This document shows, in pieces, positions 1-64,000 of a stretch of 64,000 bases of DNA; position 1 is the first letter of the stretch, and each line of letters begins with the position of its first letter. The position numbers and the translations under genes are program-made. The notes beneath the pieces are model-generated. The model made no database searches, was not told the origin of the DNA, and saw nothing but the letters and a program-made list of their open reading frames with translations. Origin of the DNA: Pelomonas caseinilytica (GTDB lineage: Bacteria; Pseudomonadota; Gammaproteobacteria; Burkholderiales; Burkholderiaceae_C); contig NZ_JAJTWT010000001.1 in assembly GCF_021353235.1 (NCBI RefSeq), positions 186,001-250,000 on the forward strand. Direction: 5' to 3'.

Positions 1-777
1 CTTCACCAGGGCCTGCAGGTAGTCGTTGAACGCGGCCTGGGGCAGCAGCCAGTCGATGGCCCCGGTGTCAGCGTAGACGTTGGGGTAGAGCATCAGCATG
101 GCCAGGGTGTCGTCGAGGTAGGGCCAGCCGCAGTGCATGAGGTTCAGGCGCAGCCTGGGGTGGCGGTTCAGCGCCTCCTCGACGAGTTCCGGGTTGCCGT
201 GCCGGGCGCGGGCGGTGCGGCAGCAGGGGTCGAAGGTCGTGCCCTCGGGCATGGTGCCGGTGTGCAGGGCCACGGGCACGTCCAGCTCCTCGGCCAGCGA
301 CAGCAGGGCGTCGTAGTGCGGGTCGCTGAGCGAGCGGCCGGCGTACTGCGCGCTCAGCTCGCCGATGACCTGCAGCCGCCCGGCGGCGTGCAGGCGGCGC
401 AACTCGTCCAGCGGCGGCAGCGGCGTGTCCTCGGAGCCGCGCACGCCGGCGCCGACGAGGATGCGCGCCGGGTCACGCTGCTGCCAGGCGACGGCCGCGC
501 CGAGCCGGTCGCCCGAGCCGCCGCTGACGATGCCGCGCGTCACGTTCAGCCGTTTCATCTCGGCCAGGCAGGCCGCGAGGTGCTCGGCGCCGTTGCGGAT
601 GGCCAGGGTCTGGCCGGTGATGGGGTTGCGCAGCGGCTGGTCGAGGGCCATGTCGGCCGGGTAGGCGTGCAGGTGCACGTCGATGACCGGCTCGGCCCCC
701 TCCGCCATGGCCGGCGCGGCGAGCAGCGCCAGCGAGGTGCCCCCCAGCTTCAAGAGGTCGCGGCGTGAAGGGCGCAT
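1..777 (-). CDS. Amidohydrolase family protein, Tat-exported (partial, 3' end outside window)
   Basis: About 259 residues are visible; the C-terminus runs off the left edge. The N-terminus MRPSRRDLLKLGG followed by an Ala/Leu-rich stretch ending in APAMA looks like a twin-arginine signal peptide. The mature part opens with IDVHLHAY, the HxH metal motif of the Amidohydrolase_2 (TIM-barrel) family, and later has VALHTGT and LNLMHCGWPYLDD, typical metal-ligand strands. Families of this type hydrolyse or decarboxylate small cyclic or aromatic substrates; the substrate cannot be told here. The gene is divergent from the radical SAM gene with a 142-bp gap, the only roomy promoter gap at this end of the cluster. 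I see no link to the pectin genes. Confidence 0.85.
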   Translation of the reverse strand, partial: MRPSRRDLLKLGGTSLALLAAPAMAEGAEPVIDVHLHAYPADMALDQPLRNPITGQTLAIRNGAEHLAACLAEMKRLNVTRGIVSGGSGDRLGAAVAWQQRDPARILVGAGVRGSEDTPLPPLDELRRLHAAGRLQVIGELSAQYAGRSLSDPHYDALLSLAEELDVPVALHTGTMPEGTTFDPCCRTARARHGNPELVEEALNRHPRLRLNLMHCGWPYLDDTLAMLMLYPNVYADTGAIDWLLPQAAFNDYLQALVK

Positions 778-919
778 GGTGGGTTCTCCCGGTGTGAGCT
801 GTGAGGCGGGACCGACCATAGGGGCGCCGGTCAGGGCGAACTGGAAGTCATGGCGCGACCGTTGAACCTGCCGTGCCTGCCGCGGGACACACGTGCCAAT
901 TCCCTCCCGAGGAGATGGC

Positions 920-2374
920 GTGCTTTCCATCCTGGTCGGCCACAGTTTTTTCCTGCGCTTCGACACCAAGCAGTTCCAGCGTGCCAAGCCCTATCCGCCG
1001 CTGGCCACGCTGCAGGTGGCGGCGCTGCTGCGCAGGCTCGGCCACGACGTCGCCCTCTTCGACGCCATGCTCGCCGAGGACACGACGCAGTTCGCCGAGC
1101 GGCTGGCCGCGACGCGGCCCCAGGTCGTCCTGCTCTATGAGGACAACTACAACTACCTGAGCAAGATGTGCCTGGCCCGGATGCGCGAGGCCGCCTGCGC
1201 CATGATCGCCATGGCCCGAGGCCATGGCGCGCGGGTCATCGTGGCCGGCTCCGACGCCAGCGACGCACCCGAGGCCTATCTCGATGCCGGCGCCGACGTC
1301 GCCCTGCGGGGCGAGGGGCTGGAGGCCCTGCCCGTGCTGCTGCGGCGCCTGTCGGCATGCCCGTCCCTGCAGGGGCCGGCCCTGGTTCAGGGGCTGGAAG
1401 ACGCCGTCACGACCTTCGAGGGCCGGCGCGTGAAGGGCGAAGCGGCGGCCCCGGTCGTCCGCCTGCCGCGACCGCAGGCCGACACCGCCGACCTCGACGC
1501 CCCGACGGCCTGGGATCTCGTCGAGATCGAGCGCTACCGCAGCACCTGGATGCGGGCCCACGGCCGCTTCAGCCTCAACATGGCGGCGTCCAAGGGCTGC
1601 TCCTTCCGCTGCGCCTGGTGCGCCAAGCCGATCTGGGGCCAGCGCTACCAGCAGCGCAGCCCGACCGCCGTCGCGGTGGAGATGGCCGAACTCAAGGCGC
1701 GCTTCGCGCCGGACCACATCTGGTTCGCCGACGACATCTTCGGCTTCCGCGCCGACTGGGTGCAGCGGTTCGCCGCCGAGGTGGACCAGCGCGGCGCGCG
1801 CATTCCCTTCGCCATCCAGACCCGCGCCGACCTCGTCAGCGAGGCCATGGCTCGGGCGCTGGCCGACGCCGGCTGCGAGGAAGCCTGGCTGGGCGCCGAG
1901 AGCGGCAGCCAGCAGGTGCTCGACGCCATGAACAAGGGCACCACCGTGCCGGAGATCCTGCAGGCGCGCCGTCGGCTGCAGGCGGTGGGCATCCGCGTCG
2001 GCTTCTTCATCCAGCTCGGCTATCTCGGCGAGGCCCTGGAAGACCTGCTGCAGACCCGCCGCCTCGTCGAGGAGGCCAGGCCCGACGACATCGGCGTCAG
2101 CGTGTCCTACCCGCTGCCGGGCACGCGCTTCCATGAGCAGGTCAAGGCCCAGCTCGGCGCGAAGACGCACTGGGACGACAGCGCCGACCTGGCCATGATG
2201 TTCCGCGGCAGCTTCAGCACCGAGGTCTACCGCACCGTGCGCGATCTGCTGCACGCCCAGGTGGACCTGGGCCGGCTCGGCGCCGAGGCCCGCCACCGCG
2301 CCGCACGGGCTTTGCAGCAGCGCTGGACGGAGCTCGTCGCGAGCATCGGGCGCCCCGAGACCGTCAACCCATGA
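920..2374 (+). CDS. B12-binding-type radical SAM protein
   Basis: 484 residues. The first ~140 residues resemble a cobalamin-binding Rossmann domain (PPLATLQVAALLRRLGHDV, then ARVIVAGSDASDAPEAYL). A radical SAM domain follows, with the cluster motif CSFRCAWC, the GAESGSQ strand and a YPLPGTRF segment as in B12-dependent methyl/ring-modifying enzymes. I chose the GTG at 920 because AGGAG lies 5 bases upstream; an in-frame GTG at 893 has no such site. The substrate is unknown; in EPS or natural-product clusters such enzymes methylate or rearrange the product. The 3' end overlaps the convergent HprK-related kinase gene by 11 bp. Confidence 0.88.
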   Translation: MLSILVGHSFFLRFDTKQFQRAKPYPPLATLQVAALLRRLGHDVALFDAMLAEDTTQFAERLAATRPQVVLLYEDNYNYLSKMCLARMREAACAMIAMARGHGARVIVAGSDASDAPEAYLDAGADVALRGEGLEALPVLLRRLSACPSLQGPALVQGLEDAVTTFEGRRVKGEAAAPVVRLPRPQADTADLDAPTAWDLVEIERYRSTWMRAHGRFSLNMAASKGCSFRCAWCAKPIWGQRYQQRSPTAVAVEMAELKARFAPDHIWFADDIFGFRADWVQRFAAEVDQRGARIPFAIQTRADLVSEAMARALADAGCEEAWLGAESGSQQVLDAMNKGTTVPEILQARRRLQAVGIRVGFFIQLGYLGEALEDLLQTRRLVEEARPDDIGVSVSYPLPGTRFHEQVKAQLGAKTHWDDSADLAMMFRGSFSTEVYRTVRDLLHAQVDLGRLGAEARHRAARALQQRWTELVASIGRPETVNP

Positions 2375-3377
2375 GCAAGCTGCGCAAGGCCGCGGCGCCT
2401 TCGGCTGGATGAGCACCGCGCGCGAGCACCCATCCGTGCAGCTGGCGGCAGCCCTGCACGAACGCCGGCCAGCCCGGCTGACCCATGGCATAGGCCTGGT
2501 CGCCATGCAGTCGCTCCAGCAGCTCGTCGGTGGAAAGCGCCCGCAGCAGCGCGCCGGCGCGGCCCGGCTCGGAAGAAGCGAAGACGAGGTGCCGCAAGCG
2601 CAGCGGCTGGGCCGCGAGCCGCACCCAGCCACCGCGCAGGTCCAGCTCGAACTTCTCCACCCCGCTGCGCCGGCGGATCACCGGCGACGCCTGGGCTCGC
2701 GCGCGCACCGCGGCATCGTCGATCCAGGCCAGCGCATCGAAGCGCAGGTGCAGGAAGTTGGCCACGCCCGTCGCCCGCAGCGTCCGCGGCTCGACGAAGC
2801 TGCCGTCCTCGGTCAGGAAGTCCAGCCCCTGCAGCGCGGCATGCAGGGTCAGCGTGGACTTGCCGGCGCCACTCACGCCCATCAGCAGCGCGCCTACGCC
2901 GTCGAGCCCGACGCAGCCGGCATGCAAGGCCACCAGCCCCTGGGTGCGGGCGGCCAGCTGGAAGACGGCGAACTCGATCAGCTCGTAGCGCGCGTGGTAG
3001 CCGAAGCCCAGCATCGAGCGCGACAGCTGCACCACCGCGCGGCCCGCCTCGGGCTGGACGATGACGAGGTTGCGCGCGTCCACCGTCGCCCCGACCAGGC
3101 CGGCGCCGCCCAGCATGCGGGGGCGCGGCGGCTCGGCGGTGAAGGCCGCGTCGTCCTCGGCCATTCGCAGCTCGACCCGCAGCGTCGGGCCGTCCAGTTC
3201 ATGCGCGGGCAGGCCGCCGTAGGCCGCGTCCACGAGGGCCAGCAGCTCGGGGCTGTCGCTGAGGAAATCGAAGGTCGCGCCCAGCAAGCCGTAGCGGCGG
3301 CTCAGCGCCAGCGGCGCGCGCTCACCGAAGGGGTCGGCGATCCGGCGCGGATCGACGGGCCAGGTTGTCGTTGTCAT
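2364..3377 (-). CDS. HprK-related kinase (HprK-rel-A-like)
   Basis: 337 residues. A P-loop GVSGAGKST lies in the C-terminal half, followed by a DFLTEDGSFV strand, as in HPr kinase-like proteins that lack the full HprK context. The N-terminal half has the conserved start RRIADPFGERAPLALSRRYG typical of HprK-related kinase A. Known relatives sit beside a nucleotidyltransferase and a PqqD-like chaperone in exosortase/EPS loci; here the nucleotidyltransferase is the divergent neighbour, but I found no PqqD-like gene. The start codon is only 11 bp from the divergent gene's start, and no Shine-Dalgarno site precedes it. The phosphorylated target is unknown. Confidence 0.85.
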   Translation of the reverse strand: MTTTTWPVDPRRIADPFGERAPLALSRRYGLLGATFDFLSDSPELLALVDAAYGGLPAHELDGPTLRVELRMAEDDAAFTAEPPRPRMLGGAGLVGATVDARNLVIVQPEAGRAVVQLSRSMLGFGYHARYELIEFAVFQLAARTQGLVALHAGCVGLDGVGALLMGVSGAGKSTLTLHAALQGLDFLTEDGSFVEPRTLRATGVANFLHLRFDALAWIDDAAVRARAQASPVIRRRSGVEKFELDLRGGWVRLAAQPLRLRHLVFASSEPGRAGALLRALSTDELLERLHGDQAYAMGQPGWPAFVQGCRQLHGWVLARGAHPAEGAAALRSLLMG

Positions 3378-3388
3378 GGAGAAATGAA

Positions 3389-4645
3389 ATGAGTGAGTTG
3401 GACGAATCCCTGCCGAATGCGGCGGTGCTGCAGGCGACGCTCAAGGCCGCGACGGATCGCCTGGCTGCCGAGCTGGTCACGCCGACGGCCCAGGCGCCGC
3501 ACTGGAACGACTTCGAGTGGCGGACGGCCATGGCGGTGTCGGTGATGCACGGCATCAGCGGCCTGCTGGCCGGACGGCTGCGCTGGCAAGGCCCGCCGGC
3601 CTGGCAGGCCTTCCTGGCGGAGCAGCTCGACCAGAGCCGCCGGCGCGAACGGCGCGCCCGCGAGCTGCTGGCGCAGCTCGACCGGTCGGCACGGGAGGCC
3701 GGGCTGCCCTTGCTCGCCATGAAAGGCTCGGCCTTGCTGGCGCTGGGCTTGTACGCACCGGGAGAGCGGCCGATGAGCGACGTGGACCTGCTCGCCCGGC
3801 CGGAGGATCTGCCGGCGGCCGACCGCGTGATCCAGGCCCTCGGCTACGAGCGACACACCTCGCGTCACCGCCATGACGCCTACGAGCCCAAAGGCTGGGG
3901 CAACGACCGCGCCTTCGGAGAGCACGAGGCCAACCCGACCAAGATCGAACTGCATCCCGCCGTCGAGGAGCCGCTGCCGCTGCAAGAGGTGGACATCACG
4001 GCCTCGCTGTTCCCGGCCGCGCCGCGCGCCGGGGTCAACCCCTACGCCAGCCCCGCGGCGCTGATGCGCCACCTGCTGCTCCACACCGCGGGCAACCTCT
4101 GCCACCGCAGCGTGCGCCTCATCCAGCTGCACGACATCGCCGTGCTCGGTGCCACGCTGGACGCGGGCGCCTGGCGCGAGGCGCTGGCGCCCGCCTCCGA
4201 CGGTCGGCCGGCCTGGTGGGCCGTGCCGCCCCTGACGCTGGCACGCCGGCTCTTCCCCGGCCGGCTGCCGGAGGCGGTTCTGGACGAGGCCCTGGCCCCG
4301 GCCATCGAGGCCTGCCCGCACCGCCTGCGCAGCCGCGTCGCGCACGGCAGCCTGGTCGAATGGTCGCCATCCCACTTGAACCAGCCCCTGCTGCCGGGCT
4401 TCGACTGGGCGCACTCCGCGAGCGAGGCGGCGGCCTACACCTGGCGCCGGCTCGTTCCACCGCCCGAGGAACGCGCCGCCAACCGTCTGGCCGCGGTCCG
4501 AGAGCACCTCTTCGCCAGCTCCGCCTGGGCGCGCAAGCCGCGCTGGCTCAAGGCGTTGAGCTTCCTGCTCGGCTCGCCCCCCCGGGTGCAGACGATCTAC
4601 AACCTGCATCGCGCCCTCGCCTACCGCCCCAGCAGCTCGGCATGA
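3389..4645 (+). CDS. Nucleotidyltransferase family protein (NTP_transf_5-like)
   Basis: 418 residues. The segment LAMKGSALLALGLYAPGERP followed by MSDVDLLA carries the minimal nucleotidyltransferase pattern (KG, then GxR..DxDLL) of the uncharacterised PF14907 family. These proteins are found in lasso-peptide and EPS/exosortase clusters next to HprK-like kinases; the transferred group and acceptor are not established for this branch. The ATG at 3389 has a GGAGA site 6-10 bases upstream. The gene is divergent from the HprK-related kinase gene (11-bp gap) and overlaps the convergent glycosyltransferase gene by 25 bp, so its promoter must lie in neighbouring coding DNA or it is read through from 920. 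Confidence 0.82.
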   Translation: MSELDESLPNAAVLQATLKAATDRLAAELVTPTAQAPHWNDFEWRTAMAVSVMHGISGLLAGRLRWQGPPAWQAFLAEQLDQSRRRERRARELLAQLDRSAREAGLPLLAMKGSALLALGLYAPGERPMSDVDLLARPEDLPAADRVIQALGYERHTSRHRHDAYEPKGWGNDRAFGEHEANPTKIELHPAVEEPLPLQEVDITASLFPAAPRAGVNPYASPAALMRHLLLHTAGNLCHRSVRLIQLHDIAVLGATLDAGAWREALAPASDGRPAWWAVPPLTLARRLFPGRLPEAVLDEALAPAIEACPHRLRSRVAHGSLVEWSPSHLNQPLLPGFDWAHSASEAAAYTWRRLVPPPEERAANRLAAVREHLFASSAWARKPRWLKALSFLLGSPPRVQTIYNLHRALAYRPSSSA

Positions 4646-5721
4646 AGCCGCTCGAACTGGCCATGGCAATGGTCTGCATCCTCGGCCACCGCGCGGCGCT
4701 GGGCCTCGCGGGCCAGGCGCAGGCGCAGCTCCTCGTCGGCGTCGATCCGGGCGATGAGCCCGGCCAGCCCGGCCGCATCGCCCGGCGCCACCACCAGGGC
4801 CGCATCCGGCGCCCATTCCGCCAGATGCCCGACGGCCGTGCCCACGCTGGGCACGCCCAGCACGGCCGCCTCCAGCACGGCCAACGGGCCGGCCTCGTGG
4901 CGGGAGGTGATCACATGCAGATGGGCTCGCGCCAGCACCGGCTGCAGCTGGGCCTGGGTCATGAAGCCATGGAAGCGCACCCGCGAGGCGACGCCCAGCC
5001 GCGCCGCCAGGGCCTGCATCGCGCCGCCCAGCGTGTCTTCGCCGATGAGGTCCAGCACCGCGCCGGGGAGCCGGGCCAAGGCCTGCAGCAGGCAGGTCTG
5101 GTCCTTGACACGATTGAGACTGGCCACCTGCACGAGGCGCAGGCCTTCGCCCGGCTGTCGCGGCCGGGGCTCGCAAGGCGGCCACAGGTCCAGGTCCACC
5201 CCCAGCGGGAGGCGGCGGCCGCTGTGGCCGAGGGCGGCCAGTTGGTCGAGCACGGGCCGGCTGGCCGCCGTCAGCACATCGGCGCCGCGCAGCACCCAGG
5301 CCTCGCGCCAGCGGCCCCGCAGCCCGATGCGGCCACCGTAGCCGATGTCCCCGAGCGCCACCAGCTCACCGCCGGCCACGTGCACCGCGCAGGGCAGGCC
5401 CAGCAGCTTGGCGGCGGCGACGGCGGTGGAGCCGCAAGGGCCCGACCAGATCGCCTGCACGAGGTCGAAGCGGCCAAGGCGGTGTTCCCGCACGATCGCC
5501 GCCACGGCACGCAGCTGGGCCTGGGCCACGCGCCGGCCGCCCACGTTGTGCACGTGCGCGCCGCACAGGTGCCAGCGCCCCGGCAGCACGTCCTGACGCA
5601 GCGCGAACACATGCACCTCGTGCCGCTCCGACAGCCGCTTCAGCAAGGCCAGCAGGGCCGGCACCACCCTCACCTCGCCCGAACGGTCCACACCGCCGGG
5701 CACGACCAACGCGACCTTCAA
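4621..5721 (-). CDS. Glycosyltransferase family 4 protein
   Basis: 366 residues with the two-domain GT-B layout. The N-terminus is LKVALVVPGGVDRSGEVRVV (first residue Met in vivo), and the C-terminal donor-binding part has the pattern SRHEAGPLAVLEAAVLGVPS, matching the GT4 E-x7-E motif region. It should transfer a sugar from an NDP- or lipid-linked donor to a growing glycan at the inner face of the cytoplasmic membrane. The start is TTG at 5721, preceded by a strong GGAGG seven bases upstream. It is divergent from the methyltransferase gene with a 14-bp gap and convergent with the nucleotidyltransferase gene with 25 bp overlap. Confidence 0.88.
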   Translation of the reverse strand: MKVALVVPGGVDRSGEVRVVPALLALLKRLSERHEVHVFALRQDVLPGRWHLCGAHVHNVGGRRVAQAQLRAVAAIVREHRLGRFDLVQAIWSGPCGSTAVAAAKLLGLPCAVHVAGGELVALGDIGYGGRIGLRGRWREAWVLRGADVLTAASRPVLDQLAALGHSGRRLPLGVDLDLWPPCEPRPRQPGEGLRLVQVASLNRVKDQTCLLQALARLPGAVLDLIGEDTLGGAMQALAARLGVASRVRFHGFMTQAQLQPVLARAHLHVITSRHEAGPLAVLEAAVLGVPSVGTAVGHLAEWAPDAALVVAPGDAAGLAGLIARIDADEELRLRLAREAQRRAVAEDADHCHGQFERLHAELLGR

Positions 5722-5735
5722 GGCTCACCCTCCAC

Positions 5736-6560
5736 ATGAACACGCCCACCCCGCTCCAGGCCCGGCTCAACGACACCCAGGAGGCCTTCGACAGCGTGGC
5801 CGCCGACTACGACGGCCCGCGCGGCAACAACACCGCCATCCAGGACATGCGCGCCGAGATGTGGCGCTGGCTGGACGCGAGCTTCCCGCCCGGCAGCCGC
5901 CTCATCGACCTGGGCTGCGGCACCGGGCTGGACGCCGTCCACCTCGCGGCCCAGGGCCGCCGCGTGACGGCGACGGACTGGTCCGAGCGCATGGTGGCCC
6001 GCACCCGGGACCGCGCGCAGGATGCCGGGCTGGACGTCGACGCGCGCGCCATCGGCGCCCACGAGCTGCACCGCCTCGAAGGCGACGGCCTCTTCGACGG
6101 CGCCTACTCCAACCTCGGCCCGCTGAACTGCGTTCCCGACCTGCAAGCCGTCGCCACCGAATGCGCCCGGCTCGTCCGCCCCGGCGGCCGGCTGGTGTTC
6201 ACCGTCATCGGCCGCTGGTGCCCCTGGGAGATCGCCCACTACGCGTGGCGCCGGCGCTGGGCGCGCATCGGGGTGCGCTTCGCGCGCGACACCGTCGCGG
6301 TGGGGATGAACGGGGGCACGATCTGGACGCGCTACTACACGCCCGCCGAGTTCCATGCCGCCTTCGCCGCCCACTTCGAGCTGGAAGTTCAGCGGGGCCT
6401 GTGCGTCTTCGTGCCGCCGCCCTACCTGACCTGGCTGGCCGAGCGCCATCCGCGCTGGCATGAGCGGTTGTGGGCGTTGGACCGGCGCGTGGCCGGCTGG
6501 CCGGGCATCAACAGGCTGGGTGATCATTTCCTGCTCGTCATGCGCCGCCGCGCCAGCTGA
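5736..6560 (+). CDS. Class I SAM-dependent methyltransferase
   Basis: 274 residues. Motif I LIDLGCGTGLDAVHLAAQG, then VTATDWSERM (acidic residue binding the SAM ribose) and LVRPGGRLVFTVIG define a Rossmann-fold methyltransferase of the Methyltransf_11/25 group. The substrate is unknown; its place between a GT4 and a flippase gene suggests methylation of a glycan or lipid-linked intermediate (inference). The ATG at 5736 has only a distant AAGG. The last 37 bp overlap the convergent flippase gene. Confidence 0.87.
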   Translation: MNTPTPLQARLNDTQEAFDSVAADYDGPRGNNTAIQDMRAEMWRWLDASFPPGSRLIDLGCGTGLDAVHLAAQGRRVTATDWSERMVARTRDRAQDAGLDVDARAIGAHELHRLEGDGLFDGAYSNLGPLNCVPDLQAVATECARLVRPGGRLVFTVIGRWCPWEIAHYAWRRRWARIGVRFARDTVAVGMNGGTIWTRYYTPAEFHAAFAAHFELEVQRGLCVFVPPPYLTWLAERHPRWHERLWALDRRVAGWPGINRLGDHFLLVMRRRAS

Positions 6561-7933
6561 GCGACTTCCTCGAACAGGGGATGGCGACAGAGGCACAGCG
6601 TCCCCAACCAGGCCGGCGGCACCAGGGCGATCGGCACCAGCACCACCGCCAGCGCGGCCAGGGCGCTGCCCCTCACGGCGGCGGCAAGCGCGCGCGGCGG
6701 CTGCGCCAGGTGGCGCGCGCTCAGGGCCAGTTGCAGCGGAAGGGCCACCAGGGCGGCTGCCAGCATCGCCCAGCCGAAGGACGCCACGCTGCCGTCGAAT
6801 CCCGCCAGCCCGAAGCCCATGCGCGCCGCCAGCGTCAACGCCACGGGCACCGCGGCCAGCTCGGGCCGGCCCACCGCCGACAGCGCCGCGCCGAGTTGGC
6901 TGAACATCAGGGCCAGCGCGGCGGCCAGCGCCAGCGGCGGCACGGCCGGCGCGCAGTCCAGCCAGGCCGGGCCGTAGAGCAGGCCGATCAGCGGCTCCCG
7001 GTAAGCCGCCGTCAAGGCCAGCAGCGGCCAGCCCAGGCCGGTCAGCAGCGCGGTGGCGCGCCGCAGAGCCGGCTCCAGCGCCCGGCCCTCGGCATGTTGC
7101 CGGGCCAGCACGGGCAAGGCGCCGAAGCTCAGCGCCCGGCCTGCCAGCGTCTGCAACAGGCCCACGGCGGCCTGGGCCCGGCCGAACAGGCCCAGCACGT
7201 GGGCGCCGCCCAGGCGCCCGAGCAGCAGATCGGGCAGCAGGCCGTGCAGGTTGGTCAGAGCCGCAGGCAGAGCGGCCCGGCCGGCGAAGCCCAGCACTTC
7301 GCGAGCGCCGCGCAGGGCCGGCCGCCAGCGCAGGCCCGGCGGGCGCATGCCGAGGTGGGCAAGGCCGCAGACGACCGTCGTCGCCAGTTGGGCCCAGGCC
7401 AGGCCGAGCGCTCCGGCCCCCTGCGCGCAGCAGGCCAGCGACACGCCGGCCTGCACCCACAGGCCCAGCCACGACATGCGCACGATGGGCCCCGCCGCCA
7501 GCGCACGCAGTTGCAGGGCTGCCATCACGCTGCTGAAGGCCGAGAGCGGCAGCATGGGCGCCAACACCCACAGCAGTGGCGCCAGGCGCGGCTGCCCCAG
7601 GGCTCGTGACAGCGGCTCGGCCAGCACGGCCAGGGCCAGCGTGACGGCCGCCGTGGTGGTGGCCAGCAGGCCGAGGCAGGCCGAGAAGCGCGCCTGCGTC
7701 AATGCCGGCTCGCGTTGCAGGTAGGTGGTGATGCCCAGGTCGCGCAGCAACTGGGCCACGCCATAGACGGCCATGGCCAGGGCGAACAGGCCCAGCTCGC
7801 TGGCCCGCAGCAGCCGGGCGAGCGCCAGGCCGAGCAGGAAGCGCGCGCCCGACTCGCCCACCGACGACAGCAGGTTGGCAAGCACCGCGCGCCTCAGCGC
7901 GATGCCCTCGGCGGCCAGGGGAGCGACGGTCAT
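6524..7933 (-). CDS. Oligosaccharide flippase (Wzx/MATE-like)
   Basis: 469 residues, strongly hydrophobic throughout, with about 12-14 predicted membrane segments. The start FLLGLALARLLRASELGLFA and the segment LLLGRLGGAHVLGLFGRAQA are typical of polysaccharide biosynthesis flippases (PF01943/PF13440). It is predicted to move a lipid-linked oligosaccharide across the inner membrane. The ATG at 7933 overlaps the stop of the upstream glycosyltransferase gene by four bases (ATGA), so the two are translationally coupled. The 3' end overlaps the methyltransferase gene on the other strand by 37 bp. Confidence 0.88.
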   Translation of the reverse strand: MTVAPLAAEGIALRRAVLANLLSSVGESGARFLLGLALARLLRASELGLFALAMAVYGVAQLLRDLGITTYLQREPALTQARFSACLGLLATTTAAVTLALAVLAEPLSRALGQPRLAPLLWVLAPMLPLSAFSSVMAALQLRALAAGPIVRMSWLGLWVQAGVSLACCAQGAGALGLAWAQLATTVVCGLAHLGMRPPGLRWRPALRGAREVLGFAGRAALPAALTNLHGLLPDLLLGRLGGAHVLGLFGRAQAAVGLLQTLAGRALSFGALPVLARQHAEGRALEPALRRATALLTGLGWPLLALTAAYREPLIGLLYGPAWLDCAPAVPPLALAAALALMFSQLGAALSAVGRPELAAVPVALTLAARMGFGLAGFDGSVASFGWAMLAAALVALPLQLALSARHLAQPPRALAAAVRGSALAALAVVLVPIALVPPAWLGTLCLCRHPLFEEVAQLARRRMTSRK

Positions 7934-9048
7934 GGCCTCAACGCGTCCTCGTAAGTCGCCACGAGGCTTCGCCCCAGGGCCGCCAGCGAGCAGTGCGCCT
8001 CGAAACGGCTCAGCACCTGCTCCATCCTGATCTGAGCCGACCGCGGCGCGAGCCTCACCAGGGCCTCGGCCAGGGCCGGCGCATCGCCCACCGGCCACAG
8101 CGCGGCGGCATGTTGCATCGGCAGGGGGCCGAGCAGGCTGCGGAAGGAGGGGATGTCGGTCACCACCGGGCTGAGCCCGCAGGCCATGGCCTCGATGACG
8201 CTGTAGCCCGAGCCCTCGCGGTGGCTGCCCTGCACGAGGAAGTCGGCCGCGCACATGAGCTGTTCGACCTGGGCGTGCGGCACCCGGCCCAGCAGGTGCA
8301 CACGGCCGGCCAGCCGCGAGTCACGCAGGCGCTGCTCGACGGCCGCCCGCAGCGGCGCTTTGCCGAAGCACATCCACAGCTGCAGCCCGGGCAGCTGCGG
8401 CGTCGCCAGCGCCACGCCGTCGAGCACGGCGAGCGGATCCTTGTTGGCGTCGAGGTGGCCGACCCAGAGCAAGACCGGATCGCCGGCCAGGCCGGTGAGG
8501 AGCCGTGCGGCCTGACGCTCCCGCGGCCGGAAGTCGCTGCTGGCCTCGGGCACCTCGTAGACGCGCGTGCGGGCCGGCACCAGGCCCCGCCTTTGGAAGG
8601 GCCGCGCCTGGGCGCTGGCACAGAAGATCAGGCCGCGGGCGCGCGCGAAGGCACGACGCCAGCGCCACCACGTCCAGGGCCGGCGAGGCGGCTGCGCGGC
8701 GTGGTCCTGCAACAGCAGCGGCACGCCGGGCGCGAGGGCCGCCAGCCAGTGCACCTCGCGCGGGAAGCCCAGGCCGTGCAGATGGATCACGTCGGGCCGC
8801 AGGCGCTGCAGCAGCCGGGCCAGGCCTGCGCTGGCGCGCCCGCGTCCATCGTCCAGCGGCAGGAAGTGGTAGTCCACGCCGTCCTGCGCCAGGTGGTCGT
8901 GGCGCACACTGGCCTGCACGACGCTGACCCTCGCACCGGCATCCTTCACCGAACGCGCACAGTGCACCAGCGTCCACCAGTCGGCCAGCAGCTGCGGTGG
9001 CGGGCGGCCCAGCATGTCGGGGAAGGGATCGATCTGCACGACGTGCAC
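7930..9048 (-). CDS. Glycosyltransferase, GT4-like
   Basis: 372 residues from a GTG at 9048 (MHVVQIDPFPDMLG); a second GTG lies 9 bases inside. The N-terminal half has the DVIHLHGLGFP strand; the C-terminal half has PVLLWVGHLDANKDP and SHREGSGYSVIEAMACGLSP, the nucleotide-sugar binding E-x7-E pattern of GT4 enzymes. It probably adds a sugar to the lipid-linked glycan handled by the flippase encoded immediately downstream (4-bp overlap). It starts 13 bp after the stop of the amidohydrolase gene, so it is part of the same minus-strand operon. The exact start is uncertain. Confidence 0.85.
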   Translation of the reverse strand: MHVVQIDPFPDMLGRPPPQLLADWWTLVHCARSVKDAGARVSVVQASVRHDHLAQDGVDYHFLPLDDGRGRASAGLARLLQRLRPDVIHLHGLGFPREVHWLAALAPGVPLLLQDHAAQPPRRPWTWWRWRRAFARARGLIFCASAQARPFQRRGLVPARTRVYEVPEASSDFRPRERQAARLLTGLAGDPVLLWVGHLDANKDPLAVLDGVALATPQLPGLQLWMCFGKAPLRAAVEQRLRDSRLAGRVHLLGRVPHAQVEQLMCAADFLVQGSHREGSGYSVIEAMACGLSPVVTDIPSFRSLLGPLPMQHAAALWPVGDAPALAEALVRLAPRSAQIRMEQVLSRFEAHCSLAALGRSLVATYEDALRP

Positions 9049-9061
9049 GGCGCGCCCCGGT

Positions 9062-10213
9062 TCAGGCGGCCACGCGCGAGGGTGCCTGCGGGAGAAGCTC
9101 CAGCCCGGGCTCTTCCACCACGCCCACCAGGTGAGGCGCCAGGGCCTTGGCGCGGCCGTCCACGCGAACGGGCACCAGGCCCAGGGCTTCGCCCAGATCG
9201 GCGTCGGCATACAGCGGCTGTCCGGCAACGACCACCAGCCGCAGGTCGGCCCGGACCGCACGGGACAGCGGCAGGCCCGGTGGCAGCGCGACGAGGTCGG
9301 CCCGCAAGCCGGGCGCGAGCCGGCCGCGGTCGCGCAGGCCCAGCAGTGCGGCGGCGCCTTCGGTGACCCAGGCCTCCAGGCGCACATCCGGCCAACCGGT
9401 CAGCTCACGCGCCAGGGCGAGCTCGGCCAGCAGGTCGCGCCCACCGCTGATGCGCGAATCGCTGCCCAACACCAGCCGGCCACGGCCGGCCAGCCAGGCC
9501 GGGTCCAGCGTGCGGCCGAACAGATGCCGGTTCGAGCCCGGGCACCAGACGAGGCCCGCACCCGCCTGAACCAGCCGCCGCTGCTGGGACGCGCTGAGGC
9601 CCAGCCCGTGGACGAGCAGCGTGCCCGGCGCGATGCAGCCCAGCGCGTCCAGCCTGTCGAACTCCAGCGCGGCGGCGGTGTCGACGCCCTCCGCGGCGTG
9701 GATGACCCAGAGCCCGCCCGGCCCCGCCGCCTGGCGCGATTCGCGCACCGCCGCTTCGCCATCCAGCGCCAGTGAGTGCGCCCAGCCGGCCGGCGCCGGC
9801 GCGTCGACCGGAAAGCCGGGCGCCTCCAGCGCAGGGTCGCGCGGGTCATGGTGCAGCACCGTCGTCACGCCGCTGAGCAGGTTCTTCAAACCACCGGCGA
9901 GCAGGCGTTGCGCCCGCGGCCGGGCACGATGGGCGAGGAGGAGCGGGTCGCTGCCGAGCCGCGGCGTGATGTCGGCGATCCACTCGGCGGCATTGCGGTA
10001 GCCATCTCGGTAGCTCAGCCGCGGCAAGGCACCGTTGAGGTGGAGGTGATCGTGCGCATTGATCAGGCCTGGCAGCACCCGGGCGCCGCCGAGGTCGACA
10101 CGGCGGCCCCGCGCACACGCCGACAGCCGGCCGTGAACGAGGCCCAGGCTCAGCGGCCGGCCCTCGCGGTCGACGGCGTTGACGAGGTTCAGCTCCATCG
10201 GCTGCACCGGCAC
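9062..10213 (-). CDS. Amidohydrolase (cyclic deaminase-like)
   Basis: 383 residues if the GTG at 10213 is used; a GTG at 10207 has better spacing to AGCAGG, and ATG at 10198 is also possible. Metal-ligand strands in order are LINAHDHLHLNG (HxH), WVIHAAEGVD, LLVHGLGLS and LVLGSDSRISGG (final Asp). This layout matches the TrzN/guanine deaminase-like subgroup. C-terminal residues resemble the small beta-sandwich domain of these enzymes. The substrate is unknown; its position inside an EPS-type operon between a radical SAM/SPASM and a GT gene is unusual and suggests deacetylation or deamidation of a cluster intermediate (inference). Confidence 0.82.
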   Translation of the reverse strand: MPVQPMELNLVNAVDREGRPLSLGLVHGRLSACARGRRVDLGGARVLPGLINAHDHLHLNGALPRLSYRDGYRNAAEWIADITPRLGSDPLLLAHRARPRAQRLLAGGLKNLLSGVTTVLHHDPRDPALEAPGFPVDAPAPAGWAHSLALDGEAAVRESRQAAGPGGLWVIHAAEGVDTAAALEFDRLDALGCIAPGTLLVHGLGLSASQQRRLVQAGAGLVWCPGSNRHLFGRTLDPAWLAGRGRLVLGSDSRISGGRDLLAELALARELTGWPDVRLEAWVTEGAAALLGLRDRGRLAPGLRADLVALPPGLPLSRAVRADLRLVVVAGQPLYADADLGEALGLVPVRVDGRAKALAPHLVGVVEEPGLELLPQAPSRVAA

Positions 10214-10220
10214 GGCCTGC

Positions 10221-11225
10221 TCATGCCTCGAACCACTTGGCGCAGACGCAACGCTGGCATTCGGGCCGGCTCCCGGCCCGGATGGCGGCGCGCAGGCGGC
10301 GCTGCGGCGGCGAATTCAGCACCTCGACGAGACCACCCTCGCCCAGGCCACCGGCGCCGGCGATGAAGAAGCAGGGGCGCAGGCCGCCGCCGGCCTCGAT
10401 GACGACCGAGTGTTCGGGCGCATTGCAGCGCACGGGCGGAGGCTCGCCCAGGCCCAACCTCGCGCGGTAGTGGGCCTCGATGCGGCGCAGCTTGGCCGGT
10501 GTCTCGACGATGAAGCCGCTGGCAAAGTCGGCCGCATGGTCGCGCTCGAGCGCGTCGAGGCTGGCGGCCAGCACCGGCAGCTCGGAGGCGCCGAGGGCGA
10601 TGCCGTCATCCGGAGCGGCCCTGCGGCCGAAGGCCTCGGCATGCGACACGTCCGCCGCCAGGAAGGAGACACCCGCCACGCCGAGCCTGTGGGCCAGCGC
10701 GACGAGATCGCCCAGCTCGCCGGCATTGCCGCGCTGCACGGTCACCCGCAGGCTGACGCGCAGGCCCTCGCTCACCGCCGCACGCACGCCGGCACAGACG
10801 GCATCGAAGGCGTCGAGACCGCGGATGCGGGCATAGGTCGCCGCCGTGGCACCGTCCAGCGACACCGTCACCTGCTCGAAGAGCCCGGCCACCTCGGCCG
10901 CATGCTTGGCGAGGGCCAGCCCCGCCGTCAGCAGCCAGAGCCTGAGGCCCTGCCCGCGCAGCAGGGCCGCGATGCCGGCCCACTGCGGATGCAGCAGCGG
11001 CTCGCCGCCGGAGACGAGCACGGTCCCGGTTCCAAGGGCGGCGAGGCCGGGCAGCAGGCGCCTGACGGTGCCAATGTCGACGTCCCGCCCGCCGTGGCGC
11101 CAGTAGTCGCAGCTCACGCAGCGCGAGTTGCAGCGCTCGGTCAGGTAGAGCGTGGCCAGCGGCAGCCGCACGAGGGCCGGTGCCGTCCCGGCCGTGCGCT
11201 CGACGATGACGTCAGAACATGGCAT
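10221..11225 (-). CDS. Radical SAM protein with SPASM-like C-terminus
   Basis: 334 residues from ATG at 11225. The cluster motif CNSRCVSC is near residue 30, followed by VSGGEPLLHP and VSLDGAT, the standard radical SAM order. Five C-terminal cysteines (CNAPEH, RPCFFIAG, ECQRCVCAKWF) fit an auxiliary [4Fe-4S] SPASM/twitch region as in peptide- or sugar-modifying enzymes. The start lies 14 bp inside the 3' end of the upstream heme-barrel gene. The substrate is unknown; it is the second radical SAM enzyme of the cluster. Confidence 0.87.
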   Translation of the reverse strand: MPCSDVIVERTAGTAPALVRLPLATLYLTERCNSRCVSCDYWRHGGRDVDIGTVRRLLPGLAALGTGTVLVSGGEPLLHPQWAGIAALLRGQGLRLWLLTAGLALAKHAAEVAGLFEQVTVSLDGATAATYARIRGLDAFDAVCAGVRAAVSEGLRVSLRVTVQRGNAGELGDLVALAHRLGVAGVSFLAADVSHAEAFGRRAAPDDGIALGASELPVLAASLDALERDHAADFASGFIVETPAKLRRIEAHYRARLGLGEPPPVRCNAPEHSVVIEAGGGLRPCFFIAGAGGLGEGGLVEVLNSPPQRRLRAAIRAGSRPECQRCVCAKWFEA

Positions 11226-12297
11226 GCAGCTCGACAAAGGTCTGCCGCCGGTTGTCCACCGCGTTCTGCGGGATGCCACCGAACTTGCGGTAGCCCGCGC
11301 GCAGCTGCGCGAAGGCGATGGGCGTGTACTCGTAGACCAGGCTGTAGCGCACCTTGTTGTCGTGGGCCACGTGGCGGTCGGGGTCGAGGTATTCGCCGGT
11401 GAGCTTGAGGTTGTGGCCCTGGCGGACCAGCCAGTTGGCCTCCAGCAGGGTCGCGAACTGGCGGCGCTTGCCTTCGGGGTAGCCCGCGTCGCTGACGAGG
11501 TCGATCTCCCCGAGCCAGGTCACGGGCCCGGTCGTGGTGCCGGCGAAGAGGCCGTAGGCCTGGCGGTCGCCGGCCGTGGACTTCACCTGCGCCGCCGCCG
11601 CGCCCACGCGGCCCCAGGGCTGCATCCAGATCGCCTGGGCCGTGGTCTGGTGGCCGGTGGTGGTGCCCTTGTTGCCGGGGCCGTTGCTGCGCACCAGCTG
11701 GATGGACCATTCGTCGCTCTCGTGGCCCAGCTCCAGGCCCTTGTCGGGCACGGTCATGCTGACGCCGCTGAGCTGGCGCACGAAGGCCAGGCTGTCCTGC
11801 AGCCGCCAGCCGAAGGGCAGGTAGAACTGGCCGGCCTTGGCATACCAGCCCAGGCCGGGCGTCGACAGGCGGACATAGGCCTCCTGCCGCTCGGACTTGC
11901 CCGGTGCCACCTGCTGGTCGAGGTAGGCGCCGAGGTAGTCCTTGACGAGCTGCACGTCGGCATACAGCCGCGTCTGCTCGGTGCCGCCGACGCTGGTGGT
12001 GGGCCGGCCCGACACCGAGGTGCGCGTGGTGGCGGTGCGGAAGTCGCCGCCCAGGCGCAGCCGGTCGTCCAGCAGCGAGCCGGTCCAGCCCTGCAGGGCG
12101 TCGGGCAGCGCGTTGGCCGGAATGACGCTCTGCGCGAAGCTGTTGCCCACGGCATTGCGCAGGCCGCCGCCGGTGGGGTTGACGTGGCAGGCCACGCACT
12201 TCAGGCCCGCCCGGATGGCCAGGTAGGGCTCGGCCCTTGCGGCACCCGCCATCAGCAGCGCGAGGGCCAGGCCGAGGAAGAGTCGTGCGGCCTTCAT
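11212..12297 (-). CDS. Outer-membrane beta-barrel protein with N-terminal c-type heme motif
   Basis: 361 residues. A Sec signal peptide ends near ARA|EPYLA; about 15 residues into the mature chain comes CVACHVNPTGGG, a c-heme site (CxxCH). The rest is made of alternating strands with aromatic ends (GWYAKAGQFYLPFGWRL, TLLEANWLVRQGHNLKLTGE, FAQLRAGYRKFGG) and ends ELHAMF; a terminal Phe is the usual outer-membrane barrel signal. I infer a porin-like barrel carrying one heme. The ATG overlaps the stop of the cytochrome lipoprotein gene by four bases, suggesting the two proteins act together, for example in electron transfer across the outer membrane. Confidence 0.75.
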   Translation of the reverse strand: MKAARLFLGLALALLMAGAARAEPYLAIRAGLKCVACHVNPTGGGLRNAVGNSFAQSVIPANALPDALQGWTGSLLDDRLRLGGDFRTATTRTSVSGRPTTSVGGTEQTRLYADVQLVKDYLGAYLDQQVAPGKSERQEAYVRLSTPGLGWYAKAGQFYLPFGWRLQDSLAFVRQLSGVSMTVPDKGLELGHESDEWSIQLVRSNGPGNKGTTTGHQTTAQAIWMQPWGRVGAAAAQVKSTAGDRQAYGLFAGTTTGPVTWLGEIDLVSDAGYPEGKRRQFATLLEANWLVRQGHNLKLTGEYLDPDRHVAHDNKVRYSLVYEYTPIAFAQLRAGYRKFGGIPQNAVDNRRQTFVELHAMF

Positions 12298-12743
12298 TGC
12301 TGCGCTCCGTTGTCGATCCACTGGCGGATCAGGCCGATGGTGTTGGCGTCGAGGTAGGGGCCGCCGAAGGGCATGCGCGCGCCGACCGACTGGTGGCCCT
12401 CCAGCTTGTGGATGAGGTAGCTGTTGGCCGCATCGCCGGGGGCCACGCGCTTGAGCGACGGCACCTCCGCGCTCGCCGTGCCCACCAGCATGGCGTAGCT
12501 GTTGGTGGCGTCCAGCCGCAGGCCCTGGGGCGCCGCGCCGCCGGCATGGCAGGCGGTGCACACGGGCGTGAAGACGTGCGACTGGATGGAGGCGAAGCTC
12601 GCCGTCATCGGCCCGCCCGGGTCCGCGCCTTCACCGATGGGACGGCCATTGCCGTCCAGCCCCGCACCGCTGCCGCCGCCGCAGCCCGCGACCATCGCGG
12701 CTGCCGCGCACAACGCGCTCCACGCCCATCTCTTCAACTTCAT
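12294..12743 (-). CDS. c-type cytochrome lipoprotein
   Basis: 149 residues from ATG at 12743. The signal peptide ends in a lipobox (MVAGCGGG), so the protein is probably lipid-anchored. A single heme motif CTACHAGGAAPQGL lies near residue 60 and a candidate axial Met in ARMPFGGPYLDA about 75 residues later. The C-terminus IGLIRQWIDNGAQQ matches the usual last helix of planctomycete/proteobacterial cytochrome c domains. It is probably the electron-transfer partner of the heme barrel encoded immediately downstream with a 4-bp overlap. The 98 bp upstream (12744-12841) hold no recognisable signal. Confidence 0.8.
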   Translation of the reverse strand: MKLKRWAWSALCAAAAMVAGCGGGSGAGLDGNGRPIGEGADPGGPMTASFASIQSHVFTPVCTACHAGGAAPQGLRLDATNSYAMLVGTASAEVPSLKRVAPGDAANSYLIHKLEGHQSVGARMPFGGPYLDANTIGLIRQWIDNGAQQ

Positions 12744-12841
12744 CGCTGACCTTTCGGCTGTCGTTGCGGCATGAGTTCCGCACCGCATCGCCGCGGTTCA
12801 AAGCGAGGTCAAGCTAGGGAGGGTCTGGCGGGCCGGAGGGA

Positions 12842-13549
12842 TCAGAAGGCGGTGGTGAGCTGCAGGACCACGGTGCGCCGGCGCGTGGCGTCGGTCCAGG
12901 TGTAGGGGCCGCCGCGGCTGGCGGCCACCCAGGCGAGCTGCATCTCGCTGCTGGCGCCGAGCTGCCACGCGGCGCCCGCGCGCAGGTCCGTGCGCGACGC
13001 GCCGCGCGGGTCCAGGTAGGCCGGGCGCTGCGCGCTGAAGCCGCGCAGCAGCCCGGCATGGCCCACCGCGGCGATGCCCGCAGCCAGCGGCCAGCGCAGG
13101 TTGACCTCGCCGTAGAGGCTTCGCTGGCCGACGCCGTAGTAGTCCGGCGAGGCGTAGACGCGCAGGTTCCAGCGCTCGGCGAGCAGGCCCGCATAGGCCT
13201 CGACGTAGTCGTAGCGCGACACGTTCTCGAAGCGATGCACCACCAGGCCCGCCTCGCCGTCCAGTCCCGGCTGCAGGCCCACGACCCGCCCGCCGTACAG
13301 GCGCAGCCAGGCGCCGTGGCGGTCGGCGAACCGAGCCTGCGTCAGCGAGGCGCCGCCATACCAGCCGCCGCTGCCGTCCCAGGCCAGGCCGAGCTGGGCC
13401 CCCGGCCGGTTGGCGCTGTAGCTCATGCCTCGTTCGCGCGCATCGGTCTGCACGGACAGGGTCGCGCCCACGTCGGCGCGCGCCAAGCCGGCACCGGCGA
13501 ACAGCGCGGCGAGGAGCAGGAGGAGGCGGGCTGGGCACGCGGGCGGCAT
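12842..13549 (-). CDS. TorF-family putative porin / outer-membrane protein
   Basis: 235 residues. A signal peptide ends at LARA|DVGATLS; the mature start VGATLSVQTDARERGMSYSA and the repeated amphipathic strands match the TorF family of small proteobacterial outer-membrane barrels (TIGR02001). The protein ends QLTTAF with a terminal Phe. The start codon overlaps the stop of the S8 protease gene by one base (TGATG). The role in the ECF/protease module is unknown; it could be a signal input, a substrate of the protease, or an export channel. Confidence 0.75.
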   Translation of the reverse strand: MPPACPARLLLLLAALFAGAGLARADVGATLSVQTDARERGMSYSANRPGAQLGLAWDGSGGWYGGASLTQARFADRHGAWLRLYGGRVVGLQPGLDGEAGLVVHRFENVSRYDYVEAYAGLLAERWNLRVYASPDYYGVGQRSLYGEVNLRWPLAAGIAAVGHAGLLRGFSAQRPAYLDPRGASRTDLRAGAAWQLGASSEMQLAWVAASRGGPYTWTDATRRRTVVLQLTTAF

Positions 13550-14763
13550 CAGTCGGCAGTGTGCCCGAGCCGCGTGCAGGCCGGGATGCGCCCCGGCGCC
13601 TGGCGCGCCAGCGTGGCGCAACTGTCGATGCGGCCGGGTCCGGCCGTGACCAGGGTCGTCCTGAGCAGCGTGGCGCCGCGGGACCCGCCGAGTTCACGCA
13701 CCAGGGCCAGCAGGCCCGAGGCATGCGCGGCGGCAAAGGACGAGCCCGACACCAGGGCCCAGCCACCGCCCGGCGCCGTGCTGGGCACGTCCCGGCCCGG
13801 CGCGATGACGGCGCCCGCCGGCAGCGGCGGCGCCATGCCGACGACGAGCACGCCGGGATGGTTGGCCGGAAAGGGCCCGCCCGAGCTCGGCATGGCCGCC
13901 ACGACGGTGGCGCCGCGCGCCTGGGCCTGGTCCAGCAGCAGGGCCAGCAGCCGGTCGTCCGGCCCGCCCAGGCTCATGTTGATGATGTCGGCACTGTGCT
14001 GGATGGCGGCGTACAGCGCCTTGGCCAGGCCGAGGCTGCTGCACAGCGTCTGCGCGTCGGCGGCCTGCCAACAGCCGCGCAGAGCCAGCAGCCGGGCCTG
14101 TGGCGCGATGCCGGCGATGCCGATGCCGTTGTCCGCGCGTGCCGCGATGATGCCGGCCACCGCCGTGCCATGGCTCTCGGCGGGCGGCGGGCGGTCGTCG
14201 ACGAAGTTGGCGTTCAGCTCCAGCTGGCCGGCCAGGTCGGGGTGGCCGGCCTCCACGCCGCTGTCCACCACGGCCACGCGCACGCCGCGGCCGGTCGCCA
14301 GCTCGTGCAGCTCGGCCAGATGCCATTGCTGGGCCGCGGGCTGGGCGCCGTAGAGCGGCTCCTGAGCCGCGCCCTGGCCCTGGTAGAGGTTGACCGGCTG
14401 CGCCCAGGCGACGCGGCGGTCGGCGGCCACGGCCTCGGCCACCTGGGCGGGGGTGCGCGAGTCGGCCTCGGGCAGCCGCATGACGAAGCAGTCCACCCCG
14501 GCCAGCGGCATGGCCCACTCGCTGCGCATCTCCAGGCCGTGGCGGCGGGCCAGCTCCTGCGCCACCTGCTGGCGCGACTGCCGGCCCACGCCCTCGCCAT
14601 AGGTGCCGGCATAGCTGCCGTCCGGCCGGTAGTGGGCCTTGGGCAGCTGCAGCATCACCAGCACCTGCCGCCGCGCCTCCTCCGCCTGGGCGCGGGCCGG
14701 CGCCGCGGCCAGGCCCAGACAGCAGGCCAGGGCCCAGAGCAGCCAGCGCCACCGAGCCTTCAT
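13549..14763 (-). CDS. S8 family serine peptidase (subtilase), secreted
   Basis: 404 residues. The signal peptide ends near ARAQAEE. A ~100-residue propeptide-like region follows, then the catalytic domain with Asp in VAVVDSGVEAGHPDL, His in SHGTAVAGIIA, and Ser in SGSSFAAAHASGL; the triad is complete. Six cysteines suggest disulfides in the periplasm. It is encoded with a 4-bp overlap downstream of an anti-sigma factor whose periplasmic part resembles a subtilase propeptide, so I infer that protease and anti-sigma factor interact. No C-terminal anchor is seen. Confidence 0.88.
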   Translation of the reverse strand: MKARWRWLLWALACCLGLAAAPARAQAEEARRQVLVMLQLPKAHYRPDGSYAGTYGEGVGRQSRQQVAQELARRHGLEMRSEWAMPLAGVDCFVMRLPEADSRTPAQVAEAVAADRRVAWAQPVNLYQGQGAAQEPLYGAQPAAQQWHLAELHELATGRGVRVAVVDSGVEAGHPDLAGQLELNANFVDDRPPPAESHGTAVAGIIAARADNGIGIAGIAPQARLLALRGCWQAADAQTLCSSLGLAKALYAAIQHSADIINMSLGGPDDRLLALLLDQAQARGATVVAAMPSSGGPFPANHPGVLVVGMAPPLPAGAVIAPGRDVPSTAPGGGWALVSGSSFAAAHASGLLALVRELGGSRGATLLRTTLVTAGPGRIDSCATLARQAPGRIPACTRLGHTAD

Positions 14764-15368
14764 CGCGGCGGCCCCGGCTGCAGCGGCTCGGCCATCTGCA
14801 CGATGGGGGCCGCGCGCAGCGCCGCGAGGCCGCGCGCGTCCACATGCAGCAGCCAGGCCCCGGTCTCGGTCGGCCCGGCCACCACGCCGGCGCCGTGGGC
14901 GCGCAAGAGCTCGCGCAGCTGCCGCTCGCTGGTGCCGGGCTTGAACATGACGAGGGCGTCGGCCACGACGGGCGCACTGCCGGCCGCCGCCAGGCCCTGG
15001 TAGTCAGGCCCGTCCTGGCGGGCCTGCAACCACAAGGTCAGCAGGGCCGCCACCGCCAGGCCTTGCAGGCCCAGGGCCCAGGGCATCCAGCGCGCCGGCC
15101 TGGGCGCGGCCGGGTGGGGGCGCAGGCGTGGCTTCAGCCGGGCGAGGCTCGCCTCCACGTCGCCGGTATCGGCCGGGCTGGCAGCCACCTGGAGCAGGGT
15201 CTGCATCGGCTCCTCGGCCGCCAGTTCGGCACGGCAGGCGGCGCAGTTCAGCAGGTGGGCCTGCACCTCACTGGCCTGGGCCGCATCGAGCCGGCCGCGC
15301 GCATACCAGGGCAGCAGGGCCTGGACGGCCATGTGTTCGTCGTGTTCCATGGGCACCACCACACTCAT
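14760..15368 (-). CDS. Anti-sigma factor, zf-HC2 type, with a propeptide-like periplasmic domain
   Basis: 202 residues. The N-terminal HLLNCAACRAEL segment with an upstream His pocket fits the zinc-binding anti-sigma domain. One membrane segment is at about residues 95-115 (WALGLQGLAVAALLTLWL). The periplasmic part reads ALVMFKPGTSERQLRELLRA, then GAGVVAGPTETGAWLLHV, and ends VQMAEPLQ; this is the pattern of the fervidolysin/I9-type subtilase propeptide fold. It overlaps the sigma gene and the S8 protease gene by four bases each. It should hold the ECF sigma factor at the inner membrane until a periplasmic signal arrives. Confidence 0.83.
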   Translation of the reverse strand: MSVVVPMEHDEHMAVQALLPWYARGRLDAAQASEVQAHLLNCAACRAELAAEEPMQTLLQVAASPADTGDVEASLARLKPRLRPHPAAPRPARWMPWALGLQGLAVAALLTLWLQARQDGPDYQGLAAAGSAPVVADALVMFKPGTSERQLRELLRAHGAGVVAGPTETGAWLLHVDARGLAALRAAPIVQMAEPLQPGPPR

Positions 15369-16000
15369 GACATCTCTCCATGATGACCGGCCAGGTCATC
15401 CAGCAGCAGGCGCAGTCGCCGCCGCGCATAGAACATCCGCGTCTTGACGGTTTCGGGCGGGCAGCCGACGACCTCGGCGATCTCGCCATAGGCCATGTCC
15501 TGGAAGTAACACAGTTCGACCACGGCACGATGCTCCAGCGACAGCTCCGCCATCGCCTCTTTCAGCCGGCCGCGCAGCTGGGCCAGGCCGAGCTGCTGTT
15601 CTGGCCCCGGGCCGGGGTCGGCCGGCTCGTCGGCCTCGTCGCCGTCGACGGGCAGGTCCTGGCGGCTGATGGACTTGAGCGCCTTGCGGTAGGCGATGCC
15701 GAAGATCCAGGTCGACAAGCGGCTGCGCCCGTCGAAGCTGTCGGCGCGCTGCCAGACCACCAGCATGGCGTCGTTCAGCACCTCCTCGATGGCCTCGGGC
15801 TGGCGCATCAGGTGGGCCAGGAAGCGCCACAGCCGCGGGTGATAGAGCCGGTACAGGGCCTCGAATTCCGGCCGCCGGCCGCGCCGCACGCCATCCAGCA
15901 GCTGGAGCTCGAGCTGCTCGGTCGCGGCCGTGCCCCGCGCCGGCCGGGTGGCCGGAGGGGCGTCTTCACGCGCTTTTCTGGCATTGAGCCACTTCAACAT
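15365..16000 (-). CDS. ECF-type RNA polymerase sigma factor
   Basis: 211 residues. Region 2 reads FEALYRLYHPRLWRFLAHLM and then the -10-binding segment with RLSTWIFGIAYRKAL; region 4 has ELSLEHRAVVELCYFQDMAY and a helix-turn-helix ending PETVKTRMFYARRRLR. It is the first gene of the minus-strand train that runs to the flippase gene and probably to the HprK-related kinase gene, so it is the natural candidate regulator of the whole cluster. The 128 bp upstream to the Mla operon must hold promoters for both directions, but I could not define boxes. Confidence 0.9.
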   Translation of the reverse strand: MLKWLNARKAREDAPPATRPARGTAATEQLELQLLDGVRRGRRPEFEALYRLYHPRLWRFLAHLMRQPEAIEEVLNDAMLVVWQRADSFDGRSRLSTWIFGIAYRKALKSISRQDLPVDGDEADEPADPGPGPEQQLGLAQLRGRLKEAMAELSLEHRAVVELCYFQDMAYGEIAEVVGCPPETVKTRMFYARRRLRLLLDDLAGHHGEMS

Positions 16001-16128
16001 GCCTGCGAATCCCGGGTTGCTTTGCGCGTGAGTGCCGACACGGCGGCAAAAGGTTCAAGCGATGGTAGCCAGGCCTTCGCCGCCCCCCCTTGACGGGGCG
16101 GTCGCGCGAGAGGCGCTATCGTTGCGGC

Positions 16129-17292
16129 ATGAGCGACGCCGTGGCCCTGCCCCTGCCCGAGCCGCCCGAGTCGGCGGTCGGCGGCACGCCCGACGCCGAG
16201 CCGCGCCTGGAAGCCGGGGGCCCGCTGGAATGGCACGTCAGCGGGGACTGGACGCTGCTGGCGCTGCGCGGGCGCTACGACGAGTTCCGCCAGCGCATCG
16301 CCGCCGCCGCCGCCGGCCCCGGCCAGCCGCTGTGGGACCTGCGCGCCCTGAACCGCCTGGACACCGCCGGCGCCCTCACGCTCTGGCAGGGCTGGGGCCG
16401 CAAGCCACCGGGCCGGCTGCTGTGGCTGCCCGAGCACGTGACGCTCTTCGCCCAGTTCCTGCAGCCGGCCGCAGCCCCCCGGCGCCAGCCCGGCCTCGGG
16501 CCCTCGCTGGCCCGGGCGGGGCGCAACCTGGCCGGCTTCGCCCGCCACGGCGTGGACCTCGTCGCGCTGACCGGCCGCCTGCTGCTCGACCTGGTCCGCG
16601 TGCTGCGCCATCCGTCGCTGATCGGCTGGCGCGAGATCTCGGCCAACATCTTCCGCACCGGCGCCCAGGCCCTGCCCATCACGGCGCTGGTCGGCTTCCT
16701 GGTCGGCCTGACGCTGTCCTACCTCATCTCCCGCCAGCTCAAGACCTACGGCGCCGACATCTTCGTCATCAACATCCTCGGCCTGGCGGTGCTGCGCGAG
16801 CTGGGGCCGCTGCTGGCGGCCATCATCGTGGCCGGCCGTTCCGGCTCGGCCATGACGGCCCAGATCGGCGTCATGCGCGTCACCCAGGAGCTGGATGCGC
16901 TGTCGGTGATGGGCATCTCGCACACCGTGCGCCTGGTGCTGCCCAAGGTCGTCGCGCTGGCGGTGTCCCTGCCCCTGGTGGCGCTGTGGACGAGTGCGCT
17001 GATGCTGGTCGGCGGCATGGCCGCGGCGGCCCTGCAGCTGGGGCTGGACCCGCTGCAGTTCGCCAAGACGCTACCGCGCGTCGTCCAGCCGGCCAACCTG
17101 TGGCTGGGCTGGAGCAAGTCGGTCGTCTTCGGCGGCCTGATCGCGCTGCTGGCCTGCCACTTCGGCCTGCGGGTCAAGCCCAACACCGAGAGCCTGGGCC
17201 TGGGCGTCACGCAGTCGGTCGTCACGGCCATCACCCTGGTCATCGTCGTGGACGCGGTGTTCGCGGTCCTGTTCTCCGACGTCGGCATCTGA
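16129..17292 (+). CDS. MlaE-family ABC transporter permease with N-terminal STAS-like domain
   Basis: 387 residues. The first ~110 residues form a soluble region containing WDLRALNRLDTAGALTLWQG, which matches STAS/MlaB domains that regulate the transporter. The rest is the MlaE permease with the conserved VLRELGPLLAAIIVAGRSGS and TQELDALSVMGI segments. It should move phospholipid between inner membrane and the MCE protein. The ATG at 16129 is preferred; the encoded protein starts MSDAVALPLPEP. A long palindrome separates it from the ATPase gene. Confidence 0.9.
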   Translation: MSDAVALPLPEPPESAVGGTPDAEPRLEAGGPLEWHVSGDWTLLALRGRYDEFRQRIAAAAAGPGQPLWDLRALNRLDTAGALTLWQGWGRKPPGRLLWLPEHVTLFAQFLQPAAAPRRQPGLGPSLARAGRNLAGFARHGVDLVALTGRLLLDLVRVLRHPSLIGWREISANIFRTGAQALPITALVGFLVGLTLSYLISRQLKTYGADIFVINILGLAVLRELGPLLAAIIVAGRSGSAMTAQIGVMRVTQELDALSVMGISHTVRLVLPKVVALAVSLPLVALWTSALMLVGGMAAAALQLGLDPLQFAKTLPRVVQPANLWLGWSKSVVFGGLIALLACHFGLRVKPNTESLGLGVTQSVVTAITLVIVVDAVFAVLFSDVGI

Positions 17293-17309
17293 AGATGAAC
17301 ACCGAACAA

Positions 17310-17379
17310 AGCCACAGAGGCACAGAGGCACAGAGGCGCCGGGCTGCAGGCCTCTCTGTGCCTCTGTGCCTCTGTGGCT
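17310..17379. repeat. CACAGAGG palindromic repeat, copy 1
   Basis: A perfect 26-bp inverted repeat (17310-17335 with 17354-17379) around an 18-nt loop. Each arm contains three direct copies of CACAGAGG. It lies in the 127-bp gap between the MlaE- and MlaF-type genes, inside what should be one operon, so it is probably transcribed as a strong hairpin. A second copy with the same design lies at 57849-57924. There is no T-run after it, so it is not a standard terminator. Confidence 0.85.
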
Positions 17380-17419
17380 GTGTCTGGCGTCCGCGGCGCG
17401 CCCCTATGGGATGCATCGC

Positions 17420-18268
17420 ATGAGCGCCCCCGAACCCATCATCGAGGTCGACGGCGTCACCACCGTGCTGGGGGGCCACGTCATCCACCGCGACCTGGAC
17501 CTGACCGTCTATCGCGGGGAGGTGGTCGCCCTCATCGGCGGTTCCGGCTCGGGCAAGACCACGCTGCTGCGACTGCTGCTGGGGCTGGAGGTGCCGCAGG
17601 CGGGCAGCGTGAAGATCTTCGGCCACCCGCTGGGCCGCTGCGCCGCGCGCGACCTGGAGCGCGTGCGCTATCGCTGGGGCGTGCTGTTCCAGAACGGCGC
17701 CCTGTTCTCGGCGCTCAACGTCTTCGACAACATCGCCCTGCCGCTGCGCGAGCTCAAGAGCGTGCCGCCGGACCTCGTCAAGCCGCTGGTCATGCTCAAG
17801 CTGGCCCAGGTGGGCCTCAAGCCCGACGACGCCTTCAAGCGTCCGGCCGAACTCTCGGGCGGCATGGTCAAGCGCGTGTCCCTGGCGCGCGCCCTCATCC
17901 TCGACCCGCAGCTGCTCTTCCTCGACGAGCCCACCGCCGGCCTCGACCCCGACAGCGCCAAGCAGTTCGTCAAGCTGTTGCGCCGGTTGCGCGAGGAACT
18001 GGAGCTGACCGTGGTCATGGTCACGCACGACGTGGACACCCTTTTCGCCGTGGTCGACCGCGTCGCCGTGCTGGCCGACCAGCACATCATCGCCTGCGGC
18101 CCCCTGGCCGAGGTCGCGCGCATGCCGCATTCCTTCGTGCGCAACTTCTTCCTCGGCCACCTCGAGCGCTGCGCCGAGGAGGACGTGAAGCGCTTCCGAC
18201 TCAGCCTGGACGACACCAGCGACGAGGGCGGCGTCCCGGCCGTGCTCAGAGGTGAAGCCGTTTCATAG
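17420..18268 (+). CDS. MlaF-family ABC transporter ATP-binding protein
   Basis: 282 residues. Walker A is GGSGSGKTT, the signature is LSGGMVKRVSLARAL, Walker B is LLFLDEPTAGLDPDS, and the switch His is in VTHDVD. FQNGALFSALNVFDN is typical of MlaF. It powers the lipid transporter with the upstream permease and downstream MCE protein. I chose ATG at 17420 (MSAPEP); an ATG nine bases earlier is also possible. The 127-bp spacer from the permease gene is taken up mostly by a palindromic repeat. Confidence 0.92.
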   Translation: MSAPEPIIEVDGVTTVLGGHVIHRDLDLTVYRGEVVALIGGSGSGKTTLLRLLLGLEVPQAGSVKIFGHPLGRCAARDLERVRYRWGVLFQNGALFSALNVFDNIALPLRELKSVPPDLVKPLVMLKLAQVGLKPDDAFKRPAELSGGMVKRVSLARALILDPQLLFLDEPTAGLDPDSAKQFVKLLRRLREELELTVVMVTHDVDTLFAVVDRVAVLADQHIIACGPLAEVARMPHSFVRNFFLGHLERCAEEDVKRFRLSLDDTSDEGGVPAVLRGEAVS

Positions 18269-18273
18269 ACACC

Positions 18274-19239
18274 ATGGAAAACAAAGCCTACGCCATCGCC
18301 GCCGGCCTCTTCGTGCTGCTGCTCGGCCTCGCCCTCGCCGCCACCGTCGCCTGGTTCCAGGGCGACCGGACGGAGCGTGTGCGCTACACCGTCGTGTCGC
18401 GCAGCGGCGTGCCGGGGCTGAACCTGAAGTCGCCGGTCAAGCTGCGGGGCGTCGAGGTGGGCTATGTCGAGAACATCGGCTTCGACCCGGCCGACCCGCG
18501 CCAGATCCTCGTCGGCATCGCCGTGGACGCGAGCGCGCCGGTCTCGGCGACGACGTATGCCCAGCTCGGGCTGCAGGGTGTCACCGGCCTGTCCTTCGTC
18601 GGCCTGGAGGAAGCCGATGCGAACGCGCCGCTCAGGCGGGCCGCGCCGGGCGCGCGCATCGCGCTGCGGCCCACGCTGCTGGACCGCCTGGCCGAGAGCG
18701 GCCCGCTGCTGCTGTCGCGCTTCGTCGAGACGGCCGACCGCCTCAACGCCCTGCTCAGCGACGACAACCGGGCCCGCCTCGGCCAGGCCCTGACACAGTT
18801 CAACGACACGGCCGCGGACACGCAGCGCCTGGTCGCCGCCCTGCAGCCGGCCGCGCGCGAGCTGCCCGCGCTGATGAAGGACGCCGACGGGACGGCCCAG
18901 CGCGCCAGCGCGGCCCTGCGCCAGATCGAGGGCCTGGCCACCGAGGGCCAGCAACTGGCCCAGGACCTGCGCGCCCGCAGCGCCGTGCTGGAGCGGCTGG
19001 ACGCCGCCGCCGCCCAGGTGCAGGCCACCAGCCGCAACCTGGAGCTCGCCCTGGTGGGCGACACCGCCCCCCGCACCCGGCCCCTGGTGGCCGACCTGGC
19101 CGCCGCCAGCCGCAGCGTCGAGCGCGCCGCCGACCAGCTCGGCGACCAGCCGCAGAGCCTGCTCTTCGGCCGGCGCGGCCAGCCTCCGGGGCCGGGCGAG
19201 GCCGGCTTCGACGAACGCCTGAAGGCGGGGGCGCGATGA
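18274..19239 (+). CDS. MlaD-family (MCE domain) protein
   Basis: 321 residues. One N-terminal membrane anchor (AIAAGLFVLLLGLALAATVA) is followed by a single MCE domain (GLNLKSPVKLRGVEVGYVEN) at about residues 40-115 and a long helical, coiled-coil-like C-terminal region rich in Ala, Leu and Gln. It is a periplasmic lipid-binding subunit of the transporter. It starts 5 bp after the ATPase stop and overlaps the lipoprotein gene by four bases. Confidence 0.9.
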   Translation: MENKAYAIAAGLFVLLLGLALAATVAWFQGDRTERVRYTVVSRSGVPGLNLKSPVKLRGVEVGYVENIGFDPADPRQILVGIAVDASAPVSATTYAQLGLQGVTGLSFVGLEEADANAPLRRAAPGARIALRPTLLDRLAESGPLLLSRFVETADRLNALLSDDNRARLGQALTQFNDTAADTQRLVAALQPAARELPALMKDADGTAQRASAALRQIEGLATEGQQLAQDLRARSAVLERLDAAAAQVQATSRNLELALVGDTAPRTRPLVADLAAASRSVERAADQLGDQPQSLLFGRRGQPPGPGEAGFDERLKAGAR

Positions 19240-19817
19240 AAGCCCGGCTCCTTGGCTCCATCGCCCTGGCCGCCTGTCTGGGCGGCTGCTCCCTCGCGCC
19301 CACGGTGCCGAGCCGCGCGGTCTACGACCTCGGCCCGGCTCCGGCGGCTCCGGCCGCCTCGGCACCGCTGGCCTGGCGCCTGGCCGACGTGACGGCCCCG
19401 CCCTGGCTGGCCGGCGAGGGCATCGCCTACCGCCTCACCTTCCGGCAGGCCCAGCGCCTGGAGCATTACCGCGACAGCGTCTGGGCCGCCCCGCCAGCCG
19501 CCCTGCTGACCCAGCGCCTGCGCGAACAGCTCGCGTCCGCCCCGGGTTGCGAGGGCCGCCCTGCCGCCCTGCTGGCGGTGGGCCTGGACGAGTTCGAGCA
19601 GGTCTTTGCCAGCCCGTCGGACAGCCGCGTCGTGTTGCGCGCGCATGCCACGTTATGGCCGGCGGCGGTGGGGGCACCGGCGCTGCAGCAGCACTGGCGG
19701 CTGGAGCGGCCCGCGCCCACGGCCGACGCGGCCGGCGCCGTGCGCGGCCTGGCCCAGGCGGTGGACGACTGGCTGCCCCAGCTGGCCGGCTGGCTGGCGG
19801 CGTCGGCCTGCCGCTGA
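19236..19817 (+). CDS. ABC-type transport auxiliary lipoprotein (PqiC/YmbA-like)
   Basis: 193 residues. The signal peptide ends in a lipobox (CLGGCSLAP). The mature part starts with the AVYDLGPA pattern and later RLTFRQAQRLEHYRDSVWAA, matching the PF03886 family of outer-membrane lipoproteins that accompany MCE transporters. It probably docks the MCE protein to the outer membrane. It is the last gene of the operon; after the stop there is only the short palindrome CTGAGGC/GCCTCAG spanning the stop codon and no T-run. Confidence 0.87.
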   Translation: MKARLLGSIALAACLGGCSLAPTVPSRAVYDLGPAPAAPAASAPLAWRLADVTAPPWLAGEGIAYRLTFRQAQRLEHYRDSVWAAPPAALLTQRLREQLASAPGCEGRPAALLAVGLDEFEQVFASPSDSRVVLRAHATLWPAAVGAPALQQHWRLERPAPTADAAGAVRGLAQAVDDWLPQLAGWLAASACR

Positions 19818-20104
19818 GGCCGCCTCAGAGATCTCAGTTGTCCATGGTGCTTAGCGCTGCCCGCGACGCATGAAACGGGGGTAATTGCGGGCCGAGCGCT
19901 GGGCTGCCAAGGGCCAGAGGCCCTTGGCCTGTCGTAGGCACAAGCAGTCCGCAGGGACTGCTTGTGTCCGACTCCAGTTCCCGAGCCGGCCCGCGCTGGC
20001 GATGCTTGCGGCTTGATGCCGCAAGCATCGCCGTCCCCTCGGGGGACCGACTGGGCTTGCCGGCGTTCAGCCGGAGCGAGACCGGACGAGGGGCTTGTTT
20101 CACT
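19818..20104. other. Gene-free stretch with an array of perfect hairpins
   Basis: No credible coding sequence. Five consecutive perfect inverted repeats lie in 170 bp: 19907-19927 (9-bp stem), 19939-19966 (12-bp stem), 19998-20032 (15-bp stem), 20033-20047 (6-bp stem) and 20060-20074 (5-bp stem). Loops are 3-5 nt. The stems are unrelated in sequence. None is followed by a clear T-run. The array lies between two convergent operons, so it may stop transcription from both sides or be a cluster of REP-like elements. Confidence 0.8.
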
Positions 20105-20398
20105 TCAGGGTTCCAGCTCGTACACCCGGGCGGCGGTCCGTTCGGCCGGCGTGTGGCTCGCCAGCGCGCGGTTCCATTCCGGCCCGGCAGCGCCCGCCGT
20201 GGCGCTGACGCCCCGGGTCAGTTGCGCGACCTCCTCGGTGCCGGCATCGAACTCCGCCACCTGCGTGCGGTCGGCCAGGAAAAGCCGCGCCACGGCGCCA
20301 TCGCCGGTGGGCAGCACGACCAGGTAGCGCGTCACCTGCCGGTGGGTCTGCTGCGCGTGCCGTGGTGGCACCTCGTGTCCGAATCCGTCGTTCGCCAT
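20105..20398 (-). CDS. Hypothetical protein, 97 aa
   Basis: 97 residues, no signal peptide and no membrane segment. The central segment RYLVVLPTGDGAVARLFLADRTQVAEFDAG reads like a small beta-rich domain. I do not recognise a family. It follows the GAF protein gene after 24 bp on the same strand and is probably co-transcribed with it. Codon use fits the surroundings, so it is likely a real gene. Confidence 0.6.
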   Translation of the reverse strand: MANDGFGHEVPPRHAQQTHRQVTRYLVVLPTGDGAVARLFLADRTQVAEFDAGTEEVAQLTRGVSATAGAAGPEWNRALASHTPAERTAARVYELEP

Positions 20399-20422
20399 GA
20401 TGGGTTCTCCTCAGTGAGCGGT

Positions 20423-21007
20423 TCAGGCTGGCCGGTCCAGGTCCGACGTTCCGGTGGCGGGCCAGTGGGGCTGGGTCGGCGCGAAATCGGCCCGCCGCTC
20501 GGCGTCCACCTTGCGGGCGACCAGGCGGGCGCACTGGCGCAGGCAGGCCAGGGCGTTGCCCTCCAGGCCGGGCTGTGCCGCGCTGCTGAAGCAGCACACC
20601 GTGCCGTAGATGCTGCCGTCGGCGAGAACGACCGGCGTGCTCAGGTGGGCGCCGACGGCGATGCCGGTCTCCGGCAGGTCGCCCCGGGCCACCAGGGGCG
20701 CGGCGTCGGTCACCAACTCCGGCATGCGCCCTTCGACGACACGCTGGCAATAGCTCTGCTCCAGCGGCGCACCGCCGCCGGCATGCAGGCCCAGGGCGTC
20801 GCCGCCGTCGACGAAGCGGAACACCCGCTGGCCGTCGACGAACTCCGAGACGAAGACCACATCCATGTGCAGCTGCCGGCGCAACATCCTCAGCACATCG
20901 GTGATGTGGCGATCGAGGTCGGGATCATGGCCGTCGGCCGTCGCGACCAGCAGTTCCGAAATGCAGACGTCGAGCGCGCCGACGTCCAGCGGGTCGATGA
21001 GAGACAT
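20423..21007 (-). CDS. GAF domain-containing protein
   Basis: 194 residues from ATG at 21007, which has GGAG eight bases upstream; longer in-frame starts lack a site. A single GAF domain spans nearly the whole protein: HMDVVFVSEFVDGQRVFRFV, SYCQRVVEGRMPELVTDA, and GAHLSTPVVLADGSIYGTVC. No kinase, GGDEF or HTH domain is attached, so it is a stand-alone sensor module; ligand unknown. Its operon partner is the 97-aa protein downstream. It is divergent from kdgK with a 161-bp gap. Confidence 0.8.
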   Translation of the reverse strand: MSLIDPLDVGALDVCISELLVATADGHDPDLDRHITDVLRMLRRQLHMDVVFVSEFVDGQRVFRFVDGGDALGLHAGGGAPLEQSYCQRVVEGRMPELVTDAAPLVARGDLPETGIAVGAHLSTPVVLADGSIYGTVCCFSSAAQPGLEGNALACLRQCARLVARKVDAERRADFAPTQPHWPATGTSDLDRPA

Positions 21008-21139
21008 GGGGCGCTCTCCGAAGCGGCAGTCCCCAATCATCGGGGCGCCCGGCCCGGACCGTCGAGTAACGGCCGGTATCCACGGCGCCTGCGTGGCGGG
21101 GTAAACCATGTGCGGGTTTTCAGCGGGTCAGGCTATCTT

Positions 21140-21158
21140 ATTGAACCGCCGTTTCATT
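21140..21158. promoter_or_regulatory. Candidate KdgR-type operator upstream of kdgK
   Basis: Imperfect palindrome ATTGAACCGCCGTTTCATT ending 10 bases before the kdgK start codon; 7 of 9 positions are symmetric. It shares the GAAC...GTTTCA layout with two sites between kdgF and kduD. The consensus used by betaproteobacterial KdgR proteins is not known to me, so this is a pattern match only. Confidence 0.35.
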
Positions 21159-21168
21159 TTCCATCCAC

Positions 21169-22125
21169 GTGACTGACTCTCCTTCGGCCGCCCCGGCGCA
21201 GCTCTCCATCGCCGCCCTGGGCGAATGCATGCTGGAACTGCAGGGCCCGGCCTTCGGCAACCTGCGCCAGACCTTCGGCGGCGACACCCTGAACACCGCC
21301 GTCTACCTCGCCCGCTGCGGCGGCCCGCGCCTGTCGGTGCACTACGCCACGGCCCTGGGCGACGACAGCCTCAGCGCCGGGCTGCTGGAGCGTTGGGCCG
21401 CCGAAGGCGTGCAGACCGGGCTGGTGCAGCGCCTGCCGGGCCGGCTGCCGGGGCTCTACCTCATCGAGCTGGATGCCGGCGGCGAGCGGCGCTTCCACTA
21501 CTGGCGCGACCAGGCGCCGGCGCGGGCTTATTTCGACGCCGCGACGACGGCCCTGGAGGAACAGGCCGAGGCGCTGGACGCGCTCTACCTCTCGGGCATC
21601 AGCCTGGCCATCCTGCCGGACGCCGGCCGCGAGCGCGTGCTGGCGCTGATGGCCCGCATGCGCTCGCGCGGCGCCCTGGTCGCCTTCGACAACAATTACC
21701 GGCCGCGGCTCTGGGCCTCGGCCGAAGCGGCACGCCACTGGTACGAGCGCGCCTTCGCGGCAGCCAGCCTCGCCCTCGTCACGGCCGACGACCACCAGGC
21801 CCTGCATGGCCTGCCCGACCTCGATGCGGCCGTGGCGGCGGCCCAGGCGCTGCCGGTGGCCGAGATCGCCATCAAGCGCGGCCCCCTGCCCGCCCGCGTC
21901 GGCCTCGGCCAGACCTGGCAGGACGTGCCCACCGAGGCCGTGCCGCGGGTGGTCGACACCACGGCCGCGGGCGACTCCTTCGCCGCGGGCTACCTGGCCC
22001 GCCGCCTGCGTGGCGACGCGCCCGCCGAGGCCGCGGCCTTCGGCAACCGGCTGGCGGCACGCGTCATCCAGCACCCGGGCGCCCTCATCCCGCGCGAGGC
22101 CATGCAGGACCTGATGGAGGGCTGA
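21169..22125 (+). CDS. kdgK: 2-keto-3-deoxygluconate kinase (PfkB family)
   Basis: 318 residues from a GTG at 21169. The PfkB signature is complete: GECMLELQGPAFG at the start, FGGDTLNTAVYLAR, and the C-terminal catalytic loop DTTAAGDSFAAGYLA. FDNNYRPRLW is characteristic of KDG kinases. It phosphorylates 2-keto-3-deoxygluconate, the end product of the pectin monomer pathway, using ATP in the cytoplasm. It lies at the left border of the pectin locus with a candidate KdgR operator just upstream. The aldolase gene (kdgA) is not nearby. Confidence 0.88.
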   Translation: MTDSPSAAPAQLSIAALGECMLELQGPAFGNLRQTFGGDTLNTAVYLARCGGPRLSVHYATALGDDSLSAGLLERWAAEGVQTGLVQRLPGRLPGLYLIELDAGGERRFHYWRDQAPARAYFDAATTALEEQAEALDALYLSGISLAILPDAGRERVLALMARMRSRGALVAFDNNYRPRLWASAEAARHWYERAFAAASLALVTADDHQALHGLPDLDAAVAAAQALPVAEIAIKRGPLPARVGLGQTWQDVPTEAVPRVVDTTAAGDSFAAGYLARRLRGDAPAEAAAFGNRLAARVIQHPGALIPREAMQDLMEG

Positions 22126-22168
22126 GGCCCATGCGACCGCTCGAGGCGGCGAGGCGGTGAGGCTGGCC

Positions 22169-23248
22169 ATGCAACGCCGCCGCGAGATCCTCGCCGGCCT
22201 GGGGCTGTGGCCGCTCGCCGCCGGCGCCGAGGGCCTGGACGCCGCCCTCGCCCGGCTGCAGTCCGCGTGGCAACCCCGCCTGGCCTGGCGTGCCGATGCC
22301 GCCTGGCGCACCGAGGCCCTGGCCACGGCCCGCCGGCTGGTGCTGCGGCCTGGCGACGACGGCAGCGCCTTCGCCACCGAGGTGCTGGGCGAACAGGCCC
22401 GCGACGGCCACACCGCCGTGGCGCTCACCTTGCGCGGCGCCATCGGCGACCGCGTGCCCGCCCTCTACCTGAGGCCTCGCGGCCCGGGCCCGCATCCGGC
22501 CGTGCTGCTGCTGCACGACCATGGCGCCCGCTTCGACCTCGGCAAGGAAAAGCTCATCCGCCCCCTGGCCGACGACACCGCGGCCGAGGCCTGGGCGCAG
22601 CGCTGGTTCGGCGGCAGCTTCGTCGGCGACACCCTCGTGGCGGCCGGCTTCGCCGTGCTCGCCATCGACGCGCCCGGCTGGGGCGAGCGCAGCCGGCCTG
22701 GCTTCGCCAAGGACGACCAGCAGGCCCTGGCCAACCACCTGATGCAGCTCGGCCACCACTGGGCCGGCTGGATCGCCAGCGACGACCTGCGCGCCCACCG
22801 CTGGCTGCGCGAGCAGCCCGGCGTCGACCCGCGCCGCGTCGCCGTGCTCGGCTTCTCGATGGGGTCGTTGCGGGCCTGGCAGCTGGCGGCCGTCTGCGAG
22901 GAGGTCTCGGCCTGCGTGGCCGCGCACTGGATGTGCACCCGCGAGGGCCTGCTGCGCGCCGGGGAGCACACGCTGCAGGGCCAGTCCGCCTTCAGCATGC
23001 TGCACCCCGGCCTCGCGGCGGAGCTGGACCACCCCGACGTGGCCGCCCTCATCGCGCTCCGGCCCCTGCTGCTCTTCGGCTCGCCCGAGGATGGTCTCTT
23101 TCCGTGGGACGGCGTGCAGGCCGCCTGGGCCCAGCTGCGGCGGGCGTGGCCGAAGGGTGGGCTGACGACGAGGTCCACGGCGGGCGGGCACCGGTTCGGG
23201 CCCGAGCAGCAGGCCGAGGCCGCCGCGTGGTTGGCACGGCAGGCTTGA
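22169..23248 (+). CDS. Alpha/beta hydrolase (dienelactone-hydrolase-like), exported
   Basis: 359 residues from ATG at 22169 with GTGAGG seven bases upstream. The N-terminus MQRRREILAGLG followed by an Ala-rich stretch resembles a Tat signal. Core motifs are AVLLLHDHGARFDLG, nucleophile elbow GFSMGS, and a late Asp in LFGSPEDGLFPW with His in TAGGHRFG, giving a full Ser-Asp-His triad. Secreted enzymes of this sort include acetyl xylan/pectin esterases; next to kdgK a role in removing pectin side groups is plausible (inference). Confidence 0.8.
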   Translation: MQRRREILAGLGLWPLAAGAEGLDAALARLQSAWQPRLAWRADAAWRTEALATARRLVLRPGDDGSAFATEVLGEQARDGHTAVALTLRGAIGDRVPALYLRPRGPGPHPAVLLLHDHGARFDLGKEKLIRPLADDTAAEAWAQRWFGGSFVGDTLVAAGFAVLAIDAPGWGERSRPGFAKDDQQALANHLMQLGHHWAGWIASDDLRAHRWLREQPGVDPRRVAVLGFSMGSLRAWQLAAVCEEVSACVAAHWMCTREGLLRAGEHTLQGQSAFSMLHPGLAAELDHPDVAALIALRPLLLFGSPEDGLFPWDGVQAAWAQLRRAWPKGGLTTRSTAGGHRFGPEQQAEAAAWLARQA

Positions 23249-23316
23249 AGCCTCGGCGGCTGCGTTGGCATAGTTGCGGCTTCGCCTCGACGAGACGCAC
23301 CGGACCCCGCAAGCGC

Positions 23317-23628
23317 ATGGACATGCTGGCCGTCTTCACGACCGTGGCCACCCAGGAGCAGGCCGACGCCCTGGCGCGCGCCGCCGTCGACGCGCGGCTG
23401 GCGGCCTGCGTGCAGACCGAGGCCATCCGCAGCACCTACCGCTGGCAGGGCGCCTTGGCCTGCGAGCCCGAGGTGCGCCTGCTCTTCAAGACCCGCGCCG
23501 ACCGCTACGCCGCCCTGGCCGAGCTGCTGCGCAAGCGGCATCCCTACGAGCTGCCCGCCATCTTCGCGCTGCCGGTGGCCGAAGCGACGCCCGGGTACGC
23601 GGCCTGGGTCGACGAGTCCCTGGGCTGA
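23317..23628 (+). CDS. cutA: Divalent cation tolerance protein CutA
   Basis: 103 residues from ATG at 23317, with an alternative ATG six bases later. The family signature is clear: VFTTVATQEQADALARAAVD, LAACVQTE, STYRWQGALACEPEVRLLFK and a C-terminal YAAWVDESL. CutA is a trimeric ferredoxin-like protein linked to copper tolerance in E. coli; its mechanism is unsettled. Length is standard. Confidence 0.92.
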   Translation: MDMLAVFTTVATQEQADALARAAVDARLAACVQTEAIRSTYRWQGALACEPEVRLLFKTRADRYAALAELLRKRHPYELPAIFALPVAEATPGYAAWVDESLG

Positions 23629-23686
23629 AGCCCGGCCCCAAACTCTCCACTTGGCCTGACAGGGCACCGGGCGCATACTGGCCCGC

Positions 23687-24013
23687 ATGGCCATCCCGCA
23701 TGCCGCTCCCGGCCAAGCCATCGACATCCTGCCCGGCGCCGCCGACCCCGACGGCGCGCGGACGGTCGCCCTGTTCAAGTCACGCGACCTGGAAGTGATG
23801 CGCCTGGTGCTGCCCGCCGGCAAGGCCCTGCCGCCACACAAGGTCGCGCGCGAGATCACCATCCAGTGCCTGTCGGGCACCCTGGCGGTGAACACGCCGG
23901 CCGGGCGCCATGAACTCCAGGCCGGCCAGTTGCTCTACCTCGACCGCGAGGCCGTGCATGACGTGCAGGCCCTGGAAGACGCGATGGCCCTGGTCACCGT
24001 CGCCCTGCCCTGA
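23687..24013 (+). CDS. Small cupin-domain protein
   Basis: 108 residues forming one cupin barrel: AGKALPPHKVAREITIQCLS then AGQLLYLDREAVHDVQALED. Metal-ligand candidates are His in PPHKV and His in AVHDV. Function unknown; cupins of this size include sugar-binding and redox-sensing proteins. The 3' end is 18 bp from the convergent SGNH esterase gene. Confidence 0.75.
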   Translation: MAIPHAAPGQAIDILPGAADPDGARTVALFKSRDLEVMRLVLPAGKALPPHKVAREITIQCLSGTLAVNTPAGRHELQAGQLLYLDREAVHDVQALEDAMALVTVALP

Positions 24014-24031
24014 GCCCGCGCGCCGGCGCGG

Positions 24032-24754
24032 TCAGGGGTCCAGCGTCCGGGCGGTCGCCAGTTCCGGCTTGAGCTTGAGCAGGCCGTCCATCACCAACTG
24101 CGAGAACAGGGCCGCCCCCTTGGGCCCGAGGTGGGTGCGGTCGAAGCGCGGCGGCGCCTCGGCCAGGGTGTCGGCGGCGGGCTGGCCGAGGGCGCGGACG
24201 GCCTCGCTGCTGCTGGCGTTCAGGTCCAGCACCGGCACGCCCAGCTCGGCGCCCACGCGCAGCGTCGCCTCGGCCCAGGGCCGCAGGTCGTTGTCGAGTT
24301 CCCCGCCCTTGAAGCTGCGGCGCGTCAGCGGCGTGACGAGCACCACCTCCGCCCCGGCCGCCTTCACGTCGTTCACATAGCCCGCCAGGTTGGGGCCGAA
24401 CTCGGTGGCGAGGTCGGTCGAGCGGCCCGGCTTGCCGGGCTGGTCGTTGTGGCCGAACTGGATCAGCACCAGCGTCTTCTGCCTCACGTCGCCCGGGCCC
24501 CTCTCGTTCAGCAGAGTGAGCACCGTGTTCCACAGGCCCTCGGCGCGGTAGCTCCTGCTGGAGCGCCCACCGCGCGCGAGGTTGAGGCAGGCCACCTGCT
24601 GCAGGCGCGCGCACAGGGCGTTGCCGTAGCCGCTGCGCGGCGCCATCGTGGAGTCGCCCACGAGGATGAGGCGCGGCCCGGCCGGCGGCTGGCCCTGGGC
24701 GCCGGCCGGCAAGCCGGTCAGCGCGATGGCGAGGGCAGCAGCCAGGCGCTTCAC
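24032..24754 (-). CDS. SGNH-type rhamnogalacturonan acetylesterase
   Basis: 240 residues from GTG at 24754, overlapping the upstream stop by four bases (GTGA). A signal peptide ends near PAGAQG. SGNH blocks are visible: LILVGDSTMAP (nucleophile Ser), NLARGGRSSRSY (Gly), LIQFGHNDQPG (Asn), and FDRTHLGPKGA (Asp/His pair). This order matches rhamnogalacturonan acetylesterases (CE12). It would remove acetyl groups from pectin in the periplasm or outside, helping the lyase-esterase fusion encoded just upstream. Confidence 0.87.
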   Translation of the reverse strand: MKRLAAALAIALTGLPAGAQGQPPAGPRLILVGDSTMAPRSGYGNALCARLQQVACLNLARGGRSSRSYRAEGLWNTVLTLLNERGPGDVRQKTLVLIQFGHNDQPGKPGRSTDLATEFGPNLAGYVNDVKAAGAEVVLVTPLTRRSFKGGELDNDLRPWAEATLRVGAELGVPVLDLNASSSEAVRALGQPAADTLAEAPPRFDRTHLGPKGAALFSQLVMDGLLKLKPELATARTLDP

Positions 24755-27570
24755 GGCGCCGGCACCCAGCCGCCGGGCGCGCCGGTGGCGATGGTGGAGC
24801 GGTAGAAGATGTCGGCGCGGCTCGTGAGGCCGACCGTGCTGTCCAGCGTCTTGGCCAACTGCACGTTGGCGTTCGCGCCGCCGACCGTGACGCTGGCCAG
24901 GCCCAGGCGGGCGCCGGTGTCCAGCGCATGGCCGTCCAGGTCCAGGCTGCCCCATTCGCGCCAGCCGGCCGCGTCGGTCGCGCCGCCGCTGGCCGTGCCG
25001 GCCCAGGGCGGCGGGTTGCTGCCACAGCTGCCCTGGCCGGTGCCGGTCTTGCTGGTGCCCGTGCCCACGCACCAGCCCACCGGCAGGATGTGGGGGCCGA
25101 TGCGGTTGCCGATGAAGGCGATGTTGTCGACGTAGGCGGTGCTGGCCGTGCCGCCGCTGCGGGCCAGGTAGGCGGCCGTGACGCCGGGGCCGGCCGTGAG
25201 CTGGCTGTTGAGGAAGACGAAGCCCGTGTCGCCCGCCGTCGCCCGGGCCTGCAGCACATAACCCGGCGAGCTGCTGGAGGCGTCGAGCACGCTGCGGATC
25301 TCGCAGTCCTCGAAGAGCGCGGCCATGACGTTGCCCCAGATGAAGTCGACGTTGCCGGCCACCAGCGACTTGTAGATCCACACATAGCCCTTGAGCTGCA
25401 GGGTGTCCTGCTCGCCGATGAAGTTCATCTCACGGCCGACGAAGCGGTGGGCCGCGGGCGTGGTGCTCGTGTTGAAGTAGAGGGCCTCGGCCTGGTTGTC
25501 GTAGATGGACGCGCGGCCGTGCGGGTTGACGAGGGTGAAGCCGCGCAGCTGCAGCAGGTCGCTGTTCTCGACCAGCAGCACCGAGCGCCCGCCGCCGAGC
25601 ACGCGGTGGCCGACGACACGCCCGCCGGTGGTGAGGGCCGTGCCGGCCGCCGCCGCGCTGGCCCCGCTGCCGCTGTTGAGCGACTCGAAGTTGTCCACGC
25701 CCACCTGCACGCCGTCCCGGCTCTCGCCGACGAGGCTGAGGTTGGCGACGTTGCGCAGCATCAGCAGCTCGGGATAGAGGCCGTTGCGGATGGCGACGGT
25801 CTTGGGCGTGGCGGCGGTGTTGCAGCCATAACTGGACGAGCTGCCAGTGGAGCACCAGGCCATGATCCAGTTCAGCGCACCCTGCACGGTGCGGAAGTCG
25901 GCGGTCGCGCCGTCGTCGTCCACGGTCACGCTGGCCTTGCTGGCGGGCGCGCTGCGGGTGGTGAAGGTCCAGCTCAGGCCGGCGAAGGGCGAGCTGTCGA
26001 TGCGGCCCGAGAAGGCCGCGGCGTCGACCGTGACGGTGTAGGCCGTGTCGAAGGCCAGGCGGTTGTTGTGCAGGCGCACGACGGCCTGGTTGCCGACGAT
26101 GCTGACCGGCCGGTACCAGACGAAACGGGCACGGGCGGCGTTCTCGGGCATGGCGCCGAGGGCGATGGCGTCGATCTCGAGGTTGGTGCGCGGGATGATG
26201 GCCTGGGTGTCGGTGGCCGAGGGTGCGGTGGACAGGTCGATGCGGTCGACGACGGCGCCGTCGCTGTTGCGGCGGACCGTCACGGTGCCGCTGGTGCCGA
26301 GGGTGGGCGCGGCGTCAAAGGCGATGGCGATGGCCGTGTCGGTGTGCACGCCGACGGCGTTGCGGGCCGGCACGACGCTGCCCGGCGGCACGCCGACCGA
26401 GCCGCTGCCGCTGACGTTGGTCGTCAGCTTGCCGGCGCCGGCGCGCGCCAGGGCATTGGCCTTCACGAGGGCGGCGGGCCGCGGCGTAAAGGCATAGGGC
26501 ACGCTCCAGCCGACGGCACTCGACACCGGGCAGGCGCCCAGCGGTGCGCCGTTGAGCAGCGAGCCGCTGTCGGCGAAGCTGCTGGCGGCGCCGGGATTGA
26601 GCGCCTGCACGACGGACGCGCAGCCCGGCGCGGCACCGGCGATGGCATGCACGTTGGCGTGGGAGATGACCTGGCCGCCGGTGCCGATGCCGACGCTGTA
26701 GCTGTGCGGATAGGGCGAGGCCGTCTTGCTGCCGACGTGGTAGTTGTTGAAGAGGTGGACCTGGCCGAAGCGCACGCGCGGCGAGCGCTGGGTGACGTTA
26801 GAGAAAACGTTGTTGGCGAGGGTGACCTTGAGCCGGCCGATGTCGGCGGTGTAGCTGTCGGAGTGGCCGATCAGCATGGTCTTGTCGTGCTTGTCGATGA
26901 CGTTGTAGGAGACCGTCACGTAGTTGGCGCCGCGGGTGATGTCGATGGCACCGTCATGGCATTGCTTGAGCTTGCCGTTCTCGATGGGCAGCAGGTCGTC
27001 GGTGATGGGCGCGTCGGTGATGGTGTTGTGGTCGATCCAGACGCGCTCGGCGCCTTGCAGCGTGATGGCGTCGTAGGCCGAGTTCCAGTTGCCGGTGGCG
27101 CCGTCGGTCGGGTCCCAGACGGGCGCCACGTCGCAGGGCGCCATGATGGCCAGGTTGCGCACGATGACGTTGGACACGCCGATGATCTCGATGCGGCCGT
27201 TGACGAGGCCGGCGCCCGGGCCGGCGCCGATGAGGGTCGTGTTGGACGGCAGGCGCACCATGGCGCGCCGGTCCTGGTCGGCATGGCTCGTGAAGGGCTG
27301 GCCCTCGCTCATGTCGATGCTGCCGACGACCTTGACGATCTTGGGCTGGCTGCCGCCGTTGGCCAGGGCGGCGAGGAGCTGCTGGCGGTTGGTGGCGGTG
27401 TAGATCTGGGTCGCCACCGCGGCCGAGCCGCCGGCGGTGCCGCCACCGAGGGCGGCGAAGCCGTCGGGCGGCGCCGCCTCGCGGGCCGGGTCGGTTTGCG
27501 GGAAGGCGGGCAAAGGCAGGGCCAGCAGCGCGCACAGCGCTGCCGCCCATGGGCTCACGGGCAGCTTCAT
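24751..27570 (-). CDS. Bifunctional pectate lyase (PL1) - pectinesterase (CE8) fusion
   Basis: 939 residues. A signal peptide (to about residue 25) is followed by a PL1 pectate lyase: LPSNTTLIGAGPGAG, ERVWIDHNTITDAP, DGAIDITRGANYVTVSYNVI, DKHDKTMLIGHSD and the catalytic-Arg strand RSPRVRFGQVHLFNNY. A central Ig-like region (about 390-555) resembles a Big_5/SbsA linker (TIAIAFDAAPTLGTSGTVTV). The C-terminal ~370 residues are a pectinesterase: LVGESRDGV, QAEALYFN, GEQDTLQLKG and the catalytic GNVDFIWGN. One chain could thus de-esterify and cleave homogalacturonan. It is co-transcribed with the TonB receptor, the PEP-CTERM protein and the SGNH esterase. Confidence 0.92.
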   Translation of the reverse strand: MKLPVSPWAAALCALLALPLPAFPQTDPAREAAPPDGFAALGGGTAGGSAAVATQIYTATNRQQLLAALANGGSQPKIVKVVGSIDMSEGQPFTSHADQDRRAMVRLPSNTTLIGAGPGAGLVNGRIEIIGVSNVIVRNLAIMAPCDVAPVWDPTDGATGNWNSAYDAITLQGAERVWIDHNTITDAPITDDLLPIENGKLKQCHDGAIDITRGANYVTVSYNVIDKHDKTMLIGHSDSYTADIGRLKVTLANNVFSNVTQRSPRVRFGQVHLFNNYHVGSKTASPYPHSYSVGIGTGGQVISHANVHAIAGAAPGCASVVQALNPGAASSFADSGSLLNGAPLGACPVSSAVGWSVPYAFTPRPAALVKANALARAGAGKLTTNVSGSGSVGVPPGSVVPARNAVGVHTDTAIAIAFDAAPTLGTSGTVTVRRNSDGAVVDRIDLSTAPSATDTQAIIPRTNLEIDAIALGAMPENAARARFVWYRPVSIVGNQAVVRLHNNRLAFDTAYTVTVDAAAFSGRIDSSPFAGLSWTFTTRSAPASKASVTVDDDGATADFRTVQGALNWIMAWCSTGSSSSYGCNTAATPKTVAIRNGLYPELLMLRNVANLSLVGESRDGVQVGVDNFESLNSGSGASAAAAGTALTTGGRVVGHRVLGGGRSVLLVENSDLLQLRGFTLVNPHGRASIYDNQAEALYFNTSTTPAAHRFVGREMNFIGEQDTLQLKGYVWIYKSLVAGNVDFIWGNVMAALFEDCEIRSVLDASSSSPGYVLQARATAGDTGFVFLNSQLTAGPGVTAAYLARSGGTASTAYVDNIAFIGNRIGPHILPVGWCVGTGTSKTGTGQGSCGSNPPPWAGTASGGATDAAGWREWGSLDLDGHALDTGARLGLASVTVGGANANVQLAKTLDSTVGLTSRADIFYRSTIATGAPGGWVPAP

Positions 27571-27591
27571 GACGGTCTCCTGGAGAAGGAG

Positions 27592-28137
27592 TTAGCGGTT
27601 GGTGCGGCGGCGCAGCGCCAGGCCCAGCAGGCCCAGGCCCACCAAGGCGGCGGTCGACGGCTCGGGCACGGCATTGACGAGCTGGGCGTCGACGCTGGCG
27701 AAGGCGCCGCCGAACTGCACGTCCTGCAGCGTGATGCGCAGCGACTGCGGCCCGAGGGTCTCGAAGCCGACCTGGCCGCCCGGCAGCACGCCGAGCAGGT
27801 GGGCCCCGCCGAGGTGCAGGCCGGCGTCGGCGAAGCTCAGTTCGACGACGCGCAGGCCATCGAGCAGGCCGGTGCCGGTGTTGTCGTAGACGCGCAGCCG
27901 GCCGTCGCTGCCGAGGTCCAGCATGAAGCTGAAATCGGCGGCGATGAACTCGATGTCGCCGTCGGTCAGCGCCGTGGTGTTGCTGCCCGGCTCGGCCTGG
28001 TAGCCGTGGTCCAGGCCGAGCAGGCCGTCGGCCGAACCGTTCAAGGTGGCGGTGACGGGCGAGCCCACCGTCAGCAGCGCGGCCGAGGCCGCGCCGGACG
28101 ACAGCAGGGCTGCCGCCAGCAGGATGGTGGCTTTCAT
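27592..28137 (-). CDS. PEP-CTERM sorting domain protein
   Basis: 181 residues. A signal peptide ends near GAASA|ALLTVG. The C-terminus VPEPSTAALVGLGLLGLALRRR is a textbook PEP-CTERM signal: VPEP motif, membrane segment, basic tail, recognised by exosortase. The middle is a beta-rich domain of unknown role. It sits between the TonB receptor and the pectate lyase-esterase genes (11 bp and 21 bp gaps), so it probably belongs to the pectin response; it may bind pectin at the cell surface (inference). Confidence 0.87.
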   Translation of the reverse strand: MKATILLAAALLSSGAASAALLTVGSPVTATLNGSADGLLGLDHGYQAEPGSNTTALTDGDIEFIAADFSFMLDLGSDGRLRVYDNTGTGLLDGLRVVELSFADAGLHLGGAHLLGVLPGGQVGFETLGPQSLRITLQDVQFGGAFASVDAQLVNAVPEPSTAALVGLGLLGLALRRRTNR

Positions 28138-28148
28138 GCGGCCTCCGG

Positions 28149-31103
28149 TCAGAACTTGTAGCGGGCGCCGATGAGGTACTCGCGGCCGGTCACGTTGTTG
28201 ACGACGACGCTGTTGCGCTGGCTGCTGATGTACTGGTCGTTGGCCTGGTTGGTCAGGTTGATGGCCTCCAGCGTCAGGTCCAGCTGGTCGTTGAACTTGT
28301 ACGACATCGAGAAGTCGACGTTGGTGGTGCCGTTCTTGCCTTCGACGTCGTTGTTGTTCTGGCCGGGCACGCGCTGCAGGTAGCGGGAGCGCTTGGCCAC
28401 CGAGACGCGGGCGCTGAAGGCGCCGTCGTCGTAGTAGAGCGAGCCGTTCCACGAACGCGGCGACATGTTGACCAGGTCGGCCGTGATGGGCGTGGGGTTG
28501 GAGGCCGAGGTGAAGTAGGCGATCTTGGACGTGACGTAGGTGTAGTTCGCCACCACGCCGAAGTTCTTCAGCAGGCCGGGCAGGAAGGTGAAGGGCTGCT
28601 GGTAGTTGAGCTCCAGGCCCTTGAGCTTGCCGCCCGGGGTGTTGAAGCTGGAGGTCAGCGCGAACTGCTCCTCGCCGGTGAAGTTGGCCGGCAGCAGGCT
28701 CATCGGCAGGCCGGTGTCCTTGTACTTGACCGTCTGCACGCTCTGCTGGATGTAGGAGCCGATGTCCTTGTAGAACAGGCCCAGGCCGAGCAGCGCGTTC
28801 TTCTGGAAGTACCACTCGAAGCCGGTGTCCAGCGTCTTGGCGCGGAAAGGCTGCAGGAAGGGGTTGCCGATGGTGATGGACAGGTTGCCCGTGGTGTTGA
28901 CCGTGCCGCCGGGGTTGAGGGCGGCGAGCGTCGGTCGCGTCATGACCTGGGCGGCGCTGGCGCGCACGAGGAAGTCGCGGGTCAGCTCGGCCGTCAGGTT
29001 CGCGGCGGGGAGCATGTCGTCGTAGTGGTTGCCGACGGTGACCTGGGTGCCGCCGCCAGTGGCCACGTAGCCGGTCGCCTGGATCTCGGTCTTGACGTAG
29101 CGGGTGCCGAGGTTGCCGCGGATGGGCACGCCGCCCAGGCGGGTGGCGAAGTCGGCCTGCACGTACCAGCCGCGGTCGGTCTCGACGATGGCGCGGTTGT
29201 TGCCGCGGGCATTGCCGTTGGTGATGGAGGCCAGCGTGAAGTCGCCGGGGCCGCCGGCGGGGCCGCTCTTCAGGCAGTTGCAGTAGATGTCGTAGAGGCT
29301 GGCGATGGCGTTGAGGTTGGGGATGACCCAGGAGGTCGGCGTGCCGGCGGGCAGGTCGGACTGCTTGCCGAAGCCCGTGAGCAGCGTGCTCAGGCTGGCC
29401 GCCGTGTTGCCGCTCGGCGGCGCGTACATGTTCTCGGTGGCGCGGCGGAACTCGTAGCTCTGGAAGTCGTACTTCTTGTAGCTGGTGCCGCCCTTGAGGG
29501 TGAGGCCGTCGGCAGCTTCCCAGGCGAGGTTGAGCTGCACTACGTCGTTGCGGTTGTTGGTGCCGTTGGGACGGATGCGGATCTCGCTGGAGGTGCCGTT
29601 GGTGATGGCCGTGGACTTGCCGTCCTGCGCCACGCCGACGAAGCCGAGGGCCCCGCCGGCTTGCGTGGGATCGAAGGGGTAGGTGATGGCCGGCGCGCGG
29701 TCGTTGCCGCGGAAGTCGATGGCGTAGCCGCTCACGTTGGGGGCATCCAGCGTGGTGGTCGTCTGGATGGGGTTCTTGAACTTGGAGTCGGCGCGGCCCA
29801 GCAGGCCGGTGAACTTCAGCGTGTCGGAGAACTCGTGCTCGACCGTCAGCGTGGGTTGCTTGAAGACGGTGCTGAGCTTGTCGAAGCGCGACTCGGCGCG
29901 GATGTCGACGTTGTTGTACTTGCCGTAGAGCAGCGCGCCGTTGGCGTCGTACTGCGCCTCGACGACGCTGGTCTGGGGCTTGCCGCCCTGCGACAGCGTG
30001 CGGCTGAAGGAGATGGCCTCCAGGAAGTCTTCCTGGCGGGTGGCGTCGAGCTTGGAGTAGAGCAGGTCCAGCGTCAGCAGCGTGCGGTCGGTCGGCCGCG
30101 CCTGGATGGAGGCCGTCAGGCCGATGCGCTCCTGCTCGTGGGTGAGGCGGCCGTAGCGCGGCAGGCGCGGGTGGAAGTTGGCGGCGCTGCTGGCGAGGTT
30201 GTAGGCGGCGACGTTGTCCGTCGTGTTGGCCAGGCGGGTCGCCCCCTGCGCGGCCGGGCCGCAGGTGGTGGCCGTGGAGCCGGCCGGCAGCGTCGTGCCG
30301 GGAGCCACCGTCGCGCCCTGGGGCACGCACCAGCCGCCCGACGAAGTGCCGTTGTCCCAGCGCACGGTCGAGAAGCCCTCCTCGTAGAGGTTGCGCTTGG
30401 AGTAGGCGCCCGAGACGAGCACGCCGAGCTTCCTGTCGGCGAAGGTGTCGGCCAGCAGGAAGGCCGCGCGCGGCGTGGTCTTGCCGGAGAGGTCGTTGTT
30501 GGAGCCCTTGACCGAGGCCATGGCCGTGAAGCCCTTCTTCAGGTCGAAGGGGCGGGAGGTGAGCAGGTCGACCGTGGCGCCGAGCGAGCCTTCGTCGACG
30601 TCGGCCGACTGGCTCTTGCGCACGGTGATCTGCTGGAAGAGCTCGCTGGCGAAGACGTTGAAGTCCATCGTGCGGCTGCGGTTGTTGCCGCCCGAGCTGT
30701 CGGTGCCGCCGGTGGTGGCCAGGCCCTCGATGCCGTTGATGCGGGTGCGGGTGAAGTCGCCGCCCAGGCCGCGCACGGTGATCTGCCGGCCCTCGCCCGC
30801 ATCGCGGTCGATGACGACGCCGGGCACGCGCTGCAGCGACTCGGCCAGGTTGGTGTCGGGGAACTTGCCGATGTCCTCGGCCCGCACGACGTCGACGATG
30901 CCCGACTCCTCGCGCTTCTTGTTCAGCGCGCTTTCGAGCGAGGCGCGGATGCCGGTGACGGTGACGGTCTCGAGCTGCTGGGCCTTGGCGTCGGCCGCGG
31001 GCGCGGTCTGCGCCCAGGCGGCTGCCGCGGGCAACGTGGCAAGGCTGACGGCCAGGGCCGCCGGGCGGAGGCGCGAGCGGTGGGACGGACGGGATGCGGG
31101 CAT
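28149..31103 (-). CDS. TonB-dependent receptor, pectin-oligomer type
   Basis: 984 residues. Signal peptide to about residue 32 (AAAAWAQ), then a plug domain with ETVTVTGIRASLESALNKKR and VPGVVIDRDAGEGRQITVRG, and a 22-strand barrel ending REYLIGARYKF. The layout matches the Xanthomonas/Caulobacter carbohydrate TonB receptors (TIGR01782). No separate TonB box was defined. As first gene of an operon with pectate lyase-esterase and acetylesterase it should import oligogalacturonides across the outer membrane. The 143 bp upstream to kdgF contain its promoter; I saw no clear boxes. Confidence 0.92.
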   Translation of the reverse strand: MPASRPSHRSRLRPAALAVSLATLPAAAAWAQTAPAADAKAQQLETVTVTGIRASLESALNKKREESGIVDVVRAEDIGKFPDTNLAESLQRVPGVVIDRDAGEGRQITVRGLGGDFTRTRINGIEGLATTGGTDSSGGNNRSRTMDFNVFASELFQQITVRKSQSADVDEGSLGATVDLLTSRPFDLKKGFTAMASVKGSNNDLSGKTTPRAAFLLADTFADRKLGVLVSGAYSKRNLYEEGFSTVRWDNGTSSGGWCVPQGATVAPGTTLPAGSTATTCGPAAQGATRLANTTDNVAAYNLASSAANFHPRLPRYGRLTHEQERIGLTASIQARPTDRTLLTLDLLYSKLDATRQEDFLEAISFSRTLSQGGKPQTSVVEAQYDANGALLYGKYNNVDIRAESRFDKLSTVFKQPTLTVEHEFSDTLKFTGLLGRADSKFKNPIQTTTTLDAPNVSGYAIDFRGNDRAPAITYPFDPTQAGGALGFVGVAQDGKSTAITNGTSSEIRIRPNGTNNRNDVVQLNLAWEAADGLTLKGGTSYKKYDFQSYEFRRATENMYAPPSGNTAASLSTLLTGFGKQSDLPAGTPTSWVIPNLNAIASLYDIYCNCLKSGPAGGPGDFTLASITNGNARGNNRAIVETDRGWYVQADFATRLGGVPIRGNLGTRYVKTEIQATGYVATGGGTQVTVGNHYDDMLPAANLTAELTRDFLVRASAAQVMTRPTLAALNPGGTVNTTGNLSITIGNPFLQPFRAKTLDTGFEWYFQKNALLGLGLFYKDIGSYIQQSVQTVKYKDTGLPMSLLPANFTGEEQFALTSSFNTPGGKLKGLELNYQQPFTFLPGLLKNFGVVANYTYVTSKIAYFTSASNPTPITADLVNMSPRSWNGSLYYDDGAFSARVSVAKRSRYLQRVPGQNNNDVEGKNGTTNVDFSMSYKFNDQLDLTLEAINLTNQANDQYISSQRNSVVVNNVTGREYLIGARYKF

Positions 31104-31246
31104 GTGAGTCTCCTGGTGCAAGGCCGCCTGGGCGCGATCGCGCTGGCGGCTCTCGGGTTTTGGTCGTGCTACCCGGGCGCACGCAGGGCACCCGTCAATC
31201 TCGGAACCCGGCGACGCTGCAGTGCGTGCGCGGATCTGCGCGGCGG

Positions 31247-31579
31247 CTAGAGGTAGTCGTCGCGACGTGGGGAAAACTGGTCCAGCAGGGTGGCGCCGTC
31301 GTCGAGGGCGACGACACCATGCCGCGTCAGCCGCGGCGCGACGAAGGCGTCGCCGGGCTTGAGCACGCAGCGCTCGCCGCCGACCTCGCACTCGAAGCGG
31401 CCGGCGATCACGTAGGCGATCTGGTCGTGGGCGTCGTGGGCGTGGGGCGTGCCGATGGCGCCCTTGTCGAACTGCACGAGCACGGACATCAGCTCCGGCG
31501 TATGGCCGACGATCTTGCGGCGGATGCCATCGCCCAGTTCGTGCCACGGGGCGTCGTCGTTGAGGAAGAAGCTGCTCAT
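31247..31579 (-). CDS. kdgF: Pectin degradation cupin KdgF
   Basis: 110 residues from ATG at 31579. The cupin carries HAHDAHDQIAYVIAGRFECE (metal-binding His cluster), LKPGDAFVAPRLTRHGV and the ending FSPRRDDYL, all typical of KdgF. KdgF speeds conversion of 4,5-unsaturated galacturonate to the linear keto form (DKI) after oligogalacturonate lyase. It is divergent from kduD with a shared 217-bp control region that holds two candidate KdgR sites. Confidence 0.88.
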   Translation of the reverse strand: MSSFFLNDDAPWHELGDGIRRKIVGHTPELMSVLVQFDKGAIGTPHAHDAHDQIAYVIAGRFECEVGGERCVLKPGDAFVAPRLTRHGVVALDDGATLLDQFSPRRDDYL

Positions 31580-31633
31580 GTTCGTGCGTTTTTGTCCGGC
31601 TTGCGAACGATGATAGGTTGAAGCACGCAAAAT

Positions 31634-31648
31634 CGGAACATCGGTTCA
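31634..31648. promoter_or_regulatory. Candidate KdgR-type operator, kdgF side
   Basis: CGGAACATCGGTTCA contains the palindrome GAAC-N4-GTTC, 55 bp upstream of the kdgF start. It resembles the site upstream of kdgK and the second site of this divergent region. Pattern match only. Confidence 0.3.
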
Positions 31649-31711
31649 CTAATTAGAAACCATGATTCCGCAACACTATCCGCCTGCCTAAAGTCGTGGC
31701 ATCGGGAAAAG

Positions 31712-31726
31712 TGGAACTGCGTTTCA
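31712..31726. promoter_or_regulatory. Candidate KdgR-type operator, kduD side
   Basis: TGGAACTGCGTTTCA, 70 bp upstream of kduD, has the core AAC-N3-GTT with flanking G and C symmetric. It shares CGTTTCA with the kdgK site. Three such sites at three pectin gene starts make a common regulator plausible, but spacing between half-sites varies by one base. Confidence 0.33.
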
Positions 31727-31796
31727 GCCGATTCCCATCCACCGCGGCGGCCCCGTGCGCCGCGCAACCGGTGCCCTCGGCGCCTTGGACAAACAC

Positions 31797-32558
31797 ATGG
31801 TTCTTCAGAACTTCCATCTGGCCGGCAAGACGGCCATCGTGACCGGCTGCAACACCGGCCTGGGCCAGGGCATGGCGCTGGCGCTGGCCGAGGCGGGGGC
31901 CGACATCGTCGGCGTCAACGTTTCCGAGCCGGAGGAGACCCAGGCCGGCGTGCAGGCCCTGGGCCGGCGCTTCCTCGACCTGCGCGCCAACCTGGGCGAC
32001 GTGGGCTGCATCCCCGACCTGGTGAGTCAGGCCAAGGCGCTGAACGGCGCCGTCCACATCCTTGTCAACAACGCCGGCATCATCCGCCGCGAGGACGCCA
32101 TCAAGTTCTCGGAGGCGGACTGGGACGAGGTCATGGACCTGAACCTGAAATCGGTCTTCTTCCTGTCTCAGGCCGTGGCCAAGGTCTACCTGGCGCAGGG
32201 TTCGGGCGGCAAGATCATCAACATCGCCTCGATGCTGAGCTTCCAGGGCGGCATCCGCGTGCCCTCCTACACCGCCAGCAAGAGCGGCGTCATGGGCATC
32301 ACGCGGCTGATGGCCAACGAATGGGCCCAGCACGGCATCAACGTCAACGCCATCGCGCCGGGCTACATGGCCACAAACAACACCGCCCAGCTGCGGGCCG
32401 ACGAGCAGCGCAACAACGCCATCCTGGAGCGCATCCCGGCCGGCCGCTGGGGCAAGCCCGAGGACCTCGCCGGCCCCGTCGTCTTCCTGGCCTCGGCGGC
32501 GTCCGACTACGTCAACGGCTACACCATCGCCGTGGACGGGGGCTGGCTCGCGAGGTGA
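31797..32558 (+). CDS. kduD: 2-dehydro-3-deoxy-D-gluconate 5-dehydrogenase KduD
   Basis: 253 residues from ATG at 31797 (MVLQNFHLAGK), the usual KduD length. SDR motifs: TGCNTGLGQGMA (cofactor loop), NNAGIIRREDA (family-typical), IASMLSFQGG with the catalytic Ser, and YTASKSG with Tyr and Lys. It reduces the DKII intermediate to 2-keto-3-deoxygluconate, feeding KdgK. kduI, which normally precedes this step, is not in the window. The transporter genes follow after 56 bp. Confidence 0.9.
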   Translation: MVLQNFHLAGKTAIVTGCNTGLGQGMALALAEAGADIVGVNVSEPEETQAGVQALGRRFLDLRANLGDVGCIPDLVSQAKALNGAVHILVNNAGIIRREDAIKFSEADWDEVMDLNLKSVFFLSQAVAKVYLAQGSGGKIINIASMLSFQGGIRVPSYTASKSGVMGITRLMANEWAQHGINVNAIAPGYMATNNTAQLRADEQRNNAILERIPAGRWGKPEDLAGPVVFLASAASDYVNGYTIAVDGGWLAR

Positions 32559-32614
32559 CCTGAACGAGCCCGCAACAATGCGGGCCGCAACAGCCACGGA
32601 GGAGACACCGGGCG

Positions 32615-33502
32615 ATGTACGAAAACAAAAAGCTGGGCTTCCTGTTCGTCCTGCCCTTCGTGTTGGGCGTGCTGCTGTTCAAGCTCTTCCCCTTCGTGAT
32701 GAGCTTTGCGCTCAGCTTCACGCAGTACGACCTCATCGACCCGCCGGAGTGGGTGGGCCTGCGCAACTACGAGGAGATGCTCGGCGGCGACCCGCTGTTC
32801 CGCAAGTCGCTGGGCGTGACGCTCACCTTCGCGCTGCTGGCGGTGCCGCTGCGCGTGGGCTTCGCCCTCGTCGTGGCCCAGGTGCTGAACTTCCGGCTCA
32901 AGGGCATCAACGCCTTCCGCGCGGCCTTCTACATCCCGTCCATCCTGGGCGGCTCCATCGCCGTCGCGGTGCTGTGGCGCTTCCTGTTCGCCAAGAACGG
33001 GTTGGTGAACATCATCCTGTCCAAGGTCGGCCTGGCCCCCATCCCCTGGCTGGCCGACGAGCACTACTCGATGTGGACCATCGTGCTGCTCTTCACCTGG
33101 CAGTTCGGCTCGGCCTGCGTCATCTTCCTGGCCGCGCTGCAGAACGTGCCCAAGTCGCTGTACGAAGCCGCGGAGATCGACGGCGCCAGCGTCAACCAGC
33201 AGTTCTGGAAGATCACCGTGCCGCTGATCACGCCGGTCATCTTCTTCAACCTGATCATGCAGATGGTCCACGCCTTCCAGGAGTTCAACGGCCCCTACCT
33301 CATCACCGAGGGCGGCCCGCTGCACTCCACCTACGTGCTGGCCCTCTACATCTACGACCAGAGCTTCCGCTTCTTCAACCTGGGCTATGGCGCGGCCCTG
33401 AGCTGGGTGCTGTTCGCCCTCGTCGCCGGCCTGGCGGCCCTCTCCTTCTGGAGCAGCAAGTACTGGGTCTTCTACGCCGGCGAGAAGGAATCCCGGAAAT
33501 GA
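32615..33502 (+). CDS. togM: ABC sugar transporter permease (TogM-like)
   Basis: 295 residues with six membrane segments. The binding-protein-dependent permease loop EAAEIDGASVNQQFWKITVP (EAA motif) contacts the ATPase. The start MYENKKLGFLFVLPFVLG is like MalF/UgpA-type CUT1 permeases. Its neighbours (KduD, oligogalacturonate lyase) support oligogalacturonide import as in the Dickeya TogMNAB system; the substrate is inferred from context. It overlaps the next gene by four bases. Confidence 0.85.
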   Translation: MYENKKLGFLFVLPFVLGVLLFKLFPFVMSFALSFTQYDLIDPPEWVGLRNYEEMLGGDPLFRKSLGVTLTFALLAVPLRVGFALVVAQVLNFRLKGINAFRAAFYIPSILGGSIAVAVLWRFLFAKNGLVNIILSKVGLAPIPWLADEHYSMWTIVLLFTWQFGSACVIFLAALQNVPKSLYEAAEIDGASVNQQFWKITVPLITPVIFFNLIMQMVHAFQEFNGPYLITEGGPLHSTYVLALYIYDQSFRFFNLGYGAALSWVLFALVAGLAALSFWSSKYWVFYAGEKESRK

Positions 33503-34371
33503 GCGCCGCAGCCGAGATGAATGAACGCGCCGTCGGCGACGACGGCCGCACGCCCTGGCTGCGCTACCTGATGCTGGCGGCCACCGCCATCGTCATGCTC
33601 TATCCGCTGCTGTGGCTGGTGGGCGCCTCCTTCAAGAGCAACAGCGAGATCTTCACGTCCGCCGGCTTCTGGCCCAGCCACTTCTCGTTCGAGGCCTACG
33701 CCAAGGGCTGGAAGACCAGCACCGAATACACCTTCGCCACCTACTTCCTGAACAGCTTCCTCATCACCATCCCGCGCATCGTCGTCACGGTGATCTCCTG
33801 CGTGCTCGTGGCCTACGCCTTCGCGCGCTTCGAGTTCTGGGGCAGGAAGATCCTGTTCAGCATCATGGTCGGCACCATGATGCTGCCACTCATCGTGCTG
33901 CGCCTGCCGCAGTACCTGGTGTTCCGCGAGCTGGGCTGGCTGGACAGCTACCTGCCGCTGATCGTGCCCTCGGCCTTCGCCACCGACACCTTCTTCGTCT
34001 TCATGCTGGTGCAGTTCCTGCGCGGCATCCCGCGCGACATGGAGGAGGCCGCCCTCATCGACGGCTGCAACGCGCTGCAGCTGCTCTGGCACATCATCGT
34101 GCCCCTGCTCAAGCCGGCCATCATCAGCGTCGTCGTGTTCCAGTTCATCTGGACGATGAACGACTTCATGGGGCCGCTCATCTATCTCGCCTCGGTCGAG
34201 AAGTACCCGGTAAGCCTGGCGCTGAAGATGAGCATCGGTGCGACCGAGGAGGTCGAGTGGGCCAACGTCATCGCGATCTCCGTCGTCGCGCTGATCCCGT
34301 CCGTCGCGGTCTTCTTCGCGGCACAGAAACACTTCATCGAGGGCGCCACCAGCAGTGGCGTGAAAGGCTGA
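33499..34371 (+). CDS. togN: ABC sugar transporter permease (TogN-like)
   Basis: 290 residues from ATG at 33499. Six membrane segments and the EAA loop EEAALIDGCNALQLLWHIIV. FIWTMNDFMGPLIYL is typical of MalG/UgpE-type partners. It pairs with the upstream permease; the stop overlaps the start of the ATPase gene by one base (TGATG), so the four transporter genes are tightly coupled. Confidence 0.85.
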   Translation: MSAAAEMNERAVGDDGRTPWLRYLMLAATAIVMLYPLLWLVGASFKSNSEIFTSAGFWPSHFSFEAYAKGWKTSTEYTFATYFLNSFLITIPRIVVTVISCVLVAYAFARFEFWGRKILFSIMVGTMMLPLIVLRLPQYLVFRELGWLDSYLPLIVPSAFATDTFFVFMLVQFLRGIPRDMEEAALIDGCNALQLLWHIIVPLLKPAIISVVVFQFIWTMNDFMGPLIYLASVEKYPVSLALKMSIGATEEVEWANVIAISVVALIPSVAVFFAAQKHFIEGATSSGVKG

Positions 34372-35477
34372 TGGCCGCCGTTTCCCTGCGCAAGGTCGAG
34401 AAGACCTACCCCAATGGCTTCAAGGCCGTGCACGGCGTCGACCTCGACGTGCGTGACGGCGAGTTCATGGTCTTCGTCGGCCCCTCGGGCTGCGCCAAGT
34501 CCACGCTGCTGCGCATGGTGGCGGGGCTGGAGTCCATCACCGGTGGCGAGCTGCACATCGGCGGGCGCGTCGTCAACGACATCGCCCCCAAGGGCCGCGG
34601 CATCGCGATGGTGTTCCAGAACTACGCCCTCTACCCGCACATGACGGTCTACGACAACCTCGCCTTCGGCCTCAAGCTGGCCAGGACGGGCAAGGCCGAG
34701 CTGGATCAGCGCGTGCGCCACGCCGCCCAGCTGCTGGAGATGGAGCACCTGCTGGAGCGCTACCCCAAGCAGCTCAGCGGCGGCCAGGCCCAGCGCGTGG
34801 CCGTGGGCCGGGCCATCGTCAAGAAGCCCGAGGTCTTCCTCTTCGACGAGCCGCTGTCCAACCTCGACGCCAAGCTGCGCGCCGCGATGCGCGTTCGCCT
34901 GACCGAGCTGCACCGCAGCCTGCGCGACGCCGGCCAGCCCGCCACCACCATCTACGTCACGCACGACCAGACCGAGGCCATGACCATGGGCGAGCGCATC
35001 TGCGTGCTCAAGGCCGGCGTCATCCAGCAGGTGGACACGCCCACCGCCCTCTACGACCGCCCGGCCAATGCCTTCGTGGCCAGCTTCATCGGCTCGCCCG
35101 AGATGAACATCGTGCCAGCGCAGTTGCGCGAAGGCGCGGTGGAACTCGGCGGCGTACACCTGCCCCTGCCCGCCGGCCGCTTCAAGCCTCGAGCCGACGG
35201 CGCCGTGCAGTTCGGCCTGCGGCCCGAGCACATCGGCCTGAACCCCAAGGCCGGCAGCGTGCCGGTGCAGGCCACGCTGAAGTTCTGCGAGCACATGGGC
35301 TCCGAGGTCTTCACCTACTTCGACGTCGGCGGCCTGGCCTTCAGCGCCCGCGTGCCGGCCGAGGAGGGCACGGCCCTGACCGCCCTGCCCCGCGGCGCGG
35401 CCCTGTCGCTGCACTTCCAGATGGCGCATGCCCATCTCTTCGTGGCGGACGACCACGGCGCGAGCCTGCTCGCATGA
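34371..35477 (+). CDS. togA: ABC transporter ATP-binding protein (UgpC/MsmX/TogA-like)
   Basis: 368 residues. Walker A reads GPSGCAKST, with Ala where most relatives have Gly; the codon is GCC and the rest of the domain is intact: Q-loop FQNYALYPHMTVYDN, signature LSGGQAQRVAVGRAI, Walker B VFLFDEPLSNLDAKL, switch THDQTEAM. A C-terminal TOBE/MalK-like domain (FGLRPEHIGL) follows. It powers oligogalacturonide import with TogMN and may also be shared with other CUT1 systems. The start overlaps the TogN-like stop. Confidence 0.88.
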   Translation: MAAVSLRKVEKTYPNGFKAVHGVDLDVRDGEFMVFVGPSGCAKSTLLRMVAGLESITGGELHIGGRVVNDIAPKGRGIAMVFQNYALYPHMTVYDNLAFGLKLARTGKAELDQRVRHAAQLLEMEHLLERYPKQLSGGQAQRVAVGRAIVKKPEVFLFDEPLSNLDAKLRAAMRVRLTELHRSLRDAGQPATTIYVTHDQTEAMTMGERICVLKAGVIQQVDTPTALYDRPANAFVASFIGSPEMNIVPAQLREGAVELGGVHLPLPAGRFKPRADGAVQFGLRPEHIGLNPKAGSVPVQATLKFCEHMGSEVFTYFDVGGLAFSARVPAEEGTALTALPRGAALSLHFQMAHAHLFVADDHGASLLA

Positions 35478-36763
35478 ACCTGAACCGCCGCCTCGTCCTC
35501 GCCAGCGGCGCTGCGCTGGCCGCGCCTTTCGTCCACGCCCAGGACAAGCCGGTGCTGCGCTTCGCCTGGTGGGGCGGCGCCAGCCGGCACCAGGCGACGC
35601 TGGCCGCGCTCAAGGTCTTCGAGCAGCGCCACGGCGTACGCGTCAAGGCCGAGTACATGGGCTTCAACGGCTACCTCGAGCGGCTCACGACCCAGATCGC
35701 CGGCCGCTCCGAGCCCGACGTCATGCAGATCAACTGGGCGTGGCTCGCCATGTTCAGCAAGCGCGGCAACGGCTTCACCGACCTGAACGGGTTGAGCCGG
35801 GAACTCGCCCTCGACCAGTTCACCGAAGACGACCTCGCCTACGGCCGCGTGCAGGGCAAGCTCAACGCCCTGCCCACCTCCTTCAGCGCCCGCGTCTTCC
35901 TGTGGAACCAGACCGCCTTCGGCCGTGCCGGCATCGCGCTGCCCAAGACCTGGGACCAGCTCTTCGCCACCGGCCCCGCTTTCCGCAGCAAGCTCGGCGA
36001 CGCCCACTACCCGCTGGATGGCGAGCTCTACGACATGATCCTGCTGTCGCAGAGCTACATCCAGCAAAAGCACGGCACGCCTTTCGTCGACCCGGCCCGG
36101 CCGCGCGTGGCGATGAACGCCGCCGCGGCGCTGGAGTGGGTCCGGACCTACCAGCGCCTCGTCGACGGCCACGTGGCCACGCCGCTGCCCTTGCGCGCCA
36201 GCCTCGGCGGCGCCGAGAAGCCCACGGAACAACAGCCCGACTGGGTGGCCGGCCGCTGGGCCGGCAACTACACCTGGGACTCGGTCGTCGGCCTGCGCGC
36301 CTCCACGCTCGCCCCGGGCGAGAAGCTGGCCCTGGGCGCCTTCCCGATGCTGGAAGGCAGCCGGGACAGCGGCCTCTTCGGCCGCCCCACCGTCATGTAC
36401 ACCGTGGGCCGCAACTGCCGCCAGCCCGAGCTGGCGGCCCGGCTCGTGAACTTCCTGCTGGTCGACCCCGAGGCCGCGCGCATCCTGGGCCGCACCCGCG
36501 GCCTGCCCAGCGCCAAGGGCGCGCTGGCCGTGCTGCAGCAGGCTGGCGGGCTGCCCCCGCTGGAACTGGCTGCGCACGACCAGATCCAGGCCCAGCGCGA
36601 CGCCGGCCGCCTCATCCGGCCCGCGCCGCTGTTCGAGCACGCCCGCTTCCAGAAGTTCATGCGCGAGGTCTTCGAGACCATCGCCTACGGCAAGACCACC
36701 GACGCCGAAGCTGCACGCCGGCTGGTGGATGAGGGGAATGCGTTGTTGTCGAGGATTCAGTGA
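35474..36763 (+). CDS. togB: Extracellular solute-binding protein (TogB-like)
   Basis: 429 residues. The signal peptide MNLNRRLVLASGAALAAPFV ends near VHAQ; the twin Arg suggests Tat-like or Sec export. The mature part has the family-1 sugar-binding fold: FAWWGGASRHQATLAALKVF, PDVMQINWAWLAMF, and the C-terminal IAYGKTTDAEAARRLVDEGN. It should capture oligogalacturonides in the periplasm. It overlaps the ATPase gene by four bases and ends the transporter set; a 317-bp spacer with two long hairpins follows. Confidence 0.87.
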   Translation: MNLNRRLVLASGAALAAPFVHAQDKPVLRFAWWGGASRHQATLAALKVFEQRHGVRVKAEYMGFNGYLERLTTQIAGRSEPDVMQINWAWLAMFSKRGNGFTDLNGLSRELALDQFTEDDLAYGRVQGKLNALPTSFSARVFLWNQTAFGRAGIALPKTWDQLFATGPAFRSKLGDAHYPLDGELYDMILLSQSYIQQKHGTPFVDPARPRVAMNAAAALEWVRTYQRLVDGHVATPLPLRASLGGAEKPTEQQPDWVAGRWAGNYTWDSVVGLRASTLAPGEKLALGAFPMLEGSRDSGLFGRPTVMYTVGRNCRQPELAARLVNFLLVDPEAARILGRTRGLPSAKGALAVLQQAGGLPPLELAAHDQIQAQRDAGRLIRPAPLFEHARFQKFMREVFETIAYGKTTDAEAARRLVDEGNALLSRIQ

Positions 36764-36782
36764 TGGCGCGGCAACTCGATGG

Positions 36783-36880
36783 GCGCGAGAGCACGGGTGG
36801 GCCTGATGCTTCGTGTCCCCCGGGCCGCTGCGCGCCCCTCCTCCTTTACCTTCGCATCAGGCCCACCCGCGCTCTCGCGC
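36783..36880 (+). repeat. Hairpin element, copy A (unique stem, shared 44-nt loop)
   Basis: Arms 36783-36809 and 36854-36880 are complementary at 26 of 27 positions. The 44-nt loop 36810-36853 begins TTCGTGTCCCCCGGG and ends CTCCTCCTTTACCTTC. It matches the reverse complement of the loop of copy B at 40 of 44 positions, while the stems differ. Inside the loop a small hairpin (GGGCCGC-TGC-GCGCCCC) has one mismatched pair. Confidence 0.88.
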
Positions 36881-36921
36881 TGCGCCGCCGTCCTTCCACG
36901 CAGAAAACTCCTGCCGCCCGC

Positions 36922-37017
36922 GTCGGGATGTGGCTGGGCGCAATCGCGCAGGTAAAGGAGGAGGCCCGCGCAGCGGGCCGGGGGACACGAAGCGATTGCG
37001 CCCAGCCGCAGCCCGAC
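36922..37017 (-). repeat. Hairpin element, copy B (inverted relative to copy A)
   Basis: Arms 36922-36947 and 36992-37017 are complementary at 24 of 26 positions and unrelated to most of the stem of copy A. The loop 36948-36991, read on the minus strand, is the same 44-nt core as in copy A; its inner hairpin GGCCCGC-TGC-GCGGGCC is perfect. One inner pair is G-C in copy A and C-G in copy B, a compensatory change. Confidence 0.88.
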
Positions 37018-37080
37018 GCCGCCCTGCTCTCCGCACCAGCGCCCAAGGCGCCCGCCAAACCTCAGCACGCTTAACTCAGC

Positions 37081-38262
37081 ATGAAATCCACCGAGCGCAA
37101 GTTCAACTTCGTCACGCACGAGGACCCCGACACCGCCGCCCGCGTCACGCGGCTCACGCCGCCCGACGTCACCTGCCATCGCAACTACTTCTACCAGAAG
37201 TGCTTCACCAACGACGGCACGAAGCTGATGTTCGGTGGCGAGTTCGGCCCCGAGCCCAGCCCCAACTGGAACCTGCACCTGCTGGACCTGCCCACGCAGA
37301 CGGCCATCCAGCTCACCGACGGCGCACGCGAGAACACCTTCGGCGCCTTCATGAGCCCCGACGACCGCTTCGTGTACTTCGTGCGCAGCGACCGCAACCT
37401 CATCCGGCTGGAGCTGGCCACGCTGCAGGAAGAGGTCGCCTACGTCGTGCCCGAGGGCTGGGTGGGTTACGGCACCTGGGTGGCCAACAGCGCCTGCACC
37501 AAGATGGTCGGCATCGAGATCGCCGCCGCCGACTGGTTCCCGCTGAACACCTGGCAGAAGTTCAACGAGATGTTCCACAGCAAGCCGCTGTGCCGCCTCT
37601 TCAGCGTGGACCTGCGCACCGGCCAACGCAGCGTCATCCTTGAGCAGCGCGGCTGGCTGGGCCATCCGCAGTACCGTCCCTTCGACGACCGCACCGTCGC
37701 CTACTGCCACGAAGGCCCGCACGACCTCATCGACGCGCGCATGTGGTTCATCGACGAGGACGGCGGCAACCGCCGCTGCGGCAAGGCCCACGAGCCGGGC
37801 GAGAGCTGCACCCACGAGTTCTGGGTGCCCGACGGCAGCGCCATGATCTACGTGAGCTACCGCCACGATTCGCCGGAGCGCTGGATCTGCAGCCTGGACC
37901 CGGTCACGCTGGAGAACCGCGTCGTGATGAGCATGCCGCAGTGCTCCCACCTGATGAGCAACTTCGACGGCAGCCTCATCGTCGGCGACGGCTGCGGCCA
38001 GGTCAGCAACGACAGCAGCGCCAGCAACGAGATGCTGGTGGGCGACCCCTACCTCCACCTCTTCGACCTCAAGGCCGGCCCCCAGGGCCCCGCCACCCGC
38101 CGGATCGCCCGCCATGACAGCAGCTGGGGCGTCTACAAGGACAGCCGCCAGGTCACCCACCCGCACCCCAGCTTCACGCCCGACGGCAGGCAGGTACTGT
38201 TCAGCTGCGACGCCGAACGCGCCCAGGGCGCCGAGCCGGCCCTCTACCTGGCCGAGCTCTGA
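37081..38262 (+). CDS. ogl: Oligogalacturonate lyase (PL22)
   Basis: 393 residues without a signal peptide, as expected for a cytoplasmic enzyme. It has the seven-bladed propeller pattern with CHRNYFYQKCFTNDGTKLMF, GHPQYRPFDDRTVAYCHEGP (metal-site His and Gln region) and THEFWVPDGSAMIYVSYRHD, all conserved in PL22. It cuts imported di- and oligogalacturonides to unsaturated monomers for KdgF/KduD. Genes for a pectinesterase and pectate lyase follow at 2 bp and with overlap. Confidence 0.93.
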   Translation: MKSTERKFNFVTHEDPDTAARVTRLTPPDVTCHRNYFYQKCFTNDGTKLMFGGEFGPEPSPNWNLHLLDLPTQTAIQLTDGARENTFGAFMSPDDRFVYFVRSDRNLIRLELATLQEEVAYVVPEGWVGYGTWVANSACTKMVGIEIAAADWFPLNTWQKFNEMFHSKPLCRLFSVDLRTGQRSVILEQRGWLGHPQYRPFDDRTVAYCHEGPHDLIDARMWFIDEDGGNRRCGKAHEPGESCTHEFWVPDGSAMIYVSYRHDSPERWICSLDPVTLENRVVMSMPQCSHLMSNFDGSLIVGDGCGQVSNDSSASNEMLVGDPYLHLFDLKAGPQGPATRRIARHDSSWGVYKDSRQVTHPHPSFTPDGRQVLFSCDAERAQGAEPALYLAEL

Positions 38263-38264
38263 CC

Positions 38265-39329
38265 ATGCGCTGGCTGGCGGCCCTGCTGCTGATGCTCGCC
38301 ATGACGGCGCAGGCAAGGGCGCAGACCGCCGCCTGGCTCGGCGACTGGCGGCCACCGCCGCTGGCCGACCTCGCCGCGACGCCGCCCGACGTCGTCGTCA
38401 GCCCCGGCGACTCGCTGCAGGCCGCCATCGACGCCCTGCCCGCCGCCGGCCAGGCGCCCGCGGGCCGGCGCTGGGTCGTGCAGATCAGGCCCGGCGTCTA
38501 CCGCGGTCCGCTGTGCATCCGCGACAAGGCGCCGCTCGCCCTCGTCGGCTCGCCGCTGGACGCCGCCGCCGTCGTGCTGGTCGATGGCCGCCATGCAGGC
38601 CAGTCCAAGGACCCATCGCAGGCGGCCCACCCCTGCGTGCCCGAGCTGGGCAAGCCCGGCGTCGGCACGGCCGCCAGCACGACGGTCGCCGTCTTCAGCG
38701 ACGACGTGCAATTGCTGCACCTCACCATCGCCAACGACGCCATGGACGGCGTGCGCGACGGCCGGGGCTACGGCGAAGGAGCCGGCGAGAGCGGCGGCGC
38801 CCAGGCCGTGGCGCTGACCCTGTCCGGCGACCGCCTGCAGCTCGAAGGCGTGCGCCTGCTGGGGCACCAGGACACCCTGTTCGCGCGCCGCCGCACGCCC
38901 GAGGCGCCGGGGCGCCAGCTCATCCGCCACAGCCTCGTCGCCGGAGACGTGGACTTCATCTTCGGCGACGCCAGCCTCGTCATCGAGCACAGCACCGTGC
39001 TGAGCCGCGCAGGCCGGCGCACGCCCGGCTATGGCGGCATCGTGCTGGCGCCCAGCACCGCGCCGGCCGAGCCGCACGGCTTCCTCGTCACCCACAGCCG
39101 CTTCGTCGCCGAGCCCGGCCTCGCCCCCGACAGCGTGGCCCTGGGCCGCGCCTGGGATGCCGGCGTCAAGCCCGGCACCTGGCAGGCCGGCAGCAGCCCC
39201 AACGGCCAGGCCCTGGTGCGCGACTGCGAACTCGGCGCCCACATCGGCCCCTGGGCCGCCAGCACCTCGCGCCGGCCTTTCGACCCCACCGTCAACCGCC
39301 TGAGCGAACAGGACAACACCCGCCCATGA
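38265..39329 (+). CDS. Pectinesterase (CE8)
   Basis: 354 residues with a signal peptide (to about TAQARAQ). CE8 motifs: VVQIRPGVYRGPL, GAQAVALTL, GHQDTLFARR (catalytic Asp), GDVDFIFGDAS (catalytic Asp) and LGRAWDAG (substrate-binding Arg/Trp). It releases methanol from methyl-esterified pectin in the periplasm or outside. It is the second CE8 domain of the locus; the first is part of the lyase fusion. It overlaps the next gene by four bases. Confidence 0.92.
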   Translation: MRWLAALLLMLAMTAQARAQTAAWLGDWRPPPLADLAATPPDVVVSPGDSLQAAIDALPAAGQAPAGRRWVVQIRPGVYRGPLCIRDKAPLALVGSPLDAAAVVLVDGRHAGQSKDPSQAAHPCVPELGKPGVGTAASTTVAVFSDDVQLLHLTIANDAMDGVRDGRGYGEGAGESGGAQAVALTLSGDRLQLEGVRLLGHQDTLFARRRTPEAPGRQLIRHSLVAGDVDFIFGDASLVIEHSTVLSRAGRRTPGYGGIVLAPSTAPAEPHGFLVTHSRFVAEPGLAPDSVALGRAWDAGVKPGTWQAGSSPNGQALVRDCELGAHIGPWAASTSRRPFDPTVNRLSEQDNTRP

Positions 39330-40594
39330 ACCCCAGCCCCACGCGCCGCCAACTGCTCGCCCTCGCCGGCACCGCGCCCCTGTGGCTGAACGGCTGCGCC
39401 ACGCCGGCTCCGGCGGGCGAGGCTCCGCTCGGTTGGGCCGGCATCGGTCCCACGACGGGGGGCGCGGGCGCGCGGGCCGAACACGTCTTCGACGTGCATG
39501 ACCGCGCCGGCCTGGATGCTGCCCTGCGCCTGGGCGACACGCCCAAGATCATCCGCGTGCACCGCTTCATCGACCTCTGCCCCGACGGACCGGAGGCCTT
39601 CCGCGACCCGGCCTTCGACTTCGACGCCTTCGACCGCGCCTACGACCCCGCCACCTGGGGCCGCGACGACCCGCGCGGCCCGCTCGAGGAGGCCCGCCGC
39701 CGCTCGGCCCGGCGCCAGGCCGAGGCCGCCCAGCTGCGCCTGCCGTCCAACACCACCCTGGTGGGCGCCGCCCCGGGGGCCGGCTTCGAGCGCGGGGGCC
39801 TGCTGCTGGACAAGGTCGCCAACATCGTCATCCGCGACCTGCGCTTCTCCGACGCCTACGACGACTTCCCCGAATGGCAGCCGCGCGACAACGGCCACGG
39901 CGAGTGGAACTCGGAGTACGACAACGTGTCGCTGCGCGGCGCCGAGCGGGTGTGGGTGGACCACTGCCACTTCGACGACGGCCGCCGGCCGGACCGGCTG
40001 GAGCCCGTGCGCCTGGGCCAGCGCGTGCAGCACCACGACGGCCTGCTCGACATCACCAACGGCAGTGACCTGGTCACCGTGTCCTGGTGCCGCTTCCAGG
40101 CCCACGACAAGACCATGCTGATCGGCAGCGGCGACGGCAAGGCCGGCGACGAGGGCCGGCTGCGCGTGACCCTGCACCACAACCACTTCCACGGCTGCAA
40201 GGAGCGCACGCCACGGGTGCGTTATGGCCGGGTCCACGTCGTCGCCAACCTCTTCAGCGCCGAGCGCGCCGAGGACTTCGGCTACTCCCTCGGCGTGGGC
40301 TGGCATTCGCGCCTGTTCAGCGAGCACAACCGCTGGGAACTGCCGCCCTCGGTTCCGGCGGACCGCCTCATCCGCCGCCTCAAGGGCAGCGCCTTCTTCG
40401 ACCGCGACAGCCGGCTCAACGGCCAGCCGGTCGACGTGCTCGCGGCCTGGCAGGCGGCCCACCCGGGCGAGGCCCTGACGGCCGACGCCGGCTGGCACCC
40501 CGACGAGGCCTACCCGGCCGCCGCGCTGCGGCCGGCCGATCCCGCTCATCTTGCTGAGCAAATCCGCGCCGGCGCGGGGCCCCGCCGGGCCTGA
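39326..40594 (+). CDS. Pectate lyase (PL1), exported lipoprotein
   Basis: 422 residues from ATG at 39326. The N-terminus has RRQLLALAG (Tat-like) and then LNGCATPAP, a lipobox, so the enzyme is probably membrane-anchored. PL1 motifs: LPSNTTLVGAAPGAG, ERVWVDHCHFDDG, HDGLLDITNGSDLVTVSWCR, AHDKTMLIGSGDG and the catalytic strand RTPRVRYGRVHVVANLF. It cleaves de-esterified galacturonan by beta-elimination with Ca2+. Anchoring would keep products near TogB. Confidence 0.92.
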   Translation: MNPSPTRRQLLALAGTAPLWLNGCATPAPAGEAPLGWAGIGPTTGGAGARAEHVFDVHDRAGLDAALRLGDTPKIIRVHRFIDLCPDGPEAFRDPAFDFDAFDRAYDPATWGRDDPRGPLEEARRRSARRQAEAAQLRLPSNTTLVGAAPGAGFERGGLLLDKVANIVIRDLRFSDAYDDFPEWQPRDNGHGEWNSEYDNVSLRGAERVWVDHCHFDDGRRPDRLEPVRLGQRVQHHDGLLDITNGSDLVTVSWCRFQAHDKTMLIGSGDGKAGDEGRLRVTLHHNHFHGCKERTPRVRYGRVHVVANLFSAERAEDFGYSLGVGWHSRLFSEHNRWELPPSVPADRLIRRLKGSAFFDRDSRLNGQPVDVLAAWQAAHPGEALTADAGWHPDEAYPAAALRPADPAHLAEQIRAGAGPRRA

Positions 40595-40638
40595 GTGAGA
40601 ATCCACACCTGGAACAAGCGCCCGAAAGAATCGAAACG

Positions 40639-41439
40639 ATGGACGACGACATTGGTGATTCGAAGCAGCCGGAGTCGGTCGCCGCGGTGCTCAAGGTGTT
40701 CGCCATCCTGAACGCCCTCGGCGAGCGCAGCGACATCGGCATCACCGACCTGTCCGTGCGGCTGGCCATGCCCAAGGCCACCGTCTACCGCTTCCTGCAG
40801 ACCATGAAGAGCCTGGGCTATGTGCGCCAGGAGGCCGACAGCGAGCGTTACGGCCTGTCCATGCGCATGTTCGAACTGGGTGCCAAGGCCCTGCCGTCGC
40901 CCGAGCTGGTCGACCTGGCCAAGCACCACATGCAGATGCTGGCCGACGCCACCGGCGAGACCGTCCACCTCGGCAGCCTCATCGACAGCGAGATCATCTA
41001 CATCCACAAGGTCGACTCGCGCCACATGCTGGGCATGTACTCGCGCATCGGCCGCCGCGCGCCGCTGCACTGCACGGCCATCGGCAAGGTGCTGATGGCC
41101 TGGGAACACCCCGAACGCCGCGACCGCATCCTCGACGGCGCCGAGTTCAAGCGCTTCCGCGACAAGACCATCACCGACCGCGCCGCCTTCCTGGCCGAGC
41201 TGGAGACCGTCAAGGCCCAGGGCTACGGCGAGGACCGCGAGGAGTTCGACGACCACATCCGCTGCCTGGGCGTGCCCATCTTCGACCGGCTGGGCCAGCC
41301 CATCGCCGGCATGAGCGTGTCCTTCCCCACCTTCCGCTTCGACGAGGCCAAGGCGCCCGAGGTCGTGCGGCTGCTGCAGGCCGCCAGCCGCGACATCTCC
41401 GAAAAGCTGGGCTGCTCCAGGTACCCCATCCCGGCCTGA
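40639..41439 (+). CDS. kdgR: IclR-family transcriptional regulator, KdgR-like
   Basis: 266 residues. N-terminal winged helix: VLKVFAILNALGERSDIGIT, MPKATVYRFLQTMKSLGYV. The effector domain has LGSLIDSEIIYIHKVDSRH and AIGKVLMAW, and is the size expected of KdgR. In enterobacteria KdgR represses pectin genes and is released by 2-keto-3-deoxygluconate. Here it closes the pectin locus, 44 bp after the pectate lyase gene. Candidate binding sites lie upstream of kdgK and between kdgF and kduD. Confidence 0.85.
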   Translation: MDDDIGDSKQPESVAAVLKVFAILNALGERSDIGITDLSVRLAMPKATVYRFLQTMKSLGYVRQEADSERYGLSMRMFELGAKALPSPELVDLAKHHMQMLADATGETVHLGSLIDSEIIYIHKVDSRHMLGMYSRIGRRAPLHCTAIGKVLMAWEHPERRDRILDGAEFKRFRDKTITDRAAFLAELETVKAQGYGEDREEFDDHIRCLGVPIFDRLGQPIAGMSVSFPTFRFDEAKAPEVVRLLQAASRDISEKLGCSRYPIPA

Positions 41440-41531
41440 GGGCGGTCCGGGCGGCCTTGTCGCCCCTGGGACGCGCAGCCGCCCGTGGCGGTGCTTCAAT
41501 GTCGGCTGTTTTGTCTCCACGGACAGCCGCC

Positions 41532-42551
41532 ATGACCACCGTCAACCACCAGATCCTCCTCGCCTCGCGCCCCCAGGGCGAGGTCACGCCCGACAACTTC
41601 CGCCTCGTCGAGGTGCCGCTGGCGCCGCTGGCCGACGGCCAGGTGCGGGTGCGCAACCACTTCCTCAGCCTCGACCCCTACATGCGCGGGCGCATGAACG
41701 AGAGCAAGAGCTACGCCGCCGCCCAGCCCCTGGGCGAGGTGATGATCGGCGGCACGGTCGGCGAAGTCGTCGAGTCGAAGAACACCCACTTCGCGGTCGG
41801 CGACAAGGTCGTCGGCATGGGCGGCTGGCAGGAGTACGTCACCGTCGACGCCAGCCAGCGCGGCGTGCTGCAGAAGGTCGACACCACCCACATCCCGCTG
41901 TCCGCCTACCTCGGCGCCGTCGGCATGCCCGGCGTGACCGCCTGGTACGGCCTCGTCAAGATCATCAATCCCAAGGCGGGCGAGACCGTCGTGGTGAGCG
42001 CCGCCAGCGGCGCCGTGGGCTCGGCCGTGGGCCAGCTCGCCAAGGCACGCGGCGCCCGGGCCGTGGGCATCGCCGGTGGCGCCGACAAATGCCGTTATGT
42101 CACCGAGGAGCTCGGCTTCGACGCCTGCATCGACTACAAGCAGCACGGCGACGTGAAGTCCCTGTCCGCCGCACTCAAGGCCGCCTGCCCGGACGGCATC
42201 GACGGCTACTTCGAGAACGTCGGCGGCTACATCCTCGACGCCGTGCTGCTGCGCGCCAACGCCTTCAGCCGCGTGGCCATGTGCGGCATGATCTCCGGCT
42301 ACGACGGCCAGCCCATCCCGATGGCGGCGCCCCAGCTCATCCTGGTCAACCGCATGAAGATCGAGGGCTTCATCGTCTCCGAGCACATGGAAGTCTGGCC
42401 CGAGGCGCTGAAGGAACTCGGCACGCTGGTGGCCACCGGCAAGCTCAAGTACCGCGAGACCGTCGCCCAGGGCCTGGCCGCCGCGCCCGAGGCCTTCATG
42501 GGCCTGCTCAAGGGCCGCAATTTCGGCAAGCAGCTCGTCAAGCTGGTCTGA
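41532..42551 (+). CDS. NADP-dependent oxidoreductase (zinc-free MDR, LTB4DH-like)
   Basis: 339 residues from ATG at 41532. The start LLASRPQGEVTPDNFRLVEV and FLSLDPYMRGRM are hallmarks of the leukotriene B4 12-hydroxydehydrogenase/curcumin reductase group; the cofactor loop is VVSAASGAVGSAVGQLAK. It reduces alpha,beta-unsaturated carbonyls with NADPH. The stop overlaps the next gene by one base. Not obviously linked to pectin use. Confidence 0.9.
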   Translation: MTTVNHQILLASRPQGEVTPDNFRLVEVPLAPLADGQVRVRNHFLSLDPYMRGRMNESKSYAAAQPLGEVMIGGTVGEVVESKNTHFAVGDKVVGMGGWQEYVTVDASQRGVLQKVDTTHIPLSAYLGAVGMPGVTAWYGLVKIINPKAGETVVVSAASGAVGSAVGQLAKARGARAVGIAGGADKCRYVTEELGFDACIDYKQHGDVKSLSAALKAACPDGIDGYFENVGGYILDAVLLRANAFSRVAMCGMISGYDGQPIPMAAPQLILVNRMKIEGFIVSEHMEVWPEALKELGTLVATGKLKYRETVAQGLAAAPEAFMGLLKGRNFGKQLVKLV

Positions 42552-43003
42552 TGCGCTGGACCTGCCTGCCCTTCGCCGAGTTGGGCGTGCAGCAGCTCTA
42601 CGACGTGCTGGCCCTGCGCTCGGAGGTCTTCGTCGTCGAGCAGCAGTGCGTCTTCCTCGACATCGACGGCCTCGACCCGCAGACCTGGCATCTCCTCGGC
42701 CATGGAGCCGACGGCCGACTGCAGGCCTATGCCCGCCTCATCCCTCCCGGGCTCAAGGGGCCTGGCGCCCTCATCGGCCGCGTCGTCACGGCGCCGCTCG
42801 CCCGCGGCGGCGGCAGCGGGCGAGCGCTGATGGCCCAGGCCGTCGCGGAATGCGCCCGCCTGTGGCCGGGCCAGGCCATCACCCTGCACGCCCAGGCCCA
42901 CCTCGAACGCTTCTACGCCGGCTTCGGCTTCACCCCCGTCGGCGAGCCCTACGTGGAAGACGGCATCCCCCACATCGAAATGCGCAAGGAGACATCCGCA
43001 TGA
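42551..43003 (+). CDS. elaA: GNAT family N-acetyltransferase (ElaA-like)
   Basis: 150 residues. ElaA hallmarks: LYDVLALRSEVFVVEQQCVF, IGRVVTAPLARGGGSGRALM (acetyl-CoA loop) and FYAGFGFTPVGEPYVEDGIP ending with HIEMRK. The substrate is unknown. It overlaps the MDR gene by one base and the SDR gene by four. Confidence 0.87.
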   Translation: MRWTCLPFAELGVQQLYDVLALRSEVFVVEQQCVFLDIDGLDPQTWHLLGHGADGRLQAYARLIPPGLKGPGALIGRVVTAPLARGGGSGRALMAQAVAECARLWPGQAITLHAQAHLERFYAGFGFTPVGEPYVEDGIPHIEMRKETSA

Positions 43004-43887
43004 CCCGCAAGACCGCCGTCATCACCGGCGCCGGCTCCGGCTTCGGCCTGGAGACGGCCCGCATCGCCGCCGGCCGCGGCATGAACCTCGTCCTCGTGGA
43101 CGTGCAGGCCGACGCGCTGGAAAAGGCGGCGGCGGAGTTCAAGGACGTGCAGGTCCTGTCCCGCGTCGTCGACGTGGCCAAGGCCGGCCCGATGGAGGAG
43201 CTGGCGGCAGCCGTGAAGCAACGCTTCGGCGCGCCCCACTTCGTCTTCAACAACGCCGGCGTCGGCTCCGGCGGCCTGATCTGGGAGAACGCCCTCAGCG
43301 ACTGGGAATGGGTGCTGGGCGTCAACCTGATGGGCGTCGTCCACGGCGTGCGCCTGTTCACGCCCATGATGCTCGAAGCCGCCAAGGCCGACCCGGGCTA
43401 CAGCGGCCACATCGTCAACACCGCCTCCATGGCCGGCATGCTCAACCCGCCCAACATGGGCGTCTACAACGTGTCCAAGCACGCGGTGGTGTCGCTGTCC
43501 GAGACCCTCTACCAGGACCTGTCCCTCGTCACCGACCAGGTCCACGCCTCGGTGCTCTGCCCCTTCTTCGTGCCAACCGGCATCAGCCAGAGCCATCGCA
43601 ACCGGCCGGCCGACATGCCCATGGCCAAGCCCACCAAGAGCCAGCTCATCTCCCAGGCACAGACCGACAAGGCCGTGTCCTCGGGCAAGCTGACGGCGGC
43701 GGACGTGGCCGCACTGGTCTTCGACGCCATCGACCACGACAAGTTCTACATCTTCAGCCACCCCCAGGCCCTGGCCGGCGTGCAGACGCGGCTGGAGGAT
43801 GTGATGCTGCTGCGCAACCCGACCGACCCGTTCGCCGACAAGCCGGAGATCGGCGCCGCGCTGAGGGCCAAGCTGCGGGCCGACTGA
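43000..43887 (+). CDS. Short-chain dehydrogenase/reductase
   Basis: 295 residues from ATG at 43000. SDR motifs: VITGAGSGFGLETARIAA, NNAGVGSGGLIWENALSDWE, NTASMAGMLNPPNMGVYNVS, and the active-site YNVSKHAV. Substrate unknown. The C-terminal extension with FYIFSHPQALAGVQTRLEDV is common in a proteobacterial SDR subgroup. It forms an operon with the MDR and GNAT genes. Confidence 0.88.
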   Translation: MTRKTAVITGAGSGFGLETARIAAGRGMNLVLVDVQADALEKAAAEFKDVQVLSRVVDVAKAGPMEELAAAVKQRFGAPHFVFNNAGVGSGGLIWENALSDWEWVLGVNLMGVVHGVRLFTPMMLEAAKADPGYSGHIVNTASMAGMLNPPNMGVYNVSKHAVVSLSETLYQDLSLVTDQVHASVLCPFFVPTGISQSHRNRPADMPMAKPTKSQLISQAQTDKAVSSGKLTAADVAALVFDAIDHDKFYIFSHPQALAGVQTRLEDVMLLRNPTDPFADKPEIGAALRAKLRAD

Positions 43888-43906
43888 CGGCAGGGACAAT
43901 CGGGGC

Positions 43907-45154
43907 ATGAGTTCCCCGATCGAAGTCGCCGTCATCGGCGGCGGCCCCGCAGGCCTGATGGCCGCCGAAGTCCTGGCCGGTGCCGGCCATGCAGTCACCG
44001 TGTTCGACGCCAAGCCCAGCGTCGGCCGCAAGTTCCTGCTGGCCGGCAAAGGCGGGCTGAACCTCACCCACTCGGAGCCCTTCGAGCCCTTCATCGGCCG
44101 CTTCGGCGAGCGTGCCGGGCAGATCGAGCCGCTGCTGCGCGGCTTCGATGCCGACGCCCTGAGGGCGTGGGCCGCCGGCCTCGGCGTGGAGACCTTCGTC
44201 GGCACCTCGGGCCGCGTCTTCCCTCGCGACCTGAAGGCCGCGCCGCTGCTGCGCGCCTGGCTGCATCGCCTGCGCGCCGGCGGCGTGAAGTTCGCGATGC
44301 GCCACCGCTGGACCGGCTGGTCAGGCGACGGGGCACTGCGCTTCGCCACGCCCGACGGTGAGCGCCTGGTCACGCCCCGGGCAACGCTGCTGGCCCTCGG
44401 CGGCGCCTCCTGGCCGCAGCTCGGCTCGGACGGCGCCTGGCCCCCCTGGCTGGCGGCGCGGGGCGTGGACGTCGCCCCGCTGCGGCCGGCCAACTGCGGC
44501 TTCGATGTCGGACCCACGGCAGCGCACCCGCAAGGCCCCGGCTGGAGCGAGCGCTTCGCCGGCGAATTCGCAGGCCAGCCGGTCAAGCCGGTTGCGCTGC
44601 AGGCCGAGGGCTTCGAGCGCCGGCCGGGCGAATTCGTCATCACGGCCACGGGCATCGAGGGCTCGCTGGTCTATGCCGCCAGCCGCGCGCTGCGCGAGGC
44701 CATCGACCGCGACGGCCACGCCACCCTCCACCTCGACCTGCTGCCCCAACTCAGCGCAGAGCGCGTGGCCGCCGAGGTGAAGCATCCACGCGGCAGCCGC
44801 TCGCTCTCCTCCCATCTCAAGAGCCGCCTCCACCTGGGCCCCCTCAAGCTCGGCCTGCTGCATGAGTTGCTGACGCGCGAGCAGATGCTCGACACGGCCA
44901 CCCTGGCCGCCGCCCTCAAGCACCTGCCCCTGGTGCTGCGCGCCGCGCGGCCGGTGGAGGAGGCCATCAGCACGGCCGGCGGCGTGCGCTTCGAGGCGCT
45001 GGACGACGGCCTGATGGCGAAGGCCCTGCCCGGCGTCTTCGTCGCCGGCGAGATGCTCGACTGGGAGGCGCCGACGGGCGGCTACCTGCTGACCGCCAGC
45101 ATGGCCAGCGGCCGCGCAGCGGCCCTGGGCCTGCACCGCTGGCTGGGCGACTGA
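43907..45154 (+). CDS. NAD(P)/FAD-dependent oxidoreductase (HI0933/TIGR03862 flavoprotein)
   Basis: 415 residues. FAD-binding GGGPAGLMAAEVLAGAGHAV, then VGRKFLLAGKGGLNLTHSEP, the hallmark of the HI0933/BaiN family, and near the C-terminus TAGGVRFEALDDGLMAKALP, GVFVAGEMLDWEAPTGGYLL. Several family members reduce small molecules such as bile-acid enones; role here unknown. It starts 19 bp after the SDR gene. Confidence 0.9.
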   Translation: MSSPIEVAVIGGGPAGLMAAEVLAGAGHAVTVFDAKPSVGRKFLLAGKGGLNLTHSEPFEPFIGRFGERAGQIEPLLRGFDADALRAWAAGLGVETFVGTSGRVFPRDLKAAPLLRAWLHRLRAGGVKFAMRHRWTGWSGDGALRFATPDGERLVTPRATLLALGGASWPQLGSDGAWPPWLAARGVDVAPLRPANCGFDVGPTAAHPQGPGWSERFAGEFAGQPVKPVALQAEGFERRPGEFVITATGIEGSLVYAASRALREAIDRDGHATLHLDLLPQLSAERVAAEVKHPRGSRSLSSHLKSRLHLGPLKLGLLHELLTREQMLDTATLAAALKHLPLVLRAARPVEEAISTAGGVRFEALDDGLMAKALPGVFVAGEMLDWEAPTGGYLLTASMASGRAAALGLHRWLGD

Positions 45155-45280
45155 GCGGCGCCGTCACAGGCTGTTGCAATCGGGCGCGGAGCTATCCCAC
45201 GCCTTGGGGACGGCGGCGGGCCGGGGCGCATGGGGCCCCCTCCTAGACTGCGCGCCGGTCGAACCACCCCCTGTTCTCGA

Positions 45281-46273
45281 ATGCCTGCACTGCGCCCCGC
45301 CTCCCTCGTCCTCGGTCTCCTCACCGCCGCCACCCTCGCCGCAGCCCCGGCCCGTGCCGACACGCCGCTGCCGCTGGGCACCCCGGGCCTGCCCAACCTC
45401 TACGGGCTGGAACTCAACCAGTGGTTCGTCTTCGCCAACCAGGCCAGCGCCGGCACCAGCATCGACGGCAAGCTGACGCAGGAGGGTGGGCTCCAGCCAT
45501 TCCCGCTCGGCAGCGAGCTGAGCCGTGAGGTGCAGACCTCGCAGGCCTCCGGCAGCAAGCTGGCCTCGGCCTTCGCCCGCGTGTCGGCCACCGGCGTCGG
45601 CGCCAGCGCCTCGGCCCGCGACCCGCTCGATCCGGCCAGCACCTGGACAGGCTCGGTGGGCTACGCCATGGTGTCCTATGCCGCGGTGCTCGACCGCGAC
45701 ACCAGCATCCGCTTCGACCTCAAGCTCGATGGCCAGCTGCGCACGCTCGGCGAGCGCGCCACCGGGCCCGACGCGTCCGGCGCCGCCGTCGCCGCGCTCG
45801 CCTACGGCTCCCAGGCCGACATGACAGACGAGAGCCAGCGCGCGGTGTTCGCGGCGGCCGGCCTCTCGCCCGACGCCAGCGAGGAGGTCCTGCTGCAGCA
45901 GCTCAGCACGCTCAAGTCCAGCACCCAGACGCACCTGGACGCTTTCGGCGCCCAGGCCGACACCGCCCACCCCTGGACCGACGTCGACACGACCCTGCAC
46001 GTCACGGCCCAGGGCACCGAGGTGAAGTGCGACGGCTCCTTCAGTTCGCCCGCTTGTGGCCGCTACTTCTACCTCTTCAACGTGCTGCTCTTCACCGGCG
46101 CGCAGAACGGCGGCCTCGCCGACTTCTCGCACAGCCTGCAGGTCAGCGCCATCTCGGTGGACGGCGGCGCGGCCCTGCCCTTCCAGGCCGTATCGGCCGT
46201 GCCCGAGCCGTCGACGGCGCTGCTGTGGGCGGCGGGCGTCTGCGGCCTGTTGGTGCGCCGCCGCTTGAGGTGA
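45281..46273 (+). CDS. PEP-CTERM sorting domain protein
   Basis: 330 residues. Signal peptide to about ARADTPL. The C-terminus VPEPSTALLWAAGVCGLLVR plus a basic tail is a clear PEP-CTERM anchor. The body is beta-rich with a Ser/Ala-rich part (SARVSATGVGASASARDP-like) and two cysteines near residue 250; no known domain. It should be exported, cut by exosortase and released or attached to EPS. The 126 bp upstream show no clear boxes. Confidence 0.83.
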   Translation: MPALRPASLVLGLLTAATLAAAPARADTPLPLGTPGLPNLYGLELNQWFVFANQASAGTSIDGKLTQEGGLQPFPLGSELSREVQTSQASGSKLASAFARVSATGVGASASARDPLDPASTWTGSVGYAMVSYAAVLDRDTSIRFDLKLDGQLRTLGERATGPDASGAAVAALAYGSQADMTDESQRAVFAAAGLSPDASEEVLLQQLSTLKSSTQTHLDAFGAQADTAHPWTDVDTTLHVTAQGTEVKCDGSFSSPACGRYFYLFNVLLFTGAQNGGLADFSHSLQVSAISVDGGAALPFQAVSAVPEPSTALLWAAGVCGLLVRRRLR

Positions 46274-46277
46274 TAGA

Positions 46278-47456
46278 TCAGGGCCGCCGCCCGTCGAGCT
46301 GGGCCTCGAGCTGGCTGACGTCGCGGCCCAGCTCGGCCAGGTAGCGGTCGCGCTCCTCGCTCGTCCACTCCGCGTCAGAGAAGCCCTTGAGCGCATAACT
46401 GCCGCTGCGGTGAACCACGCCCTCGCGCCTTGGCAGCATGGCGCGGTCGGGGAAGCGGTCCTCCATCAGCAGGAAGCCCTGCAGGTCGCGCAGCTGCAGC
46501 GGCATGGCGGGGGCCGCGTCGCGCAGCAGCTTGCCGAAGACGCGCAGCCGTGCCACCTGGGCGCCGCTGCCGAGCGGCTCGTTGAAGCTGACCAGGGCGA
46601 AGGGCCGGCCGGCCGCGTCGTCGACCCGCGCGGTCACCACGTAGCGCCCTGCCTTCCTCACGTCCAGCCCGACGAGGAAGTCCAGCGAGCCCTCGGCCAC
46701 GCGGTCACGGATGCTGCCCCATTCGGCCGGCACGAGAGGCTCGTAGACGACGTCGAAGTTGACGACGCCCTGATGCCCGTCCTGGCTCAGCGTGAACTGC
46801 AGCCGCAGCGTGCCGGAGAAGTCCGCGAAGGCGGTGGCCGAAGGTTGGAAGCGGGCCGTGTAGGCGCCGTCGCCGGCGGGCGTGAAATCCAGCGCCATCT
46901 GCGGGCGGCCAGCCGCGTGGCGAGGGTCGGGCAGGTCGAAGGCGACGGCGCGCACCACCGTCAGCGGCAAGGGGCGGCCAGCATCGTCCTGGGCCGACAC
47001 CCCGACGCTGACGGTCTCGTCGCCGCTCATGAAGACGCGGTCCTGGCTCGTCACGATGCGCACACCCGGCACCGCCGCTTTGCTGCCGGGAAAGCGCAAC
47101 GGCAGGCTCTCGCGGATGGGCACGAAGGGATGGACCTGGTCGGGGTGCTCGGCGATGGGCCGCGACTCGTGCGGGTAGCGGGTCTGCTCGCGGTAGGTGG
47201 CCAGCGTGAGCTTGGCGCGCTCCAGGCGCTGCAGCAACGACTGGCGCTGGGCCAGTCGCTCGCGCAGGGCCGCGTCGGTGAAGGGCGAGCCCAGGGCGCG
47301 CGACGCGGCGGCAGACGCCGCCGGCGCAGGCAGCTCGAGGTGGCTTCGCCCCGACGCCTCGGCGACCGTGGCCGGCGCGGGCGCCCCGCCTGGCCAGGCC
47401 CACCAGGCGACGAGGCTGGCCAGCGCGGCGCCGGCCAGCCAGGGCCAGGGCTTCAC
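46278..47456 (-). CDS. Membrane-anchored hypothetical protein, partner of secreted hydrolase
   Basis: 392 residues. One N-terminal membrane segment (WLAGAALASLVAWWAW) is followed by an Ala/Pro-rich linker, a helical part (LRERLAQRQSLLQRLERAKL) and a beta-rich Ig-like part with YTARFQPSATAFADFSGTLR. I do not recognise a family. It overlaps the gene for the secreted hydrolase by four bases, so the two products probably act together. The anchor-linker-helix layout recalls lipase foldases, but the beta domain does not fit them. The end is 4 bp from the convergent PEP-CTERM gene. Confidence 0.65.
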   Translation of the reverse strand: MKPWPWLAGAALASLVAWWAWPGGAPAPATVAEASGRSHLELPAPAASAAASRALGSPFTDAALRERLAQRQSLLQRLERAKLTLATYREQTRYPHESRPIAEHPDQVHPFVPIRESLPLRFPGSKAAVPGVRIVTSQDRVFMSGDETVSVGVSAQDDAGRPLPLTVVRAVAFDLPDPRHAAGRPQMALDFTPAGDGAYTARFQPSATAFADFSGTLRLQFTLSQDGHQGVVNFDVVYEPLVPAEWGSIRDRVAEGSLDFLVGLDVRKAGRYVVTARVDDAAGRPFALVSFNEPLGSGAQVARLRVFGKLLRDAAPAMPLQLRDLQGFLLMEDRFPDRAMLPRREGVVHRSGSYALKGFSDAEWTSEERDRYLAELGRDVSQLEAQLDGRRP

Positions 47457-48340
47457 TTGGCGTAATTGACCATGTCGGCGCGCACCAGCCCCACCGTGCC
47501 CTGCCAGTTGCCGTTGGTGTAGTGGTTGTAGGCCTCGGCGTCATCGCGGAAGACCACCGAGTGGTTGGCCCACTTGGCCCTGCCGCCCTCGGTGGCCGCC
47601 GTGCCCAGGGTGAGGTCGTTGCAGAACCAGTCGCTGGGGTTGCAGTAGCTGCCGCCGCCTGAGCCCGACACGCCGCCGGCCGAGTGGTAAGCCACCGCCT
47701 CGTCGTCCTGGCCCGGCAGCACGAAGGAATAGAGCGTACCCTTGGCGCCGGCCCACATGTAGAACATCTTGGCGCGCGTGTTGTTGTGGTCGTAGAGCGC
47801 GCGGGCCGTGCCGGTCTTGAGGTCGCTGACCAGCGGCTCGGACAGCGCCCAGTCACCGGCGTTGGCCAGTTCGCTGCCGCCGCCGGCGCCGGCCGCCACG
47901 TCCACCCACTTGATGTTCCAGCCCGTCTGGGTGCTGCCGTCGCTGTTGGCGCAGGCGCCGTCCGGGCCGGGCGAAGCGTTCTTCTTGTAGCGGGTGCTGC
48001 CGCCGTACAGGGACAGCGTGTAGCCGATCATCAGGTCACCCGCGCTGTGGGCGGCCACATAGCACCAGTTCGCGCCCGTGCAATAGCAGTCCAGGGCGTT
48101 GCGGACCAGGTAGTTCTGGTCGGAGATGTGGTTGTAGCCGTCCCAGTTGACGGCCTTCTTGTTGACGCCGGCCGCCGTGCTGGCCGGCCCCCAGTAGGTG
48201 AAGTCGGCGTAGTTGCCGGCCACGCCGCCGCCGGTGCGGCCGTTGACCCACAGCGAATAGTTCGTCGCGAACGCGGCCCCGGCCGCCAGCGCGGCACCGA
48301 GAACCATCAGATACCGGCGAGAGAAAAACATCTTCCGCAT
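47453..48340 (-). CDS. Secreted alpha/beta-hydrolase-like protein
   Basis: 295 residues from ATG at 48340. A signal peptide ends near GAAFA|TNYSLWV. The segment NWCYVAAHSAGDLMIGYTLS contains an AHSAG elbow, a fit for the nucleophile Ser of lipase/esterase folds; Asp and His partners cannot be fixed with confidence, though SFVLPGQDDEAVAYHSAGG and WANHSVVFRDDAEAYNH are candidates. Six or more cysteines suggest disulfides. It is the first gene of a two-gene operon with the anchored partner. I do not know the substrate. Confidence 0.68.
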   Translation of the reverse strand: MRKMFFSRRYLMVLGAALAAGAAFATNYSLWVNGRTGGGVAGNYADFTYWGPASTAAGVNKKAVNWDGYNHISDQNYLVRNALDCYCTGANWCYVAAHSAGDLMIGYTLSLYGGSTRYKKNASPGPDGACANSDGSTQTGWNIKWVDVAAGAGGGSELANAGDWALSEPLVSDLKTGTARALYDHNNTRAKMFYMWAGAKGTLYSFVLPGQDDEAVAYHSAGGVSGSGGGSYCNPSDWFCNDLTLGTAATEGGRAKWANHSVVFRDDAEAYNHYTNGNWQGTVGLVRADMVNYAK

Positions 48341-48504
48341 CCTTGTCTCCTGTTGTTGGCTGCTACTGCGGGCGCCACTGTATTGAGGGGTCAAAAGCGG
48401 CAAACCCTGGGTAACCCGCAGAAACCGCGCGCGGGCCTGCGGATGGCCGCTTCAGGAAAACCCCTGTGGGAAACTCGCAGGCTTTTCGTCGGATTTCCAG
48501 AGCC

Positions 48505-50844
<2,340 letters not shown>

Positions 50845-51010
50845 AAACGTCGCACTGACCTTAGTCACCGCTCGACTGCGCTGTCATGATCGCGGCCCGC
50901 GCCGCCTGCCGTCGATTGGCGCCGCTGAACTGGCAGCCGGTCGCAGCGCCGCTGCGCCGCCGGCCCAGCACTTTTATCGTGCGCGCCGCCTCGAACCTCC
51001 GGAGTCCCGT

Positions 51011-53248
51011 TTGAAAACCCCCGCCCTCGCGTCGCTGCTGCTGCTCTGCCCCGCCCTGGTCCTGGCCCAGCAGGAGGTCGACCGCGCCCAGAACGCCTCG
51101 CCCACGCCGGGCAACCAGCAGCTCGAGCGCGTCTCGGTCACGCGCCAGCAGACCGACACCGACCTGCGCCGCCGCGAGCCGGTGGCCAAGCAGCTCTACG
51201 GCCGCGAGGAGCTGGACAAGTACGGCGACACCCAGCTCTCCGACGTGCTCAAGCGCCTGCCGGGCATCAACGTCTCGGGTGGCCAGCTGCGCATGCGCGG
51301 CCTCGGCGGCGCCTACACGCAGATCCTCGTCAACGGCGAGCCGGCGCCCCCGGGCTTCAGCCTGGACAACCTCAACCCGCAGCAGGTCGAGCGCCTGGAG
51401 GTGACCAAGGCGCCCACGGCCGACCAGAGCGCCCAGGCTATCGCGGGCACGCTCAACATCATCCTCAAGGACGCGCCGCGCGTGGTGCAGAAGGACCTGC
51501 GCCTGGGCCTGGCCTATGCGAGCGAGAAGCCCGTCGTCAACGCCGGCTTCACCTATGGTGACCGCGTCGTCGGCGGCCTGGGCTTCGTGCTGCCGATCTC
51601 GGTCTACAACTGGAACTTCAAGAACGAACTCGATGGCGAGCGCCTGACCAACGCCGAGCCGCAGCCCGGGCAACTGCGCCAGCATGTGGCCAGCGAAGGC
51701 CGCGACCGCTCCCACGGCCGTGGCTTCAACGTCTCGCCGCGCCTGAACTGGAAGCTTGGCGACGACGAGACGCTGAGCCTGCAGGGCTTCTTCGTCGACA
51801 ACCGCTTCCGCACCGAAGGGGACAACACCGTCACCCGGCTGGCCGACAACGACCCGGCCTACCTGCCCCGCACGCTGGACGAGACGACGCGCAACCACGG
51901 CACCTTCTCCGCCCAGCGCCTCAACCTGCAATACAACAACCGCTTCAACGAGGACCGCCGGGTGGAGCTACGCGCCGGTGCTGGCTCGGGCGGGGCCGAC
52001 TTCGACTTCGATTTCGAAGGCCGCGGCGGGGCCGTGCCCATCAGCCGCACGACCACCGGCCACAACCGCAACCACCAGGCGACGCTGGGCGGCAAGTACA
52101 GCCAGTACGCTGGCGAGGCCCACACCCTCACGGCCGGCGGCGAGATCGAGCGCCGCGTGCGCGACGAGAACCGCCGCACGCTGGAAAACGGCGTCGAGCT
52201 GCTGCCGGGCATCGAGGGCCAGCCCTTCAACGCCACCATCACGCGCACGGCCGTCTACGGCCAGGACGAGTGGGAGATCAACAAGCAGTGGTCGGCCTAT
52301 TTCGGCGTGCGCCACGAGCAGATCAAGACGCAGAGCGAAGGCAGCTCCGACTTCGCCGGCAGCAGCGACTTCCAGAGCACCAGCAAGGTCACCACGCCGC
52401 TGCTGCACCTGAACTACAAGCCCGATCCCAAGGGCCGCGACCTGGTGCGCGCCAGCCTGACGCGCAGCTACAAGGCGCCCGACGTTCAGCAGCTCATCAA
52501 CCGGCCCTCCATCAACACGACGGAGCCGCTGACCTCGGGCAACACCCGCACGACGCCCGACCGGGTCGGCAACCCCAACCTCAAGCCCGAGCTAGCCACC
52601 GGCCTGGACATCGCCTACGAGAGCTATCTGCCCGCGGGCGGTCTGGTGTCGGTGGGTGTCTTCCACCGGCGCATCACCAACCTCATCCGCACCGACCAGC
52701 CGCAGCTGATGACCGTGCCCTGGGCGCCGACGCAGCGCTGGGTCATCACGCAGATCAACCTCAGCAAGGCCACGACGCAGGGCCTGGAGATCGAGGTCAA
52801 GGGTCGCGCCGGCGAGCTCTTCCCCAGCCTGTTCGAACCGACGACGGCGCTGAGCCTGCGTGCCTCGCTGAACCTCTATCGATCCTCGGTGGGCGACATT
52901 CCCGGCCCCAACAACCGCCTGGAAGGCCAGCAGCCCTGGCAGTTCAATTTCGGCGCCGACTACCGGATGAAGAGCCTGCCCATCACCATGGGTTTCAGCG
53001 CTCAGATCGCGCCGGACTTCGACGTGCGCCAGAGCGCGCTGCAGAGCCAGGAGACCCTCGCCTCGCGCTCGCTCGATGCCTTCGCAGCGATGCAGGTCAG
53101 CAAGCAGGACAGCGTGCGCCTGAGCGCCAACGGCCTGTTCCAGCCCAGGCAGGGCACGCGGGTGACTTTCGCCGACCTGCAGGACTTCACGCTCAGCGAA
53201 CGCAAGCCGGTGGCCTGGTGGGCCGTGAACTGGGAACACAAATTCTGA
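51011..53248 (+). CDS. TonB-dependent outer-membrane receptor
   Basis: 745 residues. The start is TTG at 51011 with GGAG six bases upstream; the product begins MKTPALASLLLLCPALVLAQ, a clear signal peptide, whereas longer frames upstream do not. The plug domain has YGREELDKYGDTQLSDVLKR and LPGINVSGGQLRMRGLGGAY; the barrel ends AVNWEHKF with terminal Phe. It is a single-gene unit between tex and a patatin gene, with no obvious cargo genes, so the ligand (siderophore, cofactor or carbohydrate) is unknown. Confidence 0.9.
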   Translation: MKTPALASLLLLCPALVLAQQEVDRAQNASPTPGNQQLERVSVTRQQTDTDLRRREPVAKQLYGREELDKYGDTQLSDVLKRLPGINVSGGQLRMRGLGGAYTQILVNGEPAPPGFSLDNLNPQQVERLEVTKAPTADQSAQAIAGTLNIILKDAPRVVQKDLRLGLAYASEKPVVNAGFTYGDRVVGGLGFVLPISVYNWNFKNELDGERLTNAEPQPGQLRQHVASEGRDRSHGRGFNVSPRLNWKLGDDETLSLQGFFVDNRFRTEGDNTVTRLADNDPAYLPRTLDETTRNHGTFSAQRLNLQYNNRFNEDRRVELRAGAGSGGADFDFDFEGRGGAVPISRTTTGHNRNHQATLGGKYSQYAGEAHTLTAGGEIERRVRDENRRTLENGVELLPGIEGQPFNATITRTAVYGQDEWEINKQWSAYFGVRHEQIKTQSEGSSDFAGSSDFQSTSKVTTPLLHLNYKPDPKGRDLVRASLTRSYKAPDVQQLINRPSINTTEPLTSGNTRTTPDRVGNPNLKPELATGLDIAYESYLPAGGLVSVGVFHRRITNLIRTDQPQLMTVPWAPTQRWVITQINLSKATTQGLEIEVKGRAGELFPSLFEPTTALSLRASLNLYRSSVGDIPGPNNRLEGQQPWQFNFGADYRMKSLPITMGFSAQIAPDFDVRQSALQSQETLASRSLDAFAAMQVSKQDSVRLSANGLFQPRQGTRVTFADLQDFTLSERKPVAWWAVNWEHKF

Positions 53249-53267
53249 TCCAGGCTATCTTCCCGGC

Positions 53268-54356
53268 ATGAGTTCCGGCGCCCTGCAGATCCTCGCCGGC
53301 CCGGCCGCCCGCGCGCGCCTGGCCGAGCGCGGCCTGCGGGCCGAGGACGTCGGCCTCGTGCCCGCCGCGGCCGGCGGCCCCAAGGGCCTGATCCTCAACG
53401 GCCTGGACCGCTTCGTCTTCGGCGACTGGCTGCCCCGCGGCCAGCAAACCGTCCATCTCGTCGGCGCCAGCATCGGCGCCTGGCGCATGGCGACGGCCGC
53501 CCTCGCCCACCGCGACGTCGCTGAGGCCTTCGACGCCATGGCCGAGGCCTACGTCACGCAGGAATACGACGTGCTGCCCGGCGAGAAGCGCCCGCGGCCC
53601 GAGGGCGTGAGCCGGCGCTTCGGCGAGATCCTGGCCGCCATCTTCGAGGGCCGGGAGGCCGACGTGCTGTCGCACCCGCGCCTGCGCCTGCACGTCGTCA
53701 CCTCGCGCGGGCGGGCCGGCCTGCTGGCGCGCGAGGGGCGGCTGCGCACGCCGCTGGGCTACCTGGGCGCCTTCGCGGCCAATGCGGTGTCGCGCCCGCT
53801 GCTCGGACGCTTCCTGGAGCGTGTGGTGTTCTCCGATCCGCGCGACCGCCTGCCGCTCAGGCTCAACGACTTCACCAGCCGCGAGGTCCATCTGTCGCGC
53901 GCCAACCTGCGCGCCGCCCTGCTGGCGAGCTGCTCCATCCCGTTCTGGCTGCAGGCCCAGCACGACCTGCCCGGCGCCCCGCGCGGCGCCTACTGGGACG
54001 GTGGCATCACCGACTACCACCTCCACCTCGACTACCGCGCCTTGCAGGCCTCGGGCCACCCGCTGGTGCTCTACCCGCACTTCCAGCGCCAGGTCGTGCC
54101 CGGCTGGCTCGACAAAGCGCTCAAGCACCGCCACCGCTCGACCGCCTTCCTCGACAACGTCGTGCTGCTGTGCCCGTCGCCGCAATGGATCGCCAGCCTG
54201 CCGGGCGCCAAGTTGCCGGACCGCAACGACTTCATGGCCCTGGAGCCGCAGGAGCGCCGCCGCCGCTGGCGCGTGGCCGTGGCCGAGAGCCAGCGGCTGG
54301 CCGACGAATTCGCGGCGTTGACCGCGCGCGACACCCTCCACGCGCTGCCCCTTTAG
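53268..54356 (+). CDS. Patatin-like phospholipase family protein
   Basis: 362 residues. The oxyanion-type segment PAAAGGPKGLILNGLD, the nucleophile elbow GASIGAW (GxSxG) and the catalytic Asp in WDGGITDYHLHLDY form the patatin Ser-Asp dyad. No signal peptide, so it is probably cytoplasmic or peripheral. Substrate unknown. The stop codon overlaps a possible -10 box for the thrS leader. Confidence 0.88.
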   Translation: MSSGALQILAGPAARARLAERGLRAEDVGLVPAAAGGPKGLILNGLDRFVFGDWLPRGQQTVHLVGASIGAWRMATAALAHRDVAEAFDAMAEAYVTQEYDVLPGEKRPRPEGVSRRFGEILAAIFEGREADVLSHPRLRLHVVTSRGRAGLLAREGRLRTPLGYLGAFAANAVSRPLLGRFLERVVFSDPRDRLPLRLNDFTSREVHLSRANLRAALLASCSIPFWLQAQHDLPGAPRGAYWDGGITDYHLHLDYRALQASGHPLVLYPHFQRQVVPGWLDKALKHRHRSTAFLDNVVLLCPSPQWIASLPGAKLPDRNDFMALEPQERRRRWRVAVAESQRLADEFAALTARDTLHALPL

Positions 54357-54359
54357 AAT
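54354..54359 (+). promoter_or_regulatory. Possible -10 box for the thrS leader transcript
   Basis: TAGAAT overlaps the patatin stop codon. A start site about 7 bases later would give a short 5' end before the leader peptide at 54403, as expected for an attenuator. No good -35 box lies at 17 bp; TTGACC at 54318 is too far. Weak support. Confidence 0.25.
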
Positions 54360-54402
54360 GCCGGCTCCCTCCCCTCACAAGAGCGAGAAAGGCACCCTGG
54401 TT

Positions 54403-54441
54403 ATGACACCGCGAACTACGACCACCTTCACCGGTACCTAG
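54403..54441 (+). CDS. Threonine-rich leader peptide of thrS
   Basis: A 12-residue frame, [12 protein letters not shown], then TAG. Seven of 12 residues are Thr, and all four Thr codons are used (ACA, ACT, ACG and four ACC). AAAGG lies 10 bases before the ATG. A terminator follows 45 bases after the stop and thrS 95 bases after it. The Thr codons would make ribosomes stall when charged tRNA-Thr is scarce. It is too small to be found by length-based gene callers. Confidence 0.85.
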
Positions 54442-54444
54442 TCG

Positions 54445-54495
54445 GCCGCGGCTCGTCACGCCAGTCCCTTTCGGACTTCACCAATCAAGCGCGGC
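54445..54495 (+). promoter_or_regulatory. Antiterminator pairing region of the thrS attenuator
   Basis: GCCGCG (54445-54450), just after the leader stop codon, can pair with CGCGGC (54490-54495), which is the 5' arm of the terminator. Between them a small hairpin AGTCC/GGACT (54463-54467 with 54473-54477) brings the two closer. A ribosome at the leader stop codon would cover 54445-54450 and let the terminator form; one stalled earlier at Thr codons would leave it free. Confidence 0.65.
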
Positions 54496-54514
54496 AAGTG
54501 GCCGCGCTTTTTTG
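54487..54514 (+). terminator. Attenuator terminator before thrS
   Basis: Stem AAGCGCGGC (54487-54495) with GCCGCGCTT (54501-54509), loop AAGTG, followed by a run of T. It ends 23 bases before the thrS start codon and must be bypassed for thrS expression, so it is a regulated rather than an end-of-operon terminator. Confidence 0.88.
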
Positions 54515-54536
54515 TTTGTCGCTCTCGGAGCACCCC

Positions 54537-56444
54537 ATGATTTCCATCCAACTTCCCGACGGCTCGCGCCGTGAATACCCGGCGCCGCTCACGGTGGGCG
54601 ACGTCGCCGCCAGCATCGGAGCCGGCCTGGCCAAGGCGGCCCTGGGCGGCAAGGTCGACGGCAAGCTCGTCGATCTCGGCCACCGCATCGACCACGACGC
54701 CAGCCTCGCCATCGTCACCGACAAGGACGCCGACGGCCTGGACCTGATCCGCCACTCGACGGCCCACCTGCTGGCCTACGCCGTCAAGGAGCTCTATCCC
54801 GACGCCCAGGTCACCATCGGCCCGGTCATCGAGAACGGCTTCTATTACGACTTCTCCTACAAGCGCCCCTTCACGCCCGAGGACCTGGCCGCCATCGAGG
54901 CCAAGATGCACGAGCTCGCGAAGAAGGACGAGAAGGTCGAGCGGCGCGTGCTGCCGCGCGACGAGGCCGTCAGCTACTTCAAGGGCCTGGGCGAGGCCTA
55001 CAAGGCCGAGATCATCGGCAGCATCCCGAGCAACGAGGACGTGAGCCTGTACCGCGAAGGCGCCTTCGAGGATCTCTGCCGCGGCCCCCACGTGCCGTCC
55101 ACGGGCAAGCTCAAGCACTTCAAGCTGATGAAGGTGGCCGGCGCCTACTGGCGCGGCGACCACCGCAACGAGATGCTGCAACGCATCTACGGCACGGCCT
55201 GGGCGACCAAGGACGACCTGCAGAAGTACCTGACGATGCTGGAGGAGGCCGAGAAGCGCGACCACCGGCGGCTCGGCAAGGAACTCGACCTCTTCCACAT
55301 CGACGAGCACGCTCCGGGCGTGGTCTTCTGGCATCCCAAGGGCTGGACGGTGTGGCAGGAGGTGGAGCAGTACATGCGCCGCGTCTACCGCGACAACGGC
55401 TACCAGGAGGTCAAGGGCCCGCAGCTGCTCGACAAGACGCTGTGGGAGGCCACGGGCCACTGGGACAAGTACCGCGAGAACATGTTCACGACGGAGTCGG
55501 AGAAGCGCGACTACGCGCTCAAGCCGATGAACTGCCCGGGCCACATCCTGATCTTCAAGCACGGCGTCAAGAGCTACCGCGACCTGCCGCTGCGCTACGG
55601 CGAGTTCGGCCAGTGCCACCGCAACGAGCCCACGGGCGGGCTGCACGGCATCATGCGCGTGCGCGGCTTCACGCAGGACGACGGGCACATCTTCTGCACG
55701 GAAGACCAGATCCTGCCGGAATGCGTGGCCTACACGGCCCTGCTGCAGAAGGTCTACCAGGACTTCGGCTTCACCGACATCATCTACAAGGTGGCGACGC
55801 GCCCGGACGCCCGCATCGGCTCGGACGAGATCTGGGACAAGGCCGAGCACGCCCTGATGGAAAGCCTGCGCGCCTCGGGCGTGGACTTCGAGATCGCCCC
55901 TGGCGACGGCGCCTTCTACGGCCCGAAGATCGAATACACGCTCAAGGACGCCCTCGGCCGCCAGTGGCAGTGCGGCACGATGCAGGTCGATTTCTCCATG
56001 CCGGGGCGGCTGGGCGCCGAGTTCGTCGACGAGGACGGCCAGCACAAGAACCCCGTGATGCTGCACCGGGCCATCGTCGGCAGCCTGGAGCGCTTCATCG
56101 GCATCCTCATCGAACAGCACGCCGGCGCCCTGCCCGTCTGGCTGGCGCCAACGCAGGTCGTCGTCGCCAATATCACGGACGCCCAGGCGGATTACGTGTC
56201 TGAAATTGTGAAATCGCTGCAAAAACAAGGGCTTAGGGCCCAGGCCGATTTGCGCAACGAGAAAATCACCTATAAAATCCGCCAGCATTCCATGCAAAAG
56301 CTGCCGTACATCCTCGTCGTGGGTGACAAGGAAAAGGCGAATGGCAGCGTTGCGGTCCGCGCCCGTGGCAACCAGGATCTCGGCGTGATGCCTCTGCAGG
56401 ACTTCCTCGATCGGATCTCCGCGGACATCACCAACAAGGTCTGA
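54537..56444 (+). CDS. thrS: Threonine--tRNA ligase
   Basis: 635 residues from ATG at 54537. Domains in order: TGS ([20 protein letters not shown]), the second editing domain with [16 protein letters not shown], the class II catalytic core with [20 protein letters not shown] and [14 protein letters not shown], and the anticodon-binding domain ending [19 protein letters not shown]. It charges tRNA-Thr in the cytoplasm. Expression is probably controlled by the Thr leader and terminator upstream. infC follows after 68 bp. Confidence 0.97.
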
Positions 56445-56512
56445 AGGCCACCAGGGCGCGATTTGTTTTGTTTGGGCCCTCTTCGCCTGGGGCCCGCTGA
56501 AAGGTCCACACC

Positions 56513-57058
56513 ATCGCTACGTTTGCCGACCGTCGTGCGATTCCGGAGCGCAAGCACCGGTTGAACCGCGAAATCATGGCTCCCGAAGTCCGCCTGAACG
56601 GCCCCGAGAACGAACCCATCGGGATCGTCAGCATCCAGGAGGCCCTGCGAATGGCGGGCGACCTGGACGTGGACCTGGTCGAGATCTCCGCCACCGCCAA
56701 TCCACCGGTCTGCCGGCTGATGGACTACGGCAAGTTCAAGTACCAAGAGCAAAAGCGCGCCGCCGAAGCCAAGGCCAAGCAGAAGATCATCGAAATCAAG
56801 GAAGTGAAGTTCCGCCCCGGCACCGACGAGGGCGACTACCTGATCAAGATGCGCAATCTGCGCCGCTTCATCGCCGAAGACGGCGACAAGGGCAAGGTGA
56901 CGCTGCGCTTCCGGGGCCGCGAGATCACCCACCAGGAAATCGGCATGCGCCTCCTGGAACGGATCCGCGACGAACTGGCCGACGTGGCGGTGGTCGAGAA
57001 CATGCCGAAGCTCGAGGGCCGCCAGATGATCATGGTGCTGGCCCCCAAGAAGCGGTAA
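56513..57058 (+). CDS. infC: Translation initiation factor IF-3
   Basis: 181 residues. The most likely start is the ATC at 56513, giving (M)[19 protein letters not shown] and then [10 protein letters not shown]; this matches the usual IF-3 length and N-terminus, and AAGG lies about nine bases upstream. The ATG at 56567 or TTG at 56561 would remove most of the N-terminal segment. Later motifs include [20 protein letters not shown] and [17 protein letters not shown] rare start codon is the known basis of IF-3 autoregulation (ATT in E. coli). Confidence 0.9.
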
Positions 57059-57074
57059 GCGTCTTTTGAAGTTA

Positions 57075-57147
57075 GACCGGCGGGTTTGGTCGCCGGCCGG
57101 TCCACAAGTCTCCTGAGGCCAACAAGCATGCCGGGCTCTTCCGGCAT
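57075..57147 (+). promoter_or_regulatory. Two hairpins in the infC-rpmI spacer (possible L20 operator)
   Basis: GACCGGC (57075-57081) pairs with GCCGGTC (57096-57102), and ATGCCGG (57128-57134) pairs with CCGGCAT (57141-57147). In E. coli and firmicutes the rpmI-rplT mRNA leader binds L20 for autoregulation; these stems could play that part, but no L20-site consensus could be tested. Confidence 0.3.
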
Positions 57148-57179
57148 CGCCCCAGGGACACCTTAGAAGGAGCATCAAC

Positions 57180-57383
57180 ATGCCCAAAATGAAGACCAAG
57201 AGCAGCGCGAAAAAGCGTTTTCGCGTTCGTCCGGGTGGCACCGTCAAGCGCGGTCAGGCGTTCAAGCGCCACATCCTGACCAAGAAAACCACGAAGAACA
57301 AGCGTCAGCTTCGCGGCGCCGTGACCGTGCACGAGACCAACATGGGCCACATGGCCCAGATGTTGCCGTTCGCCGGCCTGTAA
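57180..57383 (+). CDS. rpmI: 50S ribosomal protein L35
   Basis: 67 residues, [20 protein letters not shown] at the start, very basic, and ending [18 protein letters not shown] lies eight bases upstream of the ATG. Part of the large ribosomal subunit. Classic infC-rpmI-rplT order. Confidence 0.97.
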
Positions 57384-57409
57384 TCCACCAAGACTAGAAG
57401 GAGAAACAC

Positions 57410-57766
57410 ATGCCTCGCGTCAAACGTGGTGTTACCGCTCGCGCCCGTCACAAGAAGGTCCTGGCCCTGGCCAAGGGCTTCCGCGGTCGTCGTAAGAACG
57501 TCTTCCGCATCGCCAAGCAGGCGGTGATGAAGGCGGGCCAATACGCCTACCGTGACCGCCGCACCAAGAAGCGCGTCTTCCGTCAGCTCTGGATTGCCCG
57601 TATCAATGCCGCCTCGCGCGGCCTGGGGCTGTCCTACAGCAAGTTCGTGGCGGGTCTGAAGAAGGCCCAGATCGAGATCGACCGCAAGGTCCTCGCCGAT
57701 CTGGCCGTCAATGACCCGGCTGGTTTTGCCAGCATCTTCGCCAAGGTGAAGGCCGCGCTCGCCTGA
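57410..57766 (+). CDS. rplT: 50S ribosomal protein L20
   Basis: 118 residues, starting [20 protein letters not shown], with the conserved [20 protein letters not shown]. It binds 23S rRNA early in assembly and represses its own operon in other bacteria. AGAAGGAG precedes the start. A strong terminator follows 42 bp after the stop. Confidence 0.97.
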
Positions 57767-57807
57767 TTGCGACCCGCTCCGGCTCACACCGGAGCACGCA
57801 ACTTTTG

Positions 57808-57837
57808 AGGGCCGGCCCACTGGGTCGGCCCTTTTTC
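57808..57837 (+). terminator. Rho-independent terminator after rplT
   Basis: Eleven-pair stem AGGGCCGGCCC/GGGTCGGCCCT (one G-T pair) with loop ACT, then TTTTT. It separates infC-rpmI-rplT from pheST-ihfA. I looked for a Phe-rich leader peptide (pheM type) around it and found none. Confidence 0.88.
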
Positions 57838-57848
57838 ATTCGCGAAAT

Positions 57849-57924
57849 GCAACCACAGAGGCACGGAGGCACAGAGGAATTCAGAGGACGTGTTCTCTCT
57901 GTGTCTCCGTGCCTCTGTGGTTGC
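57849..57924. repeat. CACAGAGG palindromic repeat, copy 2
   Basis: Arms 57849-57876 and 57897-57924 are complementary with one mismatch; each has three CACAGAGG-type units (one reads CACGGAGG). The loop of 20 nt differs from copy 1. It lies directly between the rplT terminator and pheS, again just upstream of a gene start. Copy 1 is at 17310-17379. Confidence 0.85.
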
Positions 57925-57943
57925 GTTTTTCTTGCCTGTCCGC

Positions 57944-58987
57944 ATGACTGATCTCGAAAACCTGTTGCAAGCGGCCCGAGCCGACTTTGCCGCCGCCCCC
58001 ACGCCCGCCGAACTGGAAAACGCCAAGGCCCGCTTCCTTGGCAAGTCCGGCCGCGTGACCGAACTGATGAAGGGCCTTTCCGCCCTCAGCATCGAGGAGA
58101 AGAAGACCCGCGGCGCCGAGATCAACCAGTGCAAGGTCGCCATCGAGGCGGCGCTGACCGCCCGCCGCGAGGCCCTGGCTGCCGCCGAGCTCGAGAAGCA
58201 GCTCAAGGCCGAGGCGCTGGACGTCACCCTGCCCGGCCGCCGGCGCGGCACCGGCGGCCTGCACCCCATCACGCGCGCCATGGAGCGCATCGAGGCCATC
58301 TTCGGCTCCATGGGCTTCGACGTGGCCGACGGCCCCGAGATCGAGACCGACTGGTACAGCTTCTCGGCGCTGAACAACCCCGAGAACCACCCGGCCCGCT
58401 CGATGCAGGACACCTTCTACGTCGACATGAAGGACGAGAACGGCGCCTGGCTCAACCTGCGCCCGCACACCAGCCCGATGCAGATCCGCTACGCGCAGGC
58501 CCACGCCAAGCGCTACGCGGGGCAGGACCACATGCCCGAGATCCGCGTCATCGCGCCGGGCCGCACTTACCGCGTGGACAGCGACGCCACGCACTCGCCC
58601 ATGTTCCACCAGGTCGAAGGCCTGTGGGTGGGCGAGAACATCTCCTTCAAGGACCTGAAGGCGGTCTACCTCAACTTCATCACCGCCTTCTTCGAGACCG
58701 ACCAGCTGCAGCTGCGCTTTCGCCCCAGCTACTTCCCCTTCACCGAGCCCAGCGCCGAAATCGACATCATGTTCGAGAGCGGCCCGCTCAAGGGCCGCTG
58801 GCTGGAGGTGTCCGGCTCGGGCCAGGTCCATCCGCAGGTCATCCGCAACATGGGCCTCGATCCCGAGCGCTACATCGGCTTCGCCTTCGGCTCGGGCATC
58901 GACCGCCTGGCCATGCTGCGCTACGGCGTCAACGACCTGCGCGCCTTCTTCGACGGCGACCTCCGCTTCCTCGCTCAGTTCAAGTAA
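57944..58987 (+). CDS. pheS: Phenylalanine--tRNA ligase alpha subunit
   Basis: 347 residues from ATG at 57944. N-terminal coiled coil, then [20 protein letters not shown], motif 2 region [11 protein letters not shown] and [20 protein letters not shown], and the motif 3 [20 protein letters not shown]. It forms the heterotetramer with PheT. pheT starts 10 bp downstream. The palindromic repeat just upstream lies in the 5' leader. Confidence 0.97.
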
Positions 58988-58997
58988 ACCGACCGTT

Positions 58998-61427
58998 ATG
59001 CAATTCCCCGAGTCCTGGCTGCGCGAGTTCTGCAATCCGCCGCTCAACACCACGCAGCTCGCCGAACTGCTGACCATGTCCGGCATGGAGGTGGAGGAGC
59101 TGCGCCCCGTCGCGCCGCCCTTCCACGGCATCGTCGTCGCCGAGATCCTCGAAGCCCAGCAGCACCCCAACGCCGACAAGCTGCGCGTCTGCAAGGTCGA
59201 TGCCGGTGGTGCAGAGCCGCTGCAGATCGTCTGCGGCGCGCCCAATGCCCGCGCCGGCATCAAGGTGCCGCTGGCCACCGTCGGCGCCGAGCTACCCCCG
59301 GGGGAGGACGGCAAGGCCTTCAAGATCGGCGTGGGCAAGCTGCGCGGCGTGGAGAGCTACGGCATGCTGTGCTCGGCCCGCGAACTCAAGCTCAGCGAAG
59401 ACCATGGCGGCCTGCTGGAACTGGCATCCGATGCGCCCGTCGGCCAGGACATCCGCAAGCACCTGAACCTCGACGACACCCTCTTCACGCTCAAGCTCAC
59501 GCCCAACCTCGGCCACTGCCTGAGCGTCTACGGCGTCGCCCGCGAGGTCGCCGCACTGACCGGCTCGCCGCTGCTCCAGGCCGGCTTCCCGCCCGTCAAG
59601 CCCACCATCGACGACAGGCTGCCCGTGCGCATCGAGGCCACCGACCTCTGCGGCCGTTTCTCGGGCCGCGTCGTCAAGGGCATCGACACCAAGGCCAGCA
59701 CGCCGGCCTGGATGGTCCAGCGCCTGGAGCGCTGCGGCCAGCGGCCGGTCACGGCCCTCGTCGACATCTCCAACTACGTGATGTTCGAGTACGGCCGCCC
59801 CTCGCACATCTTCGACCTCGACAAGATCAGCGGCGAGCTGGTCGTTCGCTGGGGCCGCGCGGGTGAGCAGCTCAAGCTTCTCAACGGCAACACCATCACC
59901 GTGGACGAGAAGGTCGGCGTCATTGCCGATGCCCGCGAGGTCGAGTCCCTGGCCGGCATCATGGGCGGCGACCACACCGCCGTGTCCGACGACACCAAGA
60001 ACGTCTACGTCGAGGCCGCCTTCTGGTGGCCCGAGGCCGTCATGGGCCGGGGCCGGCGCTACAACTTCTCGACCGACGCCGGCCACCGCTTCGAGCGCGG
60101 CGTCGACCCGGCGCAGACGGTGGAGCACATCGAGCGCATCACCCAGCTCATCGTCGACATCTGCGGCACGCCCGACACCCGCGTCGGCCCGATGGACGAC
60201 CAGTCGCCCAACGTCCCCGTGCGCCAGCCCGTCGCGCTGCGCGTGGCACGCGCCGCCAAGGTCATCGGCATGCCCGTCACCCAGGCGGACTGCGAGCGCG
60301 TCTTCACGCGGCTGGGCCTGCCCTTCACGGCTGCTGACGGCGTGATCACGGTGACGCCGCCGAGCTGGCGCTTCGACCTGCAGATCGAGGAAGACCTGAT
60401 CGAGGAAGTCATCCGCGTGATGGGCTACCCGACACTGCCGTCGACCGCGCCGCTGGCCCCCATCGTCGGCCGTGTGCGTTCGGAAAGCCGCCAGTCGGCC
60501 CACGCCCTGCGCCGCGCCGTGGCCGCCCGGGACTATTTCGAGACCATCAACTTCAGCTTCGTCGAGGAGCGCTGGGAGCGCGAACTGGCGGGCGAGGCCG
60601 ATCCCATCAAGCTGCTCAACCCCATCGCCGCGCCTTTGTCGGTGATGCGCACCAGCCTGATCGGCAGCCTCGTCCAGGTGCTGCGCCACAACCAGGCCCG
60701 TCGCGCGACGCGGGTGCGCGTCTTCGAGCTGGGCCGGGTGTTCAAGCGCGACACGGCCGTGGCGAACGGCCCGCTGTCCGTCGCCGGCATCGAGCAGCCC
60801 TTGCGCCTGGGCGGCCTCGCCTGGGGCCCGGCCGACACGCAGCAGTGGAGCCAGAAAGACCGCGCGGTCGATTTCTTCGACGTGAAGGGCGACCTCGAAG
60901 CCCTGTTCGCGCCGCAGACGCTGGTCTTCGAAGCCGCCGAACACCCTGCCCTCCACCCCGGCCGCAGCGCGCGCGTGAAGCTCGACGGCCAGGCCATCGG
61001 CATCGTCGGCGAACTGCATCCCCGCTGGCGCCAGGCCTACGAGATCAGCGGCGGCGCGCCCGTCGTCTTCGAGCTGGACCTCGACGCCGCACTGGGCCGC
61101 AGCCTGCCGCACGGCCAGCCCCTGCCGCGCCAGCAGGCCGCTCAGCGCGACCTGGCCCTGGTGGTCAAGGACGGCGTCAGCCACGACGCGTTGATCGGCG
61201 TCATCCAGACCGCGGGCGGCGCCCTGCTGCGCTCGGCGCGACTGTTCGACGTCTTCAAGCCGGCCGCCGGAACCAGCACCGACCTGCAGCCCGACGAGCG
61301 CTCGCTGGCCGTGCGGCTGGAACTGCTCGACGACGAGGCCACGCTGACCGACGAACGCATCGAAGCCGCCGTGGCAGGCATCGTCGCCGCGGCGGCAAGC
61401 CAGCTCGGCGCGCGGCTGCGCGGCTGA
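58998..61427 (+). CDS. pheT: Phenylalanine--tRNA ligase beta subunit
   Basis: 809 residues. Begins [20 protein letters not shown]; tRNA-binding domain with [17 protein letters not shown]3/B4 editing region with [21 protein letters not shown]5 domain, and a C-terminal anticodon-binding FDX-ACB domain ([20 protein letters not shown]). Standard length. It edits and binds tRNA-Phe with PheS. Confidence 0.97.
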
Positions 61428-61453
61428 CCCCAGTCGGAGGAGGAACACAAACC

Positions 61454-61822
61454 ATGGACGCGAACGACGTCAAGAAAGAGGCCCCGGCGGTCGTCATCGG
61501 CAGCCTGGAAACGCCCACCCTTACCAAGGCGGAACTGGCCGAGCTCCTGTTCGACAAACTCGGCCTGAACAAGCGCGAGTCCAAGGACATGGTCGAAGCC
61601 TTCTTCGACATCCTGCACGACAGCCTCGTGAAGGGCCAGGACGTGAAGCTCTCCGGCTTCGGCAACTTCAACATCCGCCGCAAGGCCCCCCGCCCGGGCC
61701 GCAATCCGCGCACCGGCGAGTCCATTCCCATCAAGGCCCGCAACGTCGTGACTTTTCACGCCAGCCACAAACTCAAGGGGTTGGTGCAGGGCGATGCGCC
61801 CACCGGCGAAGACTTCGAGTAG
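61454..61822 (+). CDS. ihfA: Integration host factor subunit alpha
   Basis: 122 residues from ATG at 61454, somewhat longer than E. coli IHF-alpha because of extra residues at both ends (an N-terminal [16 protein letters not shown] part and a C-terminal [10 protein letters not shown] tail). Core: [40 protein letters not shown] and [20 protein letters not shown]. It bends DNA as a heterodimer with IHF-beta. It follows pheT as in most proteobacteria; GGAGGAGG lies upstream. Confidence 0.95.
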
Positions 61823-61857
61823 AGTCTGCCCTCCCCTCTCGAACTCCTTGATTCGCA

Positions 61858-62385
61858 ATGGAAAAGGCGCTTCCCGCCATCCCCGCCAAACGCTACTTCA
61901 CGATCGGTGAAGTGAGCGAGCTGTGCGGCGTGAAGCCCTACGTGCTGCGCTACTGGGAGCAGGAGTTCACCCAGCTCAAGCCCATGAAGCGGCGCGGCAA
62001 CCGCCGCTACTACCAGCACCACGAGGTGCTGCTCATCCGCCGCATCCGTGACCTGCTCTACGACCAGGGCTTCACGATCAGCGGCGCGCGCAACCAGCTC
62101 AGCGAAGGCCTGCCGCCATCGGCAGTGCAGAACTTCCGCGACGAGGCGGAAGCCGCCCAGGCCCTGGATGCCATGGACAGCAGCTTCGAGGCCGACGACG
62201 ACGCCGATGTTGCCGTCGAACTCGCCACCCTGCCCGTCTCCGCCCGGCCTGTGGCCTCGCACGCCCAACCGCTGAAGGCGGCCGAAGTCTCGCTGACCCT
62301 GCCGGTGCGTGTCGTCGAGCCCGTTACCTCGCTCGACCAGGTCCGCGCGGAGCTGCTGGCCATCCGCGCCAGTCTTCTTGGTTGA
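61858..62385 (+). CDS. MerR family transcriptional regulator
   Basis: 175 residues. The HTH starts FTIGEVSELCGVKPYVLRYW and continues FTQLKPMKRRGNRRYYQHHE, typical of the MerR protein that follows ihfA in betaproteobacteria. The C-terminal half is acidic and probably disordered or dimerising; no metal-binding cysteines are seen. Function unknown. The stop is 57 bp from tRNA-Pro. Confidence 0.9.
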   Translation: MEKALPAIPAKRYFTIGEVSELCGVKPYVLRYWEQEFTQLKPMKRRGNRRYYQHHEVLLIRRIRDLLYDQGFTISGARNQLSEGLPPSAVQNFRDEAEAAQALDAMDSSFEADDDADVAVELATLPVSARPVASHAQPLKAAEVSLTLPVRVVEPVTSLDQVRAELLAIRASLLG

Positions 62386-62424
62386 GCGGACGCTAAATTC
62401 GGTCCTGAGCGCCAAAAATTCGGT

Positions 62425-62430
62425 TATACT
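62425..62430 (+). promoter_or_regulatory. Possible -10 box for tRNA-Pro
   Basis: TATACT ends 12 bases before the tRNA 5' end, a good place for a tRNA promoter. The expected -35 region (around 62402) reads GTCCTG and is a poor match. Confidence 0.35.
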
Positions 62431-62441
62431 GCTTGGCTCAG

Positions 62442-62519
<78 letters not shown>

Positions 62520-62537
62520 TTTTTATTGAAGTAGATC

Positions 62538-62573
62538 AACGGGTTAGCAGCTCAGGCCGCTAACCCGTTTTTC
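62538..62573 (+). terminator. Rho-independent terminator after tRNA-Pro
   Basis: Perfect 11-bp stem AACGGGTTAGC (62538-62548) with GCTAACCCGTT (62559-62569), 10-nt loop, then a T-rich tail. It ends the tRNA transcript. The remaining 129 bp to the guaA stop codon show nothing recognisable. Confidence 0.88.
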
Positions 62574-62702
62574 CTTTGGACGCAGGTGCGTCATCCGATG
62601 CGCCGAGCCGGCGACAAGGAAAATTGTCCGTGCCGAGTTCCGGCACGCACGTCGGGACGGGCGCACCGCCTGCCCGCCCCGTTCGATACCGTCAGAGTGG
62701 AA

Positions 62703-64000
62703 TCATTCCCACTCGATGGTCGCAGGCGGCTTGCTCGACACGTCGTAGGTCACGCGGTTGATGCCGCGCACCTCGTTGATGATGCGGCTGGAGACCTTCT
62801 TGAGCAGGGCGTAGGGCAGTTCGGCCCAGTCGGCGGTCATGAAGTCGCTGGTCTGCACGGCGCGCAGGGCCACGACGTAGTCGTAGGTGCGGCCGTCGCC
62901 CATGACGCCGACGCTCTTGACCGGCAGGAAGACGGCGAAGGCCTGCGAGGTCAGCCCGTACCAGCTCTTGCCCGTCGCCGGATCGATGGTGTTGCGTAGT
63001 TCCTCGATGAAGATGGCGTCGGCGCGGCGCAGCAGGTCGGCGTACTCCTTGCGGATGTCGCCGAGGATGCGCACCCCCAGGCCCGGCCCCGGGAAGGGAT
63101 GCCGGTAGACCATGTCGGGCGGCAGGCCGAGGGCGACGCCGAGCGCGCGGACCTCGTCCTTGAACAGCTCGCGCAGCGGCTCCAGCAGCTTCAGGCCCAG
63201 GGTCTCGGGCAGGCCGCCCACGTTATGGTGGCTCTTGATGGTGGTGGCCTTCTTGGTCTTGGTACCGCCGCTCTCCACCACGTCGGGATAGATGGTGCCC
63301 TGGGCCAGCCACTTCGCATTGGTGAGCTTCTTGGCCTCGGCCTGGAAGACCTCGACGAATTCGGCGCCGATGATCTTGCGCTTGCGCTCGGGGTCGGTCA
63401 CGCCGGCCAGCTTGCCGAGGAACTGTTCGCTCGCGTCCACGTGCACCACGCGGGCGTGCAGGCGGCCGGCGAACATGTCCATCACCATCTGCGCCTCGTT
63501 CAGGCGCAGCAGGCCGTGGTCGACGAAGACGCAGGTGAGCTGGTCGCCGATGGCGCGGTGGATGAGGGCCGCGGCGACGCTGGAATCGACGCCGCCCGAC
63601 AGGCCGAGGATGACCTCCTCGCTGCCCACCTGCTCGCGGATGCGGGCCACGGCCTCGTCGATGTAGCTGCCCATCTGCCAGTCGCCCTTGCAGCCGGCGA
63701 TGTCGCGCACGAAGCGGCGCAGCAGCGCCTCGCCCTGCAGGGTGTGGGTCACTTCCGGATGGAACTGCACGGCATAGAAACGCCGCGACTCGTCAGCCAT
63801 GCCGGCGATGGGGCAACTCGGCGTGGACGCCATCAGCTTGAAGCCCGGGGGCAGCGAGGTCACCTTGTCGCCATGGCTCATCCAGACCTTGAGCATGCCG
63901 TGCTTCTCGGGCGTCTCGAAGTCCTGGATGCCGTCCAGCAGTTGGGTGTGGCCATGGGCGCGCACCTCGGCGTAGCCGAACTCACGGTGCTCGCTGGCCT
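62703..64000 (-). CDS. guaA: GMP synthase (glutamine-hydrolysing), 5' end outside window
   Basis: About 432 C-terminal residues are visible. The end of the class I glutaminase domain has FHPEVTHT (catalytic His and Glu). The ATP-pyrophosphatase domain has [14 protein letters not shown] (P-loop). The dimerisation domain has the [15 protein letters not shown] segment and the last residues TIEWE, as in all GuaA proteins. It converts XMP to GMP with glutamine and ATP. It is convergent with the tRNA-Pro unit. Confidence 0.96.

Follow-up and report, generated by a model that had tools for sequence, protein, structure and literature searches.

Between an extracellular solute-binding protein gene and an oligogalacturonate lyase gene, the genome of Pelomonas caseinilytica carries two long hairpins in inverted orientation. 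The question they raise is what kind of element such a pair is, how it came to lie there and which nucleic acid strand has to fold. The initial annotation of the window (the whole stretch of 64,000 nucleotides that was analysed) had described stems of 27 bp and 26 bp with different sequences, around a 44-nt loop identical at 40 of 44 positions when read in opposite orientation, and had proposed either a mobile element or a structured RNA/ssDNA module. The features of the locus are as follows.

35474..36763, plus strand: extracellular solute-binding protein gene (PF01547), the upstream neighbour
36764..37080, no strand: whole intergenic stretch, 317 bp from the upstream stop codon to the downstream start codon; absent in sister species, where the genes abut or overlap (G019, G016, G001)
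36783..36880, minus strand: hairpin A, its purine strand being the minus strand; arms 36783-36809 and 36854-36880; model match of 72.5 bits
36810..36853, minus strand: core of hairpin A, with GTAAAGGAGGA at 36849-36839, the inner hairpin at 36838-36822 (one G.G mismatch) and GGGGGACACG at 36821-36812
36881..36919, no strand: spacer between hairpins A and B
36920..37019, plus strand: hairpin B, its purine strand being the plus strand; arms 36920-36947 and 36992-37019; model match of 67.7 bits
36948..36991, plus strand: core of hairpin B, with GTAAAGGAGGA at 36952-36962, the inner hairpin GGCCCGC-GCA-GCGGGCC at 36963-36979 and GGGGGACACG at 36980-36989
37081..38262, plus strand: oligogalacturonate lyase gene (Pectate_lyase22, PF14583), the downstream neighbour

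The arms of hairpin A (27 nt each, 96% complementary) and those of hairpin B (28 nt each, 93% complementary, that is 26 pairs) both enclose 44 nt, which reproduces the stem lengths first described, and a comparison of the two cores, each read on its own purine strand, gives 4 differences in 44 positions, as had been stated. The compensatory change proposed for the inner hairpin was found at one pair, C-G in B and G-C in A; the neighbouring pair that differs is a G.G mismatch in A and does not fit the proposal. The 41-nt core with up to three mismatches occurs twice in the window, in comparison to a mean of 0.00 in 100 shuffles, and RNA folding of the 281-nt region gave z = -7.9. With DNA parameters, the purine strand folded at -46.2 and -45.2 kcal/mol and the complement at -43.5 and -38.7 kcal/mol. 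At gathering score, Rfam 15 returned no family for the hairpins (the only match in the window was a tRNA), and the matches of the hairpin region below that score were confined to microRNA stem models and a single lncRNA model. Neither a promoter-like nor a terminator-like site was present in 36700-37100. The core may resemble helices 81-82 of 23S rRNA.

The window hairpins are one copy of a doublet that is dispersed in numerous bacteria of soils and waters, with copies in Burkholderiales (Roseateles/Pelomonas, Rhodoferax, Hydrogenophaga and others), Rhodocyclaceae-type MAGs and Pseudoxanthomonas. The own genome gave ten strong matches (E 1.9e-10 or better), lying two by two at five places, while the other 35 of the 45 matches had E values of 0.007 or worse. 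Inner arm A, GGGCCTGATGC, is common to all five pairs, and so is inner arm B (around GCAATTGC), in which the window copy is one base off. The description of the stems as different holds between A and B, with the limit that each inner arm is shared by the five pairs. The outer arms of the window copy are unlike those of the other copies, yet they are still paired. Three of the four other pairs have about 310 bp in common and the fourth at least 244 bp, and no transposase was found within the pairs. With regard to a MITE, there is thus a shared unit of 244-312 bp in the own genome as well as an empty site, and no target-site duplication was established. A further common upstream repeat (CGACCCATCTGGGACATTCGCC...), about 115 nt beside the doublet, was noticed in three of the own-genome copies (L305, L306, L307), with a diverged version in the fourth.

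Outside the own genome, the exact core pattern was found in at least 118 stretches of GTDB genomes, with 80 loci among the matches listed. The taxa among these matches were Rhodoferax, Hydrogenophaga, Curvibacter, Pelomonas/Roseateles, Methylibium, Variovorax, Ramlibacter, Aquabacterium, Oxalobacteraceae, Rhodocyclaceae, Sulfuritalea, Pseudoxanthomonas and several further MAGs; a Nostoc record is probably a contaminant, and a Chloroflexi match (L081) has no stem and was set aside as a chance match. Matching copies were also present in G008 and Pelomonas sp. Root405. The expectation that the core would not be confined to this site was borne out, as was the expectation that copies would carry flanking inverted arms, since, with G.T counted as a pair, 20 or more of the 25 stem positions are paired in 74 of the 80 exact-core copies whose flanks are complete. 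In the own genus, a covariance model (R1) gave 50 matches, spread over 11 of 20 genomes. In the order it matched 18 of 399 genomes, the own one being among them (counts there are lower bounds, as only 10 candidates were scored per genome), and in genus g44 it matched 6 of 7, with a maximum of 19 in one genome and none in the single-contig G437. Two plasmid records with the core were both from Variovorax. A phage origin was rejected: a 227-base query had no match in 50,697 phage records, and the core pattern was found in one IMG/VR contig only. In that contig (L208, 7370-7413) the core has a stem and follows a coding region, close to where the stretch ends.

On its purine strand each hairpin has an outer stem of about 25 bp; within it lie an internal loop of purines that hardly varies and a small inner hairpin whose length differs between copies. 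Between outer stem and core there is often G-N-A opposite G-N'-A, where N and N' covary (79.5% standard pairs, the three commonest types being represented by 16 to 50 copies each). This is followed by AGGTAAAGGAGGA, the inner hairpin and GGGGGACACG; variants of the core are AGTNAAGG and GGGGGACATG, or a stem that runs on up to the core. Among 125 copies that could be parsed (25 of 150 could not), 93 have an identical 12-nt 5' core, 95 a triloop and 76 a GNA loop. A C precedes the loop in 73 of the 76 GNA copies, and GNA occurs on 23 of 46 distinct inner stems. For GNA triloops, extraordinary stability in DNA is reported (PMC4686876). In the two energy tables that we used, the energies were practically equal for all triloops, so the tables did not discriminate between DNA and RNA. 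No conserved sequence was found outside the hairpin in the 100 hairpins with a parsable core and full flanks (27 of 127 were left out).

In the first model alignment of 19 gap-free copies, 97.9% of the cells pair, in comparison to 69.3% in shuffles. The corresponding values for an alignment of 150 copies (12 of the 162 model matches fell outside it) were 95.0% and 56.4%, with a covariation score of 0.929 against 0.200 in shuffles and 0.105-0.145 for slid structures; this alignment was fitted to the model, and its counts lean towards the model. The number of pairs with two-sided change, 29 in the 150 copies, showed no excess over shuffles (28.6), because nearly all pairs vary. The sequence of the stem changes freely while its pairing stays, and the centre of the hairpin hardly changes. 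A conserved core with variable stems and selection on structure, both claimed earlier, are therefore supported by the stem covariation and the cores.

The mismatches in the stems carry information on the strand. With arms chosen on Watson-Crick pairing alone, 120 of 127 hairpins could be used (the other seven being too short or having fewer than 15 Watson-Crick pairs in 24); read on the purine strand, they held 221 G.T against 27 A.C and 60 G.A against 12 C.T mismatches. On the complementary strand G.T becomes A.C and G.A becomes C.T, thus it is the purine strand that has to fold. The same was seen in the 30 hairpins with arms less than 50% alike, where G.T exceeded A.C in 24, the reverse occurred in none and six were ties. 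The ratio of G.T to A.C was 46:5 in pairs and 17:0 in singles where the purine strand is antisense to both neighbours, and 48:8 and 20:0 where it is sense; single hairpins in these contexts were nine sense and nine antisense. The equal bias in both orientations implies that host mRNA is not where selection acts, unless antisense transcripts matter as much, and an element acting only in host mRNA was rejected on this ground. Judged from sequence variation in this one family, this suggests that selection acts on the fold of the purine-rich strand in every hairpin, irrespective of the direction in which the flanking genes run. The proposal of a structured RNA/ssDNA module thus gains a defined fold, which may be one of ssDNA or of RNA.

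The hairpins are arranged in a regular way. Of 43 neighbouring pairs less than 250 nt apart, 42 are in (-)(+) order with a median gap of 45 nt, and the 84 clusters comprise 41 (-)(+) doublets, 42 single hairpins and one triple, although 16 clusters lie at contig ends and weak partners of singles may have been missed. One of 128 model matches (L088) is absent from these counts as well as from the context, flank, strand-bias and end-tag counts and from the clusters of neighbouring proteins. Besides the 16 at contig ends, 43 clusters lie between codirectional genes, 19 between convergent and five between divergent genes, and one inside a called gene; the genes were called by a simple caller of our own, which seems to misread strands in some G206 loci. 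Convergent junctions are enriched over codirectional ones (p 0.002, against 457 element-free junctions), and counting junctions gave no significant depletion between divergent genes (p 0.41). Flanking stops lie at a median of 33 nt from the element (n 81), flanking starts at a median of 89 nt (n 53). Recurrent sites within operons, named by eye from translations, are pccB-pccA, a Rubisco region before a cbbQ-like gene and a hydrogenase-maturation pair. A recurrent mobile gene beside the elements was considered and rejected, as the protein clusters (at least three loci, first 70 residues, judged by eye) looked housekeeping. The arms of two hairpins in one locus (L131, 5634-6786) are almost identical; these hairpins stand 1 kb apart in (-)(+) order around a small 179 aa ORF, between convergent genes.

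Comparison of the same sites in relatives indicates how the doublet behaves over time. In G019, G016 and G001 the window site has no doublet and its two genes abut or overlap; in G017 the coordinates, the only basis there, put the two matches no more than 22 nt apart. With the doublet the stretch is 317 nt in G000 and 313 nt in G007. G005 has a doublet before the same lyase gene and no match to the upstream gene, and G011 has a different sequence at the site. The remaining genomes were uninformative: only the lyase side was matched in eight (G018, G013, G008, G009, G015, G002, G012, G010), only the elements in G006, and nothing in three of 20. At pccB-pccA, the gap is 20-23 nt in five of the 16 loci parsed out of 30 (those in which the pccA start was obtained; minus-strand loci were unparsed), and the model found elements in three of the 30 loci, besides the pcc-site copies that were compared separately. 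Dispersed copies together with empty sites at the window locus support the earlier reading of dispersal as insertion.

The stems themselves were then compared between copies at one site. In the copies before the lyase gene (G000, G007, G005), 30 stem positions differ and 28 keep their pairing, 18 by two-sided change and 10 via G.T, while two lose the pair; the counts come from three comparisons per hairpin that are not independent. At the pcc site, for which 14 loci were given and hairpins A and B were parsed in 11 and 12, pairing is kept at 310 of 408 differing positions in A (97 lose it in one copy, one is unpaired in both) and at 391 of 543 in B (125 and 27), species pairs in different register being skipped (10 of 55 for A, 21 of 66 for B). 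In place, compensation thus accounts for most of the change in the stems, though less cleanly as distance grows. Gene conversion from copy to copy may also contribute. It had been proposed that each insertion creates its own flanking inverted repeat; this is not supported, since arms are common within the genome and same-site arms change mostly by paired substitutions, and from these two observations it follows that the stems drift by compensation.

As to enzymes that might mobilise the doublet, Y1_Tnp genes occur in all 20 own-genus genomes, with or without the element, and none of 27 distinct Y1 loci in the genus showed a hairpin by R1 (flanks of about 1.5 kb per side at eight loci and of about 2.5 kb at 20, one locus being in both sets, out of 40 matches in the list). 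Four hairpin-rich genomes, G206 (19 hairpins), G439 (12), G438 (10) and G434 (8), had no match to Y1_Tnp, RVT_1 or Y2_Tnp at E 0.001, and G437 of genus g44 has one Y1_Tnp match and no hairpin. Resident Y2_Tnp or RVT_1 proteins as movers in g44 were rejected on this basis, with the reservation that 14 control genomes were likewise without a match to the Y2_Tnp profile.

The feet of the hairpins were inspected for the tags of known repeats. In 118 hairpins (nine of 127 were left out), GTAG, GTGG, CGTC and TGTC were no commoner than in shuffled flanks. At the 5' foot GTAG was found in three and GTGG in six of the 118 (shuffled means 3.8 and 5.8), and CGTC in ten (shuffled mean 6.9, maximum 14); at the 3' foot the numbers were one, one and three. 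The stem of about 24 bp reaches to the foot and all its outer pairs change on both sides, in place of the short conserved stem of a REP. The doublet is built like a REPIN, as an inverted doublet in extragenic space, and fails REP membership, which we rejected for lack of a GT[AG]G foot, of a short conserved stem and of a cognate RAYT in G206, G434, G438 and G439 by PF01797.

Among Rfam-type RNA motifs, variable covarying stems around a nearly invariant loop are found as well; the doublet differs in having no Rfam match at gathering score and an orientation independent of host transcription. Integron attC sites act as folded ssDNA and leave much of their stem sequence free, a likeness to the present hairpins. 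The present hairpins differ in forming no arrays and in having their conserved part in the internal loop and not at the ends. A close likeness is that to REPINs, described as inverted REP doublets tied to RAYT genes (PMC3116915), and to REPs with GT[AG]G feet, which a HuH survey links to tnpAREP genes (PMC6006769): there, as here, hairpin doublets are extragenic and inverted, have singles alongside and are empty in relatives. The present doublet has in contrast a hypervariable stem of about 24-26 bp, a fixed internal-loop core, no GT[AG]G foot and no linked Y1 gene, and its copies are few (at most 19 found per genome). GTAG repeats are given stems of 5-13 bp and an end tag in PMC3733652. The same paper describes CGTC repeats as small palindromes with stems of 8-9 bp, loops of 4-5 nt and a CGTC tag, mostly head-to-head dimers and seemingly without a dedicated transposase; these share the dimeric form with our doublet, which has long stems, a core of about 44 nt and no tag. 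Literature searches, with a coverage that ends short of subscription papers and preprints, returned nothing for six core strings and no description under related topics.

We tentatively favour, at somewhat less than even probability, a mobile or formerly mobile, REPIN-like non-coding doublet, whose folded purine strand, probably as ssDNA, would be bound by a putative protein. Two long inverted hairpins would spread, or would once have spread, into gene junctions as a unit of about 310 bp. The acting form would be ssDNA exposed in replication or repair, and the recognition site the nearly invariant purine internal loop, held between the outer stem and the triloop hairpin. A putative trans-acting protein would bind this loop and move, copy or use the doublet. 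The stem would drift in sequence by compensatory change because it would only need to be long and paired. Counted against this reading are the single hairpins (42 of 84 clusters), the pairs lost at the pcc site (97 of 408 in A, 125 of 543 in B) and the four hairpin-rich genomes without a Y1_Tnp, RVT_1 or Y2_Tnp match. The upkeep of structure at fixed sites exceeds what is expected of a decaying mobile repeat, which hints at a host function. We place ssDNA ahead of RNA, not by far: ssDNA is favoured by the transcription-independent bias, the lack of a conserved flank and of a promoter-like or terminator-like window site, and the many C-closed GNA triloops, and RNA by wobble tolerance and the position after stop codons.

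Alternatively, the purine strand may act when transcribed, by read-through from one side and antisense from the other, for instance as an insulator that works in both directions or as an element at transcript ends, in either case by stalling RNA polymerase or by binding an RNA-binding protein. The median of 33 nt from a flanking stop, the enrichment at convergent junctions (p 0.002), the sites within operons and the well tolerated wobble pairs, G.T fitting RNA too, all agree with such a device. However, the antisense bias is as strong as the sense bias in pairs and singles, the singles are evenly divided, and no conserved promoter or U-run stands beside the hairpins, so that we consider it possible but rather doubtful. 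The position after stop codons would also suit ordinary intrinsic terminator hairpins, but TTTT follows within 45 nt of the 3' arm in one of 100 hairpins, nothing terminator-like lies in 36700-37100 and the core is nearly invariant; a U-run terminator was rejected, and this explanation has hardly any probability left.

The paired changes could in principle arise without selection. Quasi-palindrome correction is an established mutational process, and neutral remnants whose arms are matched only through template switching within the palindrome, one arm being copied onto the other, would show such changes. But this process gives no reason for G.T over A.C on one defined strand, nor for an invariant core, whose 12-nt 5' part is identical in 93 of 125 copies; purely mutational upkeep of the palindromes was rejected on the bias of 24 to 0 in arms less than 50% alike, and the neutral reading is hard to hold and, in our estimate, improbable. 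Membership in the REP/REPIN family, with a resident RAYT as the mover, would account for inverted doublets at extragenic sites and could draw on the Y1_Tnp genes present throughout the own genus. Set against it are the four hairpin-rich genomes without Y1_Tnp, the Y1_Tnp of G437 without a hairpin, the absence of hairpins from the 27 own-genus Y1 loci and of a GTAG or CGTC tag. A divergent Y1 enzyme missed by PF01797 would be required, which makes this origin very improbable.

Returning to the mobile doublet with a folded purine strand, extragenic palindromes of bacteria are mostly ascribed to RAYT transposases and short tagged hairpins, and here is a doublet without tag, short stem or enzyme. 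Its stem mismatches reveal which strand must fold and make host transcription an unlikely reason, and the family points to a putative protein that reads a folded strand. The DNA-or-RNA question for palindromes becomes testable on more than 100 natural variants, with a family model of stem and core for which Rfam 15 has no match in the window. In a wider and more speculative form, to which we give a minor share of belief, the doublet would represent a widespread class with a fixed purine loop between a stem of free sequence and constrained length and a GNA-capped inner hairpin; the protein that would read it as folded ssDNA would belong to neither the Y1/Y2 HUH nor the reverse-transcriptase families searched, and the doublet would be kept after insertion for host benefit and would be an independent counterpart of REP/RAYT.

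Other palindromes were noticed at the same junctions. Before the lyase gene, another palindrome-rich sequence is present in L349 (G011), L348 (G009) and L350 (G015), in G011 and G015 around GATCCCCCGNGGGGAC; different sorts of sequence have thus been drawn to this junction. CACAGAGGCACAGAG and its inverse form a second palindromic repeat, which lies before the lyase gene of G008 (L347, 2160-2217) and also in the own genome (L305, 2516-2580). In the pccB-pccA gap of another genus (L300), an unrelated-looking long palindrome (GGACGCAGAGGACGCAGAG...) stands where relatives carry the doublet.
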